Part shown: in pieces, positions 1-64,000 of the stretch
Layout of the letters: every line of letters starts with the position of its first letter
Numbering within the stretch: the first letter of the stretch is position 1
Assembly (NCBI GenBank): GCA_026710945.1
Contig: JAPOQA010000028.1
Span: 1-64,000 of the forward strand
Reading direction: 5' to 3'
DNA: 64,000 bases
Source: Chloroflexota bacterium
Lineage (GTDB): Bacteria > Chloroflexota > UBA11872 > VXOZ01
The notes under the pieces: model-generated
The model's database searches: none
The model's input: only the letters and a program-made list of their open reading frames with translations
Told to the model about the DNA's origin: nothing
Program-made: the position numbers and the translations under genes

Positions 1-5
1 CCCTC

Positions 6-1313
6 TGTATAGACCAGAGAGATACTTAACGGGTGTGCGCAGACATACTTTACACAGTATGGCACTCTTTCTGAGTAAAGAAGGAGGTGCCTCATGCCTT
101 GGAAGGAGAGTACTGTTGTGGATGCTAAGCGTGAATTCGTCGCTTTGGCGCGAGCGCCGGGGGCGAACATACGCGCGTTGTGTCGACGCTTTGCGATCTC
201 GCCGCCCACTGGCTATGCCTTGCTGCATCGTTACGCCGAGGAGGGGGAAGGGGCCTTCACGTCCCGCTCGCGACGGCCGCACCATTCGCCGCGGCGCACG
301 CCGTCTGCGGTGGAGGCGGTCGTGGTAGAACTGCGCAAGCGCCACCCGGCGTGGGGCGGTCGCAAGCTCCACCACGCACTGCTGAACGCCGGTCACACGG
401 TGGTTCCCAGCCCCAGCGCCATCACCAACATCCTCCATCGGCACGATCTCATCGACCCGGTGGAGCGAACGCACCGGGACTGGCAGCGCTTTGAACACCC
501 GTATCCCAACGACCTGTGGCAGATGGACTACAAGGGTCACTTCGCCGTGGACGCCGGGCGCTGCCACCCGCTCACCGTCCTGGACGACTGGCTTGGAAAG
601 CAAGACACTCATTCCCGCTTCGCCGTGGGTCTGTGGGCCTGTGGGGACGAGCGGGCAGACACGGTGCGGGCATGTCTGACGAGTGCCTTTCGCCGCTACG
701 GACTGCCGGCGCGTATGCTGATGGACAACGGGTCGCCGTGGGGCAGCAATGCCGCGCACCCGTACACCAGGCTTACCGTCTGGCTGCTGCGGCTGGGCGT
801 GTCGGTGAGCCATGGTCGCCCCTACCATCCGCAGACCCAGGGCAAAGAGGAGCGGTTCCACCGCACCTTGCAGGCTGAGGCGCTGCAAGGCAGGCGGTTC
901 GCCGACCTCGCGACCTGCCAAGCGGCCCTGGACCGCTGGCGGGACGTCTACAACCTGGAACGACCGCACCAGGCCCTCCACATGGCAACGCCCCTGAGCC
1001 GCTACGCGCCGAGCCGCCGCTCCTTCCCCGAGGAACTCCCCCCGATCACGTATGGCGACGGCGACGAGACGCGCAAGGTGATGGCGGAAGGTTGGGTCAA
1101 CTTTCAGGGACGAGAGTTCCGCGTCGGCAAGGCGTTTGTGGGTTGCCACATCGGCCTGAGACCAACCACCAGTGACGGCGTGTGGAGTGTGTGGTTCATG
1201 ACCCACCACATAGCAGAGCTGAACCTGCGCGGACCTCTGCCCCGTGTAAAAATACCAACTCATGTGTAAAGTATGTCCTCGTACACCTGTAAACTATGTG
1301 TCAGGTCTATACA
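6..1313 (+). mobile_element. Complete IS481-type insertion sequence
   Basis: Both ends are visible. The left end starts TGTATAGACC (6-15) and the right end finishes GGTCTATACA (1304-1313). The match continues inward for about 50 bp with gaps, including GACATACTTTACACA near 42-56 and its complement near 1259-1274. The flanks are CCCTC at 1-5 and CCCTC at 1314-1318, consistent with a 5-bp target duplication. The left flank starts at the window edge, so the duplication could be longer. The element holds a single intact transposase and lies at the edge of a CTCCCCAGGGAGAGG repeat array. Confidence 0.85.
94..1269 (+). CDS. IS481-family DDE transposase
   Basis: This 391-residue transposase catalyses cut-and-paste or copy-paste movement of its own element. 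The N-terminal ~100 residues are a helix-turn-helix region (ALCRRFAISPPTGYALLHRY). The integrase core follows with the DDE triad visible in WQMDYKG (first Asp), LMDNGSPWG (second Asp) and GKEERFHRTLQAE (Glu). The C-terminal ~80 residues form a small extra domain common in IS481 proteins. An AAGGAGG ribosome binding site precedes the ATG. The reading frame is uninterrupted, so the element may still be active. Family assignment rests on the motifs and the length. Confidence 0.9.
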   Translation: MPWKESTVVDAKREFVALARAPGANIRALCRRFAISPPTGYALLHRYAEEGEGAFTSRSRRPHHSPRRTPSAVEAVVVELRKRHPAWGGRKLHHALLNAGHTVVPSPSAITNILHRHDLIDPVERTHRDWQRFEHPYPNDLWQMDYKGHFAVDAGRCHPLTVLDDWLGKQDTHSRFAVGLWACGDERADTVRACLTSAFRRYGLPARMLMDNGSPWGSNAAHPYTRLTVWLLRLGVSVSHGRPYHPQTQGKEERFHRTLQAEALQGRRFADLATCQAALDRWRDVYNLERPHQALHMATPLSRYAPSRRSFPEELPPITYGDGDETRKVMAEGWVNFQGREFRVGKAFVGCHIGLRPTTSDGVWSVWFMTHHIAELNLRGPLPRVKIPTHV

Positions 1314-1317
1314 CCCT

Positions 1318-1650
1318 CTCCCCAGGGAGAGGGGGTCTTTCCTGCCTTCCAGCTTTGGGTGCGCAGAGATCGCTCCCGGGAAACGGCGTCGTCTTGGGTA
1401 CCGACTTTGCGTGCTCGAAGGTCTCCCCAGGGAGAGGGAGTCTTTCCTGCCAAACAGCTTTGGGTGCGCAGAGATCGCTCCCGGGAAGCGGCGTCCTCTT
1501 GGCTACCGACTTTGCGTGTGCAAAGTTCTCCCCAGGGAGAGGAGGTCTTTCCTGCCTACTAGCTTTGGGTGCGCAGAGATCGCTCCCGGGAAACGGCGTC
1601 CTCTTGGGTACCGACTTTGTGTGTGCAAAGTTCTCCCCAGGGAGAGGAGG
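1318..1650. repeat. 105-bp tandem repeat, three units plus a partial unit
   Basis: The word CCCAGGGAGAGG recurs at 1321, 1426, 1531 and 1636, exactly 105 bp apart, and the sequence between is nearly identical. Each 105-bp unit is itself an imperfect dimer of a ~52-bp element: CTCCC, a short hairpin loop, GGGA, then a GCTTTGGGTGTGCAAAG-like tail. Related 52-bp units occur near 7975-8036, 9285-9412 and 53024-53126. Because 105 is a multiple of 3, long open frames run across the array on both strands, but they encode only the repeat and are not genes. Confidence 0.85.
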
Positions 1651-1925
1651 TAGACAGTACACCACCGGCCAGAGCTATGCTGCCCCTGCCGCACTCCCGG
1701 AATCGAGGGTCTCAAGAGGGAGGCAGCCATCCACCTTGTGTACGGTGTTGCGCGCAAGTTTCATTGCGTGAGGTCGAACAGCATTCGAGCCTCGGCTGGC
1801 TTCCGTTTTGGGTGGTTTTCGTGCCGTTTACTCTAACTTGCTCACAGCGGACAAGCGGGGTACACTTGCGCTCAATGCAGCGTCCCTGACGAAGTCATCC
1901 TTCACCGTCCGAACAAGCGCAGCCC

Positions 1926-3158
1926 ATGGCAACTACGGCACCGTCGTCCGCGAGCTTCTTTACCCTCTCGTGGATTGCGATGTCCGCCTTCTTCGTCATC
2001 CTCTTCTTCAATGTCGGCGCTGCCAATCCGCCGCGCGCGCAACTGCCAGTCTACGTTGAGAGCGCGCTGGCAGGTGCGCCGATTGTCACCTCGATTGTTC
2101 AGTCGACGTTTCACGTCGTTTTTGCGGCGATGCTCTTGGTTGGCGGTTTTCTCGCCGACCGTTTCCGTCCCAAGCGAACGTTTGTCATCGGGTTGCTCAC
2201 CCCTGCGGTTGCCGGATTCCTGTTGATCGCGCAGGAGGTCTGGCAACTCGTGCTTGTGGCGGCGCTCACGGGCACCTTCTTTGCGCTGCACGCGGCCGGC
2301 AGTCGCGCCTACCTCGTGCTGGCGGTGCCGCTCAAACGCATGGGACTGCTCGGCAACCTCTATGAGCTTGGATTCACGTTAGGCGCGGCTCTTGGCAATG
2401 CCGCCGTTGGCGTCATCGCCGCAAGGTCGGGCTTTCCACTCGCCGGCATTGTCATCGTAGCCTTGGGCTTCCTCACCGCCCTTGGCGCGCAGCTTTGGCT
2501 GCCGTCGGTTACGCCAAAGTTTGAGAGCGCTGAGCCCATTACTCTGGGGAGCTATTGGCAGATGGTGCAGCGCCGCTCAGTGCAACTCTTGCTTCTGCTG
2601 CGCGGTCTACCGACGATCTATTGGGCCACGGGGCAACTGGTGATTGGCATCCAACTCCTGCGCTTGACGGGGTCCCCCGTGGCGCCGGCGCTCTTCTATG
2701 CGGTGAGTCTGCTGGCAATCGGTACTACCATGATGCCGGTGGGCTGGGCCTCCGACCGGTGGGGCAGCGGCCTGCCGGTTCTCGCGTCTACGGTGCTCGT
2801 AATCATCGGGGCGGTATTGGCGGCCATATTCGTAAACGACGTCTGGGGACTTGTCTGTGGGGCTTTCGTTGGGCATTTGGGCGCGTGGTGGCTTTCCGGT
2901 CTCTTTCCGCTCCTGGTCGCCGAAAGCGGCGCGCACGATGAACAGGGCCGCCTCGTCGCCGTCACGGAGATGGCTTGGAACATTGGCGCGGTGGTGGGCG
3001 CTTTGGGAGCGGGAGCGCTCTTAACCGTTCACCTCAGCGCGCCGTTCCTGGTGGCGGCGTGGCTGAATATTCCCACGCTTTTCATTGCCATGCTCGTGGC
3101 GAACGGCGGACACCGGCTGGTGACCGACAAGCCCGTGGCGGCACTCGAAACCGGCTAG
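1926..3158 (+). CDS. MFS transporter, 12 TM (first of a pair)
   Basis: This 410-residue integral membrane protein has alternating hydrophobic segments throughout, typical of a 12-helix major facilitator superfamily carrier. A GGFLADRFRPKR motif follows TM2, matching the MFS signature loop G-x-x-x-D-R-x-x-x-R/K, and a second such loop, GWASDRWGSG, lies after TM8. It is followed 34 bp later by a related MFS gene, so the two are probably co-transcribed. Substrate cannot be read from the sequence. Neighbouring amidohydrolase and Ldh_2 genes suggest uptake or export of small organic acids or amides, which is inference. Confidence 0.85.
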   Translation: MATTAPSSASFFTLSWIAMSAFFVILFFNVGAANPPRAQLPVYVESALAGAPIVTSIVQSTFHVVFAAMLLVGGFLADRFRPKRTFVIGLLTPAVAGFLLIAQEVWQLVLVAALTGTFFALHAAGSRAYLVLAVPLKRMGLLGNLYELGFTLGAALGNAAVGVIAARSGFPLAGIVIVALGFLTALGAQLWLPSVTPKFESAEPITLGSYWQMVQRRSVQLLLLLRGLPTIYWATGQLVIGIQLLRLTGSPVAPALFYAVSLLAIGTTMMPVGWASDRWGSGLPVLASTVLVIIGAVLAAIFVNDVWGLVCGAFVGHLGAWWLSGLFPLLVAESGAHDEQGRLVAVTEMAWNIGAVVGALGAGALLTVHLSAPFLVAAWLNIPTLFIAMLVANGGHRLVTDKPVAALETG

Positions 3159-3192
3159 AAAACGCCATACCAGCAGGAGAAAGGTACAGCGA

Positions 3193-4437
3193 ATGGTTGC
3201 AGGCTTGCGCGCGCGCATGGGCCGGTTCGCCTCATGGCGGTCGGTCGTGATCATGTTCGGGCTCCTGTTCGTGAATCTCGTATTTATGAGTCCGGCGCAG
3301 GGCCTGATACCGGTTTTCGTTGAGAAAGAGCTGGAACAGCCGCCGTTCTTTACGGCGATCGTCGTTTCGATGCATACGGCCGTCTATGGCGTCATGCTGC
3401 TGGTCGGTGGCGTGCTGGCCGACCGGCTGGGCGCGAAGTGGACGCTGGTGCTGGGGTTCTGCGGCGCTATCGCCGTGGGTCTCATGCTGCAAATGAAGAC
3501 TGTGTGGCTGCTGCTTGTCATTGCGCCGGTGTACGGCCTGCTCTTTTCGTTCATGACCACCGGCAGCCGCACGTATCTCGCACGCGCCCTGCCCTTGGGG
3601 CAGATGGGCATTGGTGGCGCATATTATTTCTTGTGCCTCACGATTTCCATGGCAGTGGGCAGCGCAATTGGCGGCTTGATTGCTGACACCTGGGGGTTTG
3701 CCAAGCTGGGCCTGATTGCCATCACTGCCGGTCTGGTGCTGGTGCCGCTCACGGCATGGTTGCTGCCTTCAGTCGAATCCGGTAGCGAAGAACCGGACTC
3801 TGATGAGAGTGCCGAACAGCGGAAGGCTGCGTTTTCGGACTACCTTGGGCTTCTGCGCGACCCAAGAATTCTCTCCCTGTGCGGACTGCGCTTCTGCGCT
3901 ACTTACTTCTACGGCACTATGAACCTGCTGCTGGTGTTGCAGCTCTTCCGGCTCACGGATTCGGTTACGTTTGTGGGGGTTTACGGCAGCGCCATTCTCT
4001 TCATCATCGGTCCGACCCAGCTCATTATTGGCTGGGCTGCCGATAAGTACGGCCGGAGCGGGCCGGTTCGCATGGCAGCCGTTTTCGTGTTGAGTGGCGC
4101 GGTTCTCATCACACTCTTCATTAATGACCAGTGGTTGCTTGCCGCCAGCGGCTTGTTGGCAAACATGGGCGCGTGGTGGTTCTCCGGTCTCTATCCAAAA
4201 CTCGTGGCGGAGGCCGGTTCGGCAGAGGAACAGGGCCGCCTCATTGCCATTACGGAGTTCTTCTGGGCGGTGGGCATTCTGGCGGGCACGCTCATTTCCG
4301 GCACGTTGGTGTCAGTGTTCCTGCGACTACCTTTTATCGTCTGCGTAGGGGTTACGATTCCTATGTTCCTCCTGGCCATGTTGGTGGCGCGGGGCTATCA
4401 TCGCGCGCCTGATAGCGAGACCGTCGCGTCCGGCTGA
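3193..4437 (+). CDS. MFS transporter, 12 TM (second of a pair)
   Basis: This 414-residue paralogue of the preceding gene has the same architecture: GGVLADRLGAKW in the TM2-3 loop, GWAADKYGRSG in the TM8-9 loop, and a central acidic loop (ESGSEEPDSDESAEQR) between TM6 and TM7. AGGAGAAAGG lies upstream of the ATG. Both genes share a GAWW(L/F)SGL(F/Y)P segment late in the protein, which supports a local duplication. It may form a tandem transport unit or provide two substrate specificities. No regulator lies nearby. Confidence 0.85.
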   Translation: MVAGLRARMGRFASWRSVVIMFGLLFVNLVFMSPAQGLIPVFVEKELEQPPFFTAIVVSMHTAVYGVMLLVGGVLADRLGAKWTLVLGFCGAIAVGLMLQMKTVWLLLVIAPVYGLLFSFMTTGSRTYLARALPLGQMGIGGAYYFLCLTISMAVGSAIGGLIADTWGFAKLGLIAITAGLVLVPLTAWLLPSVESGSEEPDSDESAEQRKAAFSDYLGLLRDPRILSLCGLRFCATYFYGTMNLLLVLQLFRLTDSVTFVGVYGSAILFIIGPTQLIIGWAADKYGRSGPVRMAAVFVLSGAVLITLFINDQWLLAASGLLANMGAWWFSGLYPKLVAEAGSAEEQGRLIAITEFFWAVGILAGTLISGTLVSVFLRLPFIVCVGVTIPMFLLAMLVARGYHRAPDSETVASG

Positions 4438-4528
4438 GCCCGCCAGGGAGAGGGTCGGGGTGAGGGGATCCTTGCTTACTCGGTTTCTCTCTCCCTGTAG
4501 GAGACCTTTGCGGAACTCCTCCCCGACG

Positions 4529-4690
4529 GGCTGACAGGGGTATGTATTCTATAATCGACTTCACATGTCATTCCGAACGGAGCGCAGTGGAGTGTCGCTA
4601 AGAGCGCGGAATCTAAAGCACATCTCCGCAAATCAGCATTTTTAGATTCCTCGCTGCGCTCGGAATGACATTTACATACCCCTGTCAGCC
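4529..4690. repeat. 162-bp MITE-like element with 18-bp perfect terminal inverted repeats
   Basis: GGCTGACAGGGGTATGTA at 4529-4546 is the exact reverse complement of 4673-4690. Inside lies an imperfect palindrome of the dispersed TCATTCCGAACGGAGCG / GGAATCTAAAG type (about 4566-4670). There is no coding capacity. The flanks both contain CGACGGG, but at different offsets, so a target duplication is uncertain. The ends differ from those of the 26.6-kb IS. Confidence 0.7.
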
Positions 4691-4994
4691 TTCGACGGGG
4701 GAAGATGGGACAGAGTAAACGGATTGACGGTATGCTACTATAAGCTGTACACGCACCTCTGGATTCCTCGGTTTCTCAACCGCGCTTTTGCCGGAATGAG
4801 GGTGGTTAATTGCCCATATGCGATAGCCCTGGGTGGAATATTGACCCAATACTTCTAAGGAGAGTACAATACATGCATGTATCGCATCTTACACCCCCAC
4901 CGTGTGAGATGTGACGAGCGTTGTGCTCATAGCTGTTGGCGCTATTGGTTCGTGCAATGGTAGCGTCCACTGCTGGAGCCGCGGCCTATGAGTC

Positions 4995-5087
4995 ATGAAA
5001 CTTAGGGTTGCCTTTGTTTTCATGGTACTGCTACTGGCCGTTTTGGCTTGTAAGTGCGGGATCGCCACCTTCATCTGCTCAGACTAA
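4995..5087 (+). CDS. Possible 30-residue micro-lipoprotein
   Basis: An ATG opens a 30-codon frame with a positively charged start (MKLR), a hydrophobic core and a lipobox-like LLAVLAC ending at Cys19. A short cysteine-containing tail follows (KCGIATFICSD). The pattern resembles entericidin-size lipoproteins. The ribosome binding site is poor and there is no homology I can recall, so this may be chance. Confidence 0.3.
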   Translation: MKLRVAFVFMVLLLAVLACKCGIATFICSD

Positions 5088-5226
5088 GGCCGCATTATCG
5101 CCATCTGCTTAGCTTCGGCCGCGTCGGAGCATTAGTGCGGCAACACGCATAGTCCACCCCACCTTAATGACCCCGTGCTATGTCTTGGGATCTAGCGCGG
5201 AGCCTTGATTTCCATGGAGGTATCTG

Positions 5227-5430
5227 ATGGAAAGCAATTCAATTCCTACTGTTTTTCTCGTGATTGGACTGCTACTCTACTTTCTCCCCTTCAGTGTGGC
5301 CTTGCTCCGGCTGCACACTGGCCGCACAAAGATATTCTTTGTGAATCTCCTGTGCGGCTGGACGGCTATAGGTTGGGTTGTTGCCATGCTCATGGCGCTG
5401 GATGTCATCAACGCTAGAAAGCCGCTGTAG
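5227..5430 (+). CDS. Superinfection-immunity-like small membrane protein
   Basis: This 67-residue protein has two hydrophobic helices: residues ~8-26 (VFLVIGLLLYFLPFSVALL) and ~38-58. The pattern LLLYFLPFSVALLR, a short charged linker, then NLLCGWTAIGWVVAMLMAL is characteristic of the Imm_superinfection (T4 Imm-like) family found in many bacterial chromosomes. GGAGGT lies just upstream of the ATG. Phage T4 Imm blocks DNA entry. Most chromosomal homologues are uncharacterised, so a defence role is inference. It stands alone. Confidence 0.65.
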   Translation: MESNSIPTVFLVIGLLLYFLPFSVALLRLHTGRTKIFFVNLLCGWTAIGWVVAMLMALDVINARKPL

Positions 5431-5705
5431 TAACTCTCTACGCCGCCGCTTTCACCGCCCGCTCCATGAAGTCTTCGAAGAGTATTCCTGACTGCCCCCA
5501 CCCTACAAACCCCGATCCTGAAACTCCTGATTCCGTTATCTGGCTCGTTGATTCGGGAACGGTGAGGCTCACTCTTACCCTAGCCCTCTTCCTGTGGCGG
5601 AGGGCATTCTTGGATACAGGAAAGTGGGAGTCTTTGCACCCAACCATAGGGTTAACACGTGTTCCTTTCCGCGGAGCATTGGGATATATCCCTATAGCCG
5701 GGGTG

Positions 5706-5711
5706 TATAAT
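5706..5711 (+). promoter_or_regulatory. Candidate -10 box upstream of the amidohydrolase pair
   Basis: TATAAT lies 44 bp before the amidohydrolase start, preceded by the perfect palindrome GGGATATATCCC (5681-5692), which could be an operator. No good -35 hexamer is seen at the usual distance. Confidence 0.3.
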
Positions 5712-5754
5712 CGGTAGCATACAGTGTCCATGAGAGTTGAGGGAACGCAGCACT

Positions 5755-6543
5755 ATGATCATCGACGTCCACGTTCACTCGCGGCTGGGGCCGGACCCGC
5801 ATGGTTTTCAATACTTGCTGGAGCAGGCGGCAGCGCTGGACGTTACCCTCTGCGTGAACAGCTTGAGCCCCAAAGATGGTACCGGCATGTCGTACGATCC
5901 GGGAAGAGATGAAGTGAAGCGGTGTAACGATTGGACGGCCGAGCTGGCCGCCGCGCACCCGGAGCGCATCATCCCCATGTGGTACCTCAATCCCGCGCAC
6001 GGCGACTTTGCCTGCCGAGAGCTTGAAGAGCGTGTGGCCGCTTACCCCGGCCAGCAAGGCGTGAAACTCTGGGTAGCGGTGCGCTGCAACGATCCGCGCC
6101 TGGATCCCATCATGCGCCTCTGCGCGAAACACAAACTGCCGGTGCTGCAGCACACATGGTTCAAGGTCACGGGTAACCTGCCCGGTGAGTCCACACCGAT
6201 GGACCTCCGCGTGCTGGCGCTGCGGCATCCCGACGTGAGCTTCTTCTGGGGGCACTGCGGCGGCGATTACGAGTACGGCGCTAAGTGCGCCCGCGGATTA
6301 CCCAACGTCTACATGGACCTGGGTGGCGGCGAGGCGATGAACGGCTATGTCGAATTGCTGGTGGAGCATGAGACCGCCAACCACATCGTCTTCGGCAGCG
6401 ACGCGCCGGGGCGCTCATTGGTGTCCCAGCTTGCCAAGGTGTGCGGGGCGGATCTGAGCGAGGAAGAGCAGGACAAAATTCTCTTCCGCAATGCCCAAGC
6501 CCTCTTCGACCAACAGAAACCCGCCAACGGAGCAACGTCATGA
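5755..6543 (+). CDS. Amidohydrolase_2 family metal-dependent hydrolase
   Basis: This 262-residue TIM-barrel hydrolase keeps the expected ligands: HVH near the N-terminus (IIDVHVHSRLG), a His after strand 5 (VLQHTWF), a His after strand 6 (FFWGHCGGDYEYG) and the catalytic Asp in FGSDAPGRSL. The family includes decarboxylases and lactonases; the substrate is unknown. I start it at the ATG at 5755 because the family motif begins immediately there. The stop overlaps the start of the next gene (ATGA), indicating translational coupling. Confidence 0.8.
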   Translation: MIIDVHVHSRLGPDPHGFQYLLEQAAALDVTLCVNSLSPKDGTGMSYDPGRDEVKRCNDWTAELAAAHPERIIPMWYLNPAHGDFACRELEERVAAYPGQQGVKLWVAVRCNDPRLDPIMRLCAKHKLPVLQHTWFKVTGNLPGESTPMDLRVLALRHPDVSFFWGHCGGDYEYGAKCARGLPNVYMDLGGGEAMNGYVELLVEHETANHIVFGSDAPGRSLVSQLAKVCGADLSEEEQDKILFRNAQALFDQQKPANGATS

Positions 6544-7307
6544 TCGATGCCAACGCGTACATTGGCAATTGGCCGTTCCGGCAACTACGCTACACGACAC
6601 ATATCGCGTTACTCGACAAGATGGACGCGCTCAGCATTGAGAAGGCCGTCGTGTCGTCGCTCGAAAACGTCTTCTATAAAGACCAGCTTGCCGGCAACCG
6701 CCACTTGCATTCCGAAGTGCACCACCACGCCGACCGGCTCCTCCCCGCTTTTACCATCAACCCGATGTTTCCCGGTTGGGAAGAAGACCTCGCCATCTGC
6801 GTGCGGGAATTCGGCATGCGGGTCATGCGGCTGCATCCCAACTACCACCAGTTCGCGCTGGACTCAGCGGAGGGCGCGGCGGTCCTGGCAGCGGCCCGGG
6901 CGCACAACTTTGTGGTAATTCTGACAACCGGATTGGAAGATACGCGCCATCACCACCCGCTCGTAAAGGTACCCGACGTGCCCAGCGCGCAGGTTGCGGC
7001 GGCAGTTTCAGCGTTTCCCGACGTGCGGTTTCTTGTCGCAGCAGAGAGATTCACGGGCATTAACGCCGTCTGGTCGGAGGCTACCCACACGGAAAACCTG
7101 CATTTCGAGATTTCCCGCGTGCAAGGGCCGGTGGGAGACATCGAGAAGCTCTGCAGAACAATGGGCGCCGACCGCGTGCTCCTCGGAACCAACCTGCCGC
7201 TGCACGTGCCCGAAGCCGCCACGCTGGCAATTGCGCATGCAAATATAGCCGCCGACGCACGCCGGATGATCGAGCAGGAAAATGCCGCGAGACTATTCGG
7301 CCTCTAG
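6540..7307 (+). CDS. Degenerate amidohydrolase_2 paralogue, coupled to the preceding gene
   Basis: This 255-residue protein starts in an ATGA overlap with the upstream hydrolase. The fold signature is recognisable (MIDANAYIGNWPFR start, RVMRLHPNYHQF, GADRVLLGTNLPLH), but the metal ligands are missing. HxH is replaced by DAN and the catalytic Asp by Asn in GTNLP. It may therefore be a non-catalytic partner subunit of the upstream enzyme, or use a different chemistry. Several His residues (HHHP near residue 140) remain but are not at family positions. An active hydrolase cannot be excluded from sequence alone. Confidence 0.65.
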   Translation: MIDANAYIGNWPFRQLRYTTHIALLDKMDALSIEKAVVSSLENVFYKDQLAGNRHLHSEVHHHADRLLPAFTINPMFPGWEEDLAICVREFGMRVMRLHPNYHQFALDSAEGAAVLAAARAHNFVVILTTGLEDTRHHHPLVKVPDVPSAQVAAAVSAFPDVRFLVAAERFTGINAVWSEATHTENLHFEISRVQGPVGDIEKLCRTMGADRVLLGTNLPLHVPEAATLAIAHANIAADARRMIEQENAARLFGL

Positions 7308-8070
7308 TCGGCGTGCCCTTGGGCGCTTGGCGGGCAGAGGCAATCAACTATTCGATTGATGTTTGGGCACCCACTAACCTTGTGGCCGTAGTACTAGCTG
7401 CCATTAAAAGTCATGAGGTGCCGCGAACGCCCATTATTCTTCAAGGTACAAGTCTGCAATCCGCCCCAACTGCTGGGGACAGCCTGGCGAATGCCTGAGC
7501 GCGGACTTGCAATCGAATGGTAACTGCGTCGTACGTCATACCCTCACGTTCGTTATGAAGAGGGTGCTTCTCTGCCTGCCAAGCCTTCGCGCAAGCAAGG
7601 GAAACTCTCGGTACCGCTATAGTCTCAGCCAACGCCTTCTCAGACTGACAGTGTAAGCCGTCTTTGTCCTCCAGGGGGGCTTTGGCGAGTCTTGGCAGAG
7701 CGAACGAGACTTGGCTGTGTCGACAAAGAGTTACACTCATTCCCTCTTCCGAGGGACTATCTTTGGCAAACGGCATGCGTTGTGCAAGGGATTCCAACGG
7801 CAGCGGAACTCTATCGCCTATGCCAGGTTTTCTTGCAGGCCTCCACTTAAGTCAACAAAGACTGCGGCACTTCTCTCTCAGAAGTCCGGCAACCTATGAG
7901 TCCTGCTGGTGAGGCAGTTCATTGCAGCCCCATTAGGAGACCTTTGCGAAACCTGAGCGGAAGCGAGAGCGTTCCCTCTCCCTCGACGGGAGAGGGGGTG
8001 CCCCTGCTTGAAAGTGGGGTTATGCAAAGGTCTCCATTAGGGCTATACCCACTGGCCGTGCTACGTTACG
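7308..8070. other. Intergenic region with an inverted-repeat element
   Basis: No credible gene is seen in 763 bp. The right end holds an inverted pair: CATTAGGAGACCTTTGCGAAACC near 7930-7952 and GGTTATGCAAAGGTCTCCATTAG near 8019-8041. These flank a CTCTCCCTCGACGGGAGAG hairpin and represent one unit of the 52-bp repeat family. Confidence 0.5.
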
Positions 8071-9135
8071 CTAGGTGAGTTGCCAGGTGGTTGGGTCCAA
8101 GCCCACGTCGCGGGCGGCGGCACAGAGCTTCTCCCATGTAGTTTCGTCGATGGGGATTCCCGTCTGCTCGCGCTCGCGTTGTGCACGGTACTCCGGTTCG
8201 CTGGCAACCAAAACCTCATCGACACCGGCTGCCGGGCGGCTCGTCTTTACGTGGCTGACGAGCGTGTCAATCTCATCATAGAAGAACTCAGGTTCCACAA
8301 ACTGGGCGATGTCATAGGCCGTCATGTGCACACCGTTGCTATCCACGCGCATGTCGCCGGCGGACATACCCTGGCCGCTCAGCCCGCCGCCGCAGATTTC
8401 ATTCATCATGCTCAGCGCAGTGCCTTTGTGCCCTAGGGGACCGCCCAGCGGGAGCACAGCACCGCGCGGTTCGTCCCAATAGTCGCTGGGATCGGTGCTG
8501 GGGTTGCCTGCCGCATCCACAATCCAGCCCTCAGGCAGCGGCTTGCCCTGGTTGGCGGCCACTTTGATCTTGCCGTCAGCGACAGTAGAGGTGGTCATGT
8601 CCACAAAGAATGGCGGATCGGCGCGCCGTGGCGCCGCAAAGGCCAGCGGATTCGTCCCGAGACGGCCGTCGATGCCACCGAACGGCGCTACTTGAAAGCC
8701 CAGTCTCCCGGCATTGACAAAGATCAGGCCGATCATGCCGGCCTCTGCCACCATGTGCGGATACTCCCCGACTCTGCCGATGTGGCTCGCATTTCGCAGC
8801 GAGACACTGGCTATGCCGTACTGTTGCGCCTTCTCTATCAAGAGCTTGGTGGCAAAGACCGCGCCCACCTGACCAAACCCGTTGTTGGCGTCCACCACCG
8901 CTGTGCAGGGATGTTCGCGCACAATCTCCGGTACGGCTTGCGGGTCGACAACCTGCTGTTCCGTTACTGCGCGCCAATACTGTTCCATGCGTACGACGCC
9001 GTGAGAGTCATGGCCGTAGAGGTTGGACTGCACGAGGTGATCAGTGACTATGCGGGCATCTTCCCGGCGGCAGCCCAGAGCGGTGAAGAATTCGTAGCCA
9101 ATGCTGCGCAAAGCGTCGGCGGTAACGGTAGGCAC
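8071..9135 (-). CDS. Ldh_2-family (malate/L-lactate-type) dehydrogenase, paralogue 1
   Basis: This 354-residue NAD(P)-dependent oxidoreductase belongs to the malate/L-sulfolactate/ureidoglycolate dehydrogenase family. Family motifs are present: the catalytic-site YGHDSHGVVRM near residue 40, DANNGFGQVGA, SHIGRVGEYP, RLGTNPLAFA, the MTTSTVADGKI strand and GGPLGHKGTALSMM. The start is GTG with AAAGGAGCC about 7 nt upstream. The same leader precedes the two paralogues further right on this strand. Substrate is unknown; a 2-hydroxyacid/2-oxoacid is expected. About 790 bp of repeat sequence separates it from paralogue 2. Confidence 0.85.
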   Translation of the reverse strand: MPTVTADALRSIGYEFFTALGCRREDARIVTDHLVQSNLYGHDSHGVVRMEQYWRAVTEQQVVDPQAVPEIVREHPCTAVVDANNGFGQVGAVFATKLLIEKAQQYGIASVSLRNASHIGRVGEYPHMVAEAGMIGLIFVNAGRLGFQVAPFGGIDGRLGTNPLAFAAPRRADPPFFVDMTTSTVADGKIKVAANQGKPLPEGWIVDAAGNPSTDPSDYWDEPRGAVLPLGGPLGHKGTALSMMNEICGGGLSGQGMSAGDMRVDSNGVHMTAYDIAQFVEPEFFYDEIDTLVSHVKTSRPAAGVDEVLVASEPEYRAQREREQTGIPIDETTWEKLCAAARDVGLDPTTWQLT

Positions 9136-9284
9136 AAACGGCTCCTTTCGGCATCGCGTGAGTTTTGAAGGTTCGGTTCTTGCTCGTGAAGGTCCACGTA
9201 TTGGGTTACAGTGCAGGCTCTGTGAACTTATGTCAAATACGCCGGTTCAGGTTGGTACGGTGAAGATTCCCCTCACCCCGGCCC

Positions 9285-9412
9285 TCTCCCCAAGGAGAGG
9301 GAGTCTTCTCGCTAGCCGGCTCGGTTTGTGCAAGAGTCTCCCCAGAGAAAGGGAGTCTCCTCGCCTGACGGCTTGGGTTGTTCAAGAGTCTCCTCAGGGA
9401 GAGGAAGTTTTC
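9285..9412. repeat. Two tandem ~52-bp units of the CTCCCCAGGGAGAGG repeat family
   Basis: CAAGAGTCTCC recurs at 9331 and 9383, 52 bp apart. Each unit carries an AGGGAGTCT segment and a GGCTYGGKTTGT-like segment. This is the monomer form of the 105-bp unit at 1318-1650. Confidence 0.6.
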
Positions 9413-9513
9413 GCAAAGCCACTGTCCCAAGTTACGCATTGGACTGGAAGCCCGCCCCTGCCCTGCCCGTTATGCGGGGATCGCCGGGTGGGAACTCTCC
9501 GCAGGGCAGCGCT

Positions 9514-9841
9514 TGTATGTGTTAAGTGATTTGTTGACAGATTTGAGAACAAAAGCAACTGAACGCAGTACTCTACATGAACAGTACACATGTCATTCCG
9601 AACGGAGCGCAGCGAAGAGAGGAATCTAAAGATGTTGAGCCTATTGGGCGACACGTTGCATGGGCCCTAGATTCCTCGCTCCGCTCGGAATGACATGCAC
9701 CATCAACTCCTCAGAATGGAAAGCGGATTCTGTCAACGAATTACTCAACTCTTACAGGAATGACATGTATGCAGGCAAGCGCAGAGTCTTGCTCCCGTGA
9801 TTCTTCTATCAAATCTGTCAACGAATTACCTGACATTTACA
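9514..9841. mobile_element. Composite MITE: one full copy plus the right half of a second
   Basis: Positions 9514-9757 form a 244-bp element, the inverted homologue of the MITE at 60018-60259. Its ends (TGTATGTGTTAAGTGATTTG and, reversed, TGTAAGAGTTGAGTAATTCG) match the terminal repeats of the IS at 26570. Immediately after it, 9758-9841 resembles only the right half of another copy, from GGAATGACATG to the end AATTACCTGACATTTACA. The outer flanks are AGCGCT (9508-9513) and AGCGCT (9842-9847), so the whole behaves as one insertion that received a second copy and then lost half by recombination. It has no coding capacity. Confidence 0.75.
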
Positions 9842-9925
9842 AGCGCTGACTACTGCATCTATCCTGCCACAGTGTCGGGACTGTCACACGTGGAGTACTG
9901 CAGCAGTCCGTAATGGTCACTGTGT

Positions 9926-11008
9926 TCAGTCTGCGGCGTCACGCGAGGCGAGTTCCCAAGTGTCTGGTTCCAAGCCCAATTCCCGGGCCGCGGCGCAGAG
10001 CTTTTCCCAGGTGGTGTCGTCGATGGGGATTCCCGTCTGCCCGCGTTCGCGCTCCGTGCGGAATTCCGGTTCGCCAGGAACCAGAATCTCATCCACGCCG
10101 GGCGCGGTGCGGCTAGACTTGACGTGGCTGACCAGGGCTTCCACCTCAGCGTAGAATGCCTCCGGATCGGTGAACTGCGCGATATCGTAGGCCGTAATGA
10201 GGACGCCGTTACTGCTAAAGCGCATGTCGCCTTGGGACATGCCCTGACCGCTCATTCCTCCCCCGCAAATCTCCATCATCAAGCTGAGCGCAAAGCCTTT
10301 GTGCCCCAGGGGACCGCCCAGCGGAAGCACGGCCCCGCGCGGTTCGCCAAAATAGTCATGCGGGTTCGTGCTGGGGTTGCCCTCCGCATCGACAAACCAT
10401 CCCTCTGGCACCGGCTTGCCTTGATTGGCGGCGATGTAAATCTTGCCGTCGGCGACCGTGGATGTGCTCATGTCCACAAAAAGCGGTGTGTCGGCGCGCC
10501 GGGGCGACGCGAAAGCCAGCGGATTCGTGCCCAGGCGACCGTCGATGCCGCCAAAAGGCGCCACCTGAAAGCCCATCCGACCGGCATTGACGAAGATCAG
10601 GCCGATCATGCCGGCCTGCGCCACCATGAGTGGATACGCGCTCAACCTGCCAATGTGACTCGTATCGCGCAGTGAGACACTGGCCACGCCGTACTGCTGC
10701 GCCTTTTGTATCAAGAGGTTGGTGGCGAAGGTCGCGCCCACCTGACCGAACCCACCATTGGCATCCACCACCGCGGTGCAGGGATATTCACGCACGATGT
10801 CCGGTACTGCTCGCGGGTCAACACGTTGTTCCTCCCAGACGGCGCGCCCATACCTTTCCATGTGCACGACACCATGGGAATCATGGCCGAAGAGGTTGGA
10901 CTGCACCAGGTGATCGGTGACAATTCGGGCGTCAGCGGGGCGGCAGCCCACGGCGGCGAAGAAGTCGTAGCCAATACGGCGCAAAGCATCAGCGGTGACG
11001 GTAGGCAC
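9926..11008 (-). CDS. Ldh_2-family dehydrogenase, paralogue 2
   Basis: This 360-residue enzyme is closely similar to paralogue 1 along its whole length: FGHDSHGVVHM, DANGGFGQVGA, SHIGRLSAYP, RLGTNPLAFA, STSTVADGKIY and GGPLGHKGFALSLMMEICGGG. The predicted NAD(P)H-dependent reaction is interconversion of a 2-oxo and a 2-hydroxy acid. A GTG start preceded by GAAAGGAGCCG is conserved with its neighbours. It ends in a short extra tail (ASRDAAD). About 100 bp separates it from paralogue 3 upstream, so the two are likely co-transcribed. Confidence 0.85.
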   Translation of the reverse strand: MPTVTADALRRIGYDFFAAVGCRPADARIVTDHLVQSNLFGHDSHGVVHMERYGRAVWEEQRVDPRAVPDIVREYPCTAVVDANGGFGQVGATFATNLLIQKAQQYGVASVSLRDTSHIGRLSAYPLMVAQAGMIGLIFVNAGRMGFQVAPFGGIDGRLGTNPLAFASPRRADTPLFVDMSTSTVADGKIYIAANQGKPVPEGWFVDAEGNPSTNPHDYFGEPRGAVLPLGGPLGHKGFALSLMMEICGGGMSGQGMSQGDMRFSSNGVLITAYDIAQFTDPEAFYAEVEALVSHVKSSRTAPGVDEILVPGEPEFRTERERGQTGIPIDDTTWEKLCAAARELGLEPDTWELASRDAAD

Positions 11009-11109
11009 AGCGGCTCCTTTCGGCGTTACACCAATTGTGACTTGAGTAGGTGTTATGGTATGGCTTCGCGCCAGTTGGACGGCTTTTCGTTCCAGGCTGC
11101 GGCCTCGCG

Positions 11110-12171
11110 CTAGGCGGGTTCCCAGGCGGTTGGGTCGAGGCCGATGTCACGCGCTGAGGCGCAGACTTTCTCCCACGTGGTGTCGTCTATGGGAATGCCG
11201 TTGCGTTGGCGTTTGCGCTCGGTACGGAATTCCGGCTCACCGGGAACCAGTATTTCATCGACGCCGGGCGCAGTCCGGCTCGGCTTGACGTGTTTGACCA
11301 GAGCTTCCACCTCGTCGTAGAAGAAGTCCATGTCCGTGAAGTGCCCGATGTCGTAGGCGGTAAGCAGGAAGGCGTTCGCAGGCGCGCGCGAGTCGCCGGC
11401 AGCCATGCCTTGACCGCTGAGGCCCCCGGCGCAGAGCTCTACCATCATGCTCAGCGCATAGCCTTTGTGGCCGAGTGGACCGCCCAGCGGCAAGATTGCG
11501 CCGCGCGGTTCGTCCCAATAGTCCTGCGGATCGGTGCTCGGATTGCCATCTCCATCGATGATCCACCCTTCCGGCAGCGGCTTGCCGAGATTAGTTGCCA
11601 GGCGAATCTTGCCGTCGGCGACCGTGCTCGTTGTCATGTCCACCATGATGGGCGGGTGGGAACGGCGCGGCGCGGCAAAAGCCAATGGATTCGTCGCCAG
11701 GCGGCCGTCTATGCCGCCGAACGGCGCAACTTGGATGCCTAAACGGCCGTAATTGACGTAGGCCACGCCAATGAGGCCGGCCTGGGCAATCATGATGGGG
11801 TAGGCTCCCGCTCTGCCGATGTGGCTCGCTCTGCGCAGTGCGACACTCGCCAGGCCGTACTGCCGCGCCTTCTCTATGGCCAACTTTGTGGCAAGAGTCG
11901 CGCCCACCTGCCCAAACCCGTTGTTGGCGTCAATCACCGCCGTGCAGGCGCGTTCGCTCACGATCTCGGGCGTTCCCTGGGGTTGGACGCGCCCTTCGTC
12001 CACGGCGCGCGCATACTCATACATGCGCAAAATGCCGTGGGAGTCATGGCCGTAGAGGCTCGATTGCACCAGATGGTCGGCCACAATCTGCGCATCATCG
12101 GGACGACAGCCGAGTGCGATGAAGAATGCTTGGCCGATGCGGCGCAGGGCGTCAGCGGTAACGGTCGGCAC
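11110..12171 (-). CDS. Ldh_2-family dehydrogenase, paralogue 3
   Basis: This 353-residue protein is the most divergent of the three paralogues. It still has YGHDSHGILRM, DANNGFGQVGA, SHIGRAGAYP, RLATNPLAFA (Gly replaced by Ala), MTTSTVADGKI and GGPLGHKGYALSMM. It is the promoter-proximal gene of the minus-strand set. The leader CGAAAGGAGCCGTTCGTG matches those of the other two. The differing central loops suggest the three enzymes diverged for different 2-hydroxyacids, which is inference. The neighbourhood offers permeases but no dedicated regulator. Confidence 0.85.
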   Translation of the reverse strand: MPTVTADALRRIGQAFFIALGCRPDDAQIVADHLVQSSLYGHDSHGILRMYEYARAVDEGRVQPQGTPEIVSERACTAVIDANNGFGQVGATLATKLAIEKARQYGLASVALRRASHIGRAGAYPIMIAQAGLIGVAYVNYGRLGIQVAPFGGIDGRLATNPLAFAAPRRSHPPIMVDMTTSTVADGKIRLATNLGKPLPEGWIIDGDGNPSTDPQDYWDEPRGAILPLGGPLGHKGYALSMMVELCAGGLSGQGMAAGDSRAPANAFLLTAYDIGHFTDMDFFYDEVEALVKHVKPSRTAPGVDEILVPGEPEFRTERKRQRNGIPIDDTTWEKVCASARDIGLDPTAWEPA

Positions 12172-12488
12172 GAACGGCTCCTTTCGGCATCACGCTAGTC
12201 GTATCTGCGCAGGTATTTTTTGATTGGTTAGCTGTGGGCTGTACGGCGATTCTAAGAGGAATGGAATAGGCTTGCTTTGCGCAGTGTCATCGCGGGACAG
12301 CGTCTTTTCAGGCGGGGACAAGCCCCCGCGCTACGGCCTCCGTCATTCTTCGTCCGGTAGCGCAGGTTTGCAACCTGCGCACCCAGGCCAGCCCACAATC
12401 CGAGCGAAAGCCGAGTACCATCATTGCCGCCAGGCAGTGCGCCTTGCCAGGCGGGGGACAAGCCCCCGCGCTACGATCCTACGTAAAT
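12172..12488. repeat. Intergenic cluster of short palindromic repeats
   Basis: Two copies of GGGGACAAGCCCCCGCGCTACG are visible (near 12315-12335 and 12453-12474). Between them lies the palindromic GTAGCGCAGGTTTGCAACCTGCGC (about 12357-12380). The same words recur near 31500, 34138 and 37838. No gene is seen. Confidence 0.6.
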
Positions 12489-12785
12489 CTACTCGCCGGC
12501 AGGATAACCGGCAACCCGCTCCACCAGCGCGTCCACCGCGGCTTCTTCCATGATCAACTGCGGTCCGTGGGGAAAGTCGGCGTGCTTTGCAAAGCGGCCG
12601 CGCCGTTCGAGCGCGCATTCCCAGCCATCGTCGTTATGCTCGGCGCGTGTGATCTGGAGAACGTACCCGTTAGCGAAGGGCACCGTGTACCGCTCGTTGA
12701 TGCGCAGGCACCAATCATTGGGCAGTTCCTTGCGAAACACGCGCCACGACAACTCAGGTTGCCATACTCTCTGTCGCACTGCCAT
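12489..12785 (-). CDS. Small hypothetical protein (98 aa)
   Basis: This 98-residue soluble protein has no signal peptide or membrane segment and begins MAVRQRVWQPELSWRVFR. It has a mixed hydrophobic/charged composition, including a WECALERRGRF segment and an acidic C-terminal helix (EEAAVDALVERVAGY). An AGGGAGCGT stretch upstream of the ATG is a plausible ribosome binding site. I do not recognise the family. It stands alone between the Ldh_2 cluster and the TatB-like gene. Confidence 0.5.
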   Translation of the reverse strand: MAVRQRVWQPELSWRVFRKELPNDWCLRINERYTVPFANGYVLQITRAEHNDDGWECALERRGRFAKHADFPHGPQLIMEEAAVDALVERVAGYPAGE

Positions 12786-13061
12786 CGTTCACGCTCCCTT
12801 GGTTTTATACTCAAAGCACATGATACTGTGTGACAGTTTGCACGTACAGCCTCCGTCAGGCGCAGCTAGCAAACGTGTCCTGAGCACTTCGGCAGGCCTG
12901 TGCTGAGCCTGTCGAAGGGAACACACTGCCGGATTACGCACAGCTTTTGCTCCTGCACGCTGTGCGGGATAGAATAAAGCAAAGCAGCGGTGCGCGGCCT
13001 GCGCTATGCAGTGCGCGCCCTATGCAGATTCACAAGCAATCGCCGCAGAAAATGAGCAAAT

Positions 13062-14345
13062 ATGTTTGACATCGGCCTGCCGGAACTTATGATCATCCTC
13101 CTGCTGGGCCTGGTCCTCCTGGGACCGGACCGCCTGCCGGGGGTAATTCGTCAATTTTCGGGGGTTGTCCGCATGCTGCGCTCGAGCTACAGTGAAGCAC
13201 TCGCCACCTTCAAAGACCAACTCGGCGACGTGCAGGAAGACATCGACGCCATCCGTGGCGAAATATCCTCTATTCAAGGTGAAGTGCGCTCTACCGCGGA
13301 GGACGTGGAGAAAGATGTAAAGGAAGTTGAGAGTGAGGTCAAGACTGCCAGCGCTGATATAAAGCGCGATCTCGATGAAACGGCGAAGGAGGCTGCTGCG
13401 ACGCGACCGGACCAGGTCGGCGCGGAAGCCGCGGCGCCGCCGGTAGTTGCCAGCGTGGCTTCCTCGCGGCCCGCTATAAGCGAACGCGGCGCTGCCTGGA
13501 CGCCCCAGGGAACCCAGACGGGCGGCGGCTCTCCGTTGCAGCAAGACCTCTTCGCCGGTCTGATGCGCAGCCTTAAGGCGCGGCTTGGCGAAGACTGGCT
13601 GGTGGAACAGGCAGCGATCTACCGTGATCTCGGCACGCGCGCCGCCGAAAGGAACGCGGAAAAGGAACAGGACGTTGCGGCGCTAGTGCGCACGTGGGCG
13701 GACATGCACCGCAACTCGCTGCCGGAGGGCAGTTTGCAGATCATTGAGACCGGTAGAGACTATCGCGTGCGCATGCGCCAATGTCCCTTTAGCTTTACCG
13801 AAACAGATGACGTGGAACTGTGCCGGTCGTGCGGCGCGTATGACCTGGCTTATCTGGAGGAACGCACGGCTGAGGCGAAGTGGGAGTCGCACCTGACGGC
13901 AGGCGATCCCTGGTGCGAGTTGGTGTTTGCCAAACCGCCGCCACCGCCCAAGCCGGAGCCCGCTGAAGAGGCGCCGGCAGAAGAACCCACCGCCACGGTC
14001 AACGGGGATGCTGTGGTTGCTACCGAAGACTCTACGCAGACCGTCGAGCCACAGGCTGCGGCGGCGAGCGCAGTCGACCCTGTCGCTGCAGGATCGGAAT
14101 TCAGTGCTTTGGCACAGGCATTTCGCACCACTGCAGAGGATGCGGATTCGCCGGAGCCCGCTGCCACAGACGTTCCGGACGTGGCAGCGGTTGATGAGGC
14201 CAAGCTAGCGGTCCAGAACGACGATAGTGCACAGGCGTCCGCAGTGGATCCAGTGGTTGCTGAAACGTCAGCGGATGCCGATGCAGATTCCCCTACCAAG
14301 ACCGCCGGCAGAACCGACTCCGGCAAGAAAGAAGCCGCCCCATGA
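13062..14345 (+). CDS. TatB-like membrane protein with a large C-terminal Cys-containing domain
   Basis: This 427-residue protein starts as a Tat translocase component. MFDIGLPELMIILLLGLVLL is the short N-terminal helix, followed by GPDRLPG and the amphipathic helix. A coiled coil follows (residues ~45-115). Residues ~165-290 form a further domain with RQCPFSF (Cys241), LCRSCGAYD (Cys254, Cys257) and AGDPWCELVF (Cys285). That layout resembles the ATC hydrolase (L-2-amino-thiazoline-4-carboxylate hydrolase-like) family. The tail (~295-427) is Ala/Pro/Glu-rich and probably disordered. TatA/B proteins are usually 60-180 residues, so the fusion is unusual. The stop overlaps the next gene (ATGA). 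Confidence 0.75.
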   Translation: MFDIGLPELMIILLLGLVLLGPDRLPGVIRQFSGVVRMLRSSYSEALATFKDQLGDVQEDIDAIRGEISSIQGEVRSTAEDVEKDVKEVESEVKTASADIKRDLDETAKEAAATRPDQVGAEAAAPPVVASVASSRPAISERGAAWTPQGTQTGGGSPLQQDLFAGLMRSLKARLGEDWLVEQAAIYRDLGTRAAERNAEKEQDVAALVRTWADMHRNSLPEGSLQIIETGRDYRVRMRQCPFSFTETDDVELCRSCGAYDLAYLEERTAEAKWESHLTAGDPWCELVFAKPPPPPKPEPAEEAPAEEPTATVNGDAVVATEDSTQTVEPQAAAASAVDPVAAGSEFSALAQAFRTTAEDADSPEPAATDVPDVAAVDEAKLAVQNDDSAQASAVDPVVAETSADADADSPTKTAGRTDSGKKEAAP

Positions 14346-14938
14346 GGGTGGAGACTTTCGTCCGGGGTCCGCTGCTAAACAACGTCTACCTCCTCTGGGA
14401 CGAGCACAGCAACGAAGCGGCCATCATCGATCCCGGCATCCAGAGCGACGATCTGCTACAGAACATCCAGGACCTGCAACTAAACCTGCGCTATGTTCTC
14501 AACACTCATCGCCACTTCGATCACGTCGACAACGATGAATTCTACCGTGAGCAGACCGGCGCTCCCATCGTATTGCACCAAGACGACGCGGCCATGCTCA
14601 AAGACCAGCTAGGGATTGAACCGGACATGCTGCTGCAGGGCGGCGAGGAATTGGCGTTGGGCGGCCTTACCATCCGGACACTCCACACGCCCGGCCATTC
14701 CGCAGGCGGGATGTGCTTCCTGGTGGAGGACCACCTGTTTGCGGGCGATACGCTGTTTGCCGGCTCGGTAGGCAGGAGTGACTTCGAGGATAGCGACGGT
14801 GAACTGCTGCTAAAGGTCATCGCAGAGAAGATCCTGCCGCTGCCGGACGCGACCCGCGTTCTCCCCGGTCACGGCGATGAGACTACCGTCGGCGCAGAAC
14901 GCGCCGGCAATCCCTTCCTACAGGGGTTTGTGGGGTAG
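14342..14938 (+). CDS. MBL-fold hydrolase, glyoxalase II-like
   Basis: This 198-residue metallo-beta-lactamase-fold hydrolase has the complete metal motif THRHFDH near residue 60. Further metal ligands are HTPGHSAGG, FAGDTLFAGSVGR and LPGHGDETT. The short form without the C-terminal glutathione-binding domain is typical of thioester hydrolases or persulfide dioxygenase relatives. Translation is coupled to the TatB-like gene by a 4-nt ATGA overlap, implying a joint role that cannot be specified. Confidence 0.85.
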   Translation: MRVETFVRGPLLNNVYLLWDEHSNEAAIIDPGIQSDDLLQNIQDLQLNLRYVLNTHRHFDHVDNDEFYREQTGAPIVLHQDDAAMLKDQLGIEPDMLLQGGEELALGGLTIRTLHTPGHSAGGMCFLVEDHLFAGDTLFAGSVGRSDFEDSDGELLLKVIAEKILPLPDATRVLPGHGDETTVGAERAGNPFLQGFVG

Positions 14939-15530
14939 ACTTTTCCAGGCAGGAGCTACACGGGCAGGCGGTTCAATGTGGGATTTCCTTGCCCGCATGG
15001 TGTGCACACTCGTCCGTTCGTAAGATTGGCACTCTTTCCGTTCGGCCTGAGCTTGTCGAATTCCGTTCGGCCTGAGCTTGTCGAATTCCGTTCGGCCTGA
15101 GCTTGTCGAAGGCTGAGCGGAAGACTTGGTTGAATCTGGGTTCTATGAGGACTGCTTCTTGCGGCACCTGGCTATACTACGTTTGACGACTATTACTGCG
15201 CCGATTGAAGACATTGGAACAACCATCAGAACCAGTGAGGAGCTTGACCGTTCGTACTTCGACAGGCTCAGCACGAACGGTCAAGCATTGCCATACGAGC
15301 TTCTGAACTTCATGCGGGGAACGCTTCCAAGCACTCCTGCAAGGCACGGTATTCGCGGTACAATAGTATGTGCTGGCGAAAAGCAAATTCACAGGTTGAA
15401 GGCCAATCTTTGAGACAGTCGCCACCTCACTAATGTTGGGCAGGCTGCACGTTCAATGAATTGGCGCATACTCCCGCGCACCGACGAAGAGTGATCACGG
15501 CACCACTGGGGAAATTGGAGGTCTAGCAAC
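14939..15530. other. Intergenic region with dispersed TTCGACAGGCTCAGCACGAACGG repeats
   Basis: About 590 bp without a credible gene. Apart from the three 25-bp tandem copies at 15036-15110, one inverted copy of the same dispersed repeat lies at about 15253-15281. A short open frame crosses it but has repeat-derived composition. Confidence 0.55.
15036..15110. repeat. Three perfect 25-bp tandem repeats
   Basis: The unit TTCCGTTCGGCCTGAGCTTG plus TCGAA occurs at 15036-15060, 15061-15085 and 15086-15110 without mismatch. It belongs to the dispersed TTCGACAAGCTCAGG...GAACGG family, also seen near 12880, 15253, 33910, 59760 and 63065. Confidence 0.85.
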
Positions 15531-16334
15531 ATGAACAATGAGCAGACGCACGAACACGACCATGACCACGAGCATCATCAGGGGCGCTCGATTATCTCCC
15601 GGCAGCCGCATCGACCGCCGCCGTGCGAGGCGGATGACAATGAGGCGGAAGCAGCGGCACGCCAGCAAGATGAGGCACACGCCCAAACGGGTGAGGGTGG
15701 CCATGCCGAAGCACACGGCCATGCCGGAGAAGGCGTGGTCCACGCCCACGACGAGCGCCAGCATGGGGCTAAAGCAGAAGAGCACGCCCATGACGCCCAC
15801 GCACACGGCGCGGCCGCTGCAACGTCGTCCCCCGATGAGCATCGCCAGGCCGGCGCGCAGCAGTTTCCCACCATAGAGTGCGCGGTGATCACGGTCAGCG
15901 ACACGCGCACGGAGCTCGACGACAAGTCCGGCGCGATCATCCAGTCTATGCTGCAGGAGGCCGGCCACGAGATCGTCGGTTACCGGTTGGTCAAGAATAA
16001 TGCCCAGCAGATTACGCAGGCGCTCACCCACATGCTGGCAAGCCGGGCGCGCTTCGTGATGCTCACCGGCGGCACAGGTCCGGGCACGCGGGATATCACG
16101 GTCGAGACCGTGCAATCCCTGCTGGAGAAAGAGCTAACGGGCTTCGGCGAGCTCTTCCGCATCTTGAGTTACGAGGAAATCGGCGCCGCGACCATTCTCA
16201 GCCGTGCCACTGCCGGCCGCATCGGCAACAAATTTGTCGTCTGCTGCCCCGGATCCTCGGGCGCCGTGCGTCTGGCGCTGAACGAGATACTCATTCCCGA
16301 ACTGGCGCACATTCTCCGCGAAATGAACCGGTGA
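15531..16334 (+). CDS. MoaB/MogA molybdopterin adenylyltransferase-like protein with His-rich N-terminus
   Basis: This 267-residue protein has residues ~113-267 as a full MoaB/MogA domain, which binds molybdopterin during molybdenum cofactor synthesis. Motifs are ITVSDTRTELDDKSG, MLTGGTGPGTRDITVET, GFGELFRILSYEEIG, LSRATAGRIGNK and CCPGSSGAVRLAL. Residues 1-112 are a low-complexity extension with about 19 histidines (for example THEHDHDHEHH and HAHDAHAH) plus acidic residues, a probable metal-binding tail. GGAGG about 9 nt before the ATG supports this start, so the extension is translated. The next gene begins 9 bp after the stop. Confidence 0.85.
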   Translation: MNNEQTHEHDHDHEHHQGRSIISRQPHRPPPCEADDNEAEAAARQQDEAHAQTGEGGHAEAHGHAGEGVVHAHDERQHGAKAEEHAHDAHAHGAAAATSSPDEHRQAGAQQFPTIECAVITVSDTRTELDDKSGAIIQSMLQEAGHEIVGYRLVKNNAQQITQALTHMLASRARFVMLTGGTGPGTRDITVETVQSLLEKELTGFGELFRILSYEEIGAATILSRATAGRIGNKFVVCCPGSSGAVRLALNEILIPELAHILREMNR

Positions 16335-16343
16335 GGCAACCAA

Positions 16344-17168
16344 ATGCGCATACTCTTCCTCGGTACAGGAGCTGCTGAAGGCTATCCGGCGCTTTTTTGC
16401 GAATGCGCGCATTGTACTGCGGCGCGGGCGCGCGGCGGACGTAACCTGCGGCGGCGCTCGGCGCTCATGGTGAATGACGACCTCCTGATAGATATCGGCC
16501 CCGACTTTGTAGCCGGCATGCATGCGACCGGCGCGAATTTCGGCCGCGTCGCTACCCTGCTCATCACCCATGCCCACGGCGACCACTTTCATCTGCCCAA
16601 TCTCTACATGCGTCGGAGCAACTTCTGCGCTACGACACCCGCGCAGTTGGAAGTCTTTGGCACTCCTCCCACGACGGAAGCGACGAAAGCTGAGGCCTCA
16701 GCGCGCAATCTCTCCGAAGAGGAGTTTCGTCTGCGGCTCAACACCATCCAACCCGGTGATTCCTGGCAGACCGGGCGCTACCGGGTCACCGCGTTCCCAG
16801 CGGCACACGCAGAGGAACTCATACCGGTGTTCTTTGCCATCGAAGAGGGTGACCGGACGCTACTCTACGCATCTGACACCGGCCCTTTCCCCGACGAAAC
16901 CTGGCGGCAACTCCAAGCATTCCGTTTCGACTGCGCAGTCATCGAATCGACAATGGGCATCGGCCCGCCGGGCACGCACCATCTCTCTATGGAGCAGTGC
17001 GCCGAACACCATCAAAGGCTGGAAGATGAGGGCTTGCTGCGTCCCGGGGCACGCCGTTTCGCCACGCACTTCTCCCATAACCGGACGCCACCCTATCTGG
17101 AATGCGTGGAGTTCTTTGCGCCGCACGGCATCGAGCCCGCGTACGATGGCTTGGTCGTGCAGGTGTAG
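16344..17168 (+). CDS. MBL-fold metallohydrolase, PhnP-like
   Basis: This 274-residue protein opens RILFLGTGAAEGYPALFCEC, with CxCAHCTAARARGGRNLRRRS resembling the zinc-binding and substrate loop of PhnP-type cyclic phosphodiesterases. The core metal motif is THAHGDHFHL. The remaining ligands are in FPAAHAEE, YASDTGPF and FATHFSHN. It lies 9 bp after the MoaB/MogA gene, so they are co-transcribed. It may act in phosphate-ester or cofactor processing. Exact substrate is unknown. Confidence 0.8.
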   Translation: MRILFLGTGAAEGYPALFCECAHCTAARARGGRNLRRRSALMVNDDLLIDIGPDFVAGMHATGANFGRVATLLITHAHGDHFHLPNLYMRRSNFCATTPAQLEVFGTPPTTEATKAEASARNLSEEEFRLRLNTIQPGDSWQTGRYRVTAFPAAHAEELIPVFFAIEEGDRTLLYASDTGPFPDETWRQLQAFRFDCAVIESTMGIGPPGTHHLSMEQCAEHHQRLEDEGLLRPGARRFATHFSHNRTPPYLECVEFFAPHGIEPAYDGLVVQV

Positions 17169-17447
17169 CCGCTGAAGGTTAGCTCACCATGTGGACTTGC
17201 AGGCGAAGCACATAGAAGTCGCTAGATGGTCTCGATGCGAGATTCTTAGCGCCTCTATGACAAGGACTGTGGCTTCAATCTCGTATCTCTAAAGAATTCG
17301 AGGGAATCTTAAATCGTACTGGCTTAACTTTAGAGCTTATCGGTCAAGAAGTATGCGAGGGACAAGGCCCACGCTACGTTGTAGCTCTTGGCTTAAGTGA
17401 TGGCTAGGCAGAATTCACCTTTCATTGCATTGCTATCCAGCGAGCCT

Positions 17448-18122
17448 CTAGCCCGGTTTAGCTGTCAAACGGTCTTTTAGAGCTCTTTCCTCATCTGTCA
17501 TTTCGCATTCTGGCACTCGGCTCATTGACAGCAGAGCAGGGATACCACGCCTGCCCATCTCATCCATGTTCAGTTCAATCAAGGAAAGTGCCAAGCAATG
17601 AAGAATCTGTACATCACGCGGGAGAATCTCGAATTCATTTCTTAGTTTTCCTTCGTGACTTAGGTCAAAGTATCTTACGCTCAAGTACGAAGAATCATGC
17701 CTGTTTAGGCAGACCCTTAGGTCTTTTTCAGAAATGTGTTCAATGTCTTTGGATTGACCGAGCGAATTCATCCTAGTGGTGATGCGATTCCTTATCCCTT
17801 CGTTGCCGCCACTCATTCTTAGCATGGCTTTGTATAAGACGTTTGGGTTATGGTTTACGTCATCTCGAATGATTGAGTAGTGAAGGAGTAAGAGAAGGCG
17901 CAAAGACTGTTCGATAGAAAGCAGGATCAACTCAAAAGAAACCGTAGGAAAGAAGAAGGCATCAATAGATGGAGGTTTGGCACCGGGCTTTTCAAAGCAC
18001 CAGACCGATGCTCGTTGGTGGGCCTGCGCTGCAGCCATCATTCGGACCGCAGCGATCTTGATTTCTTCACCGCAAAGTTGCGCTCGCTCTTCCATTTTTG
18101 GTGCATTCCTGCGTCTCGCCAT
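17448..18122 (-). CDS. Hypothetical protein, possibly HEPN-like
   Basis: This 224-residue soluble protein is largely alpha-helical by composition and AT-richer than its neighbours, a hint of transfer. The segment FELILLSIEQSLRLLLLLHYSII followed by RDDVNHNPNVLYK has an R-x4-H arrangement after a hydrophobic helix, reminiscent of HEPN domains. This is only a resemblance. An internal ATG at 18095 (MEERAQLC) has a better-placed upstream purine stretch than the first ATG. About 280 bp of featureless sequence separates it from the MBL gene. Confidence 0.5.
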   Translation of the reverse strand: MARRRNAPKMEERAQLCGEEIKIAAVRMMAAAQAHQRASVWCFEKPGAKPPSIDAFFFPTVSFELILLSIEQSLRLLLLLHYSIIRDDVNHNPNVLYKAMLRMSGGNEGIRNRITTRMNSLGQSKDIEHISEKDLRVCLNRHDSSYLSVRYFDLSHEGKLRNEFEILPRDVQILHCLALSLIELNMDEMGRRGIPALLSMSRVPECEMTDEERALKDRLTAKPG

Positions 18123-18609
18123 TTATGTAGTCTCCGAACCGCGCATCAATTCACCTTTGTCCCATACCCGCCGTTGGGATCCCGTCCAACAGCCGTGTTG
18201 TAAGGAGGATAGTAGTAGTGGGGTTCAGCGTCAATCCTAGCCAATGTCGTCCGAGGTCGCTTCCGACAACTTGGCATATTGGAGGCTTGCTTCCGCAACC
18301 GCGATGCGTGCGCTATTGAATGTCGCTATGAATTCAAGAGTTTCTATCGGTAAGACGTATTGGCGACAGTGTACATAATTCCTTTTGAATGGAGCGGCAA
18401 TGCTGACAATTGTGCACACGCTCTAAATTCCATCCCCGTGTCAAGCACGAGGTCTCGGCGCATCCGGGATTCCTTGATAGATAGCTTGGACCGCACTCTC
18501 CTCAACCAGTCTTTAGTAGTCCGGTGACAGGGGCGAGTTTCTCTACGCAAGGACAGCGTTTAGAATAATGGAAGAGCGAGGTTACGGAGCCACTGTAAAT
18601 TGGAGAGCG
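18123..18609. other. AT-richer intergenic region, nothing recognised
   Basis: No convincing gene, RNA or repeat is visible in this stretch. Short open frames lack ribosome binding sites and family resemblance. Confidence 0.4.
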
Positions 18610-19980
18610 ATGAGCATTTCGCGACGGAAACTTCTAAGTGCACTAAGCTCGCTGCCGGCGCTGCCGCTGCTGGCGGCATGTGGCAACAGTCTGCCGGATT
18701 CCATCCGACCCGGCGGCGAGGCCAACGTGCCGACGGTACACGTGGTCGCGCCGAACATTACCCTCATCTCTGCCACCAACCTCATCCGCGCCATCCAGGC
18801 CTGGAACGGCGGCGAAATTGATCCTGCCGGCCCTGGTGAGCGATTTCGCATCTCTTTGCAGATAGTTAAGGCACGCGAAGACGGCGGCGTCACGGCCAGC
18901 GGCAGCCCGCCGACGTGGACGTATTTTCGCCGCGGCATTGACGCCGAGGCCGCTGCCGGACGTCCGGCGGACGTTGCCATGCTCACCGGCGGCATCTTCA
19001 CACTGCCCGGCATTGCCAGCCCGTTCTTTGCGCCGCTCAACGACTTTATACAGCGCGACCCGGGCTTTCTCAACGAGTTTGTGACCCCAGCCGTGGACGC
19101 CACGACGTTCGGAGGGCGCATCCAAGCGGTGCCAACGGTGTTGGGCGCCGGCGTGATGGCCTGGAGGCCGGACCGGTTTGACGATACCGACCTGCCGCCA
19201 CCTCCCGCGAAATGGACCTGGAATGACCTCGCAGCGCTGGGACAAGATTTCATGACCGCGGCGCGTGCGCGCAACAAGGACGACTGGTGGGCCATCGGCG
19301 AGGGTCTTCACTCGGCACTGTGGGCGCACCTCATGGCCCAGTCCGGCGGGGGCGTGCTGAACATGGAGGAGGGTCGGCTGAGCCTCAATTCCGATAAGAC
19401 TCGTGCGGCGCTCCAGTGGTGGCGGGATCTAGCCTACACGCACCGCATCATGCCGACGGGCGCCGACATGTCCTTCTTTGACATGACGCGCTTGGCGCCG
19501 CGCAAGCGGGCAGCATTCCATCACGCCATGGTCTATTCCGGCGAAAATATCGGCGGCGGCTGGAAAGTGCAGCACTCGCCGTCCTTTGCCGGCAACGCTA
19601 ACAGCTCGCTCTACGTGATGGACGTCATGGGCATTCACGGCAAGTCGGTGCAAACCGAGTTGGCCTACCAGGCCATCAAGGCGCTCGCGCCCTATGTGTC
19701 GTTGCGCTCGATGGTGCCGGCTTGGATTCCCGCCCTCAAACACGTTGAAAACCCCTCCGGCGAACGGCCGGAGCTCGCGTTGGTCGAAGATCGCGTGCCG
19801 GTGGTCTTGGAGGCGCTGCGCAATGGGCTGGGTACGACGACGTTGCCCTGGACGGAGGTAGGCACGCTGCTCACCAGAAACCTCATCGAGCCGCTCTACA
19901 CCGATGAACTCGACGTCGCCGCCGCTACCGAACGCGCCACCCGCGCTGTCGCCAACGCCTTGCCGGGGGTGCTAGTGTAG
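18610..19980 (+). CDS. Extracellular solute-binding lipoprotein (ABC-type), orphan
   Basis: This 456-residue secreted lipoprotein starts MSISRRKLLSALSSL with a twin-arginine SRRKLL motif and has the lipobox LPLLAAC with Cys at ~22. The mature part has the periplasmic-binding fold of family 1 (sugar-type) solute-binding proteins: PADVAMLTGG, PTVLGAGVMAWRPDRF, WTWNDLAALG and LALVEDRVPVVLEALRNG. A longer frame opens 42 nt upstream, but the signal peptide sets this ATG. No permease or ATPase genes lie nearby. Ligand is unknown. Confidence 0.8.
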   Translation: MSISRRKLLSALSSLPALPLLAACGNSLPDSIRPGGEANVPTVHVVAPNITLISATNLIRAIQAWNGGEIDPAGPGERFRISLQIVKAREDGGVTASGSPPTWTYFRRGIDAEAAAGRPADVAMLTGGIFTLPGIASPFFAPLNDFIQRDPGFLNEFVTPAVDATTFGGRIQAVPTVLGAGVMAWRPDRFDDTDLPPPPAKWTWNDLAALGQDFMTAARARNKDDWWAIGEGLHSALWAHLMAQSGGGVLNMEEGRLSLNSDKTRAALQWWRDLAYTHRIMPTGADMSFFDMTRLAPRKRAAFHHAMVYSGENIGGGWKVQHSPSFAGNANSSLYVMDVMGIHGKSVQTELAYQAIKALAPYVSLRSMVPAWIPALKHVENPSGERPELALVEDRVPVVLEALRNGLGTTTLPWTEVGTLLTRNLIEPLYTDELDVAAATERATRAVANALPGVLV

Positions 19981-20065
19981 TGCGCATACTCGACGAGGGC
20001 TCGTCGACAGCCGGCGAGCGGTGAGGGTGGGAGTGTAATCCGGCCCACGGACAGCCTGCGCTAGA

Positions 20066-20446
20066 TCAAGCTACCAGCGGCTCCAACCTCTTCAGCAGTA
20101 CCTCTACGCGCTTGATCCCGTCCTGGACTAAGTCTTCCGATTGCCAATTCTCGTAGAAATTCGTATGCAGCGAATTGGCAATTCTGAACAGGTCACGAAG
20201 CTCAGCGTCTTCCGTCTCGTGGTAGATTCTATCGACCGCATCAAAGAGATACCGGTGTCCGTCGAGCTGCCAGCCACGGTGCTGAGCCACGGCTTTCACC
20301 GCATGCGCAGCCGCGCCCCAGGCCTTCTCTGAGGCTTGGAGCCGGTCGCCTGTGGCGAATTCTTCTTCCGCTTGGCGCAGGAATTGGCGGCTGATGCGCA
20401 GGTGCTCTTCTACTCTTGGGTCCCTGCCGTTAACTCGCGTAGCCAC
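20066..20446 (-). CDS. PaREP1-family protein, copy 3 of a tandem triplet
   Basis: This 126-residue all-helical protein has the PaREP1-type core: LRISRQFLRQAEEEFATGDR, then QASEKAWGAAAHAVKAVAQ, a GHRYLFDAVDRIY helix and NSLHTNFYENWQ near the C-terminus. PaREP1 proteins are a HEPN-like family of unknown function, common in archaea and some Chloroflexota. Two sister copies lie immediately upstream on the same strand with ~83-bp gaps, so this is one repeated locus. Confidence 0.7.
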   Translation of the reverse strand: MATRVNGRDPRVEEHLRISRQFLRQAEEEFATGDRLQASEKAWGAAAHAVKAVAQHRGWQLDGHRYLFDAVDRIYHETEDAELRDLFRIANSLHTNFYENWQSEDLVQDGIKRVEVLLKRLEPLVA

Positions 20447-20528
20447 GATGCGCTCCGTGTTCTGGTTGCTGCTCTTCTAATCGTCGTGAAAAGCTACACG
20501 CTGCACCATAGCGGACCAAAGAATGGTT

Positions 20529-20909
20529 TCAGGCTGCCAGCGGCTCCAGCTTCTCTAGCAACACCTTTACACGCTTGATCCCGTCCTGCACTTGATTGTC
20601 CGTTTGCCAATTCTCATAGAAGTTCATGTGCAGCGAGTTGGACGCGCTAAATAGGACAAGAACTTCCGAGTCTCCCGTCTCGCAATAGATCTTGTCGATT
20701 GCCTCGAAGAGAAAGCGATGCCCGTCGTGCTGCCAGCCGCGGTGCTGAGCCACGGCTTTCACCGCGTGCGCGGCCGCGCCCCAGGCTTTCTCCGAGGCCT
20801 GCAACCTGTCGCCTTTGGCAAGCTCTTCTTCCGCTTGGCGCAAGAATTGGCGGCTGATGCGCAGGTGCTCTTCTACCTTGCGATCTCTGTAATTGACTTC
20901 TCTCGCCAC
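20529..20909 (-). CDS. PaREP1-family protein, copy 2 of a tandem triplet
   Basis: This copy has exactly the same length (126 aa) as its neighbours and a near-identical central region (QASEKAWGAAAHAVKAVAQ). Differences concentrate in the helix before NSLHMNFYENWQ, where it has SEVLVLFSAS instead of the acidic DAELRDLFRIA pattern. The start motif MAREVNYRDRKVEEHL parallels the other copies. Function is unknown. Maintenance of three intact copies argues against simple decay. Confidence 0.7.
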   Translation of the reverse strand: MAREVNYRDRKVEEHLRISRQFLRQAEEELAKGDRLQASEKAWGAAAHAVKAVAQHRGWQHDGHRFLFEAIDKIYCETGDSEVLVLFSASNSLHMNFYENWQTDNQVQDGIKRVKVLLEKLEPLAA

Positions 20910-20993
20910 TATGTACCCCGTGTTCTAACTGCAACCTTATTCGTCGTGCATAGATTCGCGCTGCAATTTAGCGCGTCTATCACCTTCAGCATG

Positions 20994-21374
20994 TCACGCT
21001 ACCAGCGGCTCCAGTTTCTCTAGCAGAACCTTCACCCGCTCGATACCATCTTGCACGAATTCATCGGATTGCCAGTCCTCGTAGAAATTCATGTGCAAGG
21101 CATTGGCCGTGCCGAATAGGCCTCGCAACTCGGGGTCGCCCGTTTCACGGAAAATGCTGTCAACTGCTTCAAAGAGAAAGCGATGACCGTCGTGCCGCCA
21201 GCCTCGTTTTTGAGCAACGGCCTTTACCGCATGCGCCGCCGCGCCCCAGGCCTTCTCTGAGGCTTGCAGTCTATCGCCCTTGGCGAATTCCTCATCCGCT
21301 TGGCGCATGAATTGACGGCTGATTCGCACGTATACTTCCACATTGCGATTTCTGCCGTTGACTTGCCTAGCCAA
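20994..21374 (-). CDS. PaREP1-family protein, copy 1 (promoter-proximal) of a tandem triplet
   Basis: This 126-residue paralogue begins MARQVNGRNRNVEVYVRISR and keeps the QASEKAWGAAAHAVKAVAQK core and a NALHMNFYEDWQ motif. It is the first of the three on the minus strand, preceded by an AT-rich stretch (21375-21470) that could hold the promoter. The 381-bp genes are spaced 84 and 82 bp apart, so the duplication unit is ~464 bp including the intergenic part. Confidence 0.7.
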   Translation of the reverse strand: MARQVNGRNRNVEVYVRISRQFMRQADEEFAKGDRLQASEKAWGAAAHAVKAVAQKRGWRHDGHRFLFEAVDSIFRETGDPELRGLFGTANALHMNFYEDWQSDEFVQDGIERVKVLLEKLEPLVA

Positions 21375-21470
21375 ACCGAACCCCTAGTATTAATCCTATT
21401 TAATTACACCATGAATTCACTTTATACTGTACCATAACTTAGTTGTGCAAACCATAAATGAATACACGTT

Positions 21471-21926
21471 TCACGCCTTTTGTCGACGCACCCGCGCTAT
21501 CTCGCGCTCCGCCTCGATGAGGCGGCGTTGAAAGCGCACGTGAGGGACCGATAGGTTGTAAGTGCGAATGCGCTTGTTGAGCGCGGAAACCCGCTCGCGA
21601 TAATCCGCCATTGCTTTCTGCCAGCGTGCTTCTGCCGCAGCGCCGGGGTGTCCTGCACTTTCGCAGGCACCGTACATGGACCACGACCGCGCCAGTTCTG
21701 CAGCAGCCTCAGCGCAGAGCTTTTCAATCCGCCGGCGTTCTTCAACCCACGGCAAGCTCATGCCGCTGTTGCGCAAAATATGTCGAGCCATCCACAACGC
21801 GGGATCCGCCAGCGGGTCTTCCTCCAAGTTCAGGGGCTTACCCTTGCCGGGCAAGTCTGCAAACTTGCCCTCTGCAAAGGCCGTCTGCAGTCGTTCCTCA
21901 ACCAGCTTGCCCCACTTATCCGTCAT
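21471..21926 (-). CDS. DUF1992 (DnaJ-homologue C28-like) protein
   Basis: This 151-residue protein begins MTDKWGKLVEERLQTAFAEG. It has the hallmark FADLPGKGKPLNLEEDP and ARHILRNSG segments of DUF1992, a short soluble family of unknown function related to eukaryotic DNAJC28. I start it at the ATG overlapping the stop of the upstream SRPBCC gene (ATGA). An ATG three codons earlier is the alternative. The C-terminal half is a charged coiled coil (RRLIEAEREIARVRRQ). Confidence 0.8.
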   Translation of the reverse strand: MTDKWGKLVEERLQTAFAEGKFADLPGKGKPLNLEEDPLADPALWMARHILRNSGMSLPWVEERRRIEKLCAEAAAELARSWSMYGACESAGHPGAAAEARWQKAMADYRERVSALNKRIRTYNLSVPHVRFQRRLIEAEREIARVRRQKA

Positions 21927-22498
21927 GCCTGCCAACCTTCCGGTCGCGAGCCGTCGGCAACCGCCGCCAGCCGTTCCAAATAGCGCGCCCAGCCTTCGTC
22001 GTGAATGTCGCGTTCGAGAGGCGGCGCCTGCGCAAAACCGGTCTGTCGCAAGCGCAATGCCGTATCACTGCCATCGCGTTCCAGGGTAAAGAGCACGTGG
22101 AGCGGCGGAAACGTCCATTGCCGGTTATGCCACGTGAAGCCAAAGCGGGCGTTAGCTTCATACGCTGTGACCTCCCCGGAGAACACGCTAACCGAGCCGT
22201 TCTCGTTGAAAAACACGAACTCCACCGCGCCACCCGGATGCGGCTCGATGCCGGACACCTGCGCAAACCAAAGGCTGATGGCATTGGGATCGGTCAGCAG
22301 TGCAAAAACGCGCTGTGGCGAGGCCGCAATCCGCAACGACACTTCCAGCATGTCATCGTGCGCGTCCGCGGAATCGCCTGGCGCGCCGCTTCTTGAGTTG
22401 TCTTCAGTTGAGTCTTTCAAAGCATTCAAAAGCGCGTCCTTGGGAATGGCGCCGGGAGGACGTTCCGGCACGGGAAGCCTCTGAGCGAAGTTTGGCAT
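21923..22498 (-). CDS. SRPBCC/AHSA1-type protein
   Basis: This 191-residue protein has the START/AHSA1 (SRPBCC) fold. SLRIAASPQRVFALLTDPNA begins the ligand cavity, with LWFAQVSGIEPHPGG and FSGEVTAYEANARFGFTW following. DEGWARYLERLAAV is the C-terminal helix. The first ~75 residues are a Pro-rich, probably disordered leader. A longer frame extends 47 codons upstream, but MPNFAQRLP is the likelier start. It is translationally coupled to the DUF1992 gene. AHSA1-type proteins bind hydrophobic ligands or Hsp90-like partners; the role here is unknown. Confidence 0.75.
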   Translation of the reverse strand: MPNFAQRLPVPERPPGAIPKDALLNALKDSTEDNSRSGAPGDSADAHDDMLEVSLRIAASPQRVFALLTDPNAISLWFAQVSGIEPHPGGAVEFVFFNENGSVSVFSGEVTAYEANARFGFTWHNRQWTFPPLHVLFTLERDGSDTALRLRQTGFAQAPPLERDIHDEGWARYLERLAAVADGSRPEGWQA

Positions 22499-22790
22499 CC
22501 ACCCTGAGTATACTGCGGACTTGCGGATTTGTAGACTAGAGTGTTGAAACCGCGATGCTATTATTGCGCCATATGTCTGCGCCGCGCCTCGTTTGCCGGC
22601 AATCGAAGCTGCTTGTCCATGCTGTGCCTGGACACCCACTCGTGGAGAGGTGACAATGGAGGCGCATGCGACGATTACGACAACAGAGACCGGTCGTTCT
22701 TGACGTAGCCTTCCTGTTCAAGAAACTAGATTAGGTCGTGCTCCCAACGGATGAAGGATCTGCAGCCGCCACAGCGCCAAGGAATTCATC

Positions 22791-23564
22791 ATGGTCATTG
22801 ACTGTCATGCGCATCTGAGCGGGGACCACACCGGCATCACGCGCATTTGGGGCTCTAGCGACGCTGCGCTGCTTGCTGCCGCCGACCGCGTGGGCATCGA
22901 CATGAGCTGTGCCTCAATTCTGACCACGGCTATGCCCGCCCCGCTGGCGGACTTCCAGGAGTGCAACCGGCAAATGGCCGCCGCGACTCAACAGTTCCCC
23001 GGCAAAGTGCGCGGCTATTGCTACGTGAACCCCGGCTACACGCGGGAATCCTTGTGGGAGATCCGGCACTACGTGGAAGAGCACGACTTCATGGGCGTCA
23101 AGCTCTACAACGAATACAAATGCACCGATCCCATCCTCTTTCCCATTGTTGAACTGACAATAGAACTCGGCGTGCCAATTCTGCATCACGCCGGGCATCC
23201 GCACCACCCGATACCCAGCCAGCCCAACATCTCCGATAGCGGGGACCTCGCCGCATTGGCCACACGTTACCCCGAGGCCGTGCTGATCTGCGCTCACATC
23301 GGAGGCGGCGGCGACTGGGAGTGGACGATAAAGGCGGCCCGCGCTACACCAAACATCTACCTCGATACAAGTGGCAGCGTCTTCGATAGCGACATGGTGC
23401 AGACGGCCGTGCGGGTCGTTGGCGCAGAGCGTGTGCTCTTTGGGTGCGATACGTCGTTCACCGCCGGGATCGGCAAGCTGCGGGCGGCGCCCCTGACAGA
23501 GGAACAGCGCGCGCTCATCATGGGCGGCAACATGGCGCGCATTCTGGCAATGCGCAAGGCCTAG
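22791..23564 (+). CDS. Amidohydrolase_2 family hydrolase
   Basis: This 257-residue TIM-barrel hydrolase has all expected ligands: HAH in VIDCHAHLSG, His in ILHHAGHPHHP, His in ICAHIGGGGDWEW and Asp in FGCDTSFTAG. VKLYNEYKC carries the strand-4 lysine-like position. It differs from the 5.8-kb pair and has an intact active site. Decarboxylase or lactonase chemistry is typical of the family. It stands alone, and no transporter or regulator is adjacent. Confidence 0.8.
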   Translation: MVIDCHAHLSGDHTGITRIWGSSDAALLAAADRVGIDMSCASILTTAMPAPLADFQECNRQMAAATQQFPGKVRGYCYVNPGYTRESLWEIRHYVEEHDFMGVKLYNEYKCTDPILFPIVELTIELGVPILHHAGHPHHPIPSQPNISDSGDLAALATRYPEAVLICAHIGGGGDWEWTIKAARATPNIYLDTSGSVFDSDMVQTAVRVVGAERVLFGCDTSFTAGIGKLRAAPLTEEQRALIMGGNMARILAMRKA

Positions 23565-24105
23565 CCTGAGGACTTCCGCAATCCTCGTTGCCCGGCTCCG
23601 ACGTTGTGGGTAGCCCGCCGCCTCAGCCCATAGCAACCTTACGAGCGGCCTTAGACTCAGTCGCGGCCAAGATACCGGGCGGACTTGCTATGCAATGCGT
23701 AGCCCTTTTCGTTAGCCTGTCGTTCAAGTGAGCCCGTCGCCAAGCCCGTCTTGAGCCTGCCGAAAGGCTCAGGGAGCAACCCCGCGACGAGAAAACGAGC
23801 AATCTCAGGACTCTAGATTTCTCGCTTCGCTCGAAATGACAGGTAAGGTCCCTTACCAGCGGGGCTCGACATTCAGTTCATTAGGTCTGTTCAATCCTCA
23901 AACTTGCAGGTCTTTGCTTCATGCTCTTACCGCAGGAAATGTGGGAAGCTCATGGCGGAAAGAGTTGCAAGGCCGTGCCTGAACTCCAGTACTGCCTTGA
24001 CAGTGTATGATATCCAGGGGTACACTTCTTGCCACAACGGGTAGTGGCAATGAAAGTCCCAAAGCCGTTCCCGAAGAGTGAGCAGTGGTACAAAGGAGAG
24101 CAACG
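23565..24105. other. Intergenic region with dispersed repeats
   Basis: Contains a TTGAGCCTGCCGAAAGGCTCAGG palindrome (about 23753-23775) and a half copy of the TCTAGATTTCTCGCTTCGCTCGAAATGACA repeat (about 23812-23842). The rest is unassigned upstream sequence of the next lipoprotein gene. Confidence 0.5.
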
Positions 24106-25476
24106 ATGAGAAATGCCCGACGATTGACGCGGCGTAGCCTACTTGGCGCGTCGACTATCGGCTCCGCCGGACTTGTCTTGGCTGCCTGCGGCCAGGTGCA
24201 GATGACGGGTGAGCCCATGGAACAGGCGGCAGATGCCCCGAAAGAGGAGGCAGAGCAGCCGCAGATGATGGAGCACGCGCCCGTCGTCGCGTTGCTCATC
24301 AGCCAGCGTGAGGATACGATCGCCAAGACGGCGGCCACGCTGGAGCTCTTCGATACGGAACATCCCGAAGTCGACATTGCTTGGAAGCTGGGCTATCCGC
24401 CGGGAGAACTGCCGGCGCTCTTGGCAGCCGGTTCACCGCCGGACGTGTGCTGGTGGGGCGTGGCGCCGCATCAGGTGGCCGACATCGTCCGGGACCACCG
24501 TCCGATCCTGGCGGCACACGGCGTAGATATTGACGAGATCGTGGAACCGGTAATCAAGGGCAATACCTGGCAGGGCAAACTGCTCGGCGTGCCGTACGGC
24601 TTGAACACCACGAGCATCTTCTACAACAAAGATCAATTCGCTGCCGCCGGCCTCAATCCCCCGACAGACGACACCACGTGGGAGCAGGTCCTCAACGATG
24701 CCGATGCCTTGACGGCGCACCTCAACCAGGGGCAGGAAAAGAAGACCGCCTGGGGTATCGCCATGAGTTCTTATATTCCACAGTACTTGCCGTTCGTCTA
24801 TGGCGGCATGCTCGATGAGGACGGCGAACTCGCCGCTGACCGCGAGATTGTGCTCCACATGGTGCAAATGATCAAGGATGCCTGGACCCGGCGGGAAGCG
24901 GCGCCAGGGCCGAACAACGAAGATATCGACCTGAGCCGCTTTGCCATCGCGGCATTCGGCAGACAGCAACTCAGCCAGGTGATCTTCGGTACCTGGGGTA
25001 TCGTGCCGACACGGGAAGCGGCCGAATTCGGGTTCGATTCCATCGAGCCACCCTACCTCGAAATTGGCGGCGGACGCACCCGCGGCGCGTTCATGGGTCA
25101 GGAAGAGCACTTTGTCCTAGACAGCAGCACGAATCCGGATGCGGAGACGCTTGTGGTCTGGTTCGTCAAATCCACCCATCAAGAGTGGATGGGGCAGCGC
25201 GGCCACGCCATCCCCGTGCACATCCCATCACAGCATTCCTTCGGCCCGCCGGAAGACAACCCGCACCCGGCCAATCAACTGTCATTCGCTCGCAGCGCGG
25301 GCTATGCCACGCCATTCTGGCCTCACCCGGCGTACCGCAGTTTCACCGGCGCCCTCAATACGCACCTGCGGCCGCATTTCCGGGAAGAGGACAATCTGAC
25401 GTCGGAAGAGGCGGTCGAAAACTCCTTCGCGGCGCTCGAGCAGGCCATCGAGGACTGGAAGAAGGAGAACGCATAG
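24106..25476 (+). CDS. Extracellular solute-binding lipoprotein (ABC-type), second orphan
   Basis: This 456-residue protein starts MRNARRLTRRSLLGASTIGS with a Tat RR motif and has the lipobox LVLAAC (Cys ~30). An acidic linker (EQAADAPKEEAEQPQ) precedes a family 1 solute-binding domain (AAGSPPDVCWWGVAPHQVAD, GVPYGLNTTSIFYNKDQFAA). AAAGGAG precedes this ATG, and an in-frame codon 21 nt upstream is less likely. No ABC permease genes follow. The gene ends before a strong hairpin terminator. It has the same length as the 18.6-kb lipoprotein but low overall similarity. Confidence 0.8.
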   Translation: MRNARRLTRRSLLGASTIGSAGLVLAACGQVQMTGEPMEQAADAPKEEAEQPQMMEHAPVVALLISQREDTIAKTAATLELFDTEHPEVDIAWKLGYPPGELPALLAAGSPPDVCWWGVAPHQVADIVRDHRPILAAHGVDIDEIVEPVIKGNTWQGKLLGVPYGLNTTSIFYNKDQFAAAGLNPPTDDTTWEQVLNDADALTAHLNQGQEKKTAWGIAMSSYIPQYLPFVYGGMLDEDGELAADREIVLHMVQMIKDAWTRREAAPGPNNEDIDLSRFAIAAFGRQQLSQVIFGTWGIVPTREAAEFGFDSIEPPYLEIGGGRTRGAFMGQEEHFVLDSSTNPDAETLVVWFVKSTHQEWMGQRGHAIPVHIPSQHSFGPPEDNPHPANQLSFARSAGYATPFWPHPAYRSFTGALNTHLRPHFREEDNLTSEEAVENSFAALEQAIEDWKKENA

Positions 25477-25552
25477 GTTCTCTAGCCAGTTTCAGTTGAC
25501 AATCACTGGTATTTCCAGCGCAAGTGTCATTCCGAGCGTAGCGAGGAATCTA

Positions 25553-25580
25553 GTAGGGGCGGTTCGCGAACCGCCCCTAC
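25553..25580. repeat. 28-bp perfect palindrome with adjoining dispersed repeat
   Basis: GTAGGGGCGGTTCG is followed directly by its reverse complement CGAACCGCCCCTAC. It abuts a TGTCATTCCGAGCGTAGCGA repeat (about 25526-25550). It could form a hairpin in RNA but has no T-tract. Confidence 0.7.
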
Positions 25581-25625
25581 GCACGAACTGTAACCAATGG
25601 GCACATAGGCAGAATACTCACCGAG

Positions 25626-25662
25626 GAGGGAGGCACGTGGGGCGTTGCCTCCCTCTTTTTTT
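25626..25662 (+). terminator. Rho-independent terminator after the solute-binding gene
   Basis: GAGGGAGGCA (25626-25635) pairs with TGCCTCCCTC (25646-25655) around a 10-nt loop, followed by seven T residues. It ends three bases before the stop of the convergent isochorismatase gene. Confidence 0.85.
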
Positions 25663-25664
25663 CT

Positions 25665-26471
25665 CTAGTCTGCCTTGGTTGCTGCCATCACGGATTCCGC
25701 CGCTGCCGCGAACTCCTTCGCCGTAATCGACCCCGCAAGGCTGCGCGACTCAAGGTGATGAAACACCTCCTCCGTGCAGAGATTGTGCGGCAGGCCGGGT
25801 GCGCCGATGCTCGTCGTGCAGTCCCGCAGCATGATGATGCAGTAGCCGCGCTCGCGCATGGCGAAGACGCCGTAGTCGCGGTGGGGCACACAGTAGTTGG
25901 CGGCAAAGCCTGCGTAGAAGAGGTAGCGAATGCGCCCGTCACGGCAGAGGCGGTGCAGTTGATCGCCCGTCGCGATCACGAAGTCCTCATCGGCGGGCCA
26001 CACGGCGCGGTCGATAGACCGAATCTCGTCATGTTGACGGCGCAGCGGCAGCCACTCCTCGCCATAGTGCGCTTCCAGGTTTGCCCACGCGCCTTGCCGC
26101 AACGCGAAGTCCGGCGGCGGCCAGTCTGAGACGGCCTTTGGCGGCGGATTGAGTTCGCTATCGCCCGCGTAGCGCAACCACTGCGGGAACTTCCGTGCCA
26201 CCGGCGGCGAGGGCGCATGTACCACGGCGATACCCAGCCCGCGGCACGCATCAAGCAGGGGCCGGATGAGGTCTCGGCAAATCTGGGCGGAGCGCTCGCC
26301 GTGACTCTCGATGGTCGGCTCGTCCCAGCAGTCTACCAGCACGATGGCAGCCTGGGAAGGCGGAATACTCACGGAGGCGTGCTTGAAGCCAAAGTGCTCT
26401 TCCCGGTAGGGCAATTCGATAGTGCGCGGTTCGTGGATGAGGAAGCGGGTACGCAATTCCAGGTTCGGCAT
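25665..26471 (-). CDS. Isochorismatase-like cysteine hydrolase
   Basis: This 268-residue hydrolase of the isochorismatase/nicotinamidase superfamily has the catalytic Asp in AAIVLVDCWDE and the nucleophilic Cys in YAGFAANYCVPHRDYGVFA. A family-typical IIMLRDCTTS strand follows. The N-terminal ~35 residues (LRTRFLIHEPRTIELPYR) are an extension beyond the usual ~180-residue core. Candidate reactions are amide or isochorismate-like C-N/C-O hydrolysis. It is convergent with the preceding lipoprotein gene across the terminator. Confidence 0.8.
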   Translation of the reverse strand: MPNLELRTRFLIHEPRTIELPYREEHFGFKHASVSIPPSQAAIVLVDCWDEPTIESHGERSAQICRDLIRPLLDACRGLGIAVVHAPSPPVARKFPQWLRYAGDSELNPPPKAVSDWPPPDFALRQGAWANLEAHYGEEWLPLRRQHDEIRSIDRAVWPADEDFVIATGDQLHRLCRDGRIRYLFYAGFAANYCVPHRDYGVFAMRERGYCIIMLRDCTTSIGAPGLPHNLCTEEVFHHLESRSLAGSITAKEFAAAAESVMAATKAD

Positions 26472-26569
26472 CCAGGGTCTCCTTCAGTTTTGAGGATCGC
26501 GACTCATCTCTAGTCGGGATTAATAGATATAGGCTTGTAGCCCTTGCGGGCAGCGTTCATGTCATTCCC

Positions 26570-27668
26570 TGTAAGTGTCAGGTAATTCGTTGACAGATCT
26601 GGTAGAAAGTTGATGAGTGTCAATCACCAGCTCTGGAGGCAACTGATGCGGGACAATAGTAGTGACAAGACCATCGAACGCAACTTCATGCAGAAATGGC
26701 GCTTCCTCATCTCGGAATACGAACTGGTCAAGGCCAAGCAGCATCCCCAGTTCCGCTTCCTGCAGGACTTCTATGCGTTCCATGGTACCAGCCGGCAGAC
26801 CTTCGCCAAGTACTACAACCGTTTTCTTCAATTGCGCAGCGACGACGCCCTGCTGCCGCGCAAGCGCGGCCCCAAGTGGAAGAGCCGGCGCACCTTGCCC
26901 TACATCGAGCAGAAAGTGCTGGAGCAACGCCGCAAGGGCATCAACCGCTATGAGATCTATGCCATACTCAAGCCAGTACTCAAAGCGCACACGCCGTCCC
27001 CCTCAACCATCTATGCTATCAGCAGACGCCATGGGCTCAACCGCCTGAAACCGGCCATGAAACAAGCCAAGCGCACCATCATCAAGACCCGCGCGGGCGA
27101 ACTGGGGCATCTGGACTGCCATTACCTCAGCCGCGACCTGCTGGTGAACAGCTCCCAGCGCTACTACCTGGTCTCCGTGCTGGACGCCGCGGACTTCAGT
27201 CCGAGCACTCGTCTGGCCTGGGCTGAGGTGGTGCCTGACCTCAAGAGCCTCAGTGTCATGTTCGCTGCCCTCAAGAGCCTCAACCTGCTCAATGCCGAGT
27301 ACGACTGCTTCTGCGAAGCAGAAGACGGCATCCAGTTCGAGGCCATCCTCACCGACAACGGTCCTGAAGTGGCGGCACGGACGAAGCCGGCGCAGCACCC
27401 CTTCGAGCGCATGCTGCTGGAGCTCGGCATCAAACACCGCTACACCCGGCCCTACCGACCCCAGACCAACGGCAAGATCGAACGCTTCTGGCGCACACTC
27501 AATGACGACCTGATCGAAGGCACGACGTTCGAGAACCTGGCCCAGTTCCAGGATGAACTGATGCAATACCTCCTGTACTACAACACGGAAAGACCACACC
27601 AAGGCCTGAACGGGCATACGCCTCTTCAAGCCCTGCAAAATCTGTCAACGAATTAGTCAACACTTACA
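26570..27668 (+). mobile_element. Complete IS with TGTAAGTG termini, inserted in a TCATTCCGAGCG repeat
   Basis: The left end TGTAAGTGTCAGGTAATTCG (26570-26589) and the reversed right end TGTAAGTGTTGACTAATTCG (ending at 27668) are imperfect inverted repeats that continue into TTGACAGAT. The flanks are CATTCC(C) on the left and ATTCCGAGCG on the right, so the element split a dispersed TCATTCCGAGCG repeat with a duplicated ATTCC. It contains one intact transposase. The same termini bound the ~240-bp MITEs at 9514 and 60018. Confidence 0.85.
26613..27656 (+). CDS. DDE integrase-core transposase (IS481/IS3-like)
   Basis: This 347-residue transposase has a DNA-binding N-terminal half with helix-turn-helix segments (SRQTFAKYYNRFLQL, INRYEIYAILKPVLK). 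The rve-type catalytic core has ELGHLDCHYL (first Asp), ILTDNGPEVAAR (second Asp) and TNGKIERFWRTLNDDL (Glu). NTERPHQGLNGHTPLQAL is the usual IS481/IS3 C-terminal signature. The frame is intact and fills the element, leaving 12 bp between the stop and the right end. It is unrelated at the sequence level to the transposase at 94-1269 beyond the core. Confidence 0.9.
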   Translation: MSVNHQLWRQLMRDNSSDKTIERNFMQKWRFLISEYELVKAKQHPQFRFLQDFYAFHGTSRQTFAKYYNRFLQLRSDDALLPRKRGPKWKSRRTLPYIEQKVLEQRRKGINRYEIYAILKPVLKAHTPSPSTIYAISRRHGLNRLKPAMKQAKRTIIKTRAGELGHLDCHYLSRDLLVNSSQRYYLVSVLDAADFSPSTRLAWAEVVPDLKSLSVMFAALKSLNLLNAEYDCFCEAEDGIQFEAILTDNGPEVAARTKPAQHPFERMLLELGIKHRYTRPYRPQTNGKIERFWRTLNDDLIEGTTFENLAQFQDELMQYLLYYNTERPHQGLNGHTPLQALQNLSTN

Positions 27669-28047
27669 ATTCCGAGCGCAGCGTCGAACAATGTTCGCGG
27701 AATCTAATAAAAGCTCCCGATTCTAGATTCTTCGTCGCTGCGCTCCTCAGAATGACAGTTGGAAGTTGGCTTAGACCTAAAGACGATCACAAGTCTTGCC
27801 TCTTGCCAACCCAAACCTAAAACTACTAATCGCTTCTCTATTCTAGGTGGTGCGAAAAAAGCAGGACATTCCTTTATAGTTAAGGTCGACGTTGAAGTGA
27901 GACAGGCGGTCTCACCGGTCACTGCTGCGAAGGCGGGTGTCCACGTATCACACCAGAGATGGCTGCCAGCTTTCCTGGGAACGTTGGATTCGAATGCTGT
28001 ATGGTCCTATGGCAAGACCGCGCCACTAGTCGCTTAGGAGAAGCCGC
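27669..28047. other. Intergenic region, remainder of the split dispersed repeat
   Basis: 27669-27760 is the other part of the TCATTCCGAGCG palindrome cut by the IS (GGAATCTAATAAAAG...CTAGATTCTTCG...CAGAATGACAG). Beyond it no gene is evident. Confidence 0.5.
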
Positions 28048-29064
28048 ATGCTGCGCGTAGAAACTTGGAAGCACGGTTGGCGGTGGGTGTACTCCATCAC
28101 GTACGACGCAGCGGTGCGCTCCCTGTTGGAGCCTGCCCTACCGTTGCACCGCCGGCATGCGATACCCGGGACCATAGCCCTCGACGCAGCGGGACTATCA
28201 AGCGGCGGCGGCCAGAGTGAATCGGGCAGCCGGACACATGCACCTGCTCTGAGCAATGACGAATTGCGGGAGCTCCAGCGGGAGGGCTGGAGCGTTGCCG
28301 GCAGCGGCCCAACGCGCAAGCTGTCTCCCAACGGCGATCGGGCGCCCACAAGGGACGCCCCTACGCGGGAATCGCGGGAAGCTCTCGAGAAACTTGTGGA
28401 TGCGCCGGTTACGATGCTCGTGGTATCGACTATAGACCATCACCATGGGATTCTGCCGGCAGAGGTGCAAGCCGCCGGCTACCAGGCAGTTTTAGCGCTG
28501 GAAGACCGCCTGAACTACAACCACGTCGACGAGGACCTGAATGCGCTGGGCCGGTCAGCGCTCTACACGATAGAGGGTCTCCCGCTGCCCGCGCGGACCT
28601 ACGATCCCTACTGGCGGCTGCACCAGGCGTGGGATACTGAGGGATGGCTGGTGGATAGCGCCCAGTTTGTAGCCGATGATCCGGCTGACCCGGAACGCGA
28701 CATTACGCCCGCGCTGCTTGGCGAACGCTTTGCGAAAGTTGCGGAAGTTGGGGACGTGTGGCGCGCCACGCCGGACGAGGTAATTGACTACATTCTCACA
28801 CGCCGCACCGCCCATCCGCGCGGGTACTGCGCCGCTGACGACGCAATAACGTTCTATATGGAAGCGCCCAGAATACCGGAGCGCGTACAGAATCGGGACC
28901 TCACGATCACAATGGACGTGCCTCCCGCTTGGCAGAATCCGGTGGTTACGAGCGATGGCGAACCGGTGAACGACGTAACGGCGACTGCAGCAGGCCGCAT
29001 TCGGTTTACGTTGCCAGTGCACGACGGCCAGCAACTACGGATTGAGCGTGCGGCTGCCGTGTGA
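28048..29064 (+). CDS. Polysaccharide deacetylase-like (NodB-fold) protein
   Basis: This 338-residue protein has the NodB-fold opening VYSITYDAAVRSLLEPALP. LSNDELRELQREGWSVAGSG matches the 'turn, then search the distant region' segment of carbohydrate esterase 4 proteins. The metal-binding His-His-Asp set is only partly visible (STIDHHHG around residue 135), and the Asp of the usual D-D motif is not obvious. Residues ~45-75 are Gly/Ser-rich and low-complexity. The C-terminal ~60 residues look like a small beta domain. It is probably a divergent esterase or an inactive relative. Confidence 0.6.
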   Translation: MLRVETWKHGWRWVYSITYDAAVRSLLEPALPLHRRHAIPGTIALDAAGLSSGGGQSESGSRTHAPALSNDELRELQREGWSVAGSGPTRKLSPNGDRAPTRDAPTRESREALEKLVDAPVTMLVVSTIDHHHGILPAEVQAAGYQAVLALEDRLNYNHVDEDLNALGRSALYTIEGLPLPARTYDPYWRLHQAWDTEGWLVDSAQFVADDPADPERDITPALLGERFAKVAEVGDVWRATPDEVIDYILTRRTAHPRGYCAADDAITFYMEAPRIPERVQNRDLTITMDVPPAWQNPVVTSDGEPVNDVTATAAGRIRFTLPVHDGQQLRIERAAAV

Positions 29065-29183
29065 GCACTCGTGGTTCTCTACTAAGTCTTGTGTTGATTG
29101 GCCTCACAGACCCCCTGGACTCCGGCTTGCGCCGGAGTGACGGCAACAGGCGCCCCAGAATCTGAACCAGAAGTGGCACTAGC

Positions 29184-30674
29184 GTGAACGACTACATTCT
29201 CGCCCTCGACCAAGGCACCACTTCCTCCCGCGCCATCCTATTTGATGTCGAAGGGCAGATCGTCGCCAGCGCAGGCCAAGAGCTGCCGCAAATCTACCCG
29301 CAGGCAGGCTGGGTAGAGCACGACCCTAGCGCCATCTGGCAAACGCAGTATGCGTGCATCCAAGCCGTACTGAAAGAGACGGCTGTCGCGCCCGAGCAGA
29401 TTGCGGCCGTCGGCATCACCAACCAGCGGGAGACGAGCCTCGCCTGGCAACGGTCCACCGGCGTGCCGTTGGGCAACGCCATCGTCTGGCAATGCCGTCG
29501 CACGGCGGGGCGTTGCCAAGAGCTGGAGGCGCAGGGTCTGGCCGATACTGTCCGGCAGAAGACCGGCCTGGTGCTGGATGCCTACTTTTCGGGTCCCAAG
29601 TTCGAGTGGATTCTGCAAAACGTCCCGCGCGCTCGCGAATTGGCGGTACGGAACGACCTCTGTCTGGGCACCGTGGACTCTTGGCTCATTGCGCAGCTTA
29701 CGGGACACGCCCAGCACGTGACCGATCCCACCAACGCCTCCCGCACCATGCTCTATGACATCCACGCGCGTGACTGGGATGCCGGTTTGCTGGCGCTCTT
29801 TGGCATTTCGCGCGCAGCCATGCCGCAGGTGGTACCTTCATCGGGCGTAGTGGGGCACACAGATCCGGCGGTGTTTGGCGCTGCCACTCCGATTGCCGGC
29901 ATTGCGGGCGATCAGCAAGCGGCGCTCTTCGGCCAGACCTGCTGGCAGCCCGGTCACGCCAAGAATACGTACGGCACCGGTTGCTTTCTGCTCTCGCACA
30001 CCGGCGACGAGGCCACGCCTTCGGAAACCGGACTGCTTACGACGGTGGCAGCCTCTGCGGACGCCCCTGCCTATGCGCTGGAAGGTTCGGTTTTCGTGGC
30101 CGGAGCCGCAATTCAGTGGCTGCGCGACAAGCTGGGCGTCATCGCCACCGCGGGGGAGAGCGAGGATCTGGCGCGGCAAGTACCTAATACTGGTGGAGTA
30201 GTAGTGGTGCCCGCATTCACCGGTCTCGGCACGCCGTATTGGGACCCCGAGGCGCGGGGGACTATCCTTGGCCTGACACTGGGCTCTACCAAGGCCCACG
30301 TTGTCCGCGCAACCCTGGAATCCATAGCATTTCAGACTCGCGACGTGGTACAGACGATGCAGGCGGAGTCCGGCGTGGCGCTGCAGGAACTGCGCGCTGA
30401 CGGCGGCGCGGTGGCCAACGATCTCCTCATGCAGACCCAAGCCGATCTGCTCGGCATCCCCGTAGTCGTGCCTGCGGTGACGGAGACCACGGCACTGGGC
30501 GCGGCGTACTTGGCTGGACTGGGCGTGGGCTATTGGCCGGATGCCGCTGCGGTGGCGGCGCAGTGGCGGGTCGCGCGACGGTATGAGCCCCAAATCAGTG
30601 CCGACGAGCGCGAATCCCGCTATGCCACCTGGCGACGCGCGGTGGAACGCTCCCGCCAGTGGGCAGCAACCTAA
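29184..30674 (+). CDS. glpK: Glycerol kinase
   Basis: This 496-residue FGGY kinase phosphorylates glycerol to sn-glycerol 3-phosphate with ATP in the cytoplasm. Diagnostic segments are ILALDQGTTSSRAILFD (phosphate-binding), PQIYPQAGWVEHDP, GITNQRETSLAWQR, GTVDSWLIAQLTG, NTYGTGCFLLSHTG and LRADGGAVANDLLMQTQAD. The length is standard for GlpK. The start is GTG. No glpF, glpD or regulator is adjacent, so glycerol uptake genes must lie elsewhere. It is convergent with the phosphorylase gene 14 bp away. Confidence 0.95.
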   Translation: MNDYILALDQGTTSSRAILFDVEGQIVASAGQELPQIYPQAGWVEHDPSAIWQTQYACIQAVLKETAVAPEQIAAVGITNQRETSLAWQRSTGVPLGNAIVWQCRRTAGRCQELEAQGLADTVRQKTGLVLDAYFSGPKFEWILQNVPRARELAVRNDLCLGTVDSWLIAQLTGHAQHVTDPTNASRTMLYDIHARDWDAGLLALFGISRAAMPQVVPSSGVVGHTDPAVFGAATPIAGIAGDQQAALFGQTCWQPGHAKNTYGTGCFLLSHTGDEATPSETGLLTTVAASADAPAYALEGSVFVAGAAIQWLRDKLGVIATAGESEDLARQVPNTGGVVVVPAFTGLGTPYWDPEARGTILGLTLGSTKAHVVRATLESIAFQTRDVVQTMQAESGVALQELRADGGAVANDLLMQTQADLLGIPVVVPAVTETTALGAAYLAGLGVGYWPDAAAVAAQWRVARRYEPQISADERESRYATWRRAVERSRQWAAT

Positions 30675-30688
30675 CCGCCGCCCCAGCC

Positions 30689-31480
30689 CTAGTCGGATGC
30701 AGCTTGTAGCGCCTGGAGCGCCACTTGATAGAGCGTTTCCAGACCCTCCCGCGTGGTGTCGGAGCGGAATTGCGGGTCCCAGGTCAGATCGGCAAGAGAA
30801 TCGCTGATTGTCAGCAGTGAGCCCATCTCCACGCCCCGGTACGCCGCCACGGCAAAGAGCGCCGCGGCCTCCATCTCGACCGTCAGGACACCCTCCGCTT
30901 GGTAGTGTTGCACCTCGGCGGTGGTTTCACGATAGGGCGCGTCGGTAGTCCAGCTTGTGCCGACGCTATGCGCTATATCTGCGGTCTGGAGCGCCGCTAC
31001 CAGCCGACTGGTCATGGCGGGCGAGGCATGGGCGTACTTTTCCGGCGGCAAGTAGTGGTGGGACGTGCCTTCATCGCGAACTGCGCGGTCGCAAACGACG
31101 ATATCGCCAATGCCCACATGCCGCTGCAGGCTGCCGGCGGTGCCGATAGTAAGGAAACGCCGGACTCCTTGCACGATCAATGCTTCCAGCACCAGTACCA
31201 CAGCGGGCGCTCCTACGCCAAAGCCACCGGCAACCGCCACGCGGTTCTCGGTTTCCTGCAGCCAGTGGAGATGACGATAAGTTCCCCGCTCGATACCAGC
31301 GGTCTCATGCCGATCCAGAATGTGTGTCAGCAATGAAGACTGGTAGCAGAAGATGACGGCTTCCGGAAACGGCAGCGGCGGGTCGTCTGTCACAAAGTGC
31401 GCAACCGCGGCTTCCGGCGTGATGAAGGCCTCTTCCCGGTGTTTGTTGGGAAAATTCGGAAACGGCATGAATCTCAACAA
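30689..31480 (-). CDS. Nucleoside (uridine) phosphorylase family protein
   Basis: This 263-residue PNP/UDP-family phosphorylase has GVGAPAVVLVLEALI and RRFLTIGTAGSLQ for phosphate binding, GDIVVCDRAVRDEGTSHHY, and VLTVEMEAAALFAVAAYRG, which is the ribose-binding Glu-Met-Glu signature. SDSLADLTWDP follows. It would cleave a nucleoside with phosphate to base plus ribose-1-phosphate; uridine is the likeliest substrate by motif. A start at MPFPNFPNK (31468) is possible. It is separated from the DUF3604 gene by 100 bp containing a GCGGGGGCTTGTCCCCCGC palindrome. Confidence 0.85.
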   Translation of the reverse strand: MLRFMPFPNFPNKHREEAFITPEAAVAHFVTDDPPLPFPEAVIFCYQSSLLTHILDRHETAGIERGTYRHLHWLQETENRVAVAGGFGVGAPAVVLVLEALIVQGVRRFLTIGTAGSLQRHVGIGDIVVCDRAVRDEGTSHHYLPPEKYAHASPAMTSRLVAALQTADIAHSVGTSWTTDAPYRETTAEVQHYQAEGVLTVEMEAAALFAVAAYRGVEMGSLLTISDSLADLTWDPQFRSDTTREGLETLYQVALQALQAASD

Positions 31481-31580
31481 CCTGTCACATTCTTGCTCTA
31501 GTAGCGCGGGGGCTTGTCCCCCGCTCCGTTGTACAGGCGCGGCAAACTCCCACTCACTATGTCAAATTCTCGCGATGGAA

Positions 31581-33782
31581 TCACGCTTTCTTGACGAACA
31601 CCGGACTGCACCAGGCCATTTCGCCGTCGTATTGGGTGACGCGGACGAAAAAGGGCGTAAGGTCCTGCTGCAACGGCTCGGGGTCCTGGAAGGTGAAAGC
31701 CGCATCTAAGGGTGCGCGGTCCCCGTCATCGCGGCTGATGCGGACCTCGCTGCCGACGCCGGTGTTACCGGGTCGTACGATTTCGCTGCAATTGGCCAGT
31801 TCATCAAGTCGCACCGAAAACGTGGCAGGCGCAGAGGAGAAGTGCAGCGTCGTATCGGCATCGCCCACAATTTCCAGCGCGATGCCGTCCCAGTCGCCGG
31901 AGGTCTGCGAGACCCAGCGCACGCTTTCTTCGTTCCAATCCACAACGCCTTCCGTCGGATCGTCGAATGCCCAGCCCTTGGCCGCCACTATGCGGCCTTT
32001 TTCCACGCGTAGGCTGCCGTCCCAGCGCAGGCGGCGGGTGCGGTCTTTCACGCGGGAGCCGCGCCAGCCGACGCGGACTTTTCGGGGGATACCGCTCTCC
32101 GGCTCCACCAGGGGATGGGAGTAAACCGGCTCTGTGCCGCGCAGCACCTCCACTTTTTCCAAGGGCGCGGTGCCGGCCACATGCACGTTGAGTTCCGGCG
32201 GCTGGCTGGAACTGAAGACTTCACCCTGCAGGTGCCCATCGGCGGTCATGTGGACGATCATGCGCGCGCCGGTTGTGGCAAAGGTATGCCGGGCGCGGAT
32301 TGCGTCCCAAATCGAGCGGCGCTGGAGTTCGGGGGCGTATGCGCCGAGCAGTCCGCCGCGCACGCCGAACATGCCGCCGTTGGTGGGACGGCTGGTGCCG
32401 GGACGACCGGTGTGGTCGTCGCTGCCGGCGGCAAAACCGGTGATGTAGCCGCGCTCCAGCGCCTCCTGCCACACCCACTCGAACCAGCCGTGGGCCGAGG
32501 CGATTTCGATCAAGGGCATGACTTCCGAATCAAAATAGTCGAGGTTCGCGCGCCGTCCGCCGATGTGGGGAATCATGAAGACATCGTCCAGGCCTCGATA
32601 GCGGTCAACAAGCCTTGAAACCGGACACATATCCTCCCACGGCCCCGGATCACCCGGCACCTGCCAGTGAGACGAGCGGTGCAGCGGGCCTTCATCGCCG
32701 AGAAAGTGCACGTTGTGGTCGCCGCCTGCCGGATGGTTGCCCGACCACTCGTAGCCGAGCAGCGTGAGAAAGCGACCGGGGTCGTTGTAGCGCTTCACGA
32801 TCTCCTGCAGCTCATACCAGAACTCAGCGGTGACCTGGAAGTCGTTGCCCTGTATACCCAGGAAGTCGACTCCCGCATGGTAGCGGGCGTAGGTGAAGTA
32901 CTCGTCCGGACTGCCCGTGCCCACGGTCTCTTCGGTCTGGGCGTGCATGTCGCCCCAGTAGAGGCGGAGGTCGGGTGGATCGTTCTGCACGTGGATGGGA
33001 TTGCTGAGGACAGAGAACGCCGGACTTTCACTGCGGGCCTCCAGGCGTGCAATGCCGGTCTCGTTAAGCTCTAGGCCGGTGAAGCAATAAATCCCACCAT
33101 CGTCTTGGCTGAAGGAGTGGCTCGCCAGCGGCTCGGCGTGGTGCGGCCAGTACAGGCCGACCTCACCGCGAAAACCGCTCGCCGTATTGCCCCAGGCGTC
33201 GTCGGCGCGCACGCGCACGTCAAATTCCTCGCCTACGCCCACCATGCTCGGCGCTTGCGCCACCAAACTCGCCGCCGGGCCCGCCACAATGCGCACTACC
33301 GGCGCGTCCGGCAGCTCGCGGAACTGCAAGGTGCCGAAGTTGTCGGCAAAGAACTTGAACTCGAACGTGCTCTCCACGAACGTCTGCGCCTGGCTGCCGG
33401 GACTGCCCCCCGAGGGGTCGCCAAGCACGATCCAGATTTTTTCTCCCGCCGCCAGCGTGCCGTCGTGCACATGCACGTGGATGGTGCGCCGCCAGGGGCG
33501 CACGTGGTTTTCGCGGTCGAAGTGCACCTGCAATTTGGCGTTGCTGTCGGTATGGATGCGGCAGTAATTCGGCGCGGTGGGGTCGTCGAAGTCTGGCGCG
33601 CCCCAGTCGCACACGCCCCGCATCACCAACCGCAGATTGGAGCGGTCGTCCATACCGTATTTGCCAACGGTAAAGGTGAACGTCCACGTGCCCCACGACC
33701 CGGCCACCACATCGGCGGTCGGCTCAAGCGCGACCGTGCCGCAGTACTCCCGCAACGTCGCTGCATCATATTCCGGTGGCAT
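31581..33782 (-). CDS. DUF3604-type protein with PHP-like metal motifs
   Basis: This 733-residue protein has N-terminal ~260 residues as beta-rich domains. The central part opens with LYWGDMHAQTEETVGTGS, then DFLGIQGNDFQ, LGYEWSGNHPAGGDHNVHFL, MIPHIGGRRANLDYF, GFAAGSDDHTGRPG and ARHTFATTGARM. These are the ordered metal-ligand motifs of DUF3604 (PHP-related) proteins. The C-terminal ~150 residues are another beta domain. No signal peptide is evident. Enzymatic function of the family is largely unassigned. It stands alone. Confidence 0.85.
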   Translation of the reverse strand: MPPEYDAATLREYCGTVALEPTADVVAGSWGTWTFTFTVGKYGMDDRSNLRLVMRGVCDWGAPDFDDPTAPNYCRIHTDSNAKLQVHFDRENHVRPWRRTIHVHVHDGTLAAGEKIWIVLGDPSGGSPGSQAQTFVESTFEFKFFADNFGTLQFRELPDAPVVRIVAGPAASLVAQAPSMVGVGEEFDVRVRADDAWGNTASGFRGEVGLYWPHHAEPLASHSFSQDDGGIYCFTGLELNETGIARLEARSESPAFSVLSNPIHVQNDPPDLRLYWGDMHAQTEETVGTGSPDEYFTYARYHAGVDFLGIQGNDFQVTAEFWYELQEIVKRYNDPGRFLTLLGYEWSGNHPAGGDHNVHFLGDEGPLHRSSHWQVPGDPGPWEDMCPVSRLVDRYRGLDDVFMIPHIGGRRANLDYFDSEVMPLIEIASAHGWFEWVWQEALERGYITGFAAGSDDHTGRPGTSRPTNGGMFGVRGGLLGAYAPELQRRSIWDAIRARHTFATTGARMIVHMTADGHLQGEVFSSSQPPELNVHVAGTAPLEKVEVLRGTEPVYSHPLVEPESGIPRKVRVGWRGSRVKDRTRRLRWDGSLRVEKGRIVAAKGWAFDDPTEGVVDWNEESVRWVSQTSGDWDGIALEIVGDADTTLHFSSAPATFSVRLDELANCSEIVRPGNTGVGSEVRISRDDGDRAPLDAAFTFQDPEPLQQDLTPFFVRVTQYDGEMAWCSPVFVKKA

Positions 33783-34656
33783 GATAGGTCAAAGTACTCC
33801 CTTCTCCTGGTTCACCATTGGAGGAAGCCTACACATTGAGACACAACAGTAGGCAGGAATCTACACCAACAGTATACGTCTTAATCTACAAAACCGGGTG
33901 TGCTTTGACTCTTCGACAAGCTCAGGTCCTGCCCAGTAAACAATACGGGGGCGCACGGAGGTGGTGAAAATCTGTTGCTGCTGAGCGCTGTGCGGACTCC
34001 TTGCCACAGCCTGAGCCGATTTTGCGAGCCGAACCATGTGGAAGTCTCTTGTTTGTCACTACTCAATTCTGCCGGAGCCAAATCTCCACGCTACTGCTGA
34101 GACGAGCGGGCCAGGCACGTTGCTCCTCCCGCGGCCGGTAGCGCAGGTTTGTAACCTGCAGCTTGCTGTGGTGGTTAGCCTGCGCCAATCGTCCGGCTTG
34201 AGAACGGTGATTTGTAGCGCGTGACCCTTGGCTTGGCGCCAATATCACCATTCTGTCTGCAAGTGCCCGTGGCCTGCGCCGAGTCCTAGGTTGGCTCCTC
34301 ACTTGATCCACATCCTTGAAATGGCATCCCGCGCTCCGCTATAGTGAAGAATGGAAGAATACGTGATCTTCTCCAATACATTTTTCTCAGTTACGTGCCA
34401 AACACCGGCCACCAGCTTGTCCAAATGACACGTGCGGGACAGGGTTAGTATTTGGTGACTAGCACATGCTGCTTCAGGGAAACGGCGTTTCTGCAAGACG
34501 ATATCCGCACGCAACGTAGCGGTAACTTGGGGAAACGGCGGCTTTGCGAAGCAGCGACTTTGCGAAGCAGCGACTTCGTTTCAAAGAAACGGCATCTGCT
34601 AGTCACTAACCACATCTGGGGCTGAGGCGGGGCACGGGAAGGGTTTTTTGAATCGT
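33783..34656. other. Intergenic region upstream of pnp; repeats only
   Basis: About 870 bp with no gene. It contains a TTCGACAAGCTCAGG repeat (near 33907), a GGTAGCGCAGGTTTGTAACCTGC palindrome (near 34137-34159) and a short CTTTGCGAAGCAGCGA tandem just before pnp (about 34540-34575). rpsO, which often precedes pnp, is absent. Confidence 0.55.
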
Positions 34657-36993
34657 ATGATTCACAAGGTAGAGGCAGACCACGCCGGTCGTGAGCTTAG
34701 CATCGAGACCGGGCGGTTTGCCGAGCAGGCGAGCGGCAGCGTCACTATCCGTTGCGGCGACACGATACTTCTGGTCACGGTCACGGGCTCTAAGCCCCGC
34801 GAGGGGATCGATTTCTTTCCTCTCTCCGTAGATGTGGAAGAGAAATACTACGCCGTAGGCAGGATTCCCGGCGGGTACTTGCGGCGTGAGGGACGGCCCA
34901 GCGACGATTGCGTGCTGGCGGCGCGGCTGTGCGACCGCCCGTTGCGGCCCCTTTTCCCAAAGGACTACCGCAACGAGGTGCAGGTGATTATCACCATCCT
35001 CAGCGCGGACCAGGAAAATGCCACGGACGTCATGGGCATTGTCGGCGCGTCCGCGGCGCTCTGCATTTCGGATATCCCCTTTGGCGGGCCGGTAGGCGCG
35101 GTGCGCGTGGGACGCATCAACGGCGAGTTCGTCATCAATCCGCTCATGTCGCAATTCGAGGAAAGCGACCTCGATCTCGTCATCGCGGGCACCCGCGACG
35201 CCGTGATGATGGTGGAAGCCGAGGCCGGCCAGTTGCCCGAGACCGAGATGCTCGCGGCGTTGGAGCGCGGGCATGAGGCCCTGCAAGAGACCATCGCCAT
35301 GCAGGAAGAGCTCATCAGCAAGATCAGCAAGGCCAAGCACGAGTATGTTCCTCACGGCCCATCGGACAAACTCGTCGCGCAGGTGCAGGCGCAGGTAGCG
35401 GACAAGATCGCCGCGGCATTTGGGCGACCGGACAAGGCGGAGCGCGAGGAGCAGCTTTCGGCAATCACCGCCGACACCGTGGCAGCCCTGGGCGAGGAGC
35501 ATGGCCAAGAGCACGTGGCCGACGCGGTGCAGTCTGCCGTCAAGAAGCACGTGCGCAACGAAATCTTGCATGAGGGCAAACGTCCCGACGGACGCGGCCC
35601 GGCGGAGATCCGGCCGCTGTCCGCCGAGGTTGGCGTGCTGCCCCGCACCCATGGCACCGGACTTTTCCAGCGCGGTCAGACCCAAGCGCTGAGCATTACA
35701 ACGCTCGGCTCGATTGGCGACGCCCAGCCGCTCTACGGTCTCGAAATCGCAGATTCCAGGCCGTTCATGCACCACTACAACTTTCCGCCCTTCAGCACCG
35801 GTGAAACCGGACGTTTGGGATCGCCGCGCAGGCGTGAGATCGGCCACGGCCGGCTCGCCGAGCGTGCGATCGCACAGGTGCTGCCCTCGCAGGAGGAGTT
35901 TCCTTATACCATTCGCGTAGTCTCCGAAGTGCTTTCGTCGAACGGTTCAACCAGCATGGCTTCTACCTGCGGCAGTTCGCTGGCGCTCATGGATGCCGGG
36001 GTTCCCATTTCAGCGCCGGTAGGCGGCATCGCGATGGGTCTGGTATTGGGGGATGAAGGAGAATACGCAATTCTCACCGATATCCAGGGCATCGAGGATG
36101 CCCTCGGCGACATGGACTTCAAAGTGGCGGGCACCGCGAAGGGTGTCACCGCGCTGCAGATGGATATCAAGGTGTCGGGCATCACTTTCGCCATCATGGA
36201 GCAGGCATTGGGGCAGGCGCGCGACGCTCGCCTGGAGGTGCTCAACGTGATGACGGAAGCTCTGCCGGAACCTCGTACCGAGCTGTCCGATTATGCGCCG
36301 CGGCTCGAGTCGCTTAAGATCAATCCGGAGAAGATCGGCGACGTGATCGGCCCCGGCGGTAAGATAATCCGTAAGATCCAAGAAGAGACCGAGTCGAAGA
36401 TAGACATTGCCGATGACGGCACCATCGTCGTGACCGGCGAGTCCAAGGATGGTGTCGAAAAGGCGGTAGAGACCATCCGCAATATGACCACCGAACTCGA
36501 GGTCGGCGCAATCTTTACCGGCACGGTATCGCGCATCATGAATGCCGGCGTTTTTGTGAAGCTACCCGACGGCCGGCGCGAAGGCCTGGTGCGCATGAGC
36601 GAACTGGCTGAGGACTACGTGGAACGCGCCGAAGACATTGCCGACATCGGCGATGAAGTCATGGTGATGGTGGTTGAGATCGATTACCAGGGCCGCGTGA
36701 ACCTTTCTCGCCGCGCGGTGTTGGAAGGAAGCCATCCCTCCGATCGCCCGCCTTCAAGCCGTGGCGAACGGGGCGGCGGAGATAGAGGACGAGGTCAATC
36801 ATCCGATCGGCGCGGCCCGCCTCGCGGCGGCCGAGGCCCGCGACGCTTTGACCGCGAGCGCCCGACTGCAGGTGCAGACCGAGACCGCGCGCCCGCGGGA
36901 GCCGAGGGAGATCGTGACCGCGGCGGTGAACGCGACACGTCCCAAAACGAGGGCAACGACGGTTCGTCGGGAAGCTCGGGGAGAAAGTGGTAG
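34657..36993 (+). CDS. pnp: Polyribonucleotide nucleotidyltransferase (PNPase)
   Basis: This 778-residue trimeric exoribonuclease degrades RNA 3' to 5' by phosphorolysis. There are two RNase PH domains; the second carries GSTSMASTCGSSLALMDAGV and GDMDFKVAGTAKGVTALQMD with catalytic Asp residues. A KH domain (VIGPGGKIIRKIQEETESKI) and an S1 domain (VGAIFTGTVSRIMNAGVFVK) follow. The tail is a long Arg/Gly/Asp-rich RNA-binding extension. The ATG start (MIHKVEADHAG) is preferred over an in-frame TTG nine bases upstream. dapB follows 6 bp later. Confidence 0.95.
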   Translation: MIHKVEADHAGRELSIETGRFAEQASGSVTIRCGDTILLVTVTGSKPREGIDFFPLSVDVEEKYYAVGRIPGGYLRREGRPSDDCVLAARLCDRPLRPLFPKDYRNEVQVIITILSADQENATDVMGIVGASAALCISDIPFGGPVGAVRVGRINGEFVINPLMSQFEESDLDLVIAGTRDAVMMVEAEAGQLPETEMLAALERGHEALQETIAMQEELISKISKAKHEYVPHGPSDKLVAQVQAQVADKIAAAFGRPDKAEREEQLSAITADTVAALGEEHGQEHVADAVQSAVKKHVRNEILHEGKRPDGRGPAEIRPLSAEVGVLPRTHGTGLFQRGQTQALSITTLGSIGDAQPLYGLEIADSRPFMHHYNFPPFSTGETGRLGSPRRREIGHGRLAERAIAQVLPSQEEFPYTIRVVSEVLSSNGSTSMASTCGSSLALMDAGVPISAPVGGIAMGLVLGDEGEYAILTDIQGIEDALGDMDFKVAGTAKGVTALQMDIKVSGITFAIMEQALGQARDARLEVLNVMTEALPEPRTELSDYAPRLESLKINPEKIGDVIGPGGKIIRKIQEETESKIDIADDGTIVVTGESKDGVEKAVETIRNMTTELEVGAIFTGTVSRIMNAGVFVKLPDGRREGLVRMSELAEDYVERAEDIADIGDEVMVMVVEIDYQGRVNLSRRAVLEGSHPSDRPPSSRGERGGGDRGRGQSSDRRGPPRGGRGPRRFDRERPTAGADRDRAPAGAEGDRDRGGERDTSQNEGNDGSSGSSGRKW

Positions 36994-36999
36994 AGAGTC

Positions 37000-37812
37000 A
37001 TGGCAGCCAAGAGTCCTGAGCCCCAAAGAGTTGCCGTGTGCGGCATCTTCGGGCGTGTGGGCACAACCGTTGCAAACGCGGTGTCCCGCGAGGACGACCT
37101 TGCGTTAGTCGGTGGCGTGGACGTCATCGCCGCAGATGACGGTCTTACCACCGCTTCCGGTCAGACTATCGCTACCGACACGGACATGCCGGCCATGTTG
37201 GCGCGAGCTAAGCCTGAAGTAATTGTAGACTTTACCCGCGCGGATGCCGCGCGGGTAAACGTGCGCGCGGCGCTCGAGCACGGTGTCAACGCCGTGGTCG
37301 GCACCACCGGCATGGAGATCTCCGAGATTGAGGAGTTGGGTGAGTTGGCAGCAGCCAACGACGTTGGGCTTGTAGTGGCGCCGAACTTTGCCCTCAGCGC
37401 CGTGCTCATGATGCATGTCAGCAAGCTCATCGGCAAGCACATGGACTACTGCGACATCGTGGAGTATCACCACGAGCACAAAATCGATGCCCCTTCCGGC
37501 ACGGCCCTGCAAAGTGCCATTGACATCCGCGAGGCGCGAGGCAGCGATTTCATCTCCGTGCCGACTGAGAAAGAGACTCTCGTCGGCACCCGCGGCGGGG
37601 GGCACGGCGGCATAAACGTCCATGCCGTGCGGCTGCCGGGGATGGTGGCGCATCAACAGATCGTGTTCGGCGGTCTGGGGCAGACTCTCACCATCCGCCA
37701 GGACTCGACGAGCACCGAATCATTTGTGCCCGGTGTACTCATGGCCGTGCGCGCAGTGCCGAGTTTGCCGGGGCTTACCCACGGTCTGGATGCACTGCTC
37801 GGCCTTAAGTAG
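37000..37812 (+). CDS. dapB: 4-hydroxy-tetrahydrodipicolinate reductase
   Basis: This 270-residue NAD(P)H-dependent enzyme catalyses the second step specific to lysine/diaminopimelate synthesis. Motifs are VCGIFGRVGTTVANAV (dinucleotide binding), DFTRADAARVN, VVGTTGM, VAPNFALSAVLMM and the catalytic EYHHEHKIDAPSGTAL. The last is close to the family E-x-H-H-x-x-K-x-D-x-P-S-G-T signature. It follows pnp within 6 bp, a linkage known in Chloroflexota and Firmicutes. asd lies 1.7 kb downstream beyond two Uma2 genes. dapA is not in the window. Confidence 0.92.
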   Translation: MAAKSPEPQRVAVCGIFGRVGTTVANAVSREDDLALVGGVDVIAADDGLTTASGQTIATDTDMPAMLARAKPEVIVDFTRADAARVNVRAALEHGVNAVVGTTGMEISEIEELGELAAANDVGLVVAPNFALSAVLMMHVSKLIGKHMDYCDIVEYHHEHKIDAPSGTALQSAIDIREARGSDFISVPTEKETLVGTRGGGHGGINVHAVRLPGMVAHQQIVFGGLGQTLTIRQDSTSTESFVPGVLMAVRAVPSLPGLTHGLDALLGLK

Positions 37813-38019
37813 GGACATCTTTATCCGCAAGTACTGGTAGCACAGGTTGCGAACCTGTGCTACTGTGATATTGACAGCACGCTCTTGGGTCGTGGATTGC
37901 CTCCAATCGCATTTCCCACGAGAAAGACAAATGCTGGGACTGTTCTACAGCCTGTTGATGAAAGAGTCTTGCTTAGGCAAATACCGGGCCAAAAGCAAGG
38001 ATTGCGGAGGAGCGTAGAC

Positions 38020-38646
38020 ATGGCGACGGTTGTTGAACCGGCCGTTCACCAGATGAGCATTCGGCCATTCAGCGTCGAAGAGTACCATTGGTTGATCGAG
38101 CACGGATTCTTCCATGAAGACGAGCGCGTGGAGCTTATCGAAGGAGTCCTGCATCAGATGAGTCCGAAAGGATTGCGCCATGCCGCCTGTCTTAGCAACT
38201 TTCTGCGTCTATTTCCTGCCATGATTGGCGATAGGGCCTGGATACGTGCGCAGGACCCCATTACGCTGCTCGCTGGAAACTCAGAGCCGGAACCCGACTT
38301 GGTGCTGGCCGCGCCCCGCGCAAGCGCCTATCTTGACCATCATCCCTATCCCGAAGACGTGCTCTTGGTGGTGGAAATTGCGCATACAAGTGTGGAGTAC
38401 GATCGGCGCGTCAAAGGTCCGCTCTACGCGGCGGTCGGTATTGTCGAGTACTGGCTCGTGAATCTGCGTGAGGACCGCATAGAAGTGTATCGTGAACCGT
38501 CTGGCCCTACGGCGGAAGTCGCGGAGTTTCGGCAAACCACTGTCTACGGCGTGAAAGACGTGGTGGCTCCACTTGCCCTTCCCGCATGTACACTCGCCGT
38601 AGCGCAGTTGCTCCCGGTAGCCGGCACGCAGCCGGAGAAGGACTGA
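38020..38646 (+). CDS. Uma2 (DUF820) family putative nuclease, copy 1
   Basis: This 208-residue protein has a PD-(D/E)XK-like core: VELIEGVLHQMSP, SEPEPDLVLA (acidic Pro-Asp) and LLVVEIAHTSVEYDRRVKG, with Glu and Lys positions matching E-x-K-type active sites. YAAVGIVEYWLVNLREDRIEVY is a typical Uma2 segment. GGAGGAG precedes the ATG. Uma2 proteins are abundant in cyanobacteria and Chloroflexota with unknown cellular role. A palindromic GGTAGCACAGGTTGCGAACC repeat lies upstream (about 37838). Confidence 0.8.
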   Translation: MATVVEPAVHQMSIRPFSVEEYHWLIEHGFFHEDERVELIEGVLHQMSPKGLRHAACLSNFLRLFPAMIGDRAWIRAQDPITLLAGNSEPEPDLVLAAPRASAYLDHHPYPEDVLLVVEIAHTSVEYDRRVKGPLYAAVGIVEYWLVNLREDRIEVYREPSGPTAEVAEFRQTTVYGVKDVVAPLALPACTLAVAQLLPVAGTQPEKD

Positions 38647-38649
38647 GCC

Positions 38650-39258
38650 ATGGCCGTACAAGCCAGCGCGCCTCTCCGTATAGACGTCCGCAGATTGAAA
38701 TTGGCGGAGTACCACTGGCTGATCGAACGCGGGTTCTTCCGTGAAGACGAGCGCGTGGAGCTTATCCAAGGAGTTCTGCATCAGATGAGTCCTGAGGGTC
38801 CTCGCCACGTGGCTGTAATTGACCGGCTGCACGACCACTTCTTTAGCAAGCTTGGAGAACGCGCACAGGTGCGCGCTCAGCATCCTATCTCGCTGCTGGA
38901 AAGCGGCTCAGAACCGGAACCCGATCTCGTGCTCGCCAAAAAGCGGGCGGACTATTACAGTGGCCGTCACCCAGTGCCAGAGGAAGTCATTTTGGTAGTT
39001 GAGGTTGCCGCATCCAGTTTGGAGGAGGACCAGCGTGTGAAGGTTCCGATTTATGCGGCGGCGGGGATTGGTGAGTATTGGCTTGTGAATCTGCGTGCAG
39101 ACCGTATAGAAGTATATAGGCAACCAATCAATCCAGCCGCTGGCCCGGCTTACTATCGTGAGCGGTTGCTCTATTTTCCACAAGACACCGTACACCCGCT
39201 CAACTTCCCCGACTGCGATCTTCCGGTTGCGGATGTACTCCCGCCACAGCCTGACTAG
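38650..39258 (+). CDS. Uma2 (DUF820) family putative nuclease, copy 2
   Basis: This 202-residue tandem paralogue starts three bases after copy 1 ends, so the two are co-translated from one message. It keeps YHWLIERGFFREDERVELIQG, SEPEPDLVLA and LVVEVAASSLEEDQRVKVPI with the same acidic and lysine positions, and IGEYWLVNLRADRIEVY. The duplication is recent enough that the N-terminal motif is nearly identical, including VLHQMSP. The pair interrupts the dapB-asd neighbourhood. A heteromeric nuclease is possible but speculative. Confidence 0.8.
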   Translation: MAVQASAPLRIDVRRLKLAEYHWLIERGFFREDERVELIQGVLHQMSPEGPRHVAVIDRLHDHFFSKLGERAQVRAQHPISLLESGSEPEPDLVLAKKRADYYSGRHPVPEEVILVVEVAASSLEEDQRVKVPIYAAAGIGEYWLVNLRADRIEVYRQPINPAAGPAYYRERLLYFPQDTVHPLNFPDCDLPVADVLPPQPD

Positions 39259-39491
39259 CGCCTCGGAGTTGCCCACTGCCCTGCTCATCTGTTCGCGCCA
39301 AGGAAACTGGGCACTACTCGCAGGCACTTACGCGCTCCAATAGTGTGCGTCCAAGCGTGCTTTAGCTTTGGAGCCAGCGCTAGCACTAAGCAACTTCACG
39401 CTTGATTGACCGAGTCTCTTCCGGTCTTGGTATGATGGTAAGCGTACGCTCGAATTGAGAAGTAGCGATTAGTAAGGCCTAGGACGAAAGC

Positions 39492-40559
39492 ATGGCAAAC
39501 AGCGACGGTTACAACGTAGGTGTTCTTGGCGCCACCGGTGTGGTGGGGCGTCTCTTGCTCGACATTCTTGAAGAGCGGGCATTTCCTGTGAAGGAGTTGC
39601 GCCCGCTCGCCTCGGCGAACTCGAAAGGCAAGGCAGTAGCCTTTGCCGGTAAGGAGCTCGGCGTAGTAGAGACCACAGAGGACTCTTTTGCCGACCTGGA
39701 TATCCTCTTTGCCTCCGCCGCCACCGGCGCGAACCGTCATTTTTCGCCAATCGCTGCCCGCGCAGGCGTAACCGTGATCGACGATTCCTCCGCGTTTCGC
39801 ATGGACCCCGACGTGCCTTTGGTCATCGCGGGCGTGAACGACGACGACCTGGCCTGGCACAACGGCATTGTCGCCGGGCCGAACTGCACCACCATGCAGC
39901 TTGTCATCGCCATCAACCCTATTCATCAGGTAAATCCCATCCGGCGCATGGTGGTCGATACCTATCAGGCCGTATCCGGCTGGGGCCGTGATGCCGTGGT
40001 GGAGTTGGATGAACAAATCAAGGCCAAGGCCGCCGGCAATGGCGATAGTCTGCCGCGGGAAATCTTCCGTCACGACATTCTGGGCAACGTGCTGCCTGAA
40101 GTCGATTCCTTTCTCGACGACGGCTACACCAAGGAAGAGTGGAAAGTGATGCACGAGACCCGCAGGATCTTGCACGAACCGGAGATGAAGATTACGTGCA
40201 CCGCGGTTCGCGTTCCGGTGGCGGTCAGCCACTCTGAGGCAGTGCATCTGGAGCTCACCCGACCCATGACGGCCGCTGAGGTACGCGACGTGCTGTCAGG
40301 GACACCGGACGTGCGCGTGGTGGATGATCCCAGTCAAGGGCTCTACCCGGTTGCCACCGACGCAGCCGGCACTGACGACGTACTTGTCGGCCGCATCCGC
40401 AGCGACGTCTCCCACGAGAACGGCGTGGCCATGTGGATAGTGGCCGATAACCTCCGTTGCGGTGCAGCCACCAATGCGGTCCGCACAGCCGAATTGCTCA
40501 TCCAGGGCGATCTGCTGCATGGTGCAGCGTTACCGACGGCAAGCAGGAGCGTGGGATAG
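39492..40559 (+). CDS. asd: Aspartate-semialdehyde dehydrogenase
   Basis: This 355-residue NADPH-dependent enzyme converts aspartyl-4-phosphate to aspartate semialdehyde for lysine/DAP, threonine and methionine synthesis. GVLGATGVVGRLLLDIL is the nucleotide-binding start. FASAATGANRHF, DDSSAFRMDPDVPLVIAGVN and AGPNCTTMQL (catalytic Cys) follow, with RVPVAVSHSEAVHLEL late in the chain. The family usually has RVPV-x-x-x-H, so the His is conserved. It sits with dapB in a lysine pathway neighbourhood. Confidence 0.92.
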   Translation: MANSDGYNVGVLGATGVVGRLLLDILEERAFPVKELRPLASANSKGKAVAFAGKELGVVETTEDSFADLDILFASAATGANRHFSPIAARAGVTVIDDSSAFRMDPDVPLVIAGVNDDDLAWHNGIVAGPNCTTMQLVIAINPIHQVNPIRRMVVDTYQAVSGWGRDAVVELDEQIKAKAAGNGDSLPREIFRHDILGNVLPEVDSFLDDGYTKEEWKVMHETRRILHEPEMKITCTAVRVPVAVSHSEAVHLELTRPMTAAEVRDVLSGTPDVRVVDDPSQGLYPVATDAAGTDDVLVGRIRSDVSHENGVAMWIVADNLRCGAATNAVRTAELLIQGDLLHGAALPTASRSVG

Positions 40560-40890
40560 CGCTGCCTTATCGCCTACAGCCTCCCGGTGGGCACAAAGCC
40601 CCCCGCTACTCTCTTGCACGGCGCACGTTCTAAACATGCCCATATTACTTTTGCGCTCTAGGTAAGAGAGTGACATATCGCACATCGTGGCAATTGCGTC
40701 GGATTCCACGCGGGCAGCCACCGCGCCGGGATCGCTTGATGGTCTCAATTCGTCATTTGATACAATGAACGTTGGCACCTGAGCGGTCTCACGCGTTTAA
40801 GCAGCGCTGAACCGGCAGAGACCAGGCTTTTGGGTCCCTGTTTGTAACCGAAATCCAACCGTATATGGCCTTACAACGAGTACGCATTTA
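40560..40890. other. Intergenic region upstream of lepA
   Basis: About 330 bp with a partial GGGCACAAAGCCCCCCGCTACT repeat near 40588 and no recognisable gene. AT-rich blocks near 40755-40765 could hold the lepA promoter, but no convincing -35/-10 pair is seen. Confidence 0.4.
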
Positions 40891-42681
40891 GTGAATCAGC
40901 AGTACATACGCAACTTCTGCATCATCGCGCACATCGACCATGGCAAGTCCACCCTGGCGGACCGGCTCTTGGAGAAGACCGGCGCTATCGACGCACGCAA
41001 GGTGGTGGAGCAAGCGCTCGACTCCATGGAGCTGGAGCGCGAGCGCGGCATTACGATCAAGGCCAAAGCCGTCCGCATGCTCTATGCGGAAGAAAATTGT
41101 CCCACGTACGAACTCAACCTGATCGACACGCCGGGGCACGTGGACTTTGCCTACGAGGTGTCACGGGCGCTGGTGGCGTGCGAAGGCGCGCTGCTCGTTG
41201 TCGACGCCTCACAGGGCATTGAGGCGCAGACACTAACGAATCTTTACCAAGCGCTCAATCACGACCTCGCCATCGTCCCGGTGATCAATAAGATCGATCT
41301 CCCCAGCGCCCAGCCCGAGTTGGTGGCGGCAGAATTGGAGAATCTTGGCTTCACGCGTGAAGAGATGATCTATGCGTCCGCCAAGACCGGTCTGGGCACG
41401 GACGAAGTGCTGGCGGCAATCGTGGAGCGCATCAGGCCGCCGTCCGGTGCTGAGGAGGCAACTACCCGCGCGCTGATTTTCGACTCTCACTATGATCTGC
41501 ACAAAGGGGTTGTCGCATACGTGCGCGTGGTGGAAGGCGCCGTAGAGGCAGGCCAGGAGATACTGCTGATGCAGTCCGGGGCGCGCTCCGAAGCCATGGA
41601 GATCGGCACCTTTCGGCCACAGCTTGTCAAGGAGACGCGCCTTGCCACCGGCGAGGTGGGCTACGTTGCGAGTGGCCTCAAGACGCTGCGGGAGTGCCAG
41701 GTTGGCGATACGATCACGGCGGCGTCTGCGGCCGCGGCACAGCCGCTCCCCGGCTATCAACCGGCAAAGCCGATGGTATTCGCGGGATTCTATCCGGTGG
41801 AAAGCGAGGACTACGAGCCGCTGCGCAATGCGTTGGAAAAGCTCAAGCTCAATGACGCGGCGCTGACGTTTGTGCCGGAGACCAGTCCGGCGCTGGGTTT
41901 CGGCTTTCGTTGCGGCTGTTTGGGGTTGCTGCATCTGGACATCGTGCAACAGCGGCTGGAGCGCGAATACGGCCTGGAAATCCTCACCACGCTGCCGAAT
42001 ACCGAATACCGGGCGGTCACGACTGCCGGTAAGAGTGTGGAGGTGGATACCCCAGCGCGGCTACCCGAACCATCGGAGCTCGACCGCATCGAGGAGCCTT
42101 GGGTTGAGCTCAGTCTCATCACGCCCGCCGGCTACATCGGCGCCATCATGGAACTGTGTGAGAAACGGCGCGGCGCCTTCAAGGAGCTTGAGTACCTGGA
42201 CGAACGGCGCGCGATCTTGCGCTACGAGGTGCCGTTCGCGGAAATCCTTACCGACTTCTACGACCAACTGAAGACCCGCACCCAGGGCTACGCCAGCATG
42301 GACTACACCGTGACCGGCATGCGTCCCGGCGATCTGGTGAAGCTGGAAATCCTCGTGAACGGCCAGCCCGTGGACGCGCTTTCGAGCATCATCCCCCGCG
42401 AACGTTCCCAACAGGTCGGTCGGGGGTTAGTCGAGGAACTGCGCCGGCAGATACCGCGCCAGTTGTTCGAAGTGCCGTTGCAAGCCGCCATTAGCGGCCG
42501 CATCATCAGCCGGGAGACAATTCCGGCGCTGCGCAAGAACGTGCTCGCTAAGTGCTACGGCGGCGACGTCACGCGCAAGCGCAAACTGCTGGAAAGACAG
42601 AAAGAGGGCAAGAAGCGCATGAAACGGGTCGGCCAGGTGGAAATCCCACAAGAGGCGTTTCTGGCACTGCTGAAGGTGTAG
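40891..42681 (+). CDS. lepA: Translation elongation factor 4 (LepA)
   Basis: This 596-residue ribosome-dependent GTPase has NFCIIAHIDHGKSTLADRLLE (P-loop), RERGITIKAKAV (switch I), LIDTPGHVDFAYEVSRAL (switch II) and VINKIDLPSA (NKID). LGFGFRCGCLGLLHLDIVQQRLERE and the C-terminal ALRKNVLAKCYGGDVTRKRKLLERQKEGKKRMK are LepA-specific. The length is standard. Translation starts at GTG. It reverses or rescues stalled translocation. An oligopeptidase gene lies 53 bp downstream. Confidence 0.95.
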   Translation: MNQQYIRNFCIIAHIDHGKSTLADRLLEKTGAIDARKVVEQALDSMELERERGITIKAKAVRMLYAEENCPTYELNLIDTPGHVDFAYEVSRALVACEGALLVVDASQGIEAQTLTNLYQALNHDLAIVPVINKIDLPSAQPELVAAELENLGFTREEMIYASAKTGLGTDEVLAAIVERIRPPSGAEEATTRALIFDSHYDLHKGVVAYVRVVEGAVEAGQEILLMQSGARSEAMEIGTFRPQLVKETRLATGEVGYVASGLKTLRECQVGDTITAASAAAAQPLPGYQPAKPMVFAGFYPVESEDYEPLRNALEKLKLNDAALTFVPETSPALGFGFRCGCLGLLHLDIVQQRLEREYGLEILTTLPNTEYRAVTTAGKSVEVDTPARLPEPSELDRIEEPWVELSLITPAGYIGAIMELCEKRRGAFKELEYLDERRAILRYEVPFAEILTDFYDQLKTRTQGYASMDYTVTGMRPGDLVKLEILVNGQPVDALSSIIPRERSQQVGRGLVEELRRQIPRQLFEVPLQAAISGRIISRETIPALRKNVLAKCYGGDVTRKRKLLERQKEGKKRMKRVGQVEIPQEAFLALLKV

Positions 42682-42734
42682 TGTCGTTTGACTAGTGGCA
42701 TTGTGAAATCCAATTCAATAGGAGCAATTCAAGA

Positions 42735-44561
42735 GTGGCTGAAACACAATCGGTGATGTCTGAGTCACAAGAAACCGGCGCGGAGTCTGTGCGTTGGGAT
42801 CTGGCGGATCTCTACGCCGGGCCGGATGATCCCGCGATAGAGGAGGATTTCAAAGCGGCGTTGGCGCAGGCAGAGGCGTTCCAGGCACGCTACAAGGGCC
42901 GCATTGCCTCAGGAGACATTGCGCCGGACGAGTTCTTGGCGGCGGTTGAAGAGATCGAGCGGATATTCATGAGCGGCCACAAGGCCATAATGTTCGCGCA
43001 TCTGGTCTTCTCGGTGGATACGGCCGACCCGGCGCATGGGGCCTTACTGCAGCGCACGGAGGAACAGGTCACCGCGGTGCAGAACACGCTACTCTTCTTC
43101 GACGTGGAGTGGCGGCAGGCGGACGATGGCTTTGCCGAACGTATTCTGGCGCACCCGCCGCTCGCGCGCTTCGCGCACTCCCTGGCTCACGAGCGGGTCT
43201 TTGCGCCACATACACTCACGGAAGCCGAGGAGAAGCTCGATGCCGAGAAGCGGCTCACCGGCATCAGCGCATTCCAACGGCTCTTCGACGAACGCACCAG
43301 CCGCTTGCGCCAGACGATAACACTGGACGGCGAGCGCAAAGAGATGAACGAGACCGAACTGCTGGCGCTGCTCTACCATGATGACCGCAATGTGCGGCGG
43401 CGCGCTCAGGTTGCCATGACGAAGGCGCTTCAAGGCGACGCCCACATCCTGACCTTCATCTTCAACGTGGCGGCGCAAGAGAAAGCCATCGAGGACCGCC
43501 TGCGGGAATTCGCTGATCCGATGTCGTCGCGCAATCTGGCGAACGAGGTTGACGATGCCACCGCCCACGCCATGCTTGACGCGGTGACGCAACGCTACGA
43601 CATCGTCGCCGACTACTACACCCTCAAGCGGCGCATGCTCGGCTACCGCAAACTCTACGACTACGACCGCTACGCGCCGGTATTCCCCCCGCCGGACGGC
43701 GGCGTCGACTTTGGTGAGGCCAAGTCGCTGGTGCTGGATGCGTACCACGCCTTCTCCCCTGAGTTGGGGCAATTGGCCGGAGAGTTTTTCGAGAAGCAGT
43801 GGATCGATGCCGCCGTTTTGCCCAACAAACGGGGTGGCGCGTACTGCCAGCCCTGCCTGCCCAGCCTGCACCCGTACGTCTTCCTGAACTACACCGGCAA
43901 CCAGCGCGATGTGATGACCCTGGCCCACGAACTCGGCCACGGCATCCATGCTCGCCTCTCCCGCGAACTGTCGTATCTTGAATTCGATACGTCTCTGGTG
44001 GTGGCGGAGCTCGCGAGTACGTTCGGGGAGATGCTGACGTTCCACACGCTCATGGAGCGCACCGAGGATCCTCGCGTCCGCTTGACGCTGCTGGCGCAGA
44101 AGATCGAGGATTCGTTTGCCACGGTTTTCCGCCAGGCGGCGATGCACCAGTTCGAGTATGGGCTGCACACGCGCCGCCGCAGCGAAGGCGAACTTACGAC
44201 GGAAACCATCGGGGAGATCTGGCTGGAGCAGCAGTCAGCCATGTTCGGCGATTCGGTGGTGATGACGGAAAACTACCGCCACTGGTGGGCGTATATTCCG
44301 CACTTCATCCACGTGCCGTTCTACGTCTATGCTTACCCTTTCGGCGAGCTGCTCTCGCTCTCGCTCTACCGCGCCTATCAGCAGCAGGGCGCGCCCTTTG
44401 TAGACGTGTATCGCGGCATGCTGGCGGCCGGCGGCAGCGAATCTCCTGCCCAGCTCATGCAACGCGCCAACATCGATACCGCCGATCCCGCCTTCTGGCA
44501 CGGCGGCCTGGACATCATCCACGACATGGTGCAGGAGGCGAAGTCCCTGGCCACGGCGTAA
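42735..44561 (+). CDS. M3-family oligoendopeptidase (PepF-like)
   Basis: This 608-residue cytoplasmic zinc metallopeptidase has the active-site helix MTLAHELGHGIHARLSREL with HExxH at 398-402. A downstream Glu lies in VVAELASTFGEMLTF. The N-terminal ~200 residues match the oligoendopeptidase F helical domain (DLADLYAGPDDPAIEEDF). The C-terminal FIHVPFYVYAYPFGELLSLSLY is the conserved substrate-binding segment. It cleaves short peptides. The start is GTG. It probably shares a transcript with lepA. Confidence 0.92.
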   Translation: MAETQSVMSESQETGAESVRWDLADLYAGPDDPAIEEDFKAALAQAEAFQARYKGRIASGDIAPDEFLAAVEEIERIFMSGHKAIMFAHLVFSVDTADPAHGALLQRTEEQVTAVQNTLLFFDVEWRQADDGFAERILAHPPLARFAHSLAHERVFAPHTLTEAEEKLDAEKRLTGISAFQRLFDERTSRLRQTITLDGERKEMNETELLALLYHDDRNVRRRAQVAMTKALQGDAHILTFIFNVAAQEKAIEDRLREFADPMSSRNLANEVDDATAHAMLDAVTQRYDIVADYYTLKRRMLGYRKLYDYDRYAPVFPPPDGGVDFGEAKSLVLDAYHAFSPELGQLAGEFFEKQWIDAAVLPNKRGGAYCQPCLPSLHPYVFLNYTGNQRDVMTLAHELGHGIHARLSRELSYLEFDTSLVVAELASTFGEMLTFHTLMERTEDPRVRLTLLAQKIEDSFATVFRQAAMHQFEYGLHTRRRSEGELTTETIGEIWLEQQSAMFGDSVVMTENYRHWWAYIPHFIHVPFYVYAYPFGELLSLSLYRAYQQQGAPFVDVYRGMLAAGGSESPAQLMQRANIDTADPAFWHGGLDIIHDMVQEAKSLATA

Positions 44562-44602
44562 CGAACAGAGTCTTGGATCGGCGGTAGGGCGAGAGGTTGG
44601 GA

Positions 44603-44608
44603 TATAAT
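44603..44608 (+). promoter_or_regulatory. Candidate -10 box upstream of the DUF262-HEPN pair
   Basis: TATAAT in the context TTGGGATATAATACTC lies ~129 bp before the DUF262 ATG. TTGGAT at 44573 is too far upstream (24 nt) to be a standard -35 element. An extended -10 promoter is possible. Confidence 0.3.
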
Positions 44609-44731
44609 ACTCTGTGTGCGGTTCCATAGTCCAAGGCCCTTTGCAGTTGCTTGTATGGCAATTAACAGGCTTCTAGCGATCAGGCCTAAGTGCCTCGAAG
44701 GTGAGTTTCGGGCTTGGGGAGTTTCTGGCAG

Positions 44732-45823
44732 ATGATTGAAGTAGCAGATTCAAGAAGAGATACTGAAGTCGAAGACATCCTTGGTTTAGAGGAAGAGATT
44801 CCCTTCAAGTACTCGATTACCAGCTATGGCGCCGACTTCACGTTGGACGGTCTGGTACGACGAATTCAGGTCGGAGACATCGTAGTGCCGACCTTTCAAC
44901 GCGGCTACGTTTGGAATAAGAAGCAGGCATCTCTGCTCATTGAGTCCTTTCTGATGGGTCTGCCCGTGCCGGGTATCTTTCTCTCTCAGGAGGAAGACCA
45001 GACGTTGCTTGTGATAGATGGCCAACAGCGGTTACGCACGCTTCAGTACTTCTACGAGGGGTTATTTGGTGCGGAAAGCCCCAGCCTTTCGGGCAAGAAG
45101 TTTGCGCTTACCGACGTAAGTGAAGCTTTCGAGGGCAAGACGTGTAAGACTCTATCCCCACAAGATCGAAGACAACTCGACAATTCGCTCTTGCACGCGA
45201 CTATTGTCAAGCAAAATGAGCCTGAAGACGATAACAGCAGTATATATCTGCTTTTTGAGCGCCTTAATACTCAAGGGGTTCAGCTACAGCCGCAGGAGAT
45301 TCGCAACTCAATCTATCGTGGGGCATTTAACGAGATGCTCAAGGAGTTGAATGCGAACAAATCCTGGCGACACATATTTGGAAGAATACATTCTCGAGCC
45401 AAAGACCAAGAGCTAATTCTGCGATTTCTTGCTCTATATTTCGATACTCACAACTATTCACGTCCAATGAAGCAATTTCTCAATGACTACATGGACAAGA
45501 ACCAACACTTAGAGATGAACACGCGTGAAGAAGGAATCCAAGCCTTCGTGCCTGCAATTGAGTTTATTGACAGTGCTTTGGGCAGAAAGGCTTTCCGGCC
45601 CACAGTTGCCTTAAACGCAGCCGTCTATGACGCAGTAATGGTAGCTGTTGCAAAAAGGCTGAAAGGGAGCATAATTGCCAGTTTAGAAGGGTTCGAGCAA
45701 GAGTACGATAAGCTACTCGATAACGAGGAGTTTATCTCTGCTACAAGAAGCGGTACAACGGACGTGGTTCGGGTCCGGCGAAGACTTGATATAGCAACTG
45801 CTGCATTTGCTGACGTGGGTTGA
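44732..45823 (+). CDS. DUF262 domain protein (GmrSD/ParB-nuclease-like)
   Basis: This 363-residue protein has an N-terminal DUF262 domain with IVVPTFQRGYVWNKKQASLL, SFLMGLPVPGIFL and LLVIDGQQRLRTLQYFY. DGQQR is the catalytic signature of the ParB/Sulfiredoxin-like fold, also used in GmrSD-type restriction. The C-terminal half is helical (LILRFLALYFDTHNYS). An in-frame TTG at 44714 with an AAGGTGAG site is an alternative start. The region is AT-richer than its neighbours. Its stop overlaps the HEPN gene by one base. Confidence 0.8.
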   Translation: MIEVADSRRDTEVEDILGLEEEIPFKYSITSYGADFTLDGLVRRIQVGDIVVPTFQRGYVWNKKQASLLIESFLMGLPVPGIFLSQEEDQTLLVIDGQQRLRTLQYFYEGLFGAESPSLSGKKFALTDVSEAFEGKTCKTLSPQDRRQLDNSLLHATIVKQNEPEDDNSSIYLLFERLNTQGVQLQPQEIRNSIYRGAFNEMLKELNANKSWRHIFGRIHSRAKDQELILRFLALYFDTHNYSRPMKQFLNDYMDKNQHLEMNTREEGIQAFVPAIEFIDSALGRKAFRPTVALNAAVYDAVMVAVAKRLKGSIIASLEGFEQEYDKLLDNEEFISATRSGTTDVVRVRRRLDIATAAFADVG

Positions 45824-46290
45824 TGCGAGAACGACAAGCGTACCGAAATCGTCTTGACAGTTTGTTTAGGCAAATTTCTAACCTCTCAGATGACCTCTAT
45901 CTCCAGTCTAACCTTGTGAAATTAGCGTGTGTGTTGGTCTGTGGATTCATTGAAGTTTCTTTGCGGGACATCTTGCAAGAGTACACCCGAACAAGAGCCT
46001 CGGCTGAAGTCGCAAAGTACGTTAGCAGACAGTTAGAATGGTTCCGGAATCCGAATATGGAGCTTATCCTGCAGCTAGTGGGTGCTTTCAGCTCAGATTG
46101 GAGAATGAGTATGGAGAGTGAGACGCAGGGAAGACTCAAACTCCAGGTAGATTCATTAGTAAACGATCGGAATCAGATCGCCCACGGACGAGACGTAAGA
46201 CTGAGCTATGCTGAATTGCAAGAATATTACCAAAGTGCGCTAGACGTAATCGAACTCGTTGAGAAACAATGTGGCGCCGGCTCGCTATAG
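45823..46290 (+). CDS. HEPN-domain protein, candidate RNase partner of DUF262
   Basis: This 155-residue helical protein resembles the RiboL-PSP/MAE-type HEPN group. A long helix with KLACVLVCGFIEVSLRDILQ is followed by LVNDRNQIAHGRDVRLSYAE, in which R-N-Q-I-A-H gives the R-x4-H HEPN ribonuclease signature. It overlaps the DUF262 stop (TGATG), so the two are coupled. DUF262-HEPN pairs are predicted defence or toxin-type modules in the HEPN literature; activity here is inference. A tRNA gene begins ~114 bp after its stop. Confidence 0.75.
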   Translation: MRERQAYRNRLDSLFRQISNLSDDLYLQSNLVKLACVLVCGFIEVSLRDILQEYTRTRASAEVAKYVSRQLEWFRNPNMELILQLVGAFSSDWRMSMESETQGRLKLQVDSLVNDRNQIAHGRDVRLSYAELQEYYQSALDVIELVEKQCGAGSL

Positions 46291-46403
46291 TCGATAGTCT
46301 GCAAGCTTGTTGGCTTACGTCTATTTTAACAGAAATGTACGGCCTGATGCCGAGCTGATAATGTACTTGACGCTCCTATAGGGCGCGGATATGATGAATC
46401 AGG

Positions 46404-46475
46404 TGGGGCGTCGCCAAGCGGTAAGGCACGGGCCTTTGGAGCCCGCATTCGTAGGTTCGAATCCTACCGCCCCAG
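46404..46475 (+). tRNA. tRNA-Gln (anticodon UUG)
   Basis: A 72-nt cloverleaf is readable. The acceptor TGGGGCG pairs with CGCCCCA, the D-arm is GCCAAGCGGTAAGGC, and the anticodon stem CGGGC/GCCCG has loop CTTTGGA (TTG anticodon). The T-arm is GTAGG-TTCGAAT-CCTAC and the discriminator is G. The CCA is not encoded (CCG follows). Confidence 0.95.
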
Positions 46476-46626
46476 CCGCGGGAATGCGAGCGGCGCACAA
46501 GGAGGAAGGGTGTAGGCAGGCTTCGTCCGTAGGACGGCGGACTGCGTTCCAAAGGTTGTCAGGAACGCTCAGCAATACTGAGTTGGCACGCAATGCCGTT
46601 GCTTGGACTGCCCTGCCTAGTAGCCC

Positions 46627-48003
46627 ATGACAGAGAGCGACCCAGACCCCCATCAATCTACTGCCGCCATCATCTTGGCCACCGGCCGGACTGGGCGGAT
46701 GCGGTCTCAACGCGCTACGGTATTACATCCGCTGGCGGGCCGGCCCATGGCTGTCTATCCCACGCATACCGCTCATACCATCGGCTGTTCGCCCCTGGTC
46801 ATCGCCTGCTCCGCAAACACTGCCCAGTTGCAGGATTACGTAGGTTTTGCAACCGCATGCCATTACCAGGATGACGGTAGCTGGCTTGAGACGATGGTTG
46901 CTGCGGTACCGGAAACCGTCCGTGCAGTCTTGGTTGTCGCCGGCACAATGCCGCTGCTTTCCCAGAAAACTATGTCTCGTCTAATTCAATGCCAGCATGA
47001 GACTTTTTGTCCGCTAGTGCTGCTCACTTCTCACCATGCAGGCTCCCCGCATTGCGCCAGCATCGTCCGTGACTCTGCCGGACGGATCGAGCGCATCCTG
47101 ACCGGGAATGACACGACTCCGGCGGGCTCGCCGGTGGAATCCTTTAGCACCGGTGTCATGTGTTTTTCTCGCGAGTGGCTTTGGGAACACCGAGATGCCG
47201 CCCCGGGGCAGGAAGAGTGCCTCGTGTCGCTTGCCGCGTTGGCGCTTGCCGAAGCCGCCAAAATAGGGACAGTGCGACACGCGGGCGCCGATGTCGAACT
47301 GCTTCAAGTAGAGGATCGGGCAGACTTGGCGCTGGCGGAGAGTACGCTGCGTGAGCGAGTTCGCGGGCGGGCCTTGCAAGGCGGCGTAACCCTCGTCGAC
47401 CCGGCGACGGTGTGGATCGATGACACAGTGACGTTCGGTCGAGATGTTACGCTGTGGCCGAACTGCTACCTCTACGGCAACACAGCGGTGGGAGACAACT
47501 GTACGATTGGCCCGGGCACACGGCTGCATGACACGCGGCTTGCGCCAAATGTTACGGTAATGGAGTCGGTGCTTGAGGGCGCGGAGGTCGGTGAGAACGT
47601 GCGCATTGGCCCATTCGCACACTTGCGGCCGGGGACCGTCGTGGCAGACGACGTGGAAATTGGAAACTACGCCGAACTCAAGAACACACAGGTAAATTCT
47701 GGCGCCAAGATTCACCATGTGGGCTACTTAGGTGATACTGTAGTCGGAAACGACGTGAATGTCGGCGCCGGCTCAATCACGTGCAACTTTGATGGCGCAG
47801 ACAAGCATAAAACCGAGATTGGCGACGGCGCATTCATCGGTAGCGGTACATTGCTGGTGGCGCCGGTGCGGGTTGGGAACAATGCATTAACTGGCGCAGG
47901 CTCCGTGGTGACACGGGATGTGCCTGCGCAGGCTAAGGCATACGGTGTGCCCGCGCGGGTGCGCGGGATGCGTGGGTCGCCCGCAGAGTCTGAGCAGGAT
48001 TGA
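46627..48003 (+). CDS. glmU: GlmU-like protein with degenerate uridylyltransferase domain
   Basis: This 458-residue protein has the two-domain GlmU layout. The C-terminal left-handed beta-helix acetyltransferase is intact, including RPGTVVADDVEIGNYAELKN, KIHHVGYLGD (catalytic-type His at ~364) and GAGSITCNFDGADKHKT. The N-terminal nucleotidyltransferase is degenerate. LAAGKGTRM is replaced by LATGRTGRM, the Lys of P-K-V-L-H by Thr31, the Mg-binding Asp of G-D-x-P-L by Thr107, and G-V-N-N-R by Q-V-E-D-R. It probably acetylates glucosamine-1-phosphate but may not form UDP-GlcNAc. Confidence 0.8.
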   Translation: MTESDPDPHQSTAAIILATGRTGRMRSQRATVLHPLAGRPMAVYPTHTAHTIGCSPLVIACSANTAQLQDYVGFATACHYQDDGSWLETMVAAVPETVRAVLVVAGTMPLLSQKTMSRLIQCQHETFCPLVLLTSHHAGSPHCASIVRDSAGRIERILTGNDTTPAGSPVESFSTGVMCFSREWLWEHRDAAPGQEECLVSLAALALAEAAKIGTVRHAGADVELLQVEDRADLALAESTLRERVRGRALQGGVTLVDPATVWIDDTVTFGRDVTLWPNCYLYGNTAVGDNCTIGPGTRLHDTRLAPNVTVMESVLEGAEVGENVRIGPFAHLRPGTVVADDVEIGNYAELKNTQVNSGAKIHHVGYLGDTVVGNDVNVGAGSITCNFDGADKHKTEIGDGAFIGSGTLLVAPVRVGNNALTGAGSVVTRDVPAQAKAYGVPARVRGMRGSPAESEQD

Positions 48004-48131
48004 TCCGGCAACGGGCGAGGCGCGTGAAGGGTAAACTCTTAAGGCAATTGACATTCTCACATGAAAGAGATTCATAGAGAAAGACGTGTGTGGCGGGAGG
48101 AAGGGCGTTCATTAGTAAGGAGTGACATATT

Positions 48132-49457
48132 TTGGATCCGTCAAGTTGGGGTCAGATTCTTGGCATTCTCATCCTAACGTTGTTCAACGGGTTCTTCGCC
48201 GCGACAGAAACCTCGGTAATTTCAGTAAGCCGCGCGCGCATTCAACAACTAGCGGACGATGGTGTTTCCAACGCCCGTATCGTGCGGGGCTTTCACCAGA
48301 ACATCGAGCGGTTCCTCACGACCATTCAGATCGCGATCACGACGGTCGGATTCCTCGCGTCCGCGATTGGCGCGGTAAGCTTCTCAGACGACCTGGGCGG
48401 CGTGATCGGCAATGAGGTAATCGCCGTCATATTGATCACGCTCGCAATCGCCTTTGTCAGCATTGTCCTTGGCGAAATCGTGCCCAAGACCATGGCCATT
48501 ACCCACGCCGAGCGCTTTGCCCTGCTTTCGGCACGTGTAATTCTGGTCACCCAAACGGCCTTCCATCCGCTCGTGTGGCTTATATCACACTCGAGTAATC
48601 TCATCACGCATCGCTTTGGCAAAGAGGCGCTCACCACGGTCCCGACGGTTACCGAAGAAGAGATCAAGCTCATGGTGGACACCGGCGGCAAGGAGGGGGT
48701 GATCGAGGAAGGCGAGCGCGAGATGATCCACGGCGTGTTTGAGCTGGGCGAGTTGGCCGTCGGCGACATTATGTCTCCCCGCGTTGACATTGTAACGCTG
48801 GAAGGTGACAGCACCCTGGCTGACGCTATCCACACATCTTCTGAACATGGATATTCGCGCATCCCAGTCTATGAAGAAACTATTGACAACATTAAGGGCG
48901 TAGTCTATGTCAAGGACATACTGCCGTATGTAGAAGCTGACAAGCTCGATACGCTGGTGCGCGACGTGATGCGCGAGCCCTATTTCGTGCCGGCGTCGAA
49001 AAAGCTCAGCGAATTCTTGCAGGAGATGCGGCTAAAGCGTGTGCACGCGGCCATCTGTGTGGATGAGTTTGGTGGTGTTGCCGGCCTCGTCACCATTGAA
49101 GACGTGCTGGAAGAGATCGTTGGCGAAATCCAGGATGAGCACGATGCGGAGGAGCCCCGGGTAGAAATGGTGAATGAGTTGGAGGCTGTCGTGGACCCGG
49201 CGGTAAGCATGAACGATCTCAATGACATGCTCGGCACCAGTCTCGAGAACGAAGAGGTGGATACGCTGGGCGGTGCGATCTACGCCCAGCTTGGCCGCAT
49301 GCCGGACGAAGGCGATACCGTGGACCTTGACGGCATTACGGTTTCGGTGCTGGCAGTGGAAGGCACGCGCATCAAAAAGGTGCTTGTGCGCAAGGAGCCG
49401 CATCCAGGGCCGGCAGAAGATGGGACTGAGGCAAGTAATGGCGAAGAACGAGTGTAG
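48132..49457 (+). CDS. CNNM/CorC-type membrane protein (DUF21-CBS-CorC_HlyC)
   Basis: This 441-residue protein has an N-terminal DUF21 membrane domain of about four helices (ILGILILTLFNGFFAATETS; VIAVILITLAIAFVSIVLGE). A CBS pair follows (VGDIMSPRVDIVTLEGDSTL; VRDVMREPYFVPASKKLSEF), then a CorC_HlyC domain (VDTLGGAIYAQLGRMPDEGD). Members transport or sense Mg2+/Co2+ at the inner membrane. The start is TTG with an AAGGAGTG site 8 nt upstream. The gene is monocistronic by spacing. A hairpin at 49604-49635 follows. Confidence 0.9.
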   Translation: MDPSSWGQILGILILTLFNGFFAATETSVISVSRARIQQLADDGVSNARIVRGFHQNIERFLTTIQIAITTVGFLASAIGAVSFSDDLGGVIGNEVIAVILITLAIAFVSIVLGEIVPKTMAITHAERFALLSARVILVTQTAFHPLVWLISHSSNLITHRFGKEALTTVPTVTEEEIKLMVDTGGKEGVIEEGEREMIHGVFELGELAVGDIMSPRVDIVTLEGDSTLADAIHTSSEHGYSRIPVYEETIDNIKGVVYVKDILPYVEADKLDTLVRDVMREPYFVPASKKLSEFLQEMRLKRVHAAICVDEFGGVAGLVTIEDVLEEIVGEIQDEHDAEEPRVEMVNELEAVVDPAVSMNDLNDMLGTSLENEEVDTLGGAIYAQLGRMPDEGDTVDLDGITVSVLAVEGTRIKKVLVRKEPHPGPAEDGTEASNGEERV

Positions 49458-49768
49458 CCAATTGCCAAGCGATGTTTCAATAGTGGCGGATGCTTCCCCA
49501 GGCAACGCGAGATGTGGATGAGGCAGTGTGGCCAATTTGATTTTCGGCTATTGAAGCGGAGACGGAGCTAACCGGATACGCCATGTCAACGTGGGAGTTC
49601 GAACAAGGCTGTGAGTGCCGAAACTCGCAGCCTTGCATAATTCTAGCGTCGATTCTTGGTGGGGATTGTGTCGTTTTGAGAAGAATGAGCGACCGATTCC
49701 TTGCAGCATCCACCTGCGGTACGCACACCAAGGCAGTACTCCCTTCCGGTGAAAGACGTTGAGATTTC
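49458..49768. other. Intergenic region between the CorC-like gene and recO
   Basis: No gene is seen in 311 bp. The only notable structure is the stem-loop at 49604-49635, listed separately. Confidence 0.5.
49604..49635 (+). terminator. Terminator-like hairpin
   Basis: CAAGGCTGTGAG (49604-49615) pairs with CTCGCAGCCTTG (49624-49635) with one G-U pair and an 8-nt loop. There is no clear T-tract, so it may be a factor-dependent or attenuator structure. Confidence 0.4.
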
Positions 49769-50551
49769 ATGGCAAATGAACGAACGTACATCGCGGAAGC
49801 GCTCGTCCTGCGCCGGACGGACTTTCACGAGGCCGATAGACGGCTAACCCTCCTTACGCCTGATCGGGGACGCCTCAACGTCGTAGCCAAAGGTGTGCGC
49901 CGCCCTACCAGCCGCATGGCGGGGCACCTGGAACTCTTTACGTTAGCCAAGGTCTTCGTGGTGCGCCGTCGCAGTCTGGACCTGGTGGTGCAGGCGGAAA
50001 CCGTGCAGACGTTCCCACAATTGCGCACCGATCTCGCACGTTTGCCCTACGCCTACCAAGCCGTCGAGGCCGCGCACATTCTGGTCGAAGAGGAAGTGGA
50101 AGCGCATGGGGAGTTCATCTTGCTCATCAAGGCGCTGAGCGCCCTGGCGGTTACGGCCGCCTTGCCGCTGGTCTTGGTAGCCTATAAACTACAACTACTG
50201 GCGACCCTTGGGTATCAGGCCCAGTTTCAAGACTGTGCGCGGTGCGGCAATCCACTCTCAGCGGCGGGGGCGTCTGCGGCTGCGCGTATCCAGGTGCGCC
50301 CGGATAGCGGTGGGGCCGTGTGCGCTGCGTGTGGCGGCGCCTCCGGGTCGCCGCTAACGGTTCGTGCTATCAAGTGCCTCCGCTGGTTGGCACAAGAGCC
50401 GCTGCACACCGTTGAGCGCCTGCAGGCAGACTCAGCTACAACCACCCAACTGGAACAGACCGCAGATGCCTTTGTGCGCTATGTCGCTGAGCAGGACCTA
50501 AAAACCACGCCCTTTCTGGAGCGTATGCGCGCGTTGAAAACACAGTCGTGA
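49769..50551 (+). CDS. recO: DNA repair protein RecO
   Basis: This 260-residue recombination mediator loads RecA onto SSB-coated DNA together with RecR. The N-terminal OB-fold has YIAEALVLRRTDFHEADRRLTLLT, then GRLNVVAKGVRRPTSRMAGHLELFT. The C-terminal helical domain holds a zinc-finger: DCARCGNPL and a second CAACGG pair. The stop overlaps the glyQS start by GTGA. The size and the Cys-pair arrangement are typical. Confidence 0.9.
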   Translation: MANERTYIAEALVLRRTDFHEADRRLTLLTPDRGRLNVVAKGVRRPTSRMAGHLELFTLAKVFVVRRRSLDLVVQAETVQTFPQLRTDLARLPYAYQAVEAAHILVEEEVEAHGEFILLIKALSALAVTAALPLVLVAYKLQLLATLGYQAQFQDCARCGNPLSAAGASAAARIQVRPDSGGAVCAACGGASGSPLTVRAIKCLRWLAQEPLHTVERLQADSATTTQLEQTADAFVRYVAEQDLKTTPFLERMRALKTQS

Positions 50552-51900
50552 AGGGAATCACGTTGGCAAAGAAATCCGACACCATGGAAGAGATTGTAAG
50601 CCTATGCAAGCGCCGGGGATTCGTGTATCCCTCCAGTGAGATCTACGGTGGCTTCGAGAGCTTTTGGGACTACGGGCCGCTGGGCATCGCCTTGAAACGC
50701 AACGTGCGCGAAGCGTGGTGGCACAATACCGTCCGTACGAGAGAGAACGTCGTCGGCGTGGAGACCGGGGTCATCATGAACCCCAGCGTGTGGCAGACTA
50801 CCGGCCATGCCTCCCACTTCGCCGATACGCTGGTAGATTGCACGAGTTGCCACCAGCGCTTCCGCGTCGATCATCTCGAAGGTGACTCGTGCCCAAATTG
50901 CGGCGGCGAGTTCACGGACCCACGCCGCTTCCTCACCATGTTCAAAACGCACGTCGGTCCTGTGGAAGATGACTCTGCCGTTGCCTTCATGCGTCCGGAA
51001 ACCGCGCAGGGCATGTTCGTCAACTTCAAGAACGTGCTGAATTCGTCGCGGCAGCGGCTGCCCTTCGGCATTGCCCAGATCGGCAAGTCGTACCGCAACG
51101 AGATAACCACCGGCAACTTCATTTTCCGCCAGCGTGAGTTCGAGCAGATGGAACTGGAATTCTTCTGCGAGCCGGGCACCGACGACCACTGGCACGCCTA
51201 CTGGCTGGAAGCGCGGCGCCAATGGTACGTCGCCTACGGGGTGAAAGAGGAGAACCTGCGCTTGCGTCAGCACGGAGATGACGAGCTGGCCTTCTACGCC
51301 AAATACTGCTGGGACATCGAGTACCAGTTTCCGTTCGGCTGGGGTGAGTTGGAAGGCATTTCCAACCGCACCGACTACGACCTGCGCAGTCACAGCGAGG
51401 CCACCGGACAAGACCTTACCTTCTACGACGAACAGCAGAAGGAGCACGTCTCCCCCTACGTCATCGAGCCCGCCGCCGGGGCTGATCGCGCGCTCCTTAC
51501 GTTTCTGCTCGACGCCTACGACCAAGACGTTGACGCCAAGGGTGATTCACGGGTCGTGCTGCGGTTCCATCCTTATCTCGCGCCTATCAAGGCGGCGGTC
51601 TTGCCGCTGGTGAAGAAGGGCGGGCTGCCGGACATCGCCAAAGAGATCGTGGCGGAGCTGCAGTTGCACTGGGACGTCTTCTACGACGAAAGCGGCAGCA
51701 TCGGCCGCCGCTACCGGCGGCAGGATGAGGTTGGTACGCCGTTCGGCATTACCGTGGACTTTGATACCAAAGACGACAAGACGGTAACCGTGCGCCACCG
51801 CGACAGCATGGAGCAGGAACGCGTGCCGGTTGGCGAACTCGTGGCGTTTCTCGCGCAGCACATCCGGCCGGAGCCCAATCCCGATGTGCCGAGCGACTGA
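50548..51900 (+). CDS. glyQS: Glycyl-tRNA synthetase, dimeric class II
   Basis: This 450-residue enzyme charges tRNA-Gly. Class II motifs are visible: GFVYPSSEIYGGFESFWDYG near the start, MRPETAQGMFVNFKNVL, FGIAQIGKSYRNEITTGNF (motif 2), FRQREFEQMELEFF and SNRTDYDLRSHSEATG. A Cys-containing insertion (CTSCHQRF, CPNCGGEFT) is typical of the alpha2 type. An HGTP anticodon domain follows. The start is a GTG overlapping recO; a more internal ATG exists but would remove conserved sequence only slightly. T-box elements are not evident. Confidence 0.92.
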   Translation: MKGITLAKKSDTMEEIVSLCKRRGFVYPSSEIYGGFESFWDYGPLGIALKRNVREAWWHNTVRTRENVVGVETGVIMNPSVWQTTGHASHFADTLVDCTSCHQRFRVDHLEGDSCPNCGGEFTDPRRFLTMFKTHVGPVEDDSAVAFMRPETAQGMFVNFKNVLNSSRQRLPFGIAQIGKSYRNEITTGNFIFRQREFEQMELEFFCEPGTDDHWHAYWLEARRQWYVAYGVKEENLRLRQHGDDELAFYAKYCWDIEYQFPFGWGELEGISNRTDYDLRSHSEATGQDLTFYDEQQKEHVSPYVIEPAAGADRALLTFLLDAYDQDVDAKGDSRVVLRFHPYLAPIKAAVLPLVKKGGLPDIAKEIVAELQLHWDVFYDESGSIGRRYRRQDEVGTPFGITVDFDTKDDKTVTVRHRDSMEQERVPVGELVAFLAQHIRPEPNPDVPSD

Positions 51901-52027
51901 GATGCGACTTGTGCCATTCATGCTAATTGACATGCAATTGAGCTGTCTTGTTCAAACTGCTGGCCCAATAGCGTGTGCTAAACTGATGGCAAATCCGGCA
52001 CATGGAAATCGCTGAAGAGAGCGACAA

Positions 52028-52303
52028 ATGGCAGTGCTTGACACCCGCAAGGCAGTGAAGACTCTTACGGGGGTCGGCTTCGAAGAGGCCCAAGCTGAAG
52101 TGCTTGTTGGCCTAGTAAGTGCGGAGCACGGTGAACTCGTAACGAAGGCAGGCTTGAGGACGGAACTGCAAGCACTGGAGTTGCGGATTGAGAAGCGCTT
52201 TAGCCAATTGGAGAAACGCTTTAACCAATTGACGATTCAACTTGTGCTGCTGTTTGTAGCCTTGGCAGGTGTGCTGGCGGCACTGGAACTCATTCCGAGA
52301 TAG
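52028..52303 (+). CDS. Small coiled-coil membrane protein (DUF1640-like)
   Basis: This 91-residue protein begins MAVLDTRKAVKTLTGVGF. A heptad-like coiled coil (ELRIEKRFSQLEKRFNQL, residues ~52-70) is followed by one membrane helix (VLLFVALAGVLAALELI) at the C-terminus. This layout is shared by bacterial DUF1640/CCDC90-like proteins, which are tail-anchored proteins of unknown function. It is followed by a strong bidirectional hairpin at 52366-52398. Confidence 0.6.
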   Translation: MAVLDTRKAVKTLTGVGFEEAQAEVLVGLVSAEHGELVTKAGLRTELQALELRIEKRFSQLEKRFNQLTIQLVLLFVALAGVLAALELIPR

Positions 52304-52365
52304 GGGCCGAGTCCTTCACACATGTGCCCTAAACTAACCAAAATCGATCGAACAGATTTCATGAA

Positions 52366-52398
52366 AGAAGCCCGCTATATGCAGAGTAGCGGGCTTCT
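52366..52398. terminator. Bidirectional terminator hairpin
   Basis: AGAAGCCCGCTA (52366-52377) and TAGCGGGCTTCT (52387-52398) form a perfect 12-bp stem with a 9-nt loop. Pyrimidine-rich sequence follows. It lies between convergent genes. Confidence 0.8.
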
Positions 52399-52427
52399 CT
52401 CCTTCTCAAATTGGGCGCGTAGATCAC

Positions 52428-52889
52428 CTAAGAGTTTATACTCTCCGCGTACTCGGCGATGAATTCAACCACCTCGCCGCCTTTCAAGTCGCCCGGGCGG
52501 AAGTCGCGCAGCGCTTGCACTGCGTCCGCCGGAGCGTAGCCTTCGTACTTCACCAAGTATCCTGCCAGGACCGTACCGGCCCCGCCGAAACCGGAGCCTC
52601 AGTGAATGAGGGCTTTGTCGTCGCGCAGTGCAGCCGCGTGCAGGGACTCCACCGCGGCATCGAGCGTCGCCACGTCGCTGCTGACGCCGCTAAAGTTGTC
52701 CACGGTCATGCCGAGGCGTTCGATGGTCGCCGTATCCGGCGCCTTGCGCGAGGCGGCGACGATGTGCTTGATGCCTTGCTCCGCCACCGCGGATAGCTCT
52801 TCCTCAGTCTCGGGGAAGCCGGAGGCGGCGAATTTGCCCTCCCCAAACCACTTGAAAATTCGTGGTAGCGTCTGCGCACTCTCAGCCAT
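52428..52889 (-). CDS. DUSP/PTP-like phosphatase with in-frame TGA at the catalytic Cys position
   Basis: Reading through TGA at 52599-52601 gives a 153-residue protein. The N-terminal part matches dual-specificity phosphatases (FGEGKFAASGFPETEEELSA, EQGIKHIVAASRKAP). The P-loop then reads KALIH-TGA-GSGFGGAGTVLAG, followed by 'YLVKYEGYAPADAVQALRDF' to TAG at 52428. TGA replaces the nucleophilic Cys of H-C-x5-R, and the Arg is also Gly (position 103). A 7-bp stem (+15 to +33 after TGA) with loop GGUAC fits bacterial SECIS rules. It is either a selenoprotein or a pseudogene. ATCTTCTTCC upstream of CAT gives a weak ribosome binding site (GGAAGAAGAT). Confidence 0.65.
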
Positions 52890-53023
52890 GATCTTCTTCC
52901 TTTCTCAATGGAACTCGTCACATAAAGTAACTTTGTCGTAAATTCGGACTGGCCCGCGCTGGTTCTCCCTCACCCCTGTATCATGTCGATACTTTGTATC
53001 GAGTACGGGGCAGGCTCTAACCT

Positions 53024-53126
53024 TCTCCCGGCGGGAGATGGGATTTTCCCGCTCCGCCAAGGGTTATGCAAAGGTCTCCGCTGGGAGAGAGGACATTCCC
53101 GCTTTGGTATTGATTGTGCAGAGCCC
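53024..53126. repeat. Two units of the ~52-bp CTCCC...GCAAAGGT repeat family
   Basis: TCTCCCGGCGGGAGATGGG starts one unit, which ends in GGGTTATGCAAAGGT. CTCCGCTGGGAGAGAGG begins the second. Upstream lies the palindrome TCGATACTTTGTATCGA (about 52985-53001). The 52890-53250 gap holds nothing else recognisable. Confidence 0.6.
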
Positions 53127-53250
53127 CCTTCAGATGTCCTGCTTGCTTAAGATTCTACTCACGCTGGTTTTCTTCGTCCCATTTTCTTGCGGGAAGTCTC
53201 ACACCGGTTTGAGAGCGTCGCCCTCCAGAACGCCCGCTAACCGCGTCCGG

Positions 53251-56200
53251 TTATGATGCACGTACCACACCAAGCTTCACAGATATGCCGTTGAGGTCAA
53301 CGGTCTCTTGATGCGCCTCATCCGGCCCATGCGTTGATTCAACGCGCATGGAGAGCGTCTCCTGGGCCACGGCATCGCTGTGGGCGTCCAGCATGGCTGA
53401 CACATTCGCTTGATCCGCCTCCCCGTCGGTTACACCCACGTAGGTCACGATGCGATCGGAAAGGTCGAAGTTCGCCGCGCGCCGCAAGTTCTGGACGTGA
53501 TGGATGAGTTCTCGCGCCATGCCTTCCCGTTCGAGATCGAGTGAGATCTCCGTATGGAGCGCCACCAAGTACCCTTCTTCAGTGGCCACGCTGTAGTCTG
53601 CCCGCTCACGGGCCTGCACGTCCACTTCTTCCGGCTGGAGCTCGATTTGCTCTCCCTCCACCTCTACCGTGACGGGCTTGCCATGGGCAACGAGCCGCGC
53701 GCCGGCCTGCGCGTCGCTCCGGCCCAACGCCGCCGCGATTGCCTTGACCTGCCTGCCATACTTGGGGCCGAGCAGTTTGAAGCGCGGTTTGAGTTCGTAT
53801 GTCACCAGCTCCTCTTCTGGTCCAACGAAACGCAGCGCCTTTACATTCAGTTCGCTGAGGATGTGTTCCTGCAAGCGTTCGAGCCCTGTCTGCTCGTCAG
53901 CGGTTTTCACGTGCACCAGCATCTCCGGCAGTGGCTGTCGCACCTTGATCTTGCTGGTGCTGCGCGCGGCGCGGCCGAGGCTGACGATGCGCTGCGCCAG
54001 TTCCATGTGGGCGAGCAGATCTTCATCGATGAGCGATGCATTGTAGCGCGGCCACTCGGTGTGGTGCACGCTCTCCGGCGCGTCGCTATCTACCGCGCGG
54101 ACGAGGTTCTGGTACACCTCTTCACTGAGGAACGGCATGATGGGCGCGATTGTGCGCGTGAAGGTGGTCAGCACTTCGTAGAGCGTCTGGTATGCCGAGA
54201 GGGTGTCGCGGTCCTGACCGGACTTCCAATAGCGGCGGCGGCCGCGACGCACGTACCACGTGGACAACTGCTCGATGAAATCGTTCACACGCCGGGAAAC
54301 GCTGTAGGCGTCAAAACGCTCCAAGTCGGCGGTTACGTCCCGCACCAGCTTGTGGAGCAGCGCAATGATCCAGCGGTCCAGGATTGAACGCACTTCGAGG
54401 GGCACACTGACACTGGTGGGATCGAAGTCCTCCAAGCGGGCATACGTTACGAAGAAATTATAGACATTCCAGAAGAGCAGCAGGCGTCGCTTCACGTCTT
54501 GGGCCACGCCGTACCCGAAGTTCAAGTTCTGTTGGGTGTTGCTTTCGCAATACAGCCAGCGCATGACGTCGGCGCCCATCTGTTCCACGGCATCGTCGAA
54601 CCAGATGGCGTTGCCGTGGCTCTTGTGCATTGGTCTACCATGCTCGTCATTGACTTTTTCGTAGATGAGCACGTTACGGTAAGCGCGGACGTCTTCCAGG
54701 GTGACGCTCATGAAGGCAAGCGCGTAGAACCACAGGCGGATCTGCTCGCGCATCTCGCTGATGAAGTCAGCGGGGTACCACTTGCCCCACTCGGCGCTGC
54801 CTTCCAGGTAGCCGAGTGTGGAGAACGGCACAATACCGGCATCGAGCCAGCAATCGCCGACCTCCGGGATACGCGCGGTCTCGCCATCGCACTTCTCGCA
54901 ACGAATAGTTATCTCATCGATCCACGGACGATGTAGCTCCGGCAGCGCCCGCACTAATGCCGCGTCTAATGCCCGTTCTTCAAGCTCTTGCACCGTGCCG
55001 ACAATTGTGACGTGGTCGCAGTCCTCGCAGTGGTAGAACGGCAGCGGCAGACCCCAGAAGCGCTTGCGCGAGATGCACCAATCCCCCATGTTATTCAGCC
55101 AGTCGTCCATGCGCTTCCCGCCGTATTCAGGCACCCAGTCGACGGTCTGGTTTTCCGCCAGCATACGCTCACGGATTTCCTCAGCGGAGATGAACCATTC
55201 TTCTACCAGACGAAAGGCGACCTCTTCCCCACAGCGCCAACACACGGGATAGCGGTGCGTGTAGTCCTCTATGCGGTAGACGATGCCGGCTTCTTCCAGG
55301 GCGGCGAAGATCGGTTCGTTGGTCTCGGTGATATTGCGCCCGGCGAGCGGGCCGAAGCCGTCGCCGTAGTTGCCGTCGCCGTCGATGGGCACGATGACGT
55401 GGAGCCCGTGCTCCTGCGAAAGCTCGTAGTCTTCCGCGCCGCAGCCCGGCGCGATATGGACGATGCCGGTGCCCTCTTCCTCGCCGACGATGTCCCAGCC
55501 AACGACCTTGGTAGAGAAACCTTGCTGGGCGGGCAACTCATGCCAGGGGCCGACATATTCCAGGCCCACCAGTTCTTCGCCTTTGAATTCGCGCACGGCG
55601 TTGAGCTTGCCGCGGCCAACGCTCTCGAGAGTCCCCTTGGAGAGGTAGTAGGTATTGCCATTGGCTTCGGCAGCGACGTAGGTGAGGTCGGGATGCACGG
55701 CCAGCGCGGTGTTGGCGGCCAACGTCCACGGCGTGGTCGTCCACACCATGAAGTACTCGTTGTCACGTCCCTTTACCGGCAGCCGCAACGTGATACTCGG
55801 ATGCGTGACTTCGCGGTACGTGTCCGTGCCGACCAGCTCATGCTGCGAAAGGCTGGTGCCGCAGCGAATACACCACGGCATGGAGCGCCAGCCCTTGTAG
55901 AGCCAGCCCTTCTCGTGGCAGCGCTTCAGGAAGTACCAGATGTGCTCGATGTTGGTATCGTCCATGGTGTAGTACGAGTTGTCCCAATCCATCCACTGGC
56001 CGAGCCGGATGGACTGGTTCGTCTGCACCGAGGAGAAGTGTTCCACGCGTTTGCGGCACTCGCGGGAGAAGTTGTCGAGGCCGAATTCCTCGATCTCGTG
56101 CTTCGAATCGAAACCGAGATCGCGTTCAACCTCGACTTCCAACCAGAGCCCCTGGCAGTCGAAGCCGTTTTGATAGCGCTGGGCATAGCCCTGCATGGCC

Positions 56201-56448
56201 TTGTAGCGCTGGTAGATGTCCTTATAGGTGCGTCCCCAGGCATGGTGGACGCCCATGGGATTATTGGCCGTAATGGGGCCGTCAATGAATGACCAGCGGG
56301 GATTGTCCTTATTCTTCGCGACAAGCTTCTCAAAAGCAGCGGTATCCTCCCAGAACTTGAGGATCCGATGCTCCATACTGGGAAAATCGAGGTCTCTACT
56401 GACTTCCTTGAACCCGGCCACCTCGTCCCTCCTGGATGACTGTCCCAC
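53251..56448 (-). CDS. ileS: Isoleucyl-tRNA synthetase
   Basis: This 1065-residue class I synthetase charges tRNA-Ile. The HIGH-like motif is PMGVHHAWGRTYKD, the KMSKS-like motif is GRPMHKSHGNAIWFDD, and the editing domain includes VWTTTPWTLAANTALAVHPD. HELVGTDTYREVTHPSITLR and the long C-terminal DUF5915-like tail suggest the eukaryote-like (mupirocin-resistant, type 2) IleRS, in line with the length. The gene is monocistronic on the minus strand. No T-box was recognised in the 300 bp upstream. Confidence 0.93.
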   Translation of the reverse strand: MGQSSRRDEVAGFKEVSRDLDFPSMEHRILKFWEDTAAFEKLVAKNKDNPRWSFIDGPITANNPMGVHHAWGRTYKDIYQRYKAMQGYAQRYQNGFDCQGLWLEVEVERDLGFDSKHEIEEFGLDNFSRECRKRVEHFSSVQTNQSIRLGQWMDWDNSYYTMDDTNIEHIWYFLKRCHEKGWLYKGWRSMPWCIRCGTSLSQHELVGTDTYREVTHPSITLRLPVKGRDNEYFMVWTTTPWTLAANTALAVHPDLTYVAAEANGNTYYLSKGTLESVGRGKLNAVREFKGEELVGLEYVGPWHELPAQQGFSTKVVGWDIVGEEEGTGIVHIAPGCGAEDYELSQEHGLHVIVPIDGDGNYGDGFGPLAGRNITETNEPIFAALEEAGIVYRIEDYTHRYPVCWRCGEEVAFRLVEEWFISAEEIRERMLAENQTVDWVPEYGGKRMDDWLNNMGDWCISRKRFWGLPLPFYHCEDCDHVTIVGTVQELEERALDAALVRALPELHRPWIDEITIRCEKCDGETARIPEVGDCWLDAGIVPFSTLGYLEGSAEWGKWYPADFISEMREQIRLWFYALAFMSVTLEDVRAYRNVLIYEKVNDEHGRPMHKSHGNAIWFDDAVEQMGADVMRWLYCESNTQQNLNFGYGVAQDVKRRLLLFWNVYNFFVTYARLEDFDPTSVSVPLEVRSILDRWIIALLHKLVRDVTADLERFDAYSVSRRVNDFIEQLSTWYVRRGRRRYWKSGQDRDTLSAYQTLYEVLTTFTRTIAPIMPFLSEEVYQNLVRAVDSDAPESVHHTEWPRYNASLIDEDLLAHMELAQRIVSLGRAARSTSKIKVRQPLPEMLVHVKTADEQTGLERLQEHILSELNVKALRFVGPEEELVTYELKPRFKLLGPKYGRQVKAIAAALGRSDAQAGARLVAHGKPVTVEVEGEQIELQPEEVDVQARERADYSVATEEGYLVALHTEISLDLEREGMARELIHHVQNLRRAANFDLSDRIVTYVGVTDGEADQANVSAMLDAHSDAVAQETLSMRVESTHGPDEAHQETVDLNGISVKLGVVRAS

Positions 56449-56754
56449 ATCGGGGTTAGCGTGCGCTTCCTCAATGACGGTTTAGGTCGCACTTCACGTT
56501 TTAGAAGCTGCATTTGGGCAGTCTTGATTTTGGGAATGCCCCGTACACGGTCAATTACGCAGGGTGGCGGTGCAGCAAACACACTGCCCCAACAGCACAC
56601 GCAAGCTGCTCCCACGCACGGCATTTTGTCACGGATGTATGCCAGTCGTCAAGCCAAAAGGGATTGGTTAGCTTGCTTTGCGCAGCGCCGATTCTATTGG
56701 GCCACTGCTAGCTTAACTTCGATGGTGTGAAAGGATTCGACTAACTTCCTGGCT
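56449..56754. other. Intergenic region, nothing recognised
   Basis: About 300 bp with the ileS promoter presumably inside. No gene, RNA or repeat is evident. Confidence 0.4.
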
Positions 56755-57018
56755 CTATTTGGTTGGCACCAGAATCGTGCACCGTGATAGAAGTAACCAC
56801 TTTGGGTCAGGCTTGCCGCTCGCGCCAAGGCTGCCATCTTTCTGTAAGTATTGGTGCACAATAGCTATGCGACGACAGGTTCCGCTGGAGAGACGTTCAT
56901 AGTAATATACAACTTGCGCTACCGTTCCGGGGAGTTGATTTGCGTTTGCAGGGGCACGATACTCATCTTGAACGACAGCAACTAAACATCCTCTTGCGGC
57001 TTTACAATACAAATGCAT
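56755..57018 (-). CDS. Small conserved-looking hypothetical protein
   Basis: The frame reads MHLYCKAARGCLVAVVQDEY and later RRIAIVHQYLQKDGSLGASG followed by KPDPKWLL. That last segment is a recurring signature in small hypothetical proteins of soil and marine bacteria. The true start is uncertain; the frame extends upstream to 57114, with an ATG at 57084 that overlaps the divergent gene's start. The gene is AT-richer than average. Function is unknown. Confidence 0.5.
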   Translation of the reverse strand: MHLYCKAARGCLVAVVQDEYRAPANANQLPGTVAQVVYYYERLSSGTCRRIAIVHQYLQKDGSLGASGKPDPKWLLLSRCTILVPTK

Positions 57019-57082
57019 ACAGTTAAAGTGAGCGCGTATTACATCTGGCGGAACTTGACGTTTCCTAGGAAGGCGAGAAGTC

Positions 57083-57469
57083 ATGCAAGAATCCAAGGAT
57101 ATATTCGATCGCATTGATGCGTATCTAGCTGAAGACTTGTCTCATGACGAGTTGTTTCACTGGCTTCTTGAAGCGGCAGATCGTTACTGTGAGGTCGGTG
57201 AGAATGCATTAGGTGTAAACGTGTGGGCACGCACTCTGAATATGCTATGCCTTTTACAGGATGGTGCTGTTGAGGAATCCGCTGTTCAACTGGAACTTCA
57301 AGCACTCGGTGGAAGTCGGCCGGCCCGCACATGCCGCATTGAGATCAGTAAGTCACTCGTTGAGCAAGGCGGAAATATGGTGGTTTGGGAAGTTTCTTCG
57401 ATTCGCCCAGGGAATTCAGACAGCGCAGATATACAAAATCGCAATGAAGAATGGGCTATCGCGCGTTAG
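57083..57469 (+). CDS. Hypothetical protein (128 aa)
   Basis: This 128-residue acidic protein starts MQESKDIFDRIDAYLAEDLS, with AGGAAGGCGAG upstream as a good ribosome binding site. The N-terminal half is helical (SHDELFHWLLEAADRYCEVG). The rest is mixed, and no domain is recognised. Its 3' end overlaps the 3' end of the convergent gene by 14 bp. The AT-richer composition suggests acquired DNA. Confidence 0.45.
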   Translation: MQESKDIFDRIDAYLAEDLSHDELFHWLLEAADRYCEVGENALGVNVWARTLNMLCLLQDGAVEESAVQLELQALGGSRPARTCRIEISKSLVEQGGNMVVWEVSSIRPGNSDSADIQNRNEEWAIAR

Positions 57470-57887
57470 CCTGTGCCCGCAAGTAGATGAGGTCAAACTG
57501 CACCTTTGTCATAGGCTGGTCATTGAAGTACACCCATATCCAATACCTGCCCGGCTCATCCAGTTGCAGATTGAGTTTGGCAATTAGATTCTGCATCCTT
57601 CCGGGTTCCATGTGAAGGTCTTGACTACCCAATTCTTGCTTGCTACCGTTGGCACCCTCTAATTCCAATTTTACTGCATGTGCTCCCCTCGTCTGGTCTG
57701 CAGTTAACATAAGTACCAAGTTCACATTTAAGTCGTAAGGTGGCATCTCCGTCGGGGGGTCAACACCTCTTGCCTGAAATTCAATTCGATCCACGATGTT
57801 GACTAGCGATAGGACACCGTCCTTGCGTTCAATTACTGTTTCACAGATTAGGGCAGCGCGAATATGCGGGCCTTTTTCAAACTGCAT
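57456..57887 (-). CDS. DUF6941-like hypothetical protein
   Basis: This 143-residue protein starts MQFEKGPHIRAALICETVIE. A beta-rich body follows (VLSLVNIVDRIEF, LNVNLVLMLTADQ, GRYWIWVYFND). The N-terminal 'ICE-x-x-I-x-E-x-D-G-x-x-S-x-x-x-I-x-D' pattern fits the DUF6941 family, small proteins of unknown function widespread in environmental bacteria. It is convergent with the preceding gene. Confidence 0.6.
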   Translation of the reverse strand: MQFEKGPHIRAALICETVIERKDGVLSLVNIVDRIEFQARGVDPPTEMPPYDLNVNLVLMLTADQTRGAHAVKLELEGANGSKQELGSQDLHMEPGRMQNLIAKLNLQLDEPGRYWIWVYFNDQPMTKVQFDLIYLRAQANAR

Positions 57888-58593
57888 TAGCTGTATTTCC
57901 TTACCATGCCTTGGCTAACTCTCCTGCTTCTATCCAATAGAGTTACTCTGAAGTTGAATGTAGCCAGGTAATTCATTCTTGGGGAGTTTGGTAGGCCCCG
58001 ACTAGGCTCTGGATCATGTCCTATCCTAGTCTCTCATTTTTCTCGACCATGGGCAATTATCTCGCGTGAGTTAGACCGTTGTGTCCGCCAACCTAAGTCC
58101 AATCAAGAGTCGACCAAGCCGGATCTCGTCGATTGTGAGGAGGTATAGGCCAACCAACAACCAATTCACAAATCCGTGAAATGTAGTGCACTCGTAGATT
58201 TTCCTCTGAGTGGCAGTTCCAATGAGCATGCTTTCCTCTACAATAAAGGGTAGTATGGACGTTAGATAGTTGGCATAGGCCGACTGATGGCCCAAAGGTC
58301 AAGGCTAAGATCGCGACAATTGAAGCCCGTTCAGGTAGCGGCTCGACAAGAGCAAACTACCAACAGAAGTGTATCCCAATCACATGCCTCGGAGGCAAGA
58401 ATCTGAATCTAATTGTGACCCTAGCCAGGACTAGCCCTTTGTACTATTTCACTTGGGAAGGCCCTATCGCCAATGCAGTTTGCTTCGAGGGGGGTGAGAC
58501 AAGCCAAGTGTGGCATCTCTCAATAGCGCATGAATTTGGCCAATTAGCCAACGTGCCTCCATTAAGCGTCACTGCCCGTAATGGAGCCCACAC
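57888..58593. other. AT-richer intergenic region
   Basis: About 700 bp without a well-supported gene. A 74-codon minus-strand frame (58071-58295) has a hydrophobic stretch (FVNWLLVGLYLLTID) but no ribosome binding site or recognised family. I do not call it. Confidence 0.4.
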
Positions 58594-59358
58594 GTGAGAA
58601 CCCCTTCATTTGACTTGATTGACAATGTCGCTTTGGTCACGGGCGCGAGCCGGGGCATAGGACGGGGGATTGCCAAAGCGCTCGCTGAGGCGGGCGCGGA
58701 CGTGGCGGGCGTTTCTCGCTCCGCTTCAACTGAAACGCAGGCTCAGGTGGAGGCCGCGGGCCGGCGCTACCTGTCATTACAGGCCGATTTGGCAACAGCC
58801 ACGGTGGCAGACTTGAATGCGCTCGTGGACCAAACGGCGGCGCACTTTGGCCGCATCGACATCTTGGTGAATAACGCCGGCATGACGTGTCGCAAGACTG
58901 CCTTGGAGCTCACTGAGGAAGATTGGAACACTGTGATGCAAGTGAACCTCCATGCGGTCTTCTTTCTCTGTCAAGCGGCGGGGCGCTACTTTGTGCCCCA
59001 AAAGCGAGGCAAGATCGTGAACATCGCATCGCTCATGTCGTTTCAGGGCGGGGTGCACATCGCGCCGTATGTCGCGAGCAAGCACGGCGTAGCCGGCATC
59101 ACCCGCGCTCTAGCGACAGATTGGGCGCCCCACGGGGTCAACGTGAACGCGATCGCGCCGGGCTATATCGATACCGACATGACGGCAGCGCTGCAGCAGA
59201 ATCCCGCGCGGGCGCCGGAAATCCGGCTGCGCACACCCGCCGGCCGCTGGGGCACGGCAGAGGACATCGGCAAGCTGACTGTCTATCTTGCCTCACCAGA
59301 ATCGGACTTCATGCACGGCTCGATAGTGCCCATCGACGGCGGTTGGCTGGCGCGGTAG
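58594..59358 (+). CDS. SDR-family oxidoreductase (KduD/FabG-like)
   Basis: This 254-residue short-chain dehydrogenase has VALVTGASRGIGRGIAKALA (Gly-rich cofactor loop), DILVNNAGMTCRK, and the catalytic IASLMSFQGGVHIAPYVASK (Ser, Tyr and Lys). VNAIAPGYIDTDMT and the C-terminal GSIVPIDGGWLAR follow. The pattern is closest to 2-dehydro-3-deoxygluconate 5-dehydrogenase or 3-ketoacyl reductases. The start is GTG. It stands alone, so the substrate cannot be assigned. Confidence 0.85.
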   Translation: MRTPSFDLIDNVALVTGASRGIGRGIAKALAEAGADVAGVSRSASTETQAQVEAAGRRYLSLQADLATATVADLNALVDQTAAHFGRIDILVNNAGMTCRKTALELTEEDWNTVMQVNLHAVFFLCQAAGRYFVPQKRGKIVNIASLMSFQGGVHIAPYVASKHGVAGITRALATDWAPHGVNVNAIAPGYIDTDMTAALQQNPARAPEIRLRTPAGRWGTAEDIGKLTVYLASPESDFMHGSIVPIDGGWLAR

Positions 59359-60017
59359 ACATCGCTGGCTTGTGTTGGCTATCCGCCACGATGGTATTGA
59401 TTCTTAGCCGTCAATCCCGCGAATAGTCGTCTACAGTCGTCATTCCCGCGAAAGCGGGAATCCATCGTCTCCTTGGACAGAGGACTTAGGCGGTTCACAG
59501 GCTAGCGAGGCTTCTCACCCTAGCCCTCCCTGGACTCCGGCTTTCGCCGGAGTGACGGATCGAGATGCGGGCCAGAATGCCGTAGCCGCCGTCATTTGTA
59601 TGTTGAAAGAGGCGCACAAATGAGCGAATGTACGTAGGTAACGCGAGGGGCGGGTCGTCCGTCATTACCATGAAAATAGGCGATCTTGCCGTTCGCCCTG
59701 AGCATCGTCGAAGGGTGAACGGCGGAGGCGACTAACAGATTTCGACCTACTCTCTCCGTACATGCTTCGACCCTTCGACAGGCTCAGGACAGGCAAGCTC
59801 AGCACGTACGGGAAGAGTGACGTTCACTTTCATTCCCTTGTACGGCCTCGACAAGACTATGGTGATTCCCGCTCGCGCGGGAAACCATCTTAATGCAAGG
59901 CCAGGTTGCACGCGGGGCCATCCCGCGTTTATTCCAATCTCGGGACGTTTCGCTGACGCGGAACACATAGCATGAATCCGAGATTCCGCGAACAGGGTTC
60001 GACGCTCCGCTCGGAAT
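59359..60017. repeat. Repeat-rich intergenic region
   Basis: It carries TCATTCCCGCGAAAGCGGGA (about 59439-59460), GGACTCCGGCTTTCGCCGGAGT (about 59529-59552), a TTCGCCCTGAGCATCGTCGAAGGG copy (about 59693-59716), a double TTCGACAGGCTCAGGACAGG copy (about 59765-59810) and GATTCCCGCTCGCGCGGGAA (about 59865-59883). These are all dispersed families. No gene is seen. Confidence 0.6.
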
Positions 60018-60259
60018 TGTAAGCGTTGAGTAAATCGTTGACAGAATCCGCTTTCCATTCTGAGGAGTTGATGGTGCATGTCATTCCGAGCGGAGCGAGG
60101 AATCTAAGGTCCCTGCTCAACGCACTTTAACGGCTTCAGCACACTAGATTCCTCTCTTCGCTGCGCTTCGTTCGGAATGACATGTGTACTAGTCATGTCT
60201 AACACTGGGAAAGGTTGCTTTTGTTCTCAAATCTGTCAACGAATTACCTGACATTTACA
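60018..60259. mobile_element. 242-bp MITE with GGAAT target duplication
   Basis: The left end is TGTAAGCGTTGAGTAAATCG and the reversed right end is TGTAAATGTCAGGTAATTCG, the same termini as the IS at 26570-27668. Flanks are GGAAT at 60013-60017 and GGAAT at 60260-60264. Inside is the GTCATTCCGAGCGGAGCGAG palindrome (about 60078-60182). It is the inverted homologue of 9514-9757. It is non-autonomous. Confidence 0.85.
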
Positions 60260-60308
60260 GGAATGACATTGAGCTGGCTCGCCTCTTCGGACGCGGTATT
60301 CGCAGGAC

Positions 60309-61145
60309 TTAGTCCGTCCAGACCACTCCCGCCACCGAAACCACCGAGCCCGCCAAGCCGTCAGCCGGACACTGCGCGTAGTCCACAACACGTCCCGCTA
60401 CGGGCCCAAGCATCTGTAGCGCCGCGTAGATGGGCGGGAGACCGCACACCTTTTGTTTATCCCTGCTCTGCTGCAGGAGTCCCAGAAAGCGCGCAGCATC
60501 GCCTTGACACATGGCATCGAGCAGCGTGCGGTCAAAGCCTTCAAGCTCCTCTTTCTCCGGTTGTTCTAGCGGCTTTGGATCGCCAAACGCCGGTCCCATG
60601 TGGGCCAGGTCGGCCGCGGCGACGACGAGCACGCGCCTGCCTGCGAGCGCATCTCCGAGCGCGGCGATGCTCTTGGTGAATCTGGAGTTGTCCTTGGGGC
60701 TCGTGTCGCCTGAAGTGAACGGCAAGAAGGACCCGCAAAGGATCGGTACCAGCGTCACAGGTTCACCATCACGCATGAAGTGCAACCACACGGCGGCCAG
60801 CTCGATGGAGTGTTCTCTGCGGTGGTGGAGCTCCTCGTCGTAGAGAGAGTCATCGCCCCAGGCCGCTTCAAACCGGTCTAGCGCGTCTTGGTCGGTGGGC
60901 AGCGTGCCCCAGGGTGTGGCGTAGTCCTGCCGCGTCGGCGTGAGCGTTCCCGGGCTGCCCGCGTGATCAGTGCCGAGAATGACAACAACCTCCGCCTCCC
61001 GCACGGCTGCCCGCGCGTGCTGCCACGTGCGCGCGTAGACTGGTCCGCCCCGGTCGTAGTCAATATGGGGACTTACAAGCCCCCGCACGGCAGGCGGATC
61101 GGGGCATGCAGGCGGCTCAACGGCGTTGATGTAGCCCTCCAACAT
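60309..61145 (-). pseudogene. MEMO/AmmeMemoRadiSam protein B, frame-shifted main part
   Basis: The main part shows LVSPHIDYDRGGPVYARTW, VVILGTDHAGSPG, HHRREHSIELAAVWLHF and VLVVAAADLAHMGPAFG, the dinuclear-metal-site motifs of MEMO. Reading further upstream in this frame gives RPPALAGASYPADPDELSAM, the normal MEMO start, up to about 61210. The preceding domain is in another frame. Thus a single gene (60309-61495) is split by a -1-type frameshift between about 61185 and 61215, unless it is an assembly error or programmed. MEMO usually pairs with AMMECR1 and a radical SAM protein; those are not adjacent. Confidence 0.75.
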
Positions 61146-61495
61146 TGCCGAAAGCTCGTCCGGGTCGGCGGGGTACGAAGCGCCGGCGAGCGCCGGCGGG
61201 CGGTCTCCGCGCGTTCGCTCTCCAGGAGCAAGGCCTCATCAAGCTGCTGAATGAGGGATACCAACCTGGCAGTCGGCAAGGACAGGCCGTAGCGCAGCGT
61301 CAATGCCGCCTGAATGGCGGCAAGCGAATGCGTGCCGTCGCAGAGTTCGAGCACGGGTGCGAGGGCAGGAGAAACGAAAACGGTCCCTTCAATCAGTTCG
61401 TCGGGATCGCGCAGCGCGAGACGAAGATCGCCGTTCGCCTGTACCCACTCTGAAATGAGCGGGCGCACTTTGGGCTGTGCCAGCGGAGACATCAA
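61073..61495 (-). pseudogene. N-terminal domain of the frame-shifted MEMO gene
   Basis: Residues ~1-95 read SPLAQPKVRPLISEWVQANG, PALAPVLELCDGTHSLAAIQ and LVSLIQQLDEALLLESERAE. This is the PqqD-like N-terminal domain found in Chloroflexota-type MEMO proteins. After about 61190 the frame continues only as Arg/Pro-rich out-of-frame sequence to 61073, while the MEMO domain continues in the other frame. The two overlapping frames should be read as one broken gene. Confidence 0.65.
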
Positions 61496-61669
61496 GGGCG
61501 CCTCACGAGATTAAGATCAGCTTTGCCAAATCCCTAGTATAGGGAAATCTGCGCAGGCCGAGCAAACGCCAAAACGCGCTTTCTTCACGGCTCAAGCGGG
61601 GCTTGTTACAATGGGAAGGCGCGGCCAGGGCCGCAGTCTAACGAGAAGACGATTGGATTGCTGAGAAAC

Positions 61670-62965
61670 ATGGACCTGCGTTATCACCTAATCACATACG
61701 GCTGCCAGATGAACAAGGCCGATTCCGAGCGGCTGGGCGGCTCATTGGAAGCGCTCGGGTACTCGTGGGCGGAGGAGCCGATGCAGGCCGATCTGGTCGT
61801 GGTGAACACCTGCGCCGTACGACAGAGCGCGGAAGACCGTGCCCTGGGTCAGCTCGGCTGGCTTACCGGCATGAAGAAGAAAAACCCCGATCTCGGAATC
61901 GCGATGATGGGCTGTATGGTGGGCGACGACAGCCTGGAACGCTTGCAGGCGCGGCTGCCGCAGGTGGACGTCTTCACCAAGCCGGTGGAGTACGAACCCA
62001 TATTGGAATTCGCCCAACAGAAAGCCGGCAACCGGGGCATGCTTGACGAAGGCTGTTTGGAGGGTTCGCCGCTGGCGCTGGGCGGTCCGTGCCGCTGGGT
62101 GCCGGTGATTTACGGCTGCAACATGCGCTGCGCCTTCTGTATCGTGCCGATCCGGCGGGGCCCGGAACGCAGCCGCCCGATCCCGGAGGTTGTGCGCGAG
62201 CTACGCTGGTTGGTGCGGCACGGCACGCGGGAAGTTACCCTACTCGGACAGACGGTTGACGACTACGGCCGCGACCTGGAGGGCCGGCCCGACCTGGCGG
62301 ACCTGCTGACGGCGTGCAGCGCAGTGCCAGGCTTGGACCGCATTCGCTTCCTTACTTCACATCCGCTCTTCATGAGCGACCGCATCATCGAAGCGGTCGG
62401 CAGCTTGCCCAATGTCTGCGAGCACTTCAACATCGCCGTGCAGAGCGGCGATGACCTGGTCCTGCGGCGCATGAAGCGCGGCTCCCCCGCCAGCCGGTAC
62501 GTGGACCTGGTAGCGCGCATTCGCGACATCATCCCCCACGCTTCCATCGCGACGGACATCATCGTGGGATTTCCCGGCGAAACGGAATCGCAATTCCAGA
62601 ATACGCTGGCGATGCTGGAGCAACTCGAACTCGACGTAGTGCACACGGCCATGTATTCGCCGCGGCCGGGCACGAAGGCGGATGAAGAGATGCACGACGA
62701 CGTGCCCCGTGACGAGAAGCATCAACGATTGCTGGCCGTCGAAGCGCTGCAGGAGCGGATTGTCTCGGCCAAGAACGCGCGCCTGCACGGCCGCACGCTC
62801 GACGTGCTGGTGGAAGGCCAAAAGAACGGCAAGTGGTGGGGCCGCATTCGCACCGACCGTATCACGTTCTTCACCGATCCCCGTGAGAACCTGGTGGGCG
62901 AGATTCTGCCCGTGCACATTGACGAGACGACGGCGTACTCCCTGCGCGGCACGGCGGTGGCGTGA
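61670..62965 (+). CDS. miaB: MiaB-type tRNA methylthiotransferase
   Basis: This 431-residue radical SAM enzyme adds a 2-methylthio group to i6A37 of tRNAs. The UPF0004 domain has YGCQMNKADSERLGG, NTCAVRQSAED and MMGCMVGD, whose Cys residues bind the auxiliary 4Fe-4S cluster. The radical SAM motif is IYGCNMRCAFCIVP (C-x3-C-x2-C). The C-terminal TRAM domain (LHGRTLDVLVEGQKNGKWWG) binds tRNA. An in-frame TTG 12 nt upstream is an alternative start. It is divergent from the MEMO gene. Confidence 0.92.
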   Translation: MDLRYHLITYGCQMNKADSERLGGSLEALGYSWAEEPMQADLVVVNTCAVRQSAEDRALGQLGWLTGMKKKNPDLGIAMMGCMVGDDSLERLQARLPQVDVFTKPVEYEPILEFAQQKAGNRGMLDEGCLEGSPLALGGPCRWVPVIYGCNMRCAFCIVPIRRGPERSRPIPEVVRELRWLVRHGTREVTLLGQTVDDYGRDLEGRPDLADLLTACSAVPGLDRIRFLTSHPLFMSDRIIEAVGSLPNVCEHFNIAVQSGDDLVLRRMKRGSPASRYVDLVARIRDIIPHASIATDIIVGFPGETESQFQNTLAMLEQLELDVVHTAMYSPRPGTKADEEMHDDVPRDEKHQRLLAVEALQERIVSAKNARLHGRTLDVLVEGQKNGKWWGRIRTDRITFFTDPRENLVGEILPVHIDETTAYSLRGTAVA

Positions 62966-63206
62966 GCCTGTTCGGATTGAGTGCGTACCCCGCATTGGGA
63001 ACCTCCATGCGCCGCACGGACAGAGCGTAACGTACGTGGGGTAAGCGATGTGCATTCGTACGTACTTCGACAGGCTCAGCACGAACGGATGCTTGTCGCG
63101 CCTCACTTTTCGAAGGCATTGCTCCGCCCTAGGATTTGCTCCGCGTTATTGAACTGTTGCGGGCAGATGTACATGAAGTAAATGATGACGAGACTGAGGT
63201 GACCAG

Positions 63207-64000
63207 ATGAAATTGCGGGTAGCAGGTATTGGCGCGGGACGCCGCGCGCAGGCGCACTATCGCGCGCTTGCACAGGTGGAAAACGCTGAAGTTGTGGCGA
63301 TCTGCGACGTGGACGCAGAGCGCGCTCAAGAGGCCGCGGCACCGTTTGGCGCGGAGACCTACGCCGACTACCGCGACATGCTCGACACCGAGCAGCCCGA
63401 TGCCGTGTTTATTGTGACCCCGCCGAACTTGCACGCCGAGCAAGTTGAGTATGCCGCCACGCAGAAGGCCGCCATCTTCGTGGAAAAGCCGGTGGCGCTC
63501 AGCGTGCTGGACGCGCGCCGCATTCGCATGGCGGTGGAGCAGGGCGGTATGCTTTGTTGCGTCGGCTACCAGCACCGGTACGGTAGTCAGGCTGCCCGTG
63601 CCCAGGAACTCTTGGCCGGACGTGAACTCGGACTGGCCCGCATCTGGTGGTATCAAGGCGTGCCGAAAGTCCCCTGGAACCTGGATTCCGCCCAGGGCGG
63701 CGGCCAGATCGTGGAACAGGCCACGCACCTGCTCGACTTGTGCCGGGTCTTCGGCGGCGAGGTGGACGAAGTTTACGCACAGTTCGGCCGCAGCGCGTGG
63801 AAAGACGATGAGTCTTTTCAAAATTGGGATGTCTATTCGGGTGCATTTGCCTTCAAAACCGGCGCTGTGGGCAGCGTGGCGACGACGTATGCGCTCTTCT
63901 TCGGCCTGCCGCAGAGTTCGGGGCTCGATCTCGTCAGTGAAGAGCAATTGCTGCGCTTCTCCGGACGAGACCTGCAACAGATCACGCCGCGCGGGACCGA
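63207..64000 (+). CDS. Gfo/Idh/MocA-family oxidoreductase (5' part, runs off the window)
   Basis: An ATG at 63207 opens a frame that reaches the window end (264 codons seen). KLRVAGIGAGRRAQAHYRAL is the Rossmann start, followed by VVAICDVDAERAQEAAAPFG, DAVFIVTPPNLHAEQ and the EKPVAL motif that marks the catalytic Lys. VGYQHRYGSQAARAQELLAG and QGGGQIVEQATHLLDLCRVFGGE carry the His-containing active-site helix. It is an NAD(P)-dependent sugar or polyol dehydrogenase; the substrate is unknown. Confidence 0.85.
   Translation, partial: MKLRVAGIGAGRRAQAHYRALAQVENAEVVAICDVDAERAQEAAAPFGAETYADYRDMLDTEQPDAVFIVTPPNLHAEQVEYAATQKAAIFVEKPVALSVLDARRIRMAVEQGGMLCCVGYQHRYGSQAARAQELLAGRELGLARIWWYQGVPKVPWNLDSAQGGGQIVEQATHLLDLCRVFGGEVDEVYAQFGRSAWKDDESFQNWDVYSGAFAFKTGAVGSVATTYALFFGLPQSSGLDLVSEEQLLRFSGRDLQQITPRGT

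Follow-up and report, generated by a model that had tools for sequence, protein, structure and literature searches.

A TatB variant with a conserved C-terminal cysteine domain of apparent V4R/TRAPP kinship in three families of a Chloroflexota class

Within the Tat translocase, TatB is the receptor partner of TatC, and everything that follows its membrane helix lies in the cytoplasm. A GP hinge typifies TatB, just as FG typifies TatA, and the classic cargo of the pathway consists of iron-sulfur (Fe-S) and molybdenum enzymes. For the E. coli protein, excerpts of PMC9436932 report that the membrane-extrinsic part of TatB does folding quality control, that TatB is proposed as the Tat proofreader, and that its C-terminus is predicted to be a random coil.

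Sensory domains with three cysteines have been described elsewhere, in the regulators SufR and ArnR, where the domain sits behind a winged helix DNA-binding domain. The SufR of M. tuberculosis (Rv1460) binds an Fe-S cluster and needs C203, C216 and C244 (spacers x12 and x27) for function, according to excerpts of PMC6034842, and in the excerpted text of PMC12343034 ArnR binds a [4Fe-4S] cluster, carries Cys179, 193 and 223 (x13 and x29), and has a sensory domain resembling TRAPPC3. A zinc ion held through four cysteines is reported for Thorarchaeal TRAPPC3, similarly to PoxR (PMC10933270, in part). Kinship between V4R and Bet3 has also been published (PMC2253512, in part), and an earlier paper connects MetOD1, HNOB, V4R and ATC hydrolase through their secondary structure and a three-cysteine cluster (PMC5847659, in part).

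The window, i.e., the whole stretch of 64,000 nucleotides of Chloroflexota DNA analysed here, contains a forward-strand ORF at 13062–14345 that encodes 427 residues, in agreement with the coordinates and length of the preliminary description; its parts are collected in Table 1. The motifs MFDIGLPELM, GPDRLPG, C241-P, C254-x2-C257 and G-D-P-W-C285 named in that description all occur in the protein, and the tail put at about 130 residues measures 135 (aa 293–427). Of the motif given as C254-x2-C257-x2-D, the cysteine pair stands and the aspartate spacing does not, since D261 makes the latter C257-x3-D.

Table 1. Parts of the fused tatB gene, the codons of its conserved residues and the overlapping downstream gene, in window coordinates.
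Feature	Residues	Coordinates	Strand	Remarks
TatB N-terminus	1–48	13062..13205	+	Transmembrane helix, GP hinge (LLGPDRLPG), amphipathic helix
Hydrophilic/coiled-coil helices	49–115	13206..13406	+	dN/dS 0.049
Pro/Ala-rich linker	116–156	13407..13529	+	Variable
C-terminal cysteine domain	157–292	13530..13937	+	Assigned to the ATC_hydrolase/SufR-C/MetOD1/V4R-TRAPP superfamily
C241 codon	241	13782..13784	+	C-P motif; Cys in 27/29 complete sequences
C254 codon	254	13821..13823	+	Cys in 27/29 complete sequences
C257 codon	257	13830..13832	+	Cys in the window's genus only (6/6), mostly Ser elsewhere
D261 codon	261	13842..13844	+	Invariant (29/29); possible fourth ligand or structural residue
C285 codon	285	13914..13916	+	Cys in 27/29 complete sequences
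Low-complexity tail	293–427	13938..14342	+	Poorly conserved (mean identity 0.47, dN/dS 0.30)
MBL-fold hydrolase (GloB-like)		14342..14938	+	ATGA overlap with tatB

That the protein begins as a genuine Tat component is borne out by several lines of evidence. It scores 55.4 bits against TIGR01410 (TatB), 1.1 under the cut-off of 56.5; all 14 sequences of alignment A2 match TIGR01410; and the transmembrane helix, GP hinge and amphipathic helix at the N-terminus, followed by hydrophilic helices, are those of a TatB such as that of E. coli. Matches to PF02416 were borderline (19.2 bits against a cut-off of 21 in the Pfam scan, 21.8 in the genome search). The host assembly is 98.4% complete, and separate tatA and tatC genes, which the preliminary description had asked about, are both present, one each: the only other TatA/B gene lies on a different contig and encodes an FG-type TatA of 89 residues, and the single TatC is encoded on a third contig, leaving the fused gene unlinked to either. 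Across the three fusion-bearing families (f1, f3 and f4; 30 genomes), PF02416 detected exactly two genes, a short TatA and the fused TatB, in 28 genomes and the fused gene alone in the other two (G005 and G038, 69% and 76% complete); TatC was found in 29 of the 30. Judged by sequence and gene content, the fusion protein is the TatB of its host genome, the sole candidate beside one TatA and one TatC, as expected for the TatB of a TatABC system. Where the E. coli protein is predicted to end in random coil, however, this one has a conserved cysteine domain of 136 residues and a tail.

The question of whether the same fusion occurs elsewhere can be answered for its class, for which the data set comprised 41 genomes. 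The fusion was present in every genome of families f1 (6), f3 (19) and f4 (5), i.e., in 30/30, with one copy (G037) ending inside the domain at a contig end. A profile of the domain (A1) recovered it in all 28 genomes of these families drawn among 301 Chloroflexota genomes, those of G005 and G040 being read separately, and found no fusion in the 264 searched genomes of other Chloroflexota classes (0/264). A weak A1 match in another genome of the class (G022) proved to be a separate SufR-like HTH regulator rather than a TatB, and another weak match (G017:C60, E 0.0086) was discarded because a longer ORF runs across it on the opposite strand.

The TatBs of the sister families lack the domain, both in f5 (2/2; loci L246 and L247) and in f2 (six full sequences, L164–L169, of nine genomes); a further TatB candidate, L248 of G026, was not fitted by the pattern of the script and was left out of the comparison. 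The one f5 protein scanned ends in a small helical domain of the UPF0175 type (31.6 bits against a Pfam cut-off of 27.9), and two scanned f2 TatBs gave weak matches to the same family. Across the class, domains of a regulatory type seem to accumulate on TatB tails.

Averaged over the 15 pairs that six species of the window's genus provide, dN/dS was lowest in the coiled part (0.049), somewhat higher in the transmembrane part (0.084) and the domain (0.094), and highest in the linker (0.29) and the tail (0.303). The cysteine domain is preserved in much the same way as the translocase part of the protein, unlike the tail. Since the domain is present in 30/30 genomes and under purifying selection in these six species, it is not a chance feature. 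The same figures bear on whether the protein is still a translocase component at all. The Tat part is small, the remainder of the protein is large, and tatA and tatC lie on other contigs, all of which would suit a protein that has lost its translocase role and uses a TatB-like helix just to anchor a soluble domain to the membrane; this is very unlikely, however, considering that the transmembrane and helical part is under strong purifying selection and that no other TatB candidate accompanies the TatA and TatC of these genomes. What emerges is a TatB variant that three families of the class have in common and that, judging by literature searches, is unreported: these searches returned no report of a TatB with such a C-terminal fusion or extension, an iron-sulfur sensor or UPF0175, and no paper that places a domain of the ATC_hydrolase, MetOD1, V4R or H-NOX type on a protein translocase.

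The preliminary description had likened the domain to ATC hydrolase (L-2-amino-thiazoline-4-carboxylate hydrolase). Kinship with that family is upheld by profile comparison. At the Pfam gathering score PF14196 (ATC_hydrolase) did not match the window's own domain, and a search of its genome gave no PF14196 match either. Of 14 A1 members, three matched PF14196 weakly (best E 0.0026) and three matched PF18546 (MetOD1; best E 0.0084). Members of PF14196 were gathered from 251 Chloroflexota genomes, 16 of which had a match, and 17 proteins were kept, without L039 and L052 (wrong ORF picked) or L048 (internal stop in frame, under the cut-off). Against these, A1 aligned with an hhalign probability of 95.9 (E 5.5e-9) over 109 columns, the first and last cysteine motifs being in register and the middle one nearby. 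The comparison with the C-termini of SufR-like proteins (without L198 and L199, unlisted for extraction, and L204, which did not fit the pattern) gave a probability of 84.4 (E 7.1e-6), and that with MetOD1 members (without L213, L214 and L215, because of a wrong ORF or no fit) was weak, at 35.0 (E 4e-4). Ten column-shuffled versions of A1 and one reversed version, used as controls, reached at most 3.0, and a small PF14196 protein, L047, bridges the profile sets (1.4e-6). TIGR02702 (SufR) was not among the 22 families found, and the protein encoded at 13062–14345 has a TatB N-terminus where SufR has its HTH. When the domain profile was searched against the sequences of solved structures, nothing meaningful came back (best E 0.94, unrelated proteins).

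Predicted structure, which the preliminary description had proposed as a check, points in the same direction. Because the window's own domain was modelled poorly (pLDDT 62, with weaker matches to TRAPP, H-NOX and BcsD), the fold assignment rests on an AlphaFold2 model of an f3 representative built from 10 sequences, the best of five (pLDDT 80.8, pTM 0.77; 51–56 for the other four). Its best match was TRAPPC3/Bet3 (7b6d_A; Z 9.2, rmsd 3.8, 133 aligned), followed by the V4R domains of the phenol sensors MopR (5kbg_B; Z 8.2, rmsd 4.2, 140 aligned) and PoxR (5fru_A; Z 8.0, rmsd 4.1, 139 aligned) and Thorarchaeal TRAPPC3 (7yh3_D; Z 8.1, rmsd 4.5, 132 aligned, with 7yh2 likewise among the matches); the V4R protein MJ1460 and H-NOX ranked lower. 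A fold search of BFVD gave no match at E 0.001 or better. From the model of this relative we infer a V4R/TRAPP/H-NOX fold. The likeness to TRAPPC3/Bet3 is one of predicted fold, at about 10% sequence identity and with no Rab or vesicle context around the TatB domain. Taken with the profile and fold matches to ATC_hydrolase (PF14196, whose Pfam cut-off the window's domain misses), MetOD1 (PF18546), V4R (PF02830) and H-NOX/HNOB (PF07700), the predicted fold places the domain in the superfamily that joins ATC_hydrolase, the SufR C-terminus, MetOD1 and V4R/TRAPP/H-NOX.

Much of the functional argument turns on the cysteines. Of the 30 aligned TatBs, 29 reach the positions in question; 27 of these carry the full set of C241, C254 and C285, and P242 is invariant in all 29. 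The two exceptions, G011 and G033, have kept the domain and lost all three cysteines, both showing Asp, Ala and Thr there, and they group as sisters (support 91) in a tree computed without the three cysteine columns, so that a single joint loss suffices. Such an all-or-none pattern is as predicted for one shared ligand site, and the survival of the domain in G011 and G033 implies that the putative centre is dispensable for the persistence of the domain.

The spacing C-x12-C-x30-C occurs in all 27 cysteine-bearing TatBs. All 23 selected SufR-like regulators of the phylum have x12 and x27–28, a count that is not independent, as 22 of the 23 had been picked beforehand with a loose cysteine pattern, and in those PF14196 members that fit the cysteine pattern (9/17, using patterns that forbid extra cysteines) the first spacer is mostly longer (17–19). 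Like SufR and ArnR, whose form is C-x12/13-C-x27..29-C (x27..30 once the TatB domain is included), the domain has three cysteines, often with a C-P start in the SufR-like members; the first spacer (x12) agrees and the second (x30) is longer than the 27 and 29 of the two regulators. Its predicted fold is TRAPPC3-like, as is that of ArnR, and it differs from both regulators in its place behind the membrane part of a TatB rather than behind a DNA-binding domain. In spacing, the domain resembles the Fe-S regulators more closely than the collected PF14196 members. SufR-like regulators were themselves found in 7/7 drawn f3 and f4 genomes and in 0/2 drawn f1 genomes (G000 and G003).

On balance, it is more likely than not that the domain binds a metal or a cluster. 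What kind of centre this might be is where a more modest reading enters, in which the cysteines hold structural zinc and the domain senses nothing, serving the Tat receptor as a module for dimerisation or docking. The zinc sites of Thorarchaeal TRAPPC3 and PoxR (PMC10933270), both of which are among the fold matches, speak for it, and a replaceable structural role would fit the joint loss of three cysteines in two relatives that retain the domain. The closeness of the cysteine spacing to that of SufR and ArnR speaks against it, as does the presence in most relatives of three cysteines rather than four, C257 being confined to the genus, and a purely structural zinc appears rather unlikely.

The gene neighbourhood offers another angle. 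The coupling to an MBL-fold hydrolase is real, with a four-base ATGA overlap at 14342, and was found within the genus only. In the two further species of the genus whose loci were examined in detail, tatB is followed by the MBL gene, a MoaB-like gene and another MBL gene; the tested f3 and f4 loci showed no such neighbours next to the fusion, and a functional cluster of the three with tatB, with molybdenum as the link to Tat cargo, was dropped on that ground. The confinement of the neighbours to the genus implies that the domain belongs to TatB rather than to an operon function, and the MBL-fold hydrolase is probably not part of the TatB system.

The preliminary description offered two readings, one of which was a membrane-anchored thiol or metal enzyme. 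Such an enzyme could be a thiol or ring-opening hydrolase related to ATC hydrolase, held at the membrane and partnered with the coupled MBL hydrolase. The ATGA overlap and the profile similarity to PF14196 speak for it. Against it, PF14196 matches neither the window's domain in Pfam nor anything in its genome, the related domains of tested function are sensors, the MBL adjacency was found in the genus only, the cysteine spacing is closer to that of Fe-S regulators than to that of the collected PF14196 members, and two members lack the three cysteines altogether. It is very unlikely, and the other reading, in which a Tat component carries a sensing domain, fits better.

Other features of the window are recorded for completeness. 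Upstream of tatB, on the reverse strand, are three tandem malate/L-lactate dehydrogenase-like (Ldh_2) genes (8071–12171), two of them confirmed by Pfam; two further species of the genus also have tandem copies. A 98-residue ORF (12489–12785, reverse strand) has no Pfam match, but counterparts in two further species of the genus are 88–91% identical to it, and it is probably a genuine small gene. At 15531–17168 (forward) a MoCF_biosynth (MoaB-like) gene, whose N-terminal stretch is rich in His, is followed by the second MBL-fold gene, an order conserved in the genus. The solute-binding protein (SBP_bac_1) encoded at 18568–19980 (forward) has an SRRKLL twin-arginine motif and a LAAC lipobox near its N-terminus and is a probable Tat-exported lipoprotein. 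Finally, CTTCGACAGGCTCAG occurs in six copies with at most one mismatch (0.01 expected), at 12903, 15097, 15257, 33911, 59773 and 63065, and looks like a dispersed repeat.

The explanation that best accommodates the evidence overall, and one we consider somewhat better than even, is a TatB with a cytoplasmic sensory domain that binds a metal or an Fe-S cluster. The V4R/TRAPP-fold domain would extend TatB on the cytoplasmic side, at the substrate receptor, and would probably be dimeric. C241, C254 and C285 would most likely hold a metal centre, either [4Fe-4S] as in SufR and ArnR or zinc as in PoxR and Thorarchaeal TRAPPC3, with D261 or, in the window's genus, C257 as the candidate fourth ligand. 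The state of this centre (cluster present, oxidised, nitrosylated or lost) might then alter the interaction of TatB with folded substrates and thereby modulate or gate Tat export; alternatively, the domain might dock Fe-S cargo, or zinc might merely stabilise TatB oligomers. That the domain affects export in any of these ways is a possibility to be entertained with some doubt.

If it does, then TatB might couple the export of folded, cofactor-bearing proteins to redox, NO or Fe-S supply, and the tail of TatB might serve in this class as a slot for signalling modules, V4R/SufR-like in three families and UPF0175-type in at least one other; this wider view is tentative. How Tat recognises mature versus immature cargo is an open question, and a natural TatB with a sensor-type cysteine domain would provide a direct handle on the cargo discrimination of export and on its response to redox and iron. 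The finding would also bring a bacterial machine for protein export into the range of the V4R/TRAPP superfamily, otherwise known from regulators and from vesicle tethers of eukaryotes, and the presence of a sensor-like domain on TatB hints that the redox or cofactor state of the cell could adjust export.

Follow-up and report, generated by a model that had tools for sequence, protein, structure and literature searches.

A probable selenoprotein with a dual-specificity phosphatase fold in Chloroflexota

Gene and read-through frame

Within the window, i.e., the whole 64,000-nucleotide stretch of Chloroflexota DNA that we analyzed, a minus-strand frame runs from an ATG at 52889 to a TAG at 52430–52428, and its sole internal stop is a TGA at 52601–52599 (Table 1). 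An initial sequence-only reading had described this TGA as the single interruption of a phosphatase-like gene, placed exactly at the cysteine of the H-C-x5-R loop, with family-like sequence continuing to the TAG. Both points held. The read-through protein of 153 residues matched the Pfam models PTP-SAK (E 3e-14) and DSPc (E 6e-9), and comparison with PDB sequences aligned the TGA with the catalytic Cys of DUSP23 and archaeal PTPs. Standard gene annotation would end the product after 96 amino acids, so that the gene is easily missed in databases.

Table 1. Features of the predicted selenoprotein locus (window coordinates).
Feature	Position	Strand	Remarks
Predicted DSP-fold selenoprotein gene	52428..52889	(-)	ATG to TAG, 153 aa, predicted Sec at 97; kept in 8 genomes
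In-frame TGA, predicted to be read as selenocysteine (residue 97)	52599..52601	(-)	Aligns with catalytic Cys of DSP phosphatases
P-loop H96-U97-G-S-G-F-G-G-A-G-T106	52572..52604	(-)	Arg of HCx5R replaced by Gly103, followed by Ala104
bSECIS hairpin, 7-bp stem (52584-52578 / 52572-52566), apical loop GGUAC (52577-52573)	52566..52584	(-)	Loop 21 nt after TGA
Codons 101-109, identical in six genus genomes including synonymous sites	52563..52589	(-)	9/9 degenerate codons; permutation p 0.00045
Shine-Dalgarno-like GGAAGAAG	52893..52900	(-)	Directly upstream of ATG; identified by eye, inferred
ileS (isoleucyl-tRNA synthetase)	53251..56448	(-)	Upstream neighbour, conserved in genus
glyS (glycyl-tRNA synthetase)	50548..51900	(+)	Downstream convergent neighbour, conserved in genus

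Conservation, distribution and neighbours

In all six genomes of the genus that we examined, the gene is present with this TGA as its only internal stop, at 82–88% protein identity to the window copy. Genus loci that bear L and G designations stem from the same genomes and were counted once. A profile search of the entire class, comprising 41 genomes, yielded copies in a second family, where both genomes have the gene at 46% identity, again with the TGA at the same codon and without a second stop. The loop of these copies, H-U-G-S-G-[FY]-G-G-A-G-T, is as in the genus. The Sec clade was hence found in 8 of the 41 genomes of the class. No additional Sec-clade copies were present in more than 800 distinct Chloroflexota genomes searched, where the homologues were forms without the stop. 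For other phyla, a single contig scan, which reached close relatives only, returned nothing but Chloroflexota, and we found no relatives among viral contigs and plasmids.

In the second family the gene adjoins DUF2961 and GFO/IDH/MocA genes, a setting unrelated to that in the genus, and no neighbour common to both families points to a functional partner. One second-family genome (G031) has, some 1.5 kb away from the Sec gene, a divergently oriented DUF4395 and thioredoxin gene pair (L076:8979-9983), a possible reductant; such a pair was not seen near the gene in the genus. Both second-family genomes (G031, G030) also encode a separate Cys homologue with the loop HCAAGRGRTGT, by sequence a canonical Cys/Arg DSP phosphatase from the superfamily to which the Sec form belongs. 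As this phosphatase is retained, the Sec form is no replacement for the Cys form in these genomes.

Selenocysteine decoding in the same genome

We searched all 70 contigs of the genome (98% complete) for selenocysteine machinery. It contains tRNA-Sec (67 bits; ARAGORN SeC(tca), anticodon tca), SelA (464 bits), SelB (360 bits) and SelD (380 bits). SelD itself has a single in-frame TGA, in the context C-A-G-U-A-G-K, and this member of a known selenoprotein family shows that the genome decodes UGA as Sec. The selD gene (G000:C41:80333-81262) is a selenoprotein gene by sequence, and its mRNA hairpin has a GGUNC apex, as in the DSP-fold gene.

Among the findings that would refute a selenoprotein, the initial reading had named the absence of selA, selB, selC and selD from the genome and scattered additional stops in close relatives, and it had suggested checking homologues at residue 97 and for the R103G change. 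Neither refutation materialized: all four genes were found, and all eight Sec copies have TGA and Gly at these two positions and no other stop.

Purifying selection before and after the TGA

Purifying selection acts on the frame on either side of the TGA, with dN/dS of about 0.08. Mean pairwise values within the genus (six genomes) were 0.086 for codons 1–96 and 0.081 for codons 112–153. Synonymous divergence, however, collapsed directly behind the TGA: mean dS in the 14 codons 98–111 was 0.13, compared with 1.13 upstream and 1.14 downstream, and within this stretch, where the GGUNC-tipped hairpin lies, nine consecutive degenerate codons are invariant in the genus (Table 1). Coding constraint that continues past the TGA, together with additional constraint on the RNA directly behind it, matches the prediction for a selenoprotein gene with a bSECIS element.

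A bSECIS-like hairpin follows the TGA

Published bSECIS loops follow the pattern N1-G-[G/U]-N-N2, in which N1 and N2 pair, at a distance of 16–37 nt (PMC13188914). As criteria we applied a position 16–37 nt after the UGA, an apical loop of 3–9 nt and a G among the first two loop positions. The sequence-only reading had proposed a 7-bp stem with a GGUAC loop starting 21 nt past the TGA and fitting published criteria, and this held as described. The loop meets both our criteria and the pattern of PMC13188914, and the hairpin is present in all Sec copies.

The same reading had cautioned that GC-rich DNA forms hairpins easily. The folding energy is not exceptional (z -0.87), and a hairpin meeting loose criteria follows 16% of the TGA trinucleotides in the window, or about 1% when a GGUNC apex is required. 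Taken alone, the hairpin is weak evidence for a selenoprotein; it is raised above chance by the conservation of the TGA in eight genomes and by the frozen synonymous sites. Compensatory base changes in the stem were not found among the copies, the only exchange being one G-U to G-C in the second family. Because the stem scarcely varies, RNA covariation is uninformative and the structure is not independently proven.

The SelD mRNAs of the same genomes have a hairpin about 32 nt past the UGA with GGUNC in its tip. From this we infer, as no more than a possibility, that SelB of these bacteria may recognize one GGUNC motif in both mRNAs.

The fold is retained without the phosphatase residues

An AlphaFold model of the protein showed a confident DSP fold (pLDDT 82) with DUSP23 as best structural match in the PDB (2img, TM 0.82). 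The protein resembles the DUSP23/VHZ-like and archaeal PTP-fold small phosphatases (PTP-SAK, DSPc) in this fold, in a full-length sequence match and in position and length of the P-loop. It differs from them in having Sec for Cys, Gly for Arg and a deleted acid loop; moreover, their RPG[S/A][V/I] motif reads RPGDL or RERDL in the Sec proteins.

We analyzed these differences in a tree and alignment of 8 Sec and 20 Cys homologues, all from Chloroflexota. All Sec forms lie on one side of a branch with 100/99 support. The P-loop Arg is kept in every one of the 20 Cys homologues, compared with Gly in 8/8 Sec copies. The residue that follows is Ala in all eight Sec copies and Thr in most Cys homologues, two of which also have Ala. 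The Sec copies, with H-U-G-[S/G]-G-[F/Y]-G-G-A, hence do not meet the HCx5R[S/T] signature. Most Cys homologues keep an Asp or Asn in the acid loop, where all eight Sec copies share a 3-residue deletion across the general-acid loop, at the Asp position. In the Sec clade, Sec97 provides the sole conserved selenol or thiol, a second conserved Cys being absent. Within the Arg-less clade we found no orthologue with Cys for Sec, and the Sec/Cys exchange was seen only relative to more distant Cys homologues.

In the DSP/PTP mechanism, Cys acts as nucleophile, Arg binds the phosphate and Asp is the general acid. With the P-loop Arg and the acid loop lost, this mechanism is therefore not expected. Judged from sequence, which leaves its activity inferred, the protein is DSP-like in fold and probably no phosphatase.

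Comparison with known selenoproteins

Most of the selenoproteins known from prokaryotes are either metalloenzymes or thioredoxin-like, AhpD-like or rhodanese-like. The 2026 catalogue of such proteins (PMC13188914) includes rhodanese, arsenate reductase, Prx, Trx and AhpD among its many families. Catalogued proteins (AEM 2026 review; deep-Sep 2025) share the recoding logic and the bSECIS criteria with the gene described here, but we did not find a DSP/PTP-fold family in the text of the 2026 catalogue or of the deep-Sep 2025 paper, their supplementary tables being outside our search. The phosphatase mentioned in the GOS survey is a PP2C domain fused to Prx, and its text has none of the DSP/PTP kind. 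Also, no NCBIfam model matched the read-through protein significantly. We conclude that the fold of the new family is not found among catalogued selenoproteins, while prior mention elsewhere, in subscription journals or supplementary tables outside our search, is not excluded. This agrees with the initial remark that a Sec-containing phosphatase-fold protein would be new to that reader.

The closest analogies are twofold. In rhodanese-like selenoproteins (UxxS, UxxG and others), Sec likewise heads an active-site loop in a fold usually associated with a Cys nucleophile; fold and family differ, however, and the Sec protein is matched by DSP models but by none for rhodaneses. SelD of the same genomes shares the in-frame TGA, the downstream hairpin with GGUNC apex and the decoding machinery, but it is an unrelated protein, and its hairpin apex lies about 11 nt farther from the UGA.

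Proposed function and alternatives

We consider it very likely that the gene encodes a selenoprotein, as the sequence-only reading had suggested; actual Sec insertion is inferred from sequence evidence, without peptide, 75Se or mass-spectrometry evidence. In the proposed mechanism, SelB with Sec-tRNA would bind the GGUAC-tipped hairpin just past the UGA, which would then be read as selenocysteine to give a 153-residue protein of dual-specificity-phosphatase fold. Without selenium, translation would end at 96 residues with an incomplete P-loop. The selenol of Sec97, heading the P-loop helix, would serve as redox nucleophile and not for phosphate-ester hydrolysis, in a cycle of peroxidase-like or selenenyl-sulfide type that an external thiol, for instance thioredoxin, would resolve. 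The redox role is inferred because of the missing residues and the usual use of Sec. Given a selenoprotein, we regard redox-type use of Sec in place of phosphatase chemistry as likely, again by inference. A selenol that stands alone at the start of a helix would suit one-Sec redox or transfer chemistry. The account as a whole, i.e., Sec insertion, DSP fold and redox rather than phosphatase chemistry, is on balance the reading we favor, though by a modest margin, with insertion and chemistry both inferred.

The alternative that survives best, and that remains possible, is a selenoprotein in which Sec97 is a nucleophile of the carrier or transferase type (for rhodanese-like transfer of perselenide or persulfide, or for selenium handling) and the protein is no peroxide or disulfide reductase. 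It is favored by the single selenol and the absence of a resolving Cys. Moreover, rhodaneses also use P-loop-like cradles, and several rhodanese-like selenoproteins are catalogued (PMC13188914). Against it, neither family shows a genetic link to selenium or sulfur-transfer genes.

We think it unlikely that the selenoprotein still hydrolyzes phosphate esters, with Sec as the better nucleophile and another group in place of the P-loop Arg. The DSP fold is retained, and by their sequences the Cys homologues are P-loop phosphatases of the canonical kind, but 8/8 copies are without the P-loop Arg and the general-acid Asp, with the acid loop deleted across.

Even less plausible is an ordinary stop, with a 96-aa product and the remainder untranslated or restarted. 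Standard gene callers would terminate the gene at the UGA, and a restart is possible in principle at the TTG/GTG codons 112–113. However, dN/dS is the same after the UGA as before it, the sequence past the UGA matches the DSP family and contains the P-loop helix, a 96-aa product would be without P-loop, and the TGA persists down to 46% protein identity without a second stop appearing.

A young pseudogene, which the sequence-only reading had held to be the main alternative, or a sequencing error is all but excluded: a TGA at the catalytic residue together with Arg loss could indicate decay, but eight separately assembled genomes share the TGA and the Arg to Gly change under purifying selection throughout, and a read error is ruled out because all of them (82–88% identity; two at 46%) have the TGA. 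That reading had observed the P-loop Arg to Gly change correctly, R103G being invariant in the Sec clade; its use as evidence against a selenoprotein failed, as the change is a clade-wide feature coupled to acid-loop loss and no sign of decay. Genome-wide UGA reassignment was rejected, since translation with the standard code leaves no interruption in the adjoining ileS (1065 aa) and glyS (450 aa).

We propose that this is likely a new family in which a DSP fold swapped phosphate for selenium chemistry through loss of Arg and acid loop and the change of Cys to Sec. As part of this reading, these events would probably fall at the root of a single clade within one class of Chloroflexota. If true, a DSP/PTP-fold member adds a new fold to Sec enzymology and shows a route from a P-loop phosphatase to a selenium enzyme; two of the same genomes also encode Cys phosphatase relatives with which it can be compared.

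Among the relatives, three loci (L011, L012, L013) come from bins whose names look like those of sponge-associated metagenome bins, which would suggest a symbiont lineage. Next to the gene, the window holds a 91-aa frame (52028-52303, plus strand) with a coiled-coil-like stretch, a C-terminal hydrophobic segment and no Pfam match, and this frame also occurs in three relatives, with glyS on one side and the Sec gene on the other.
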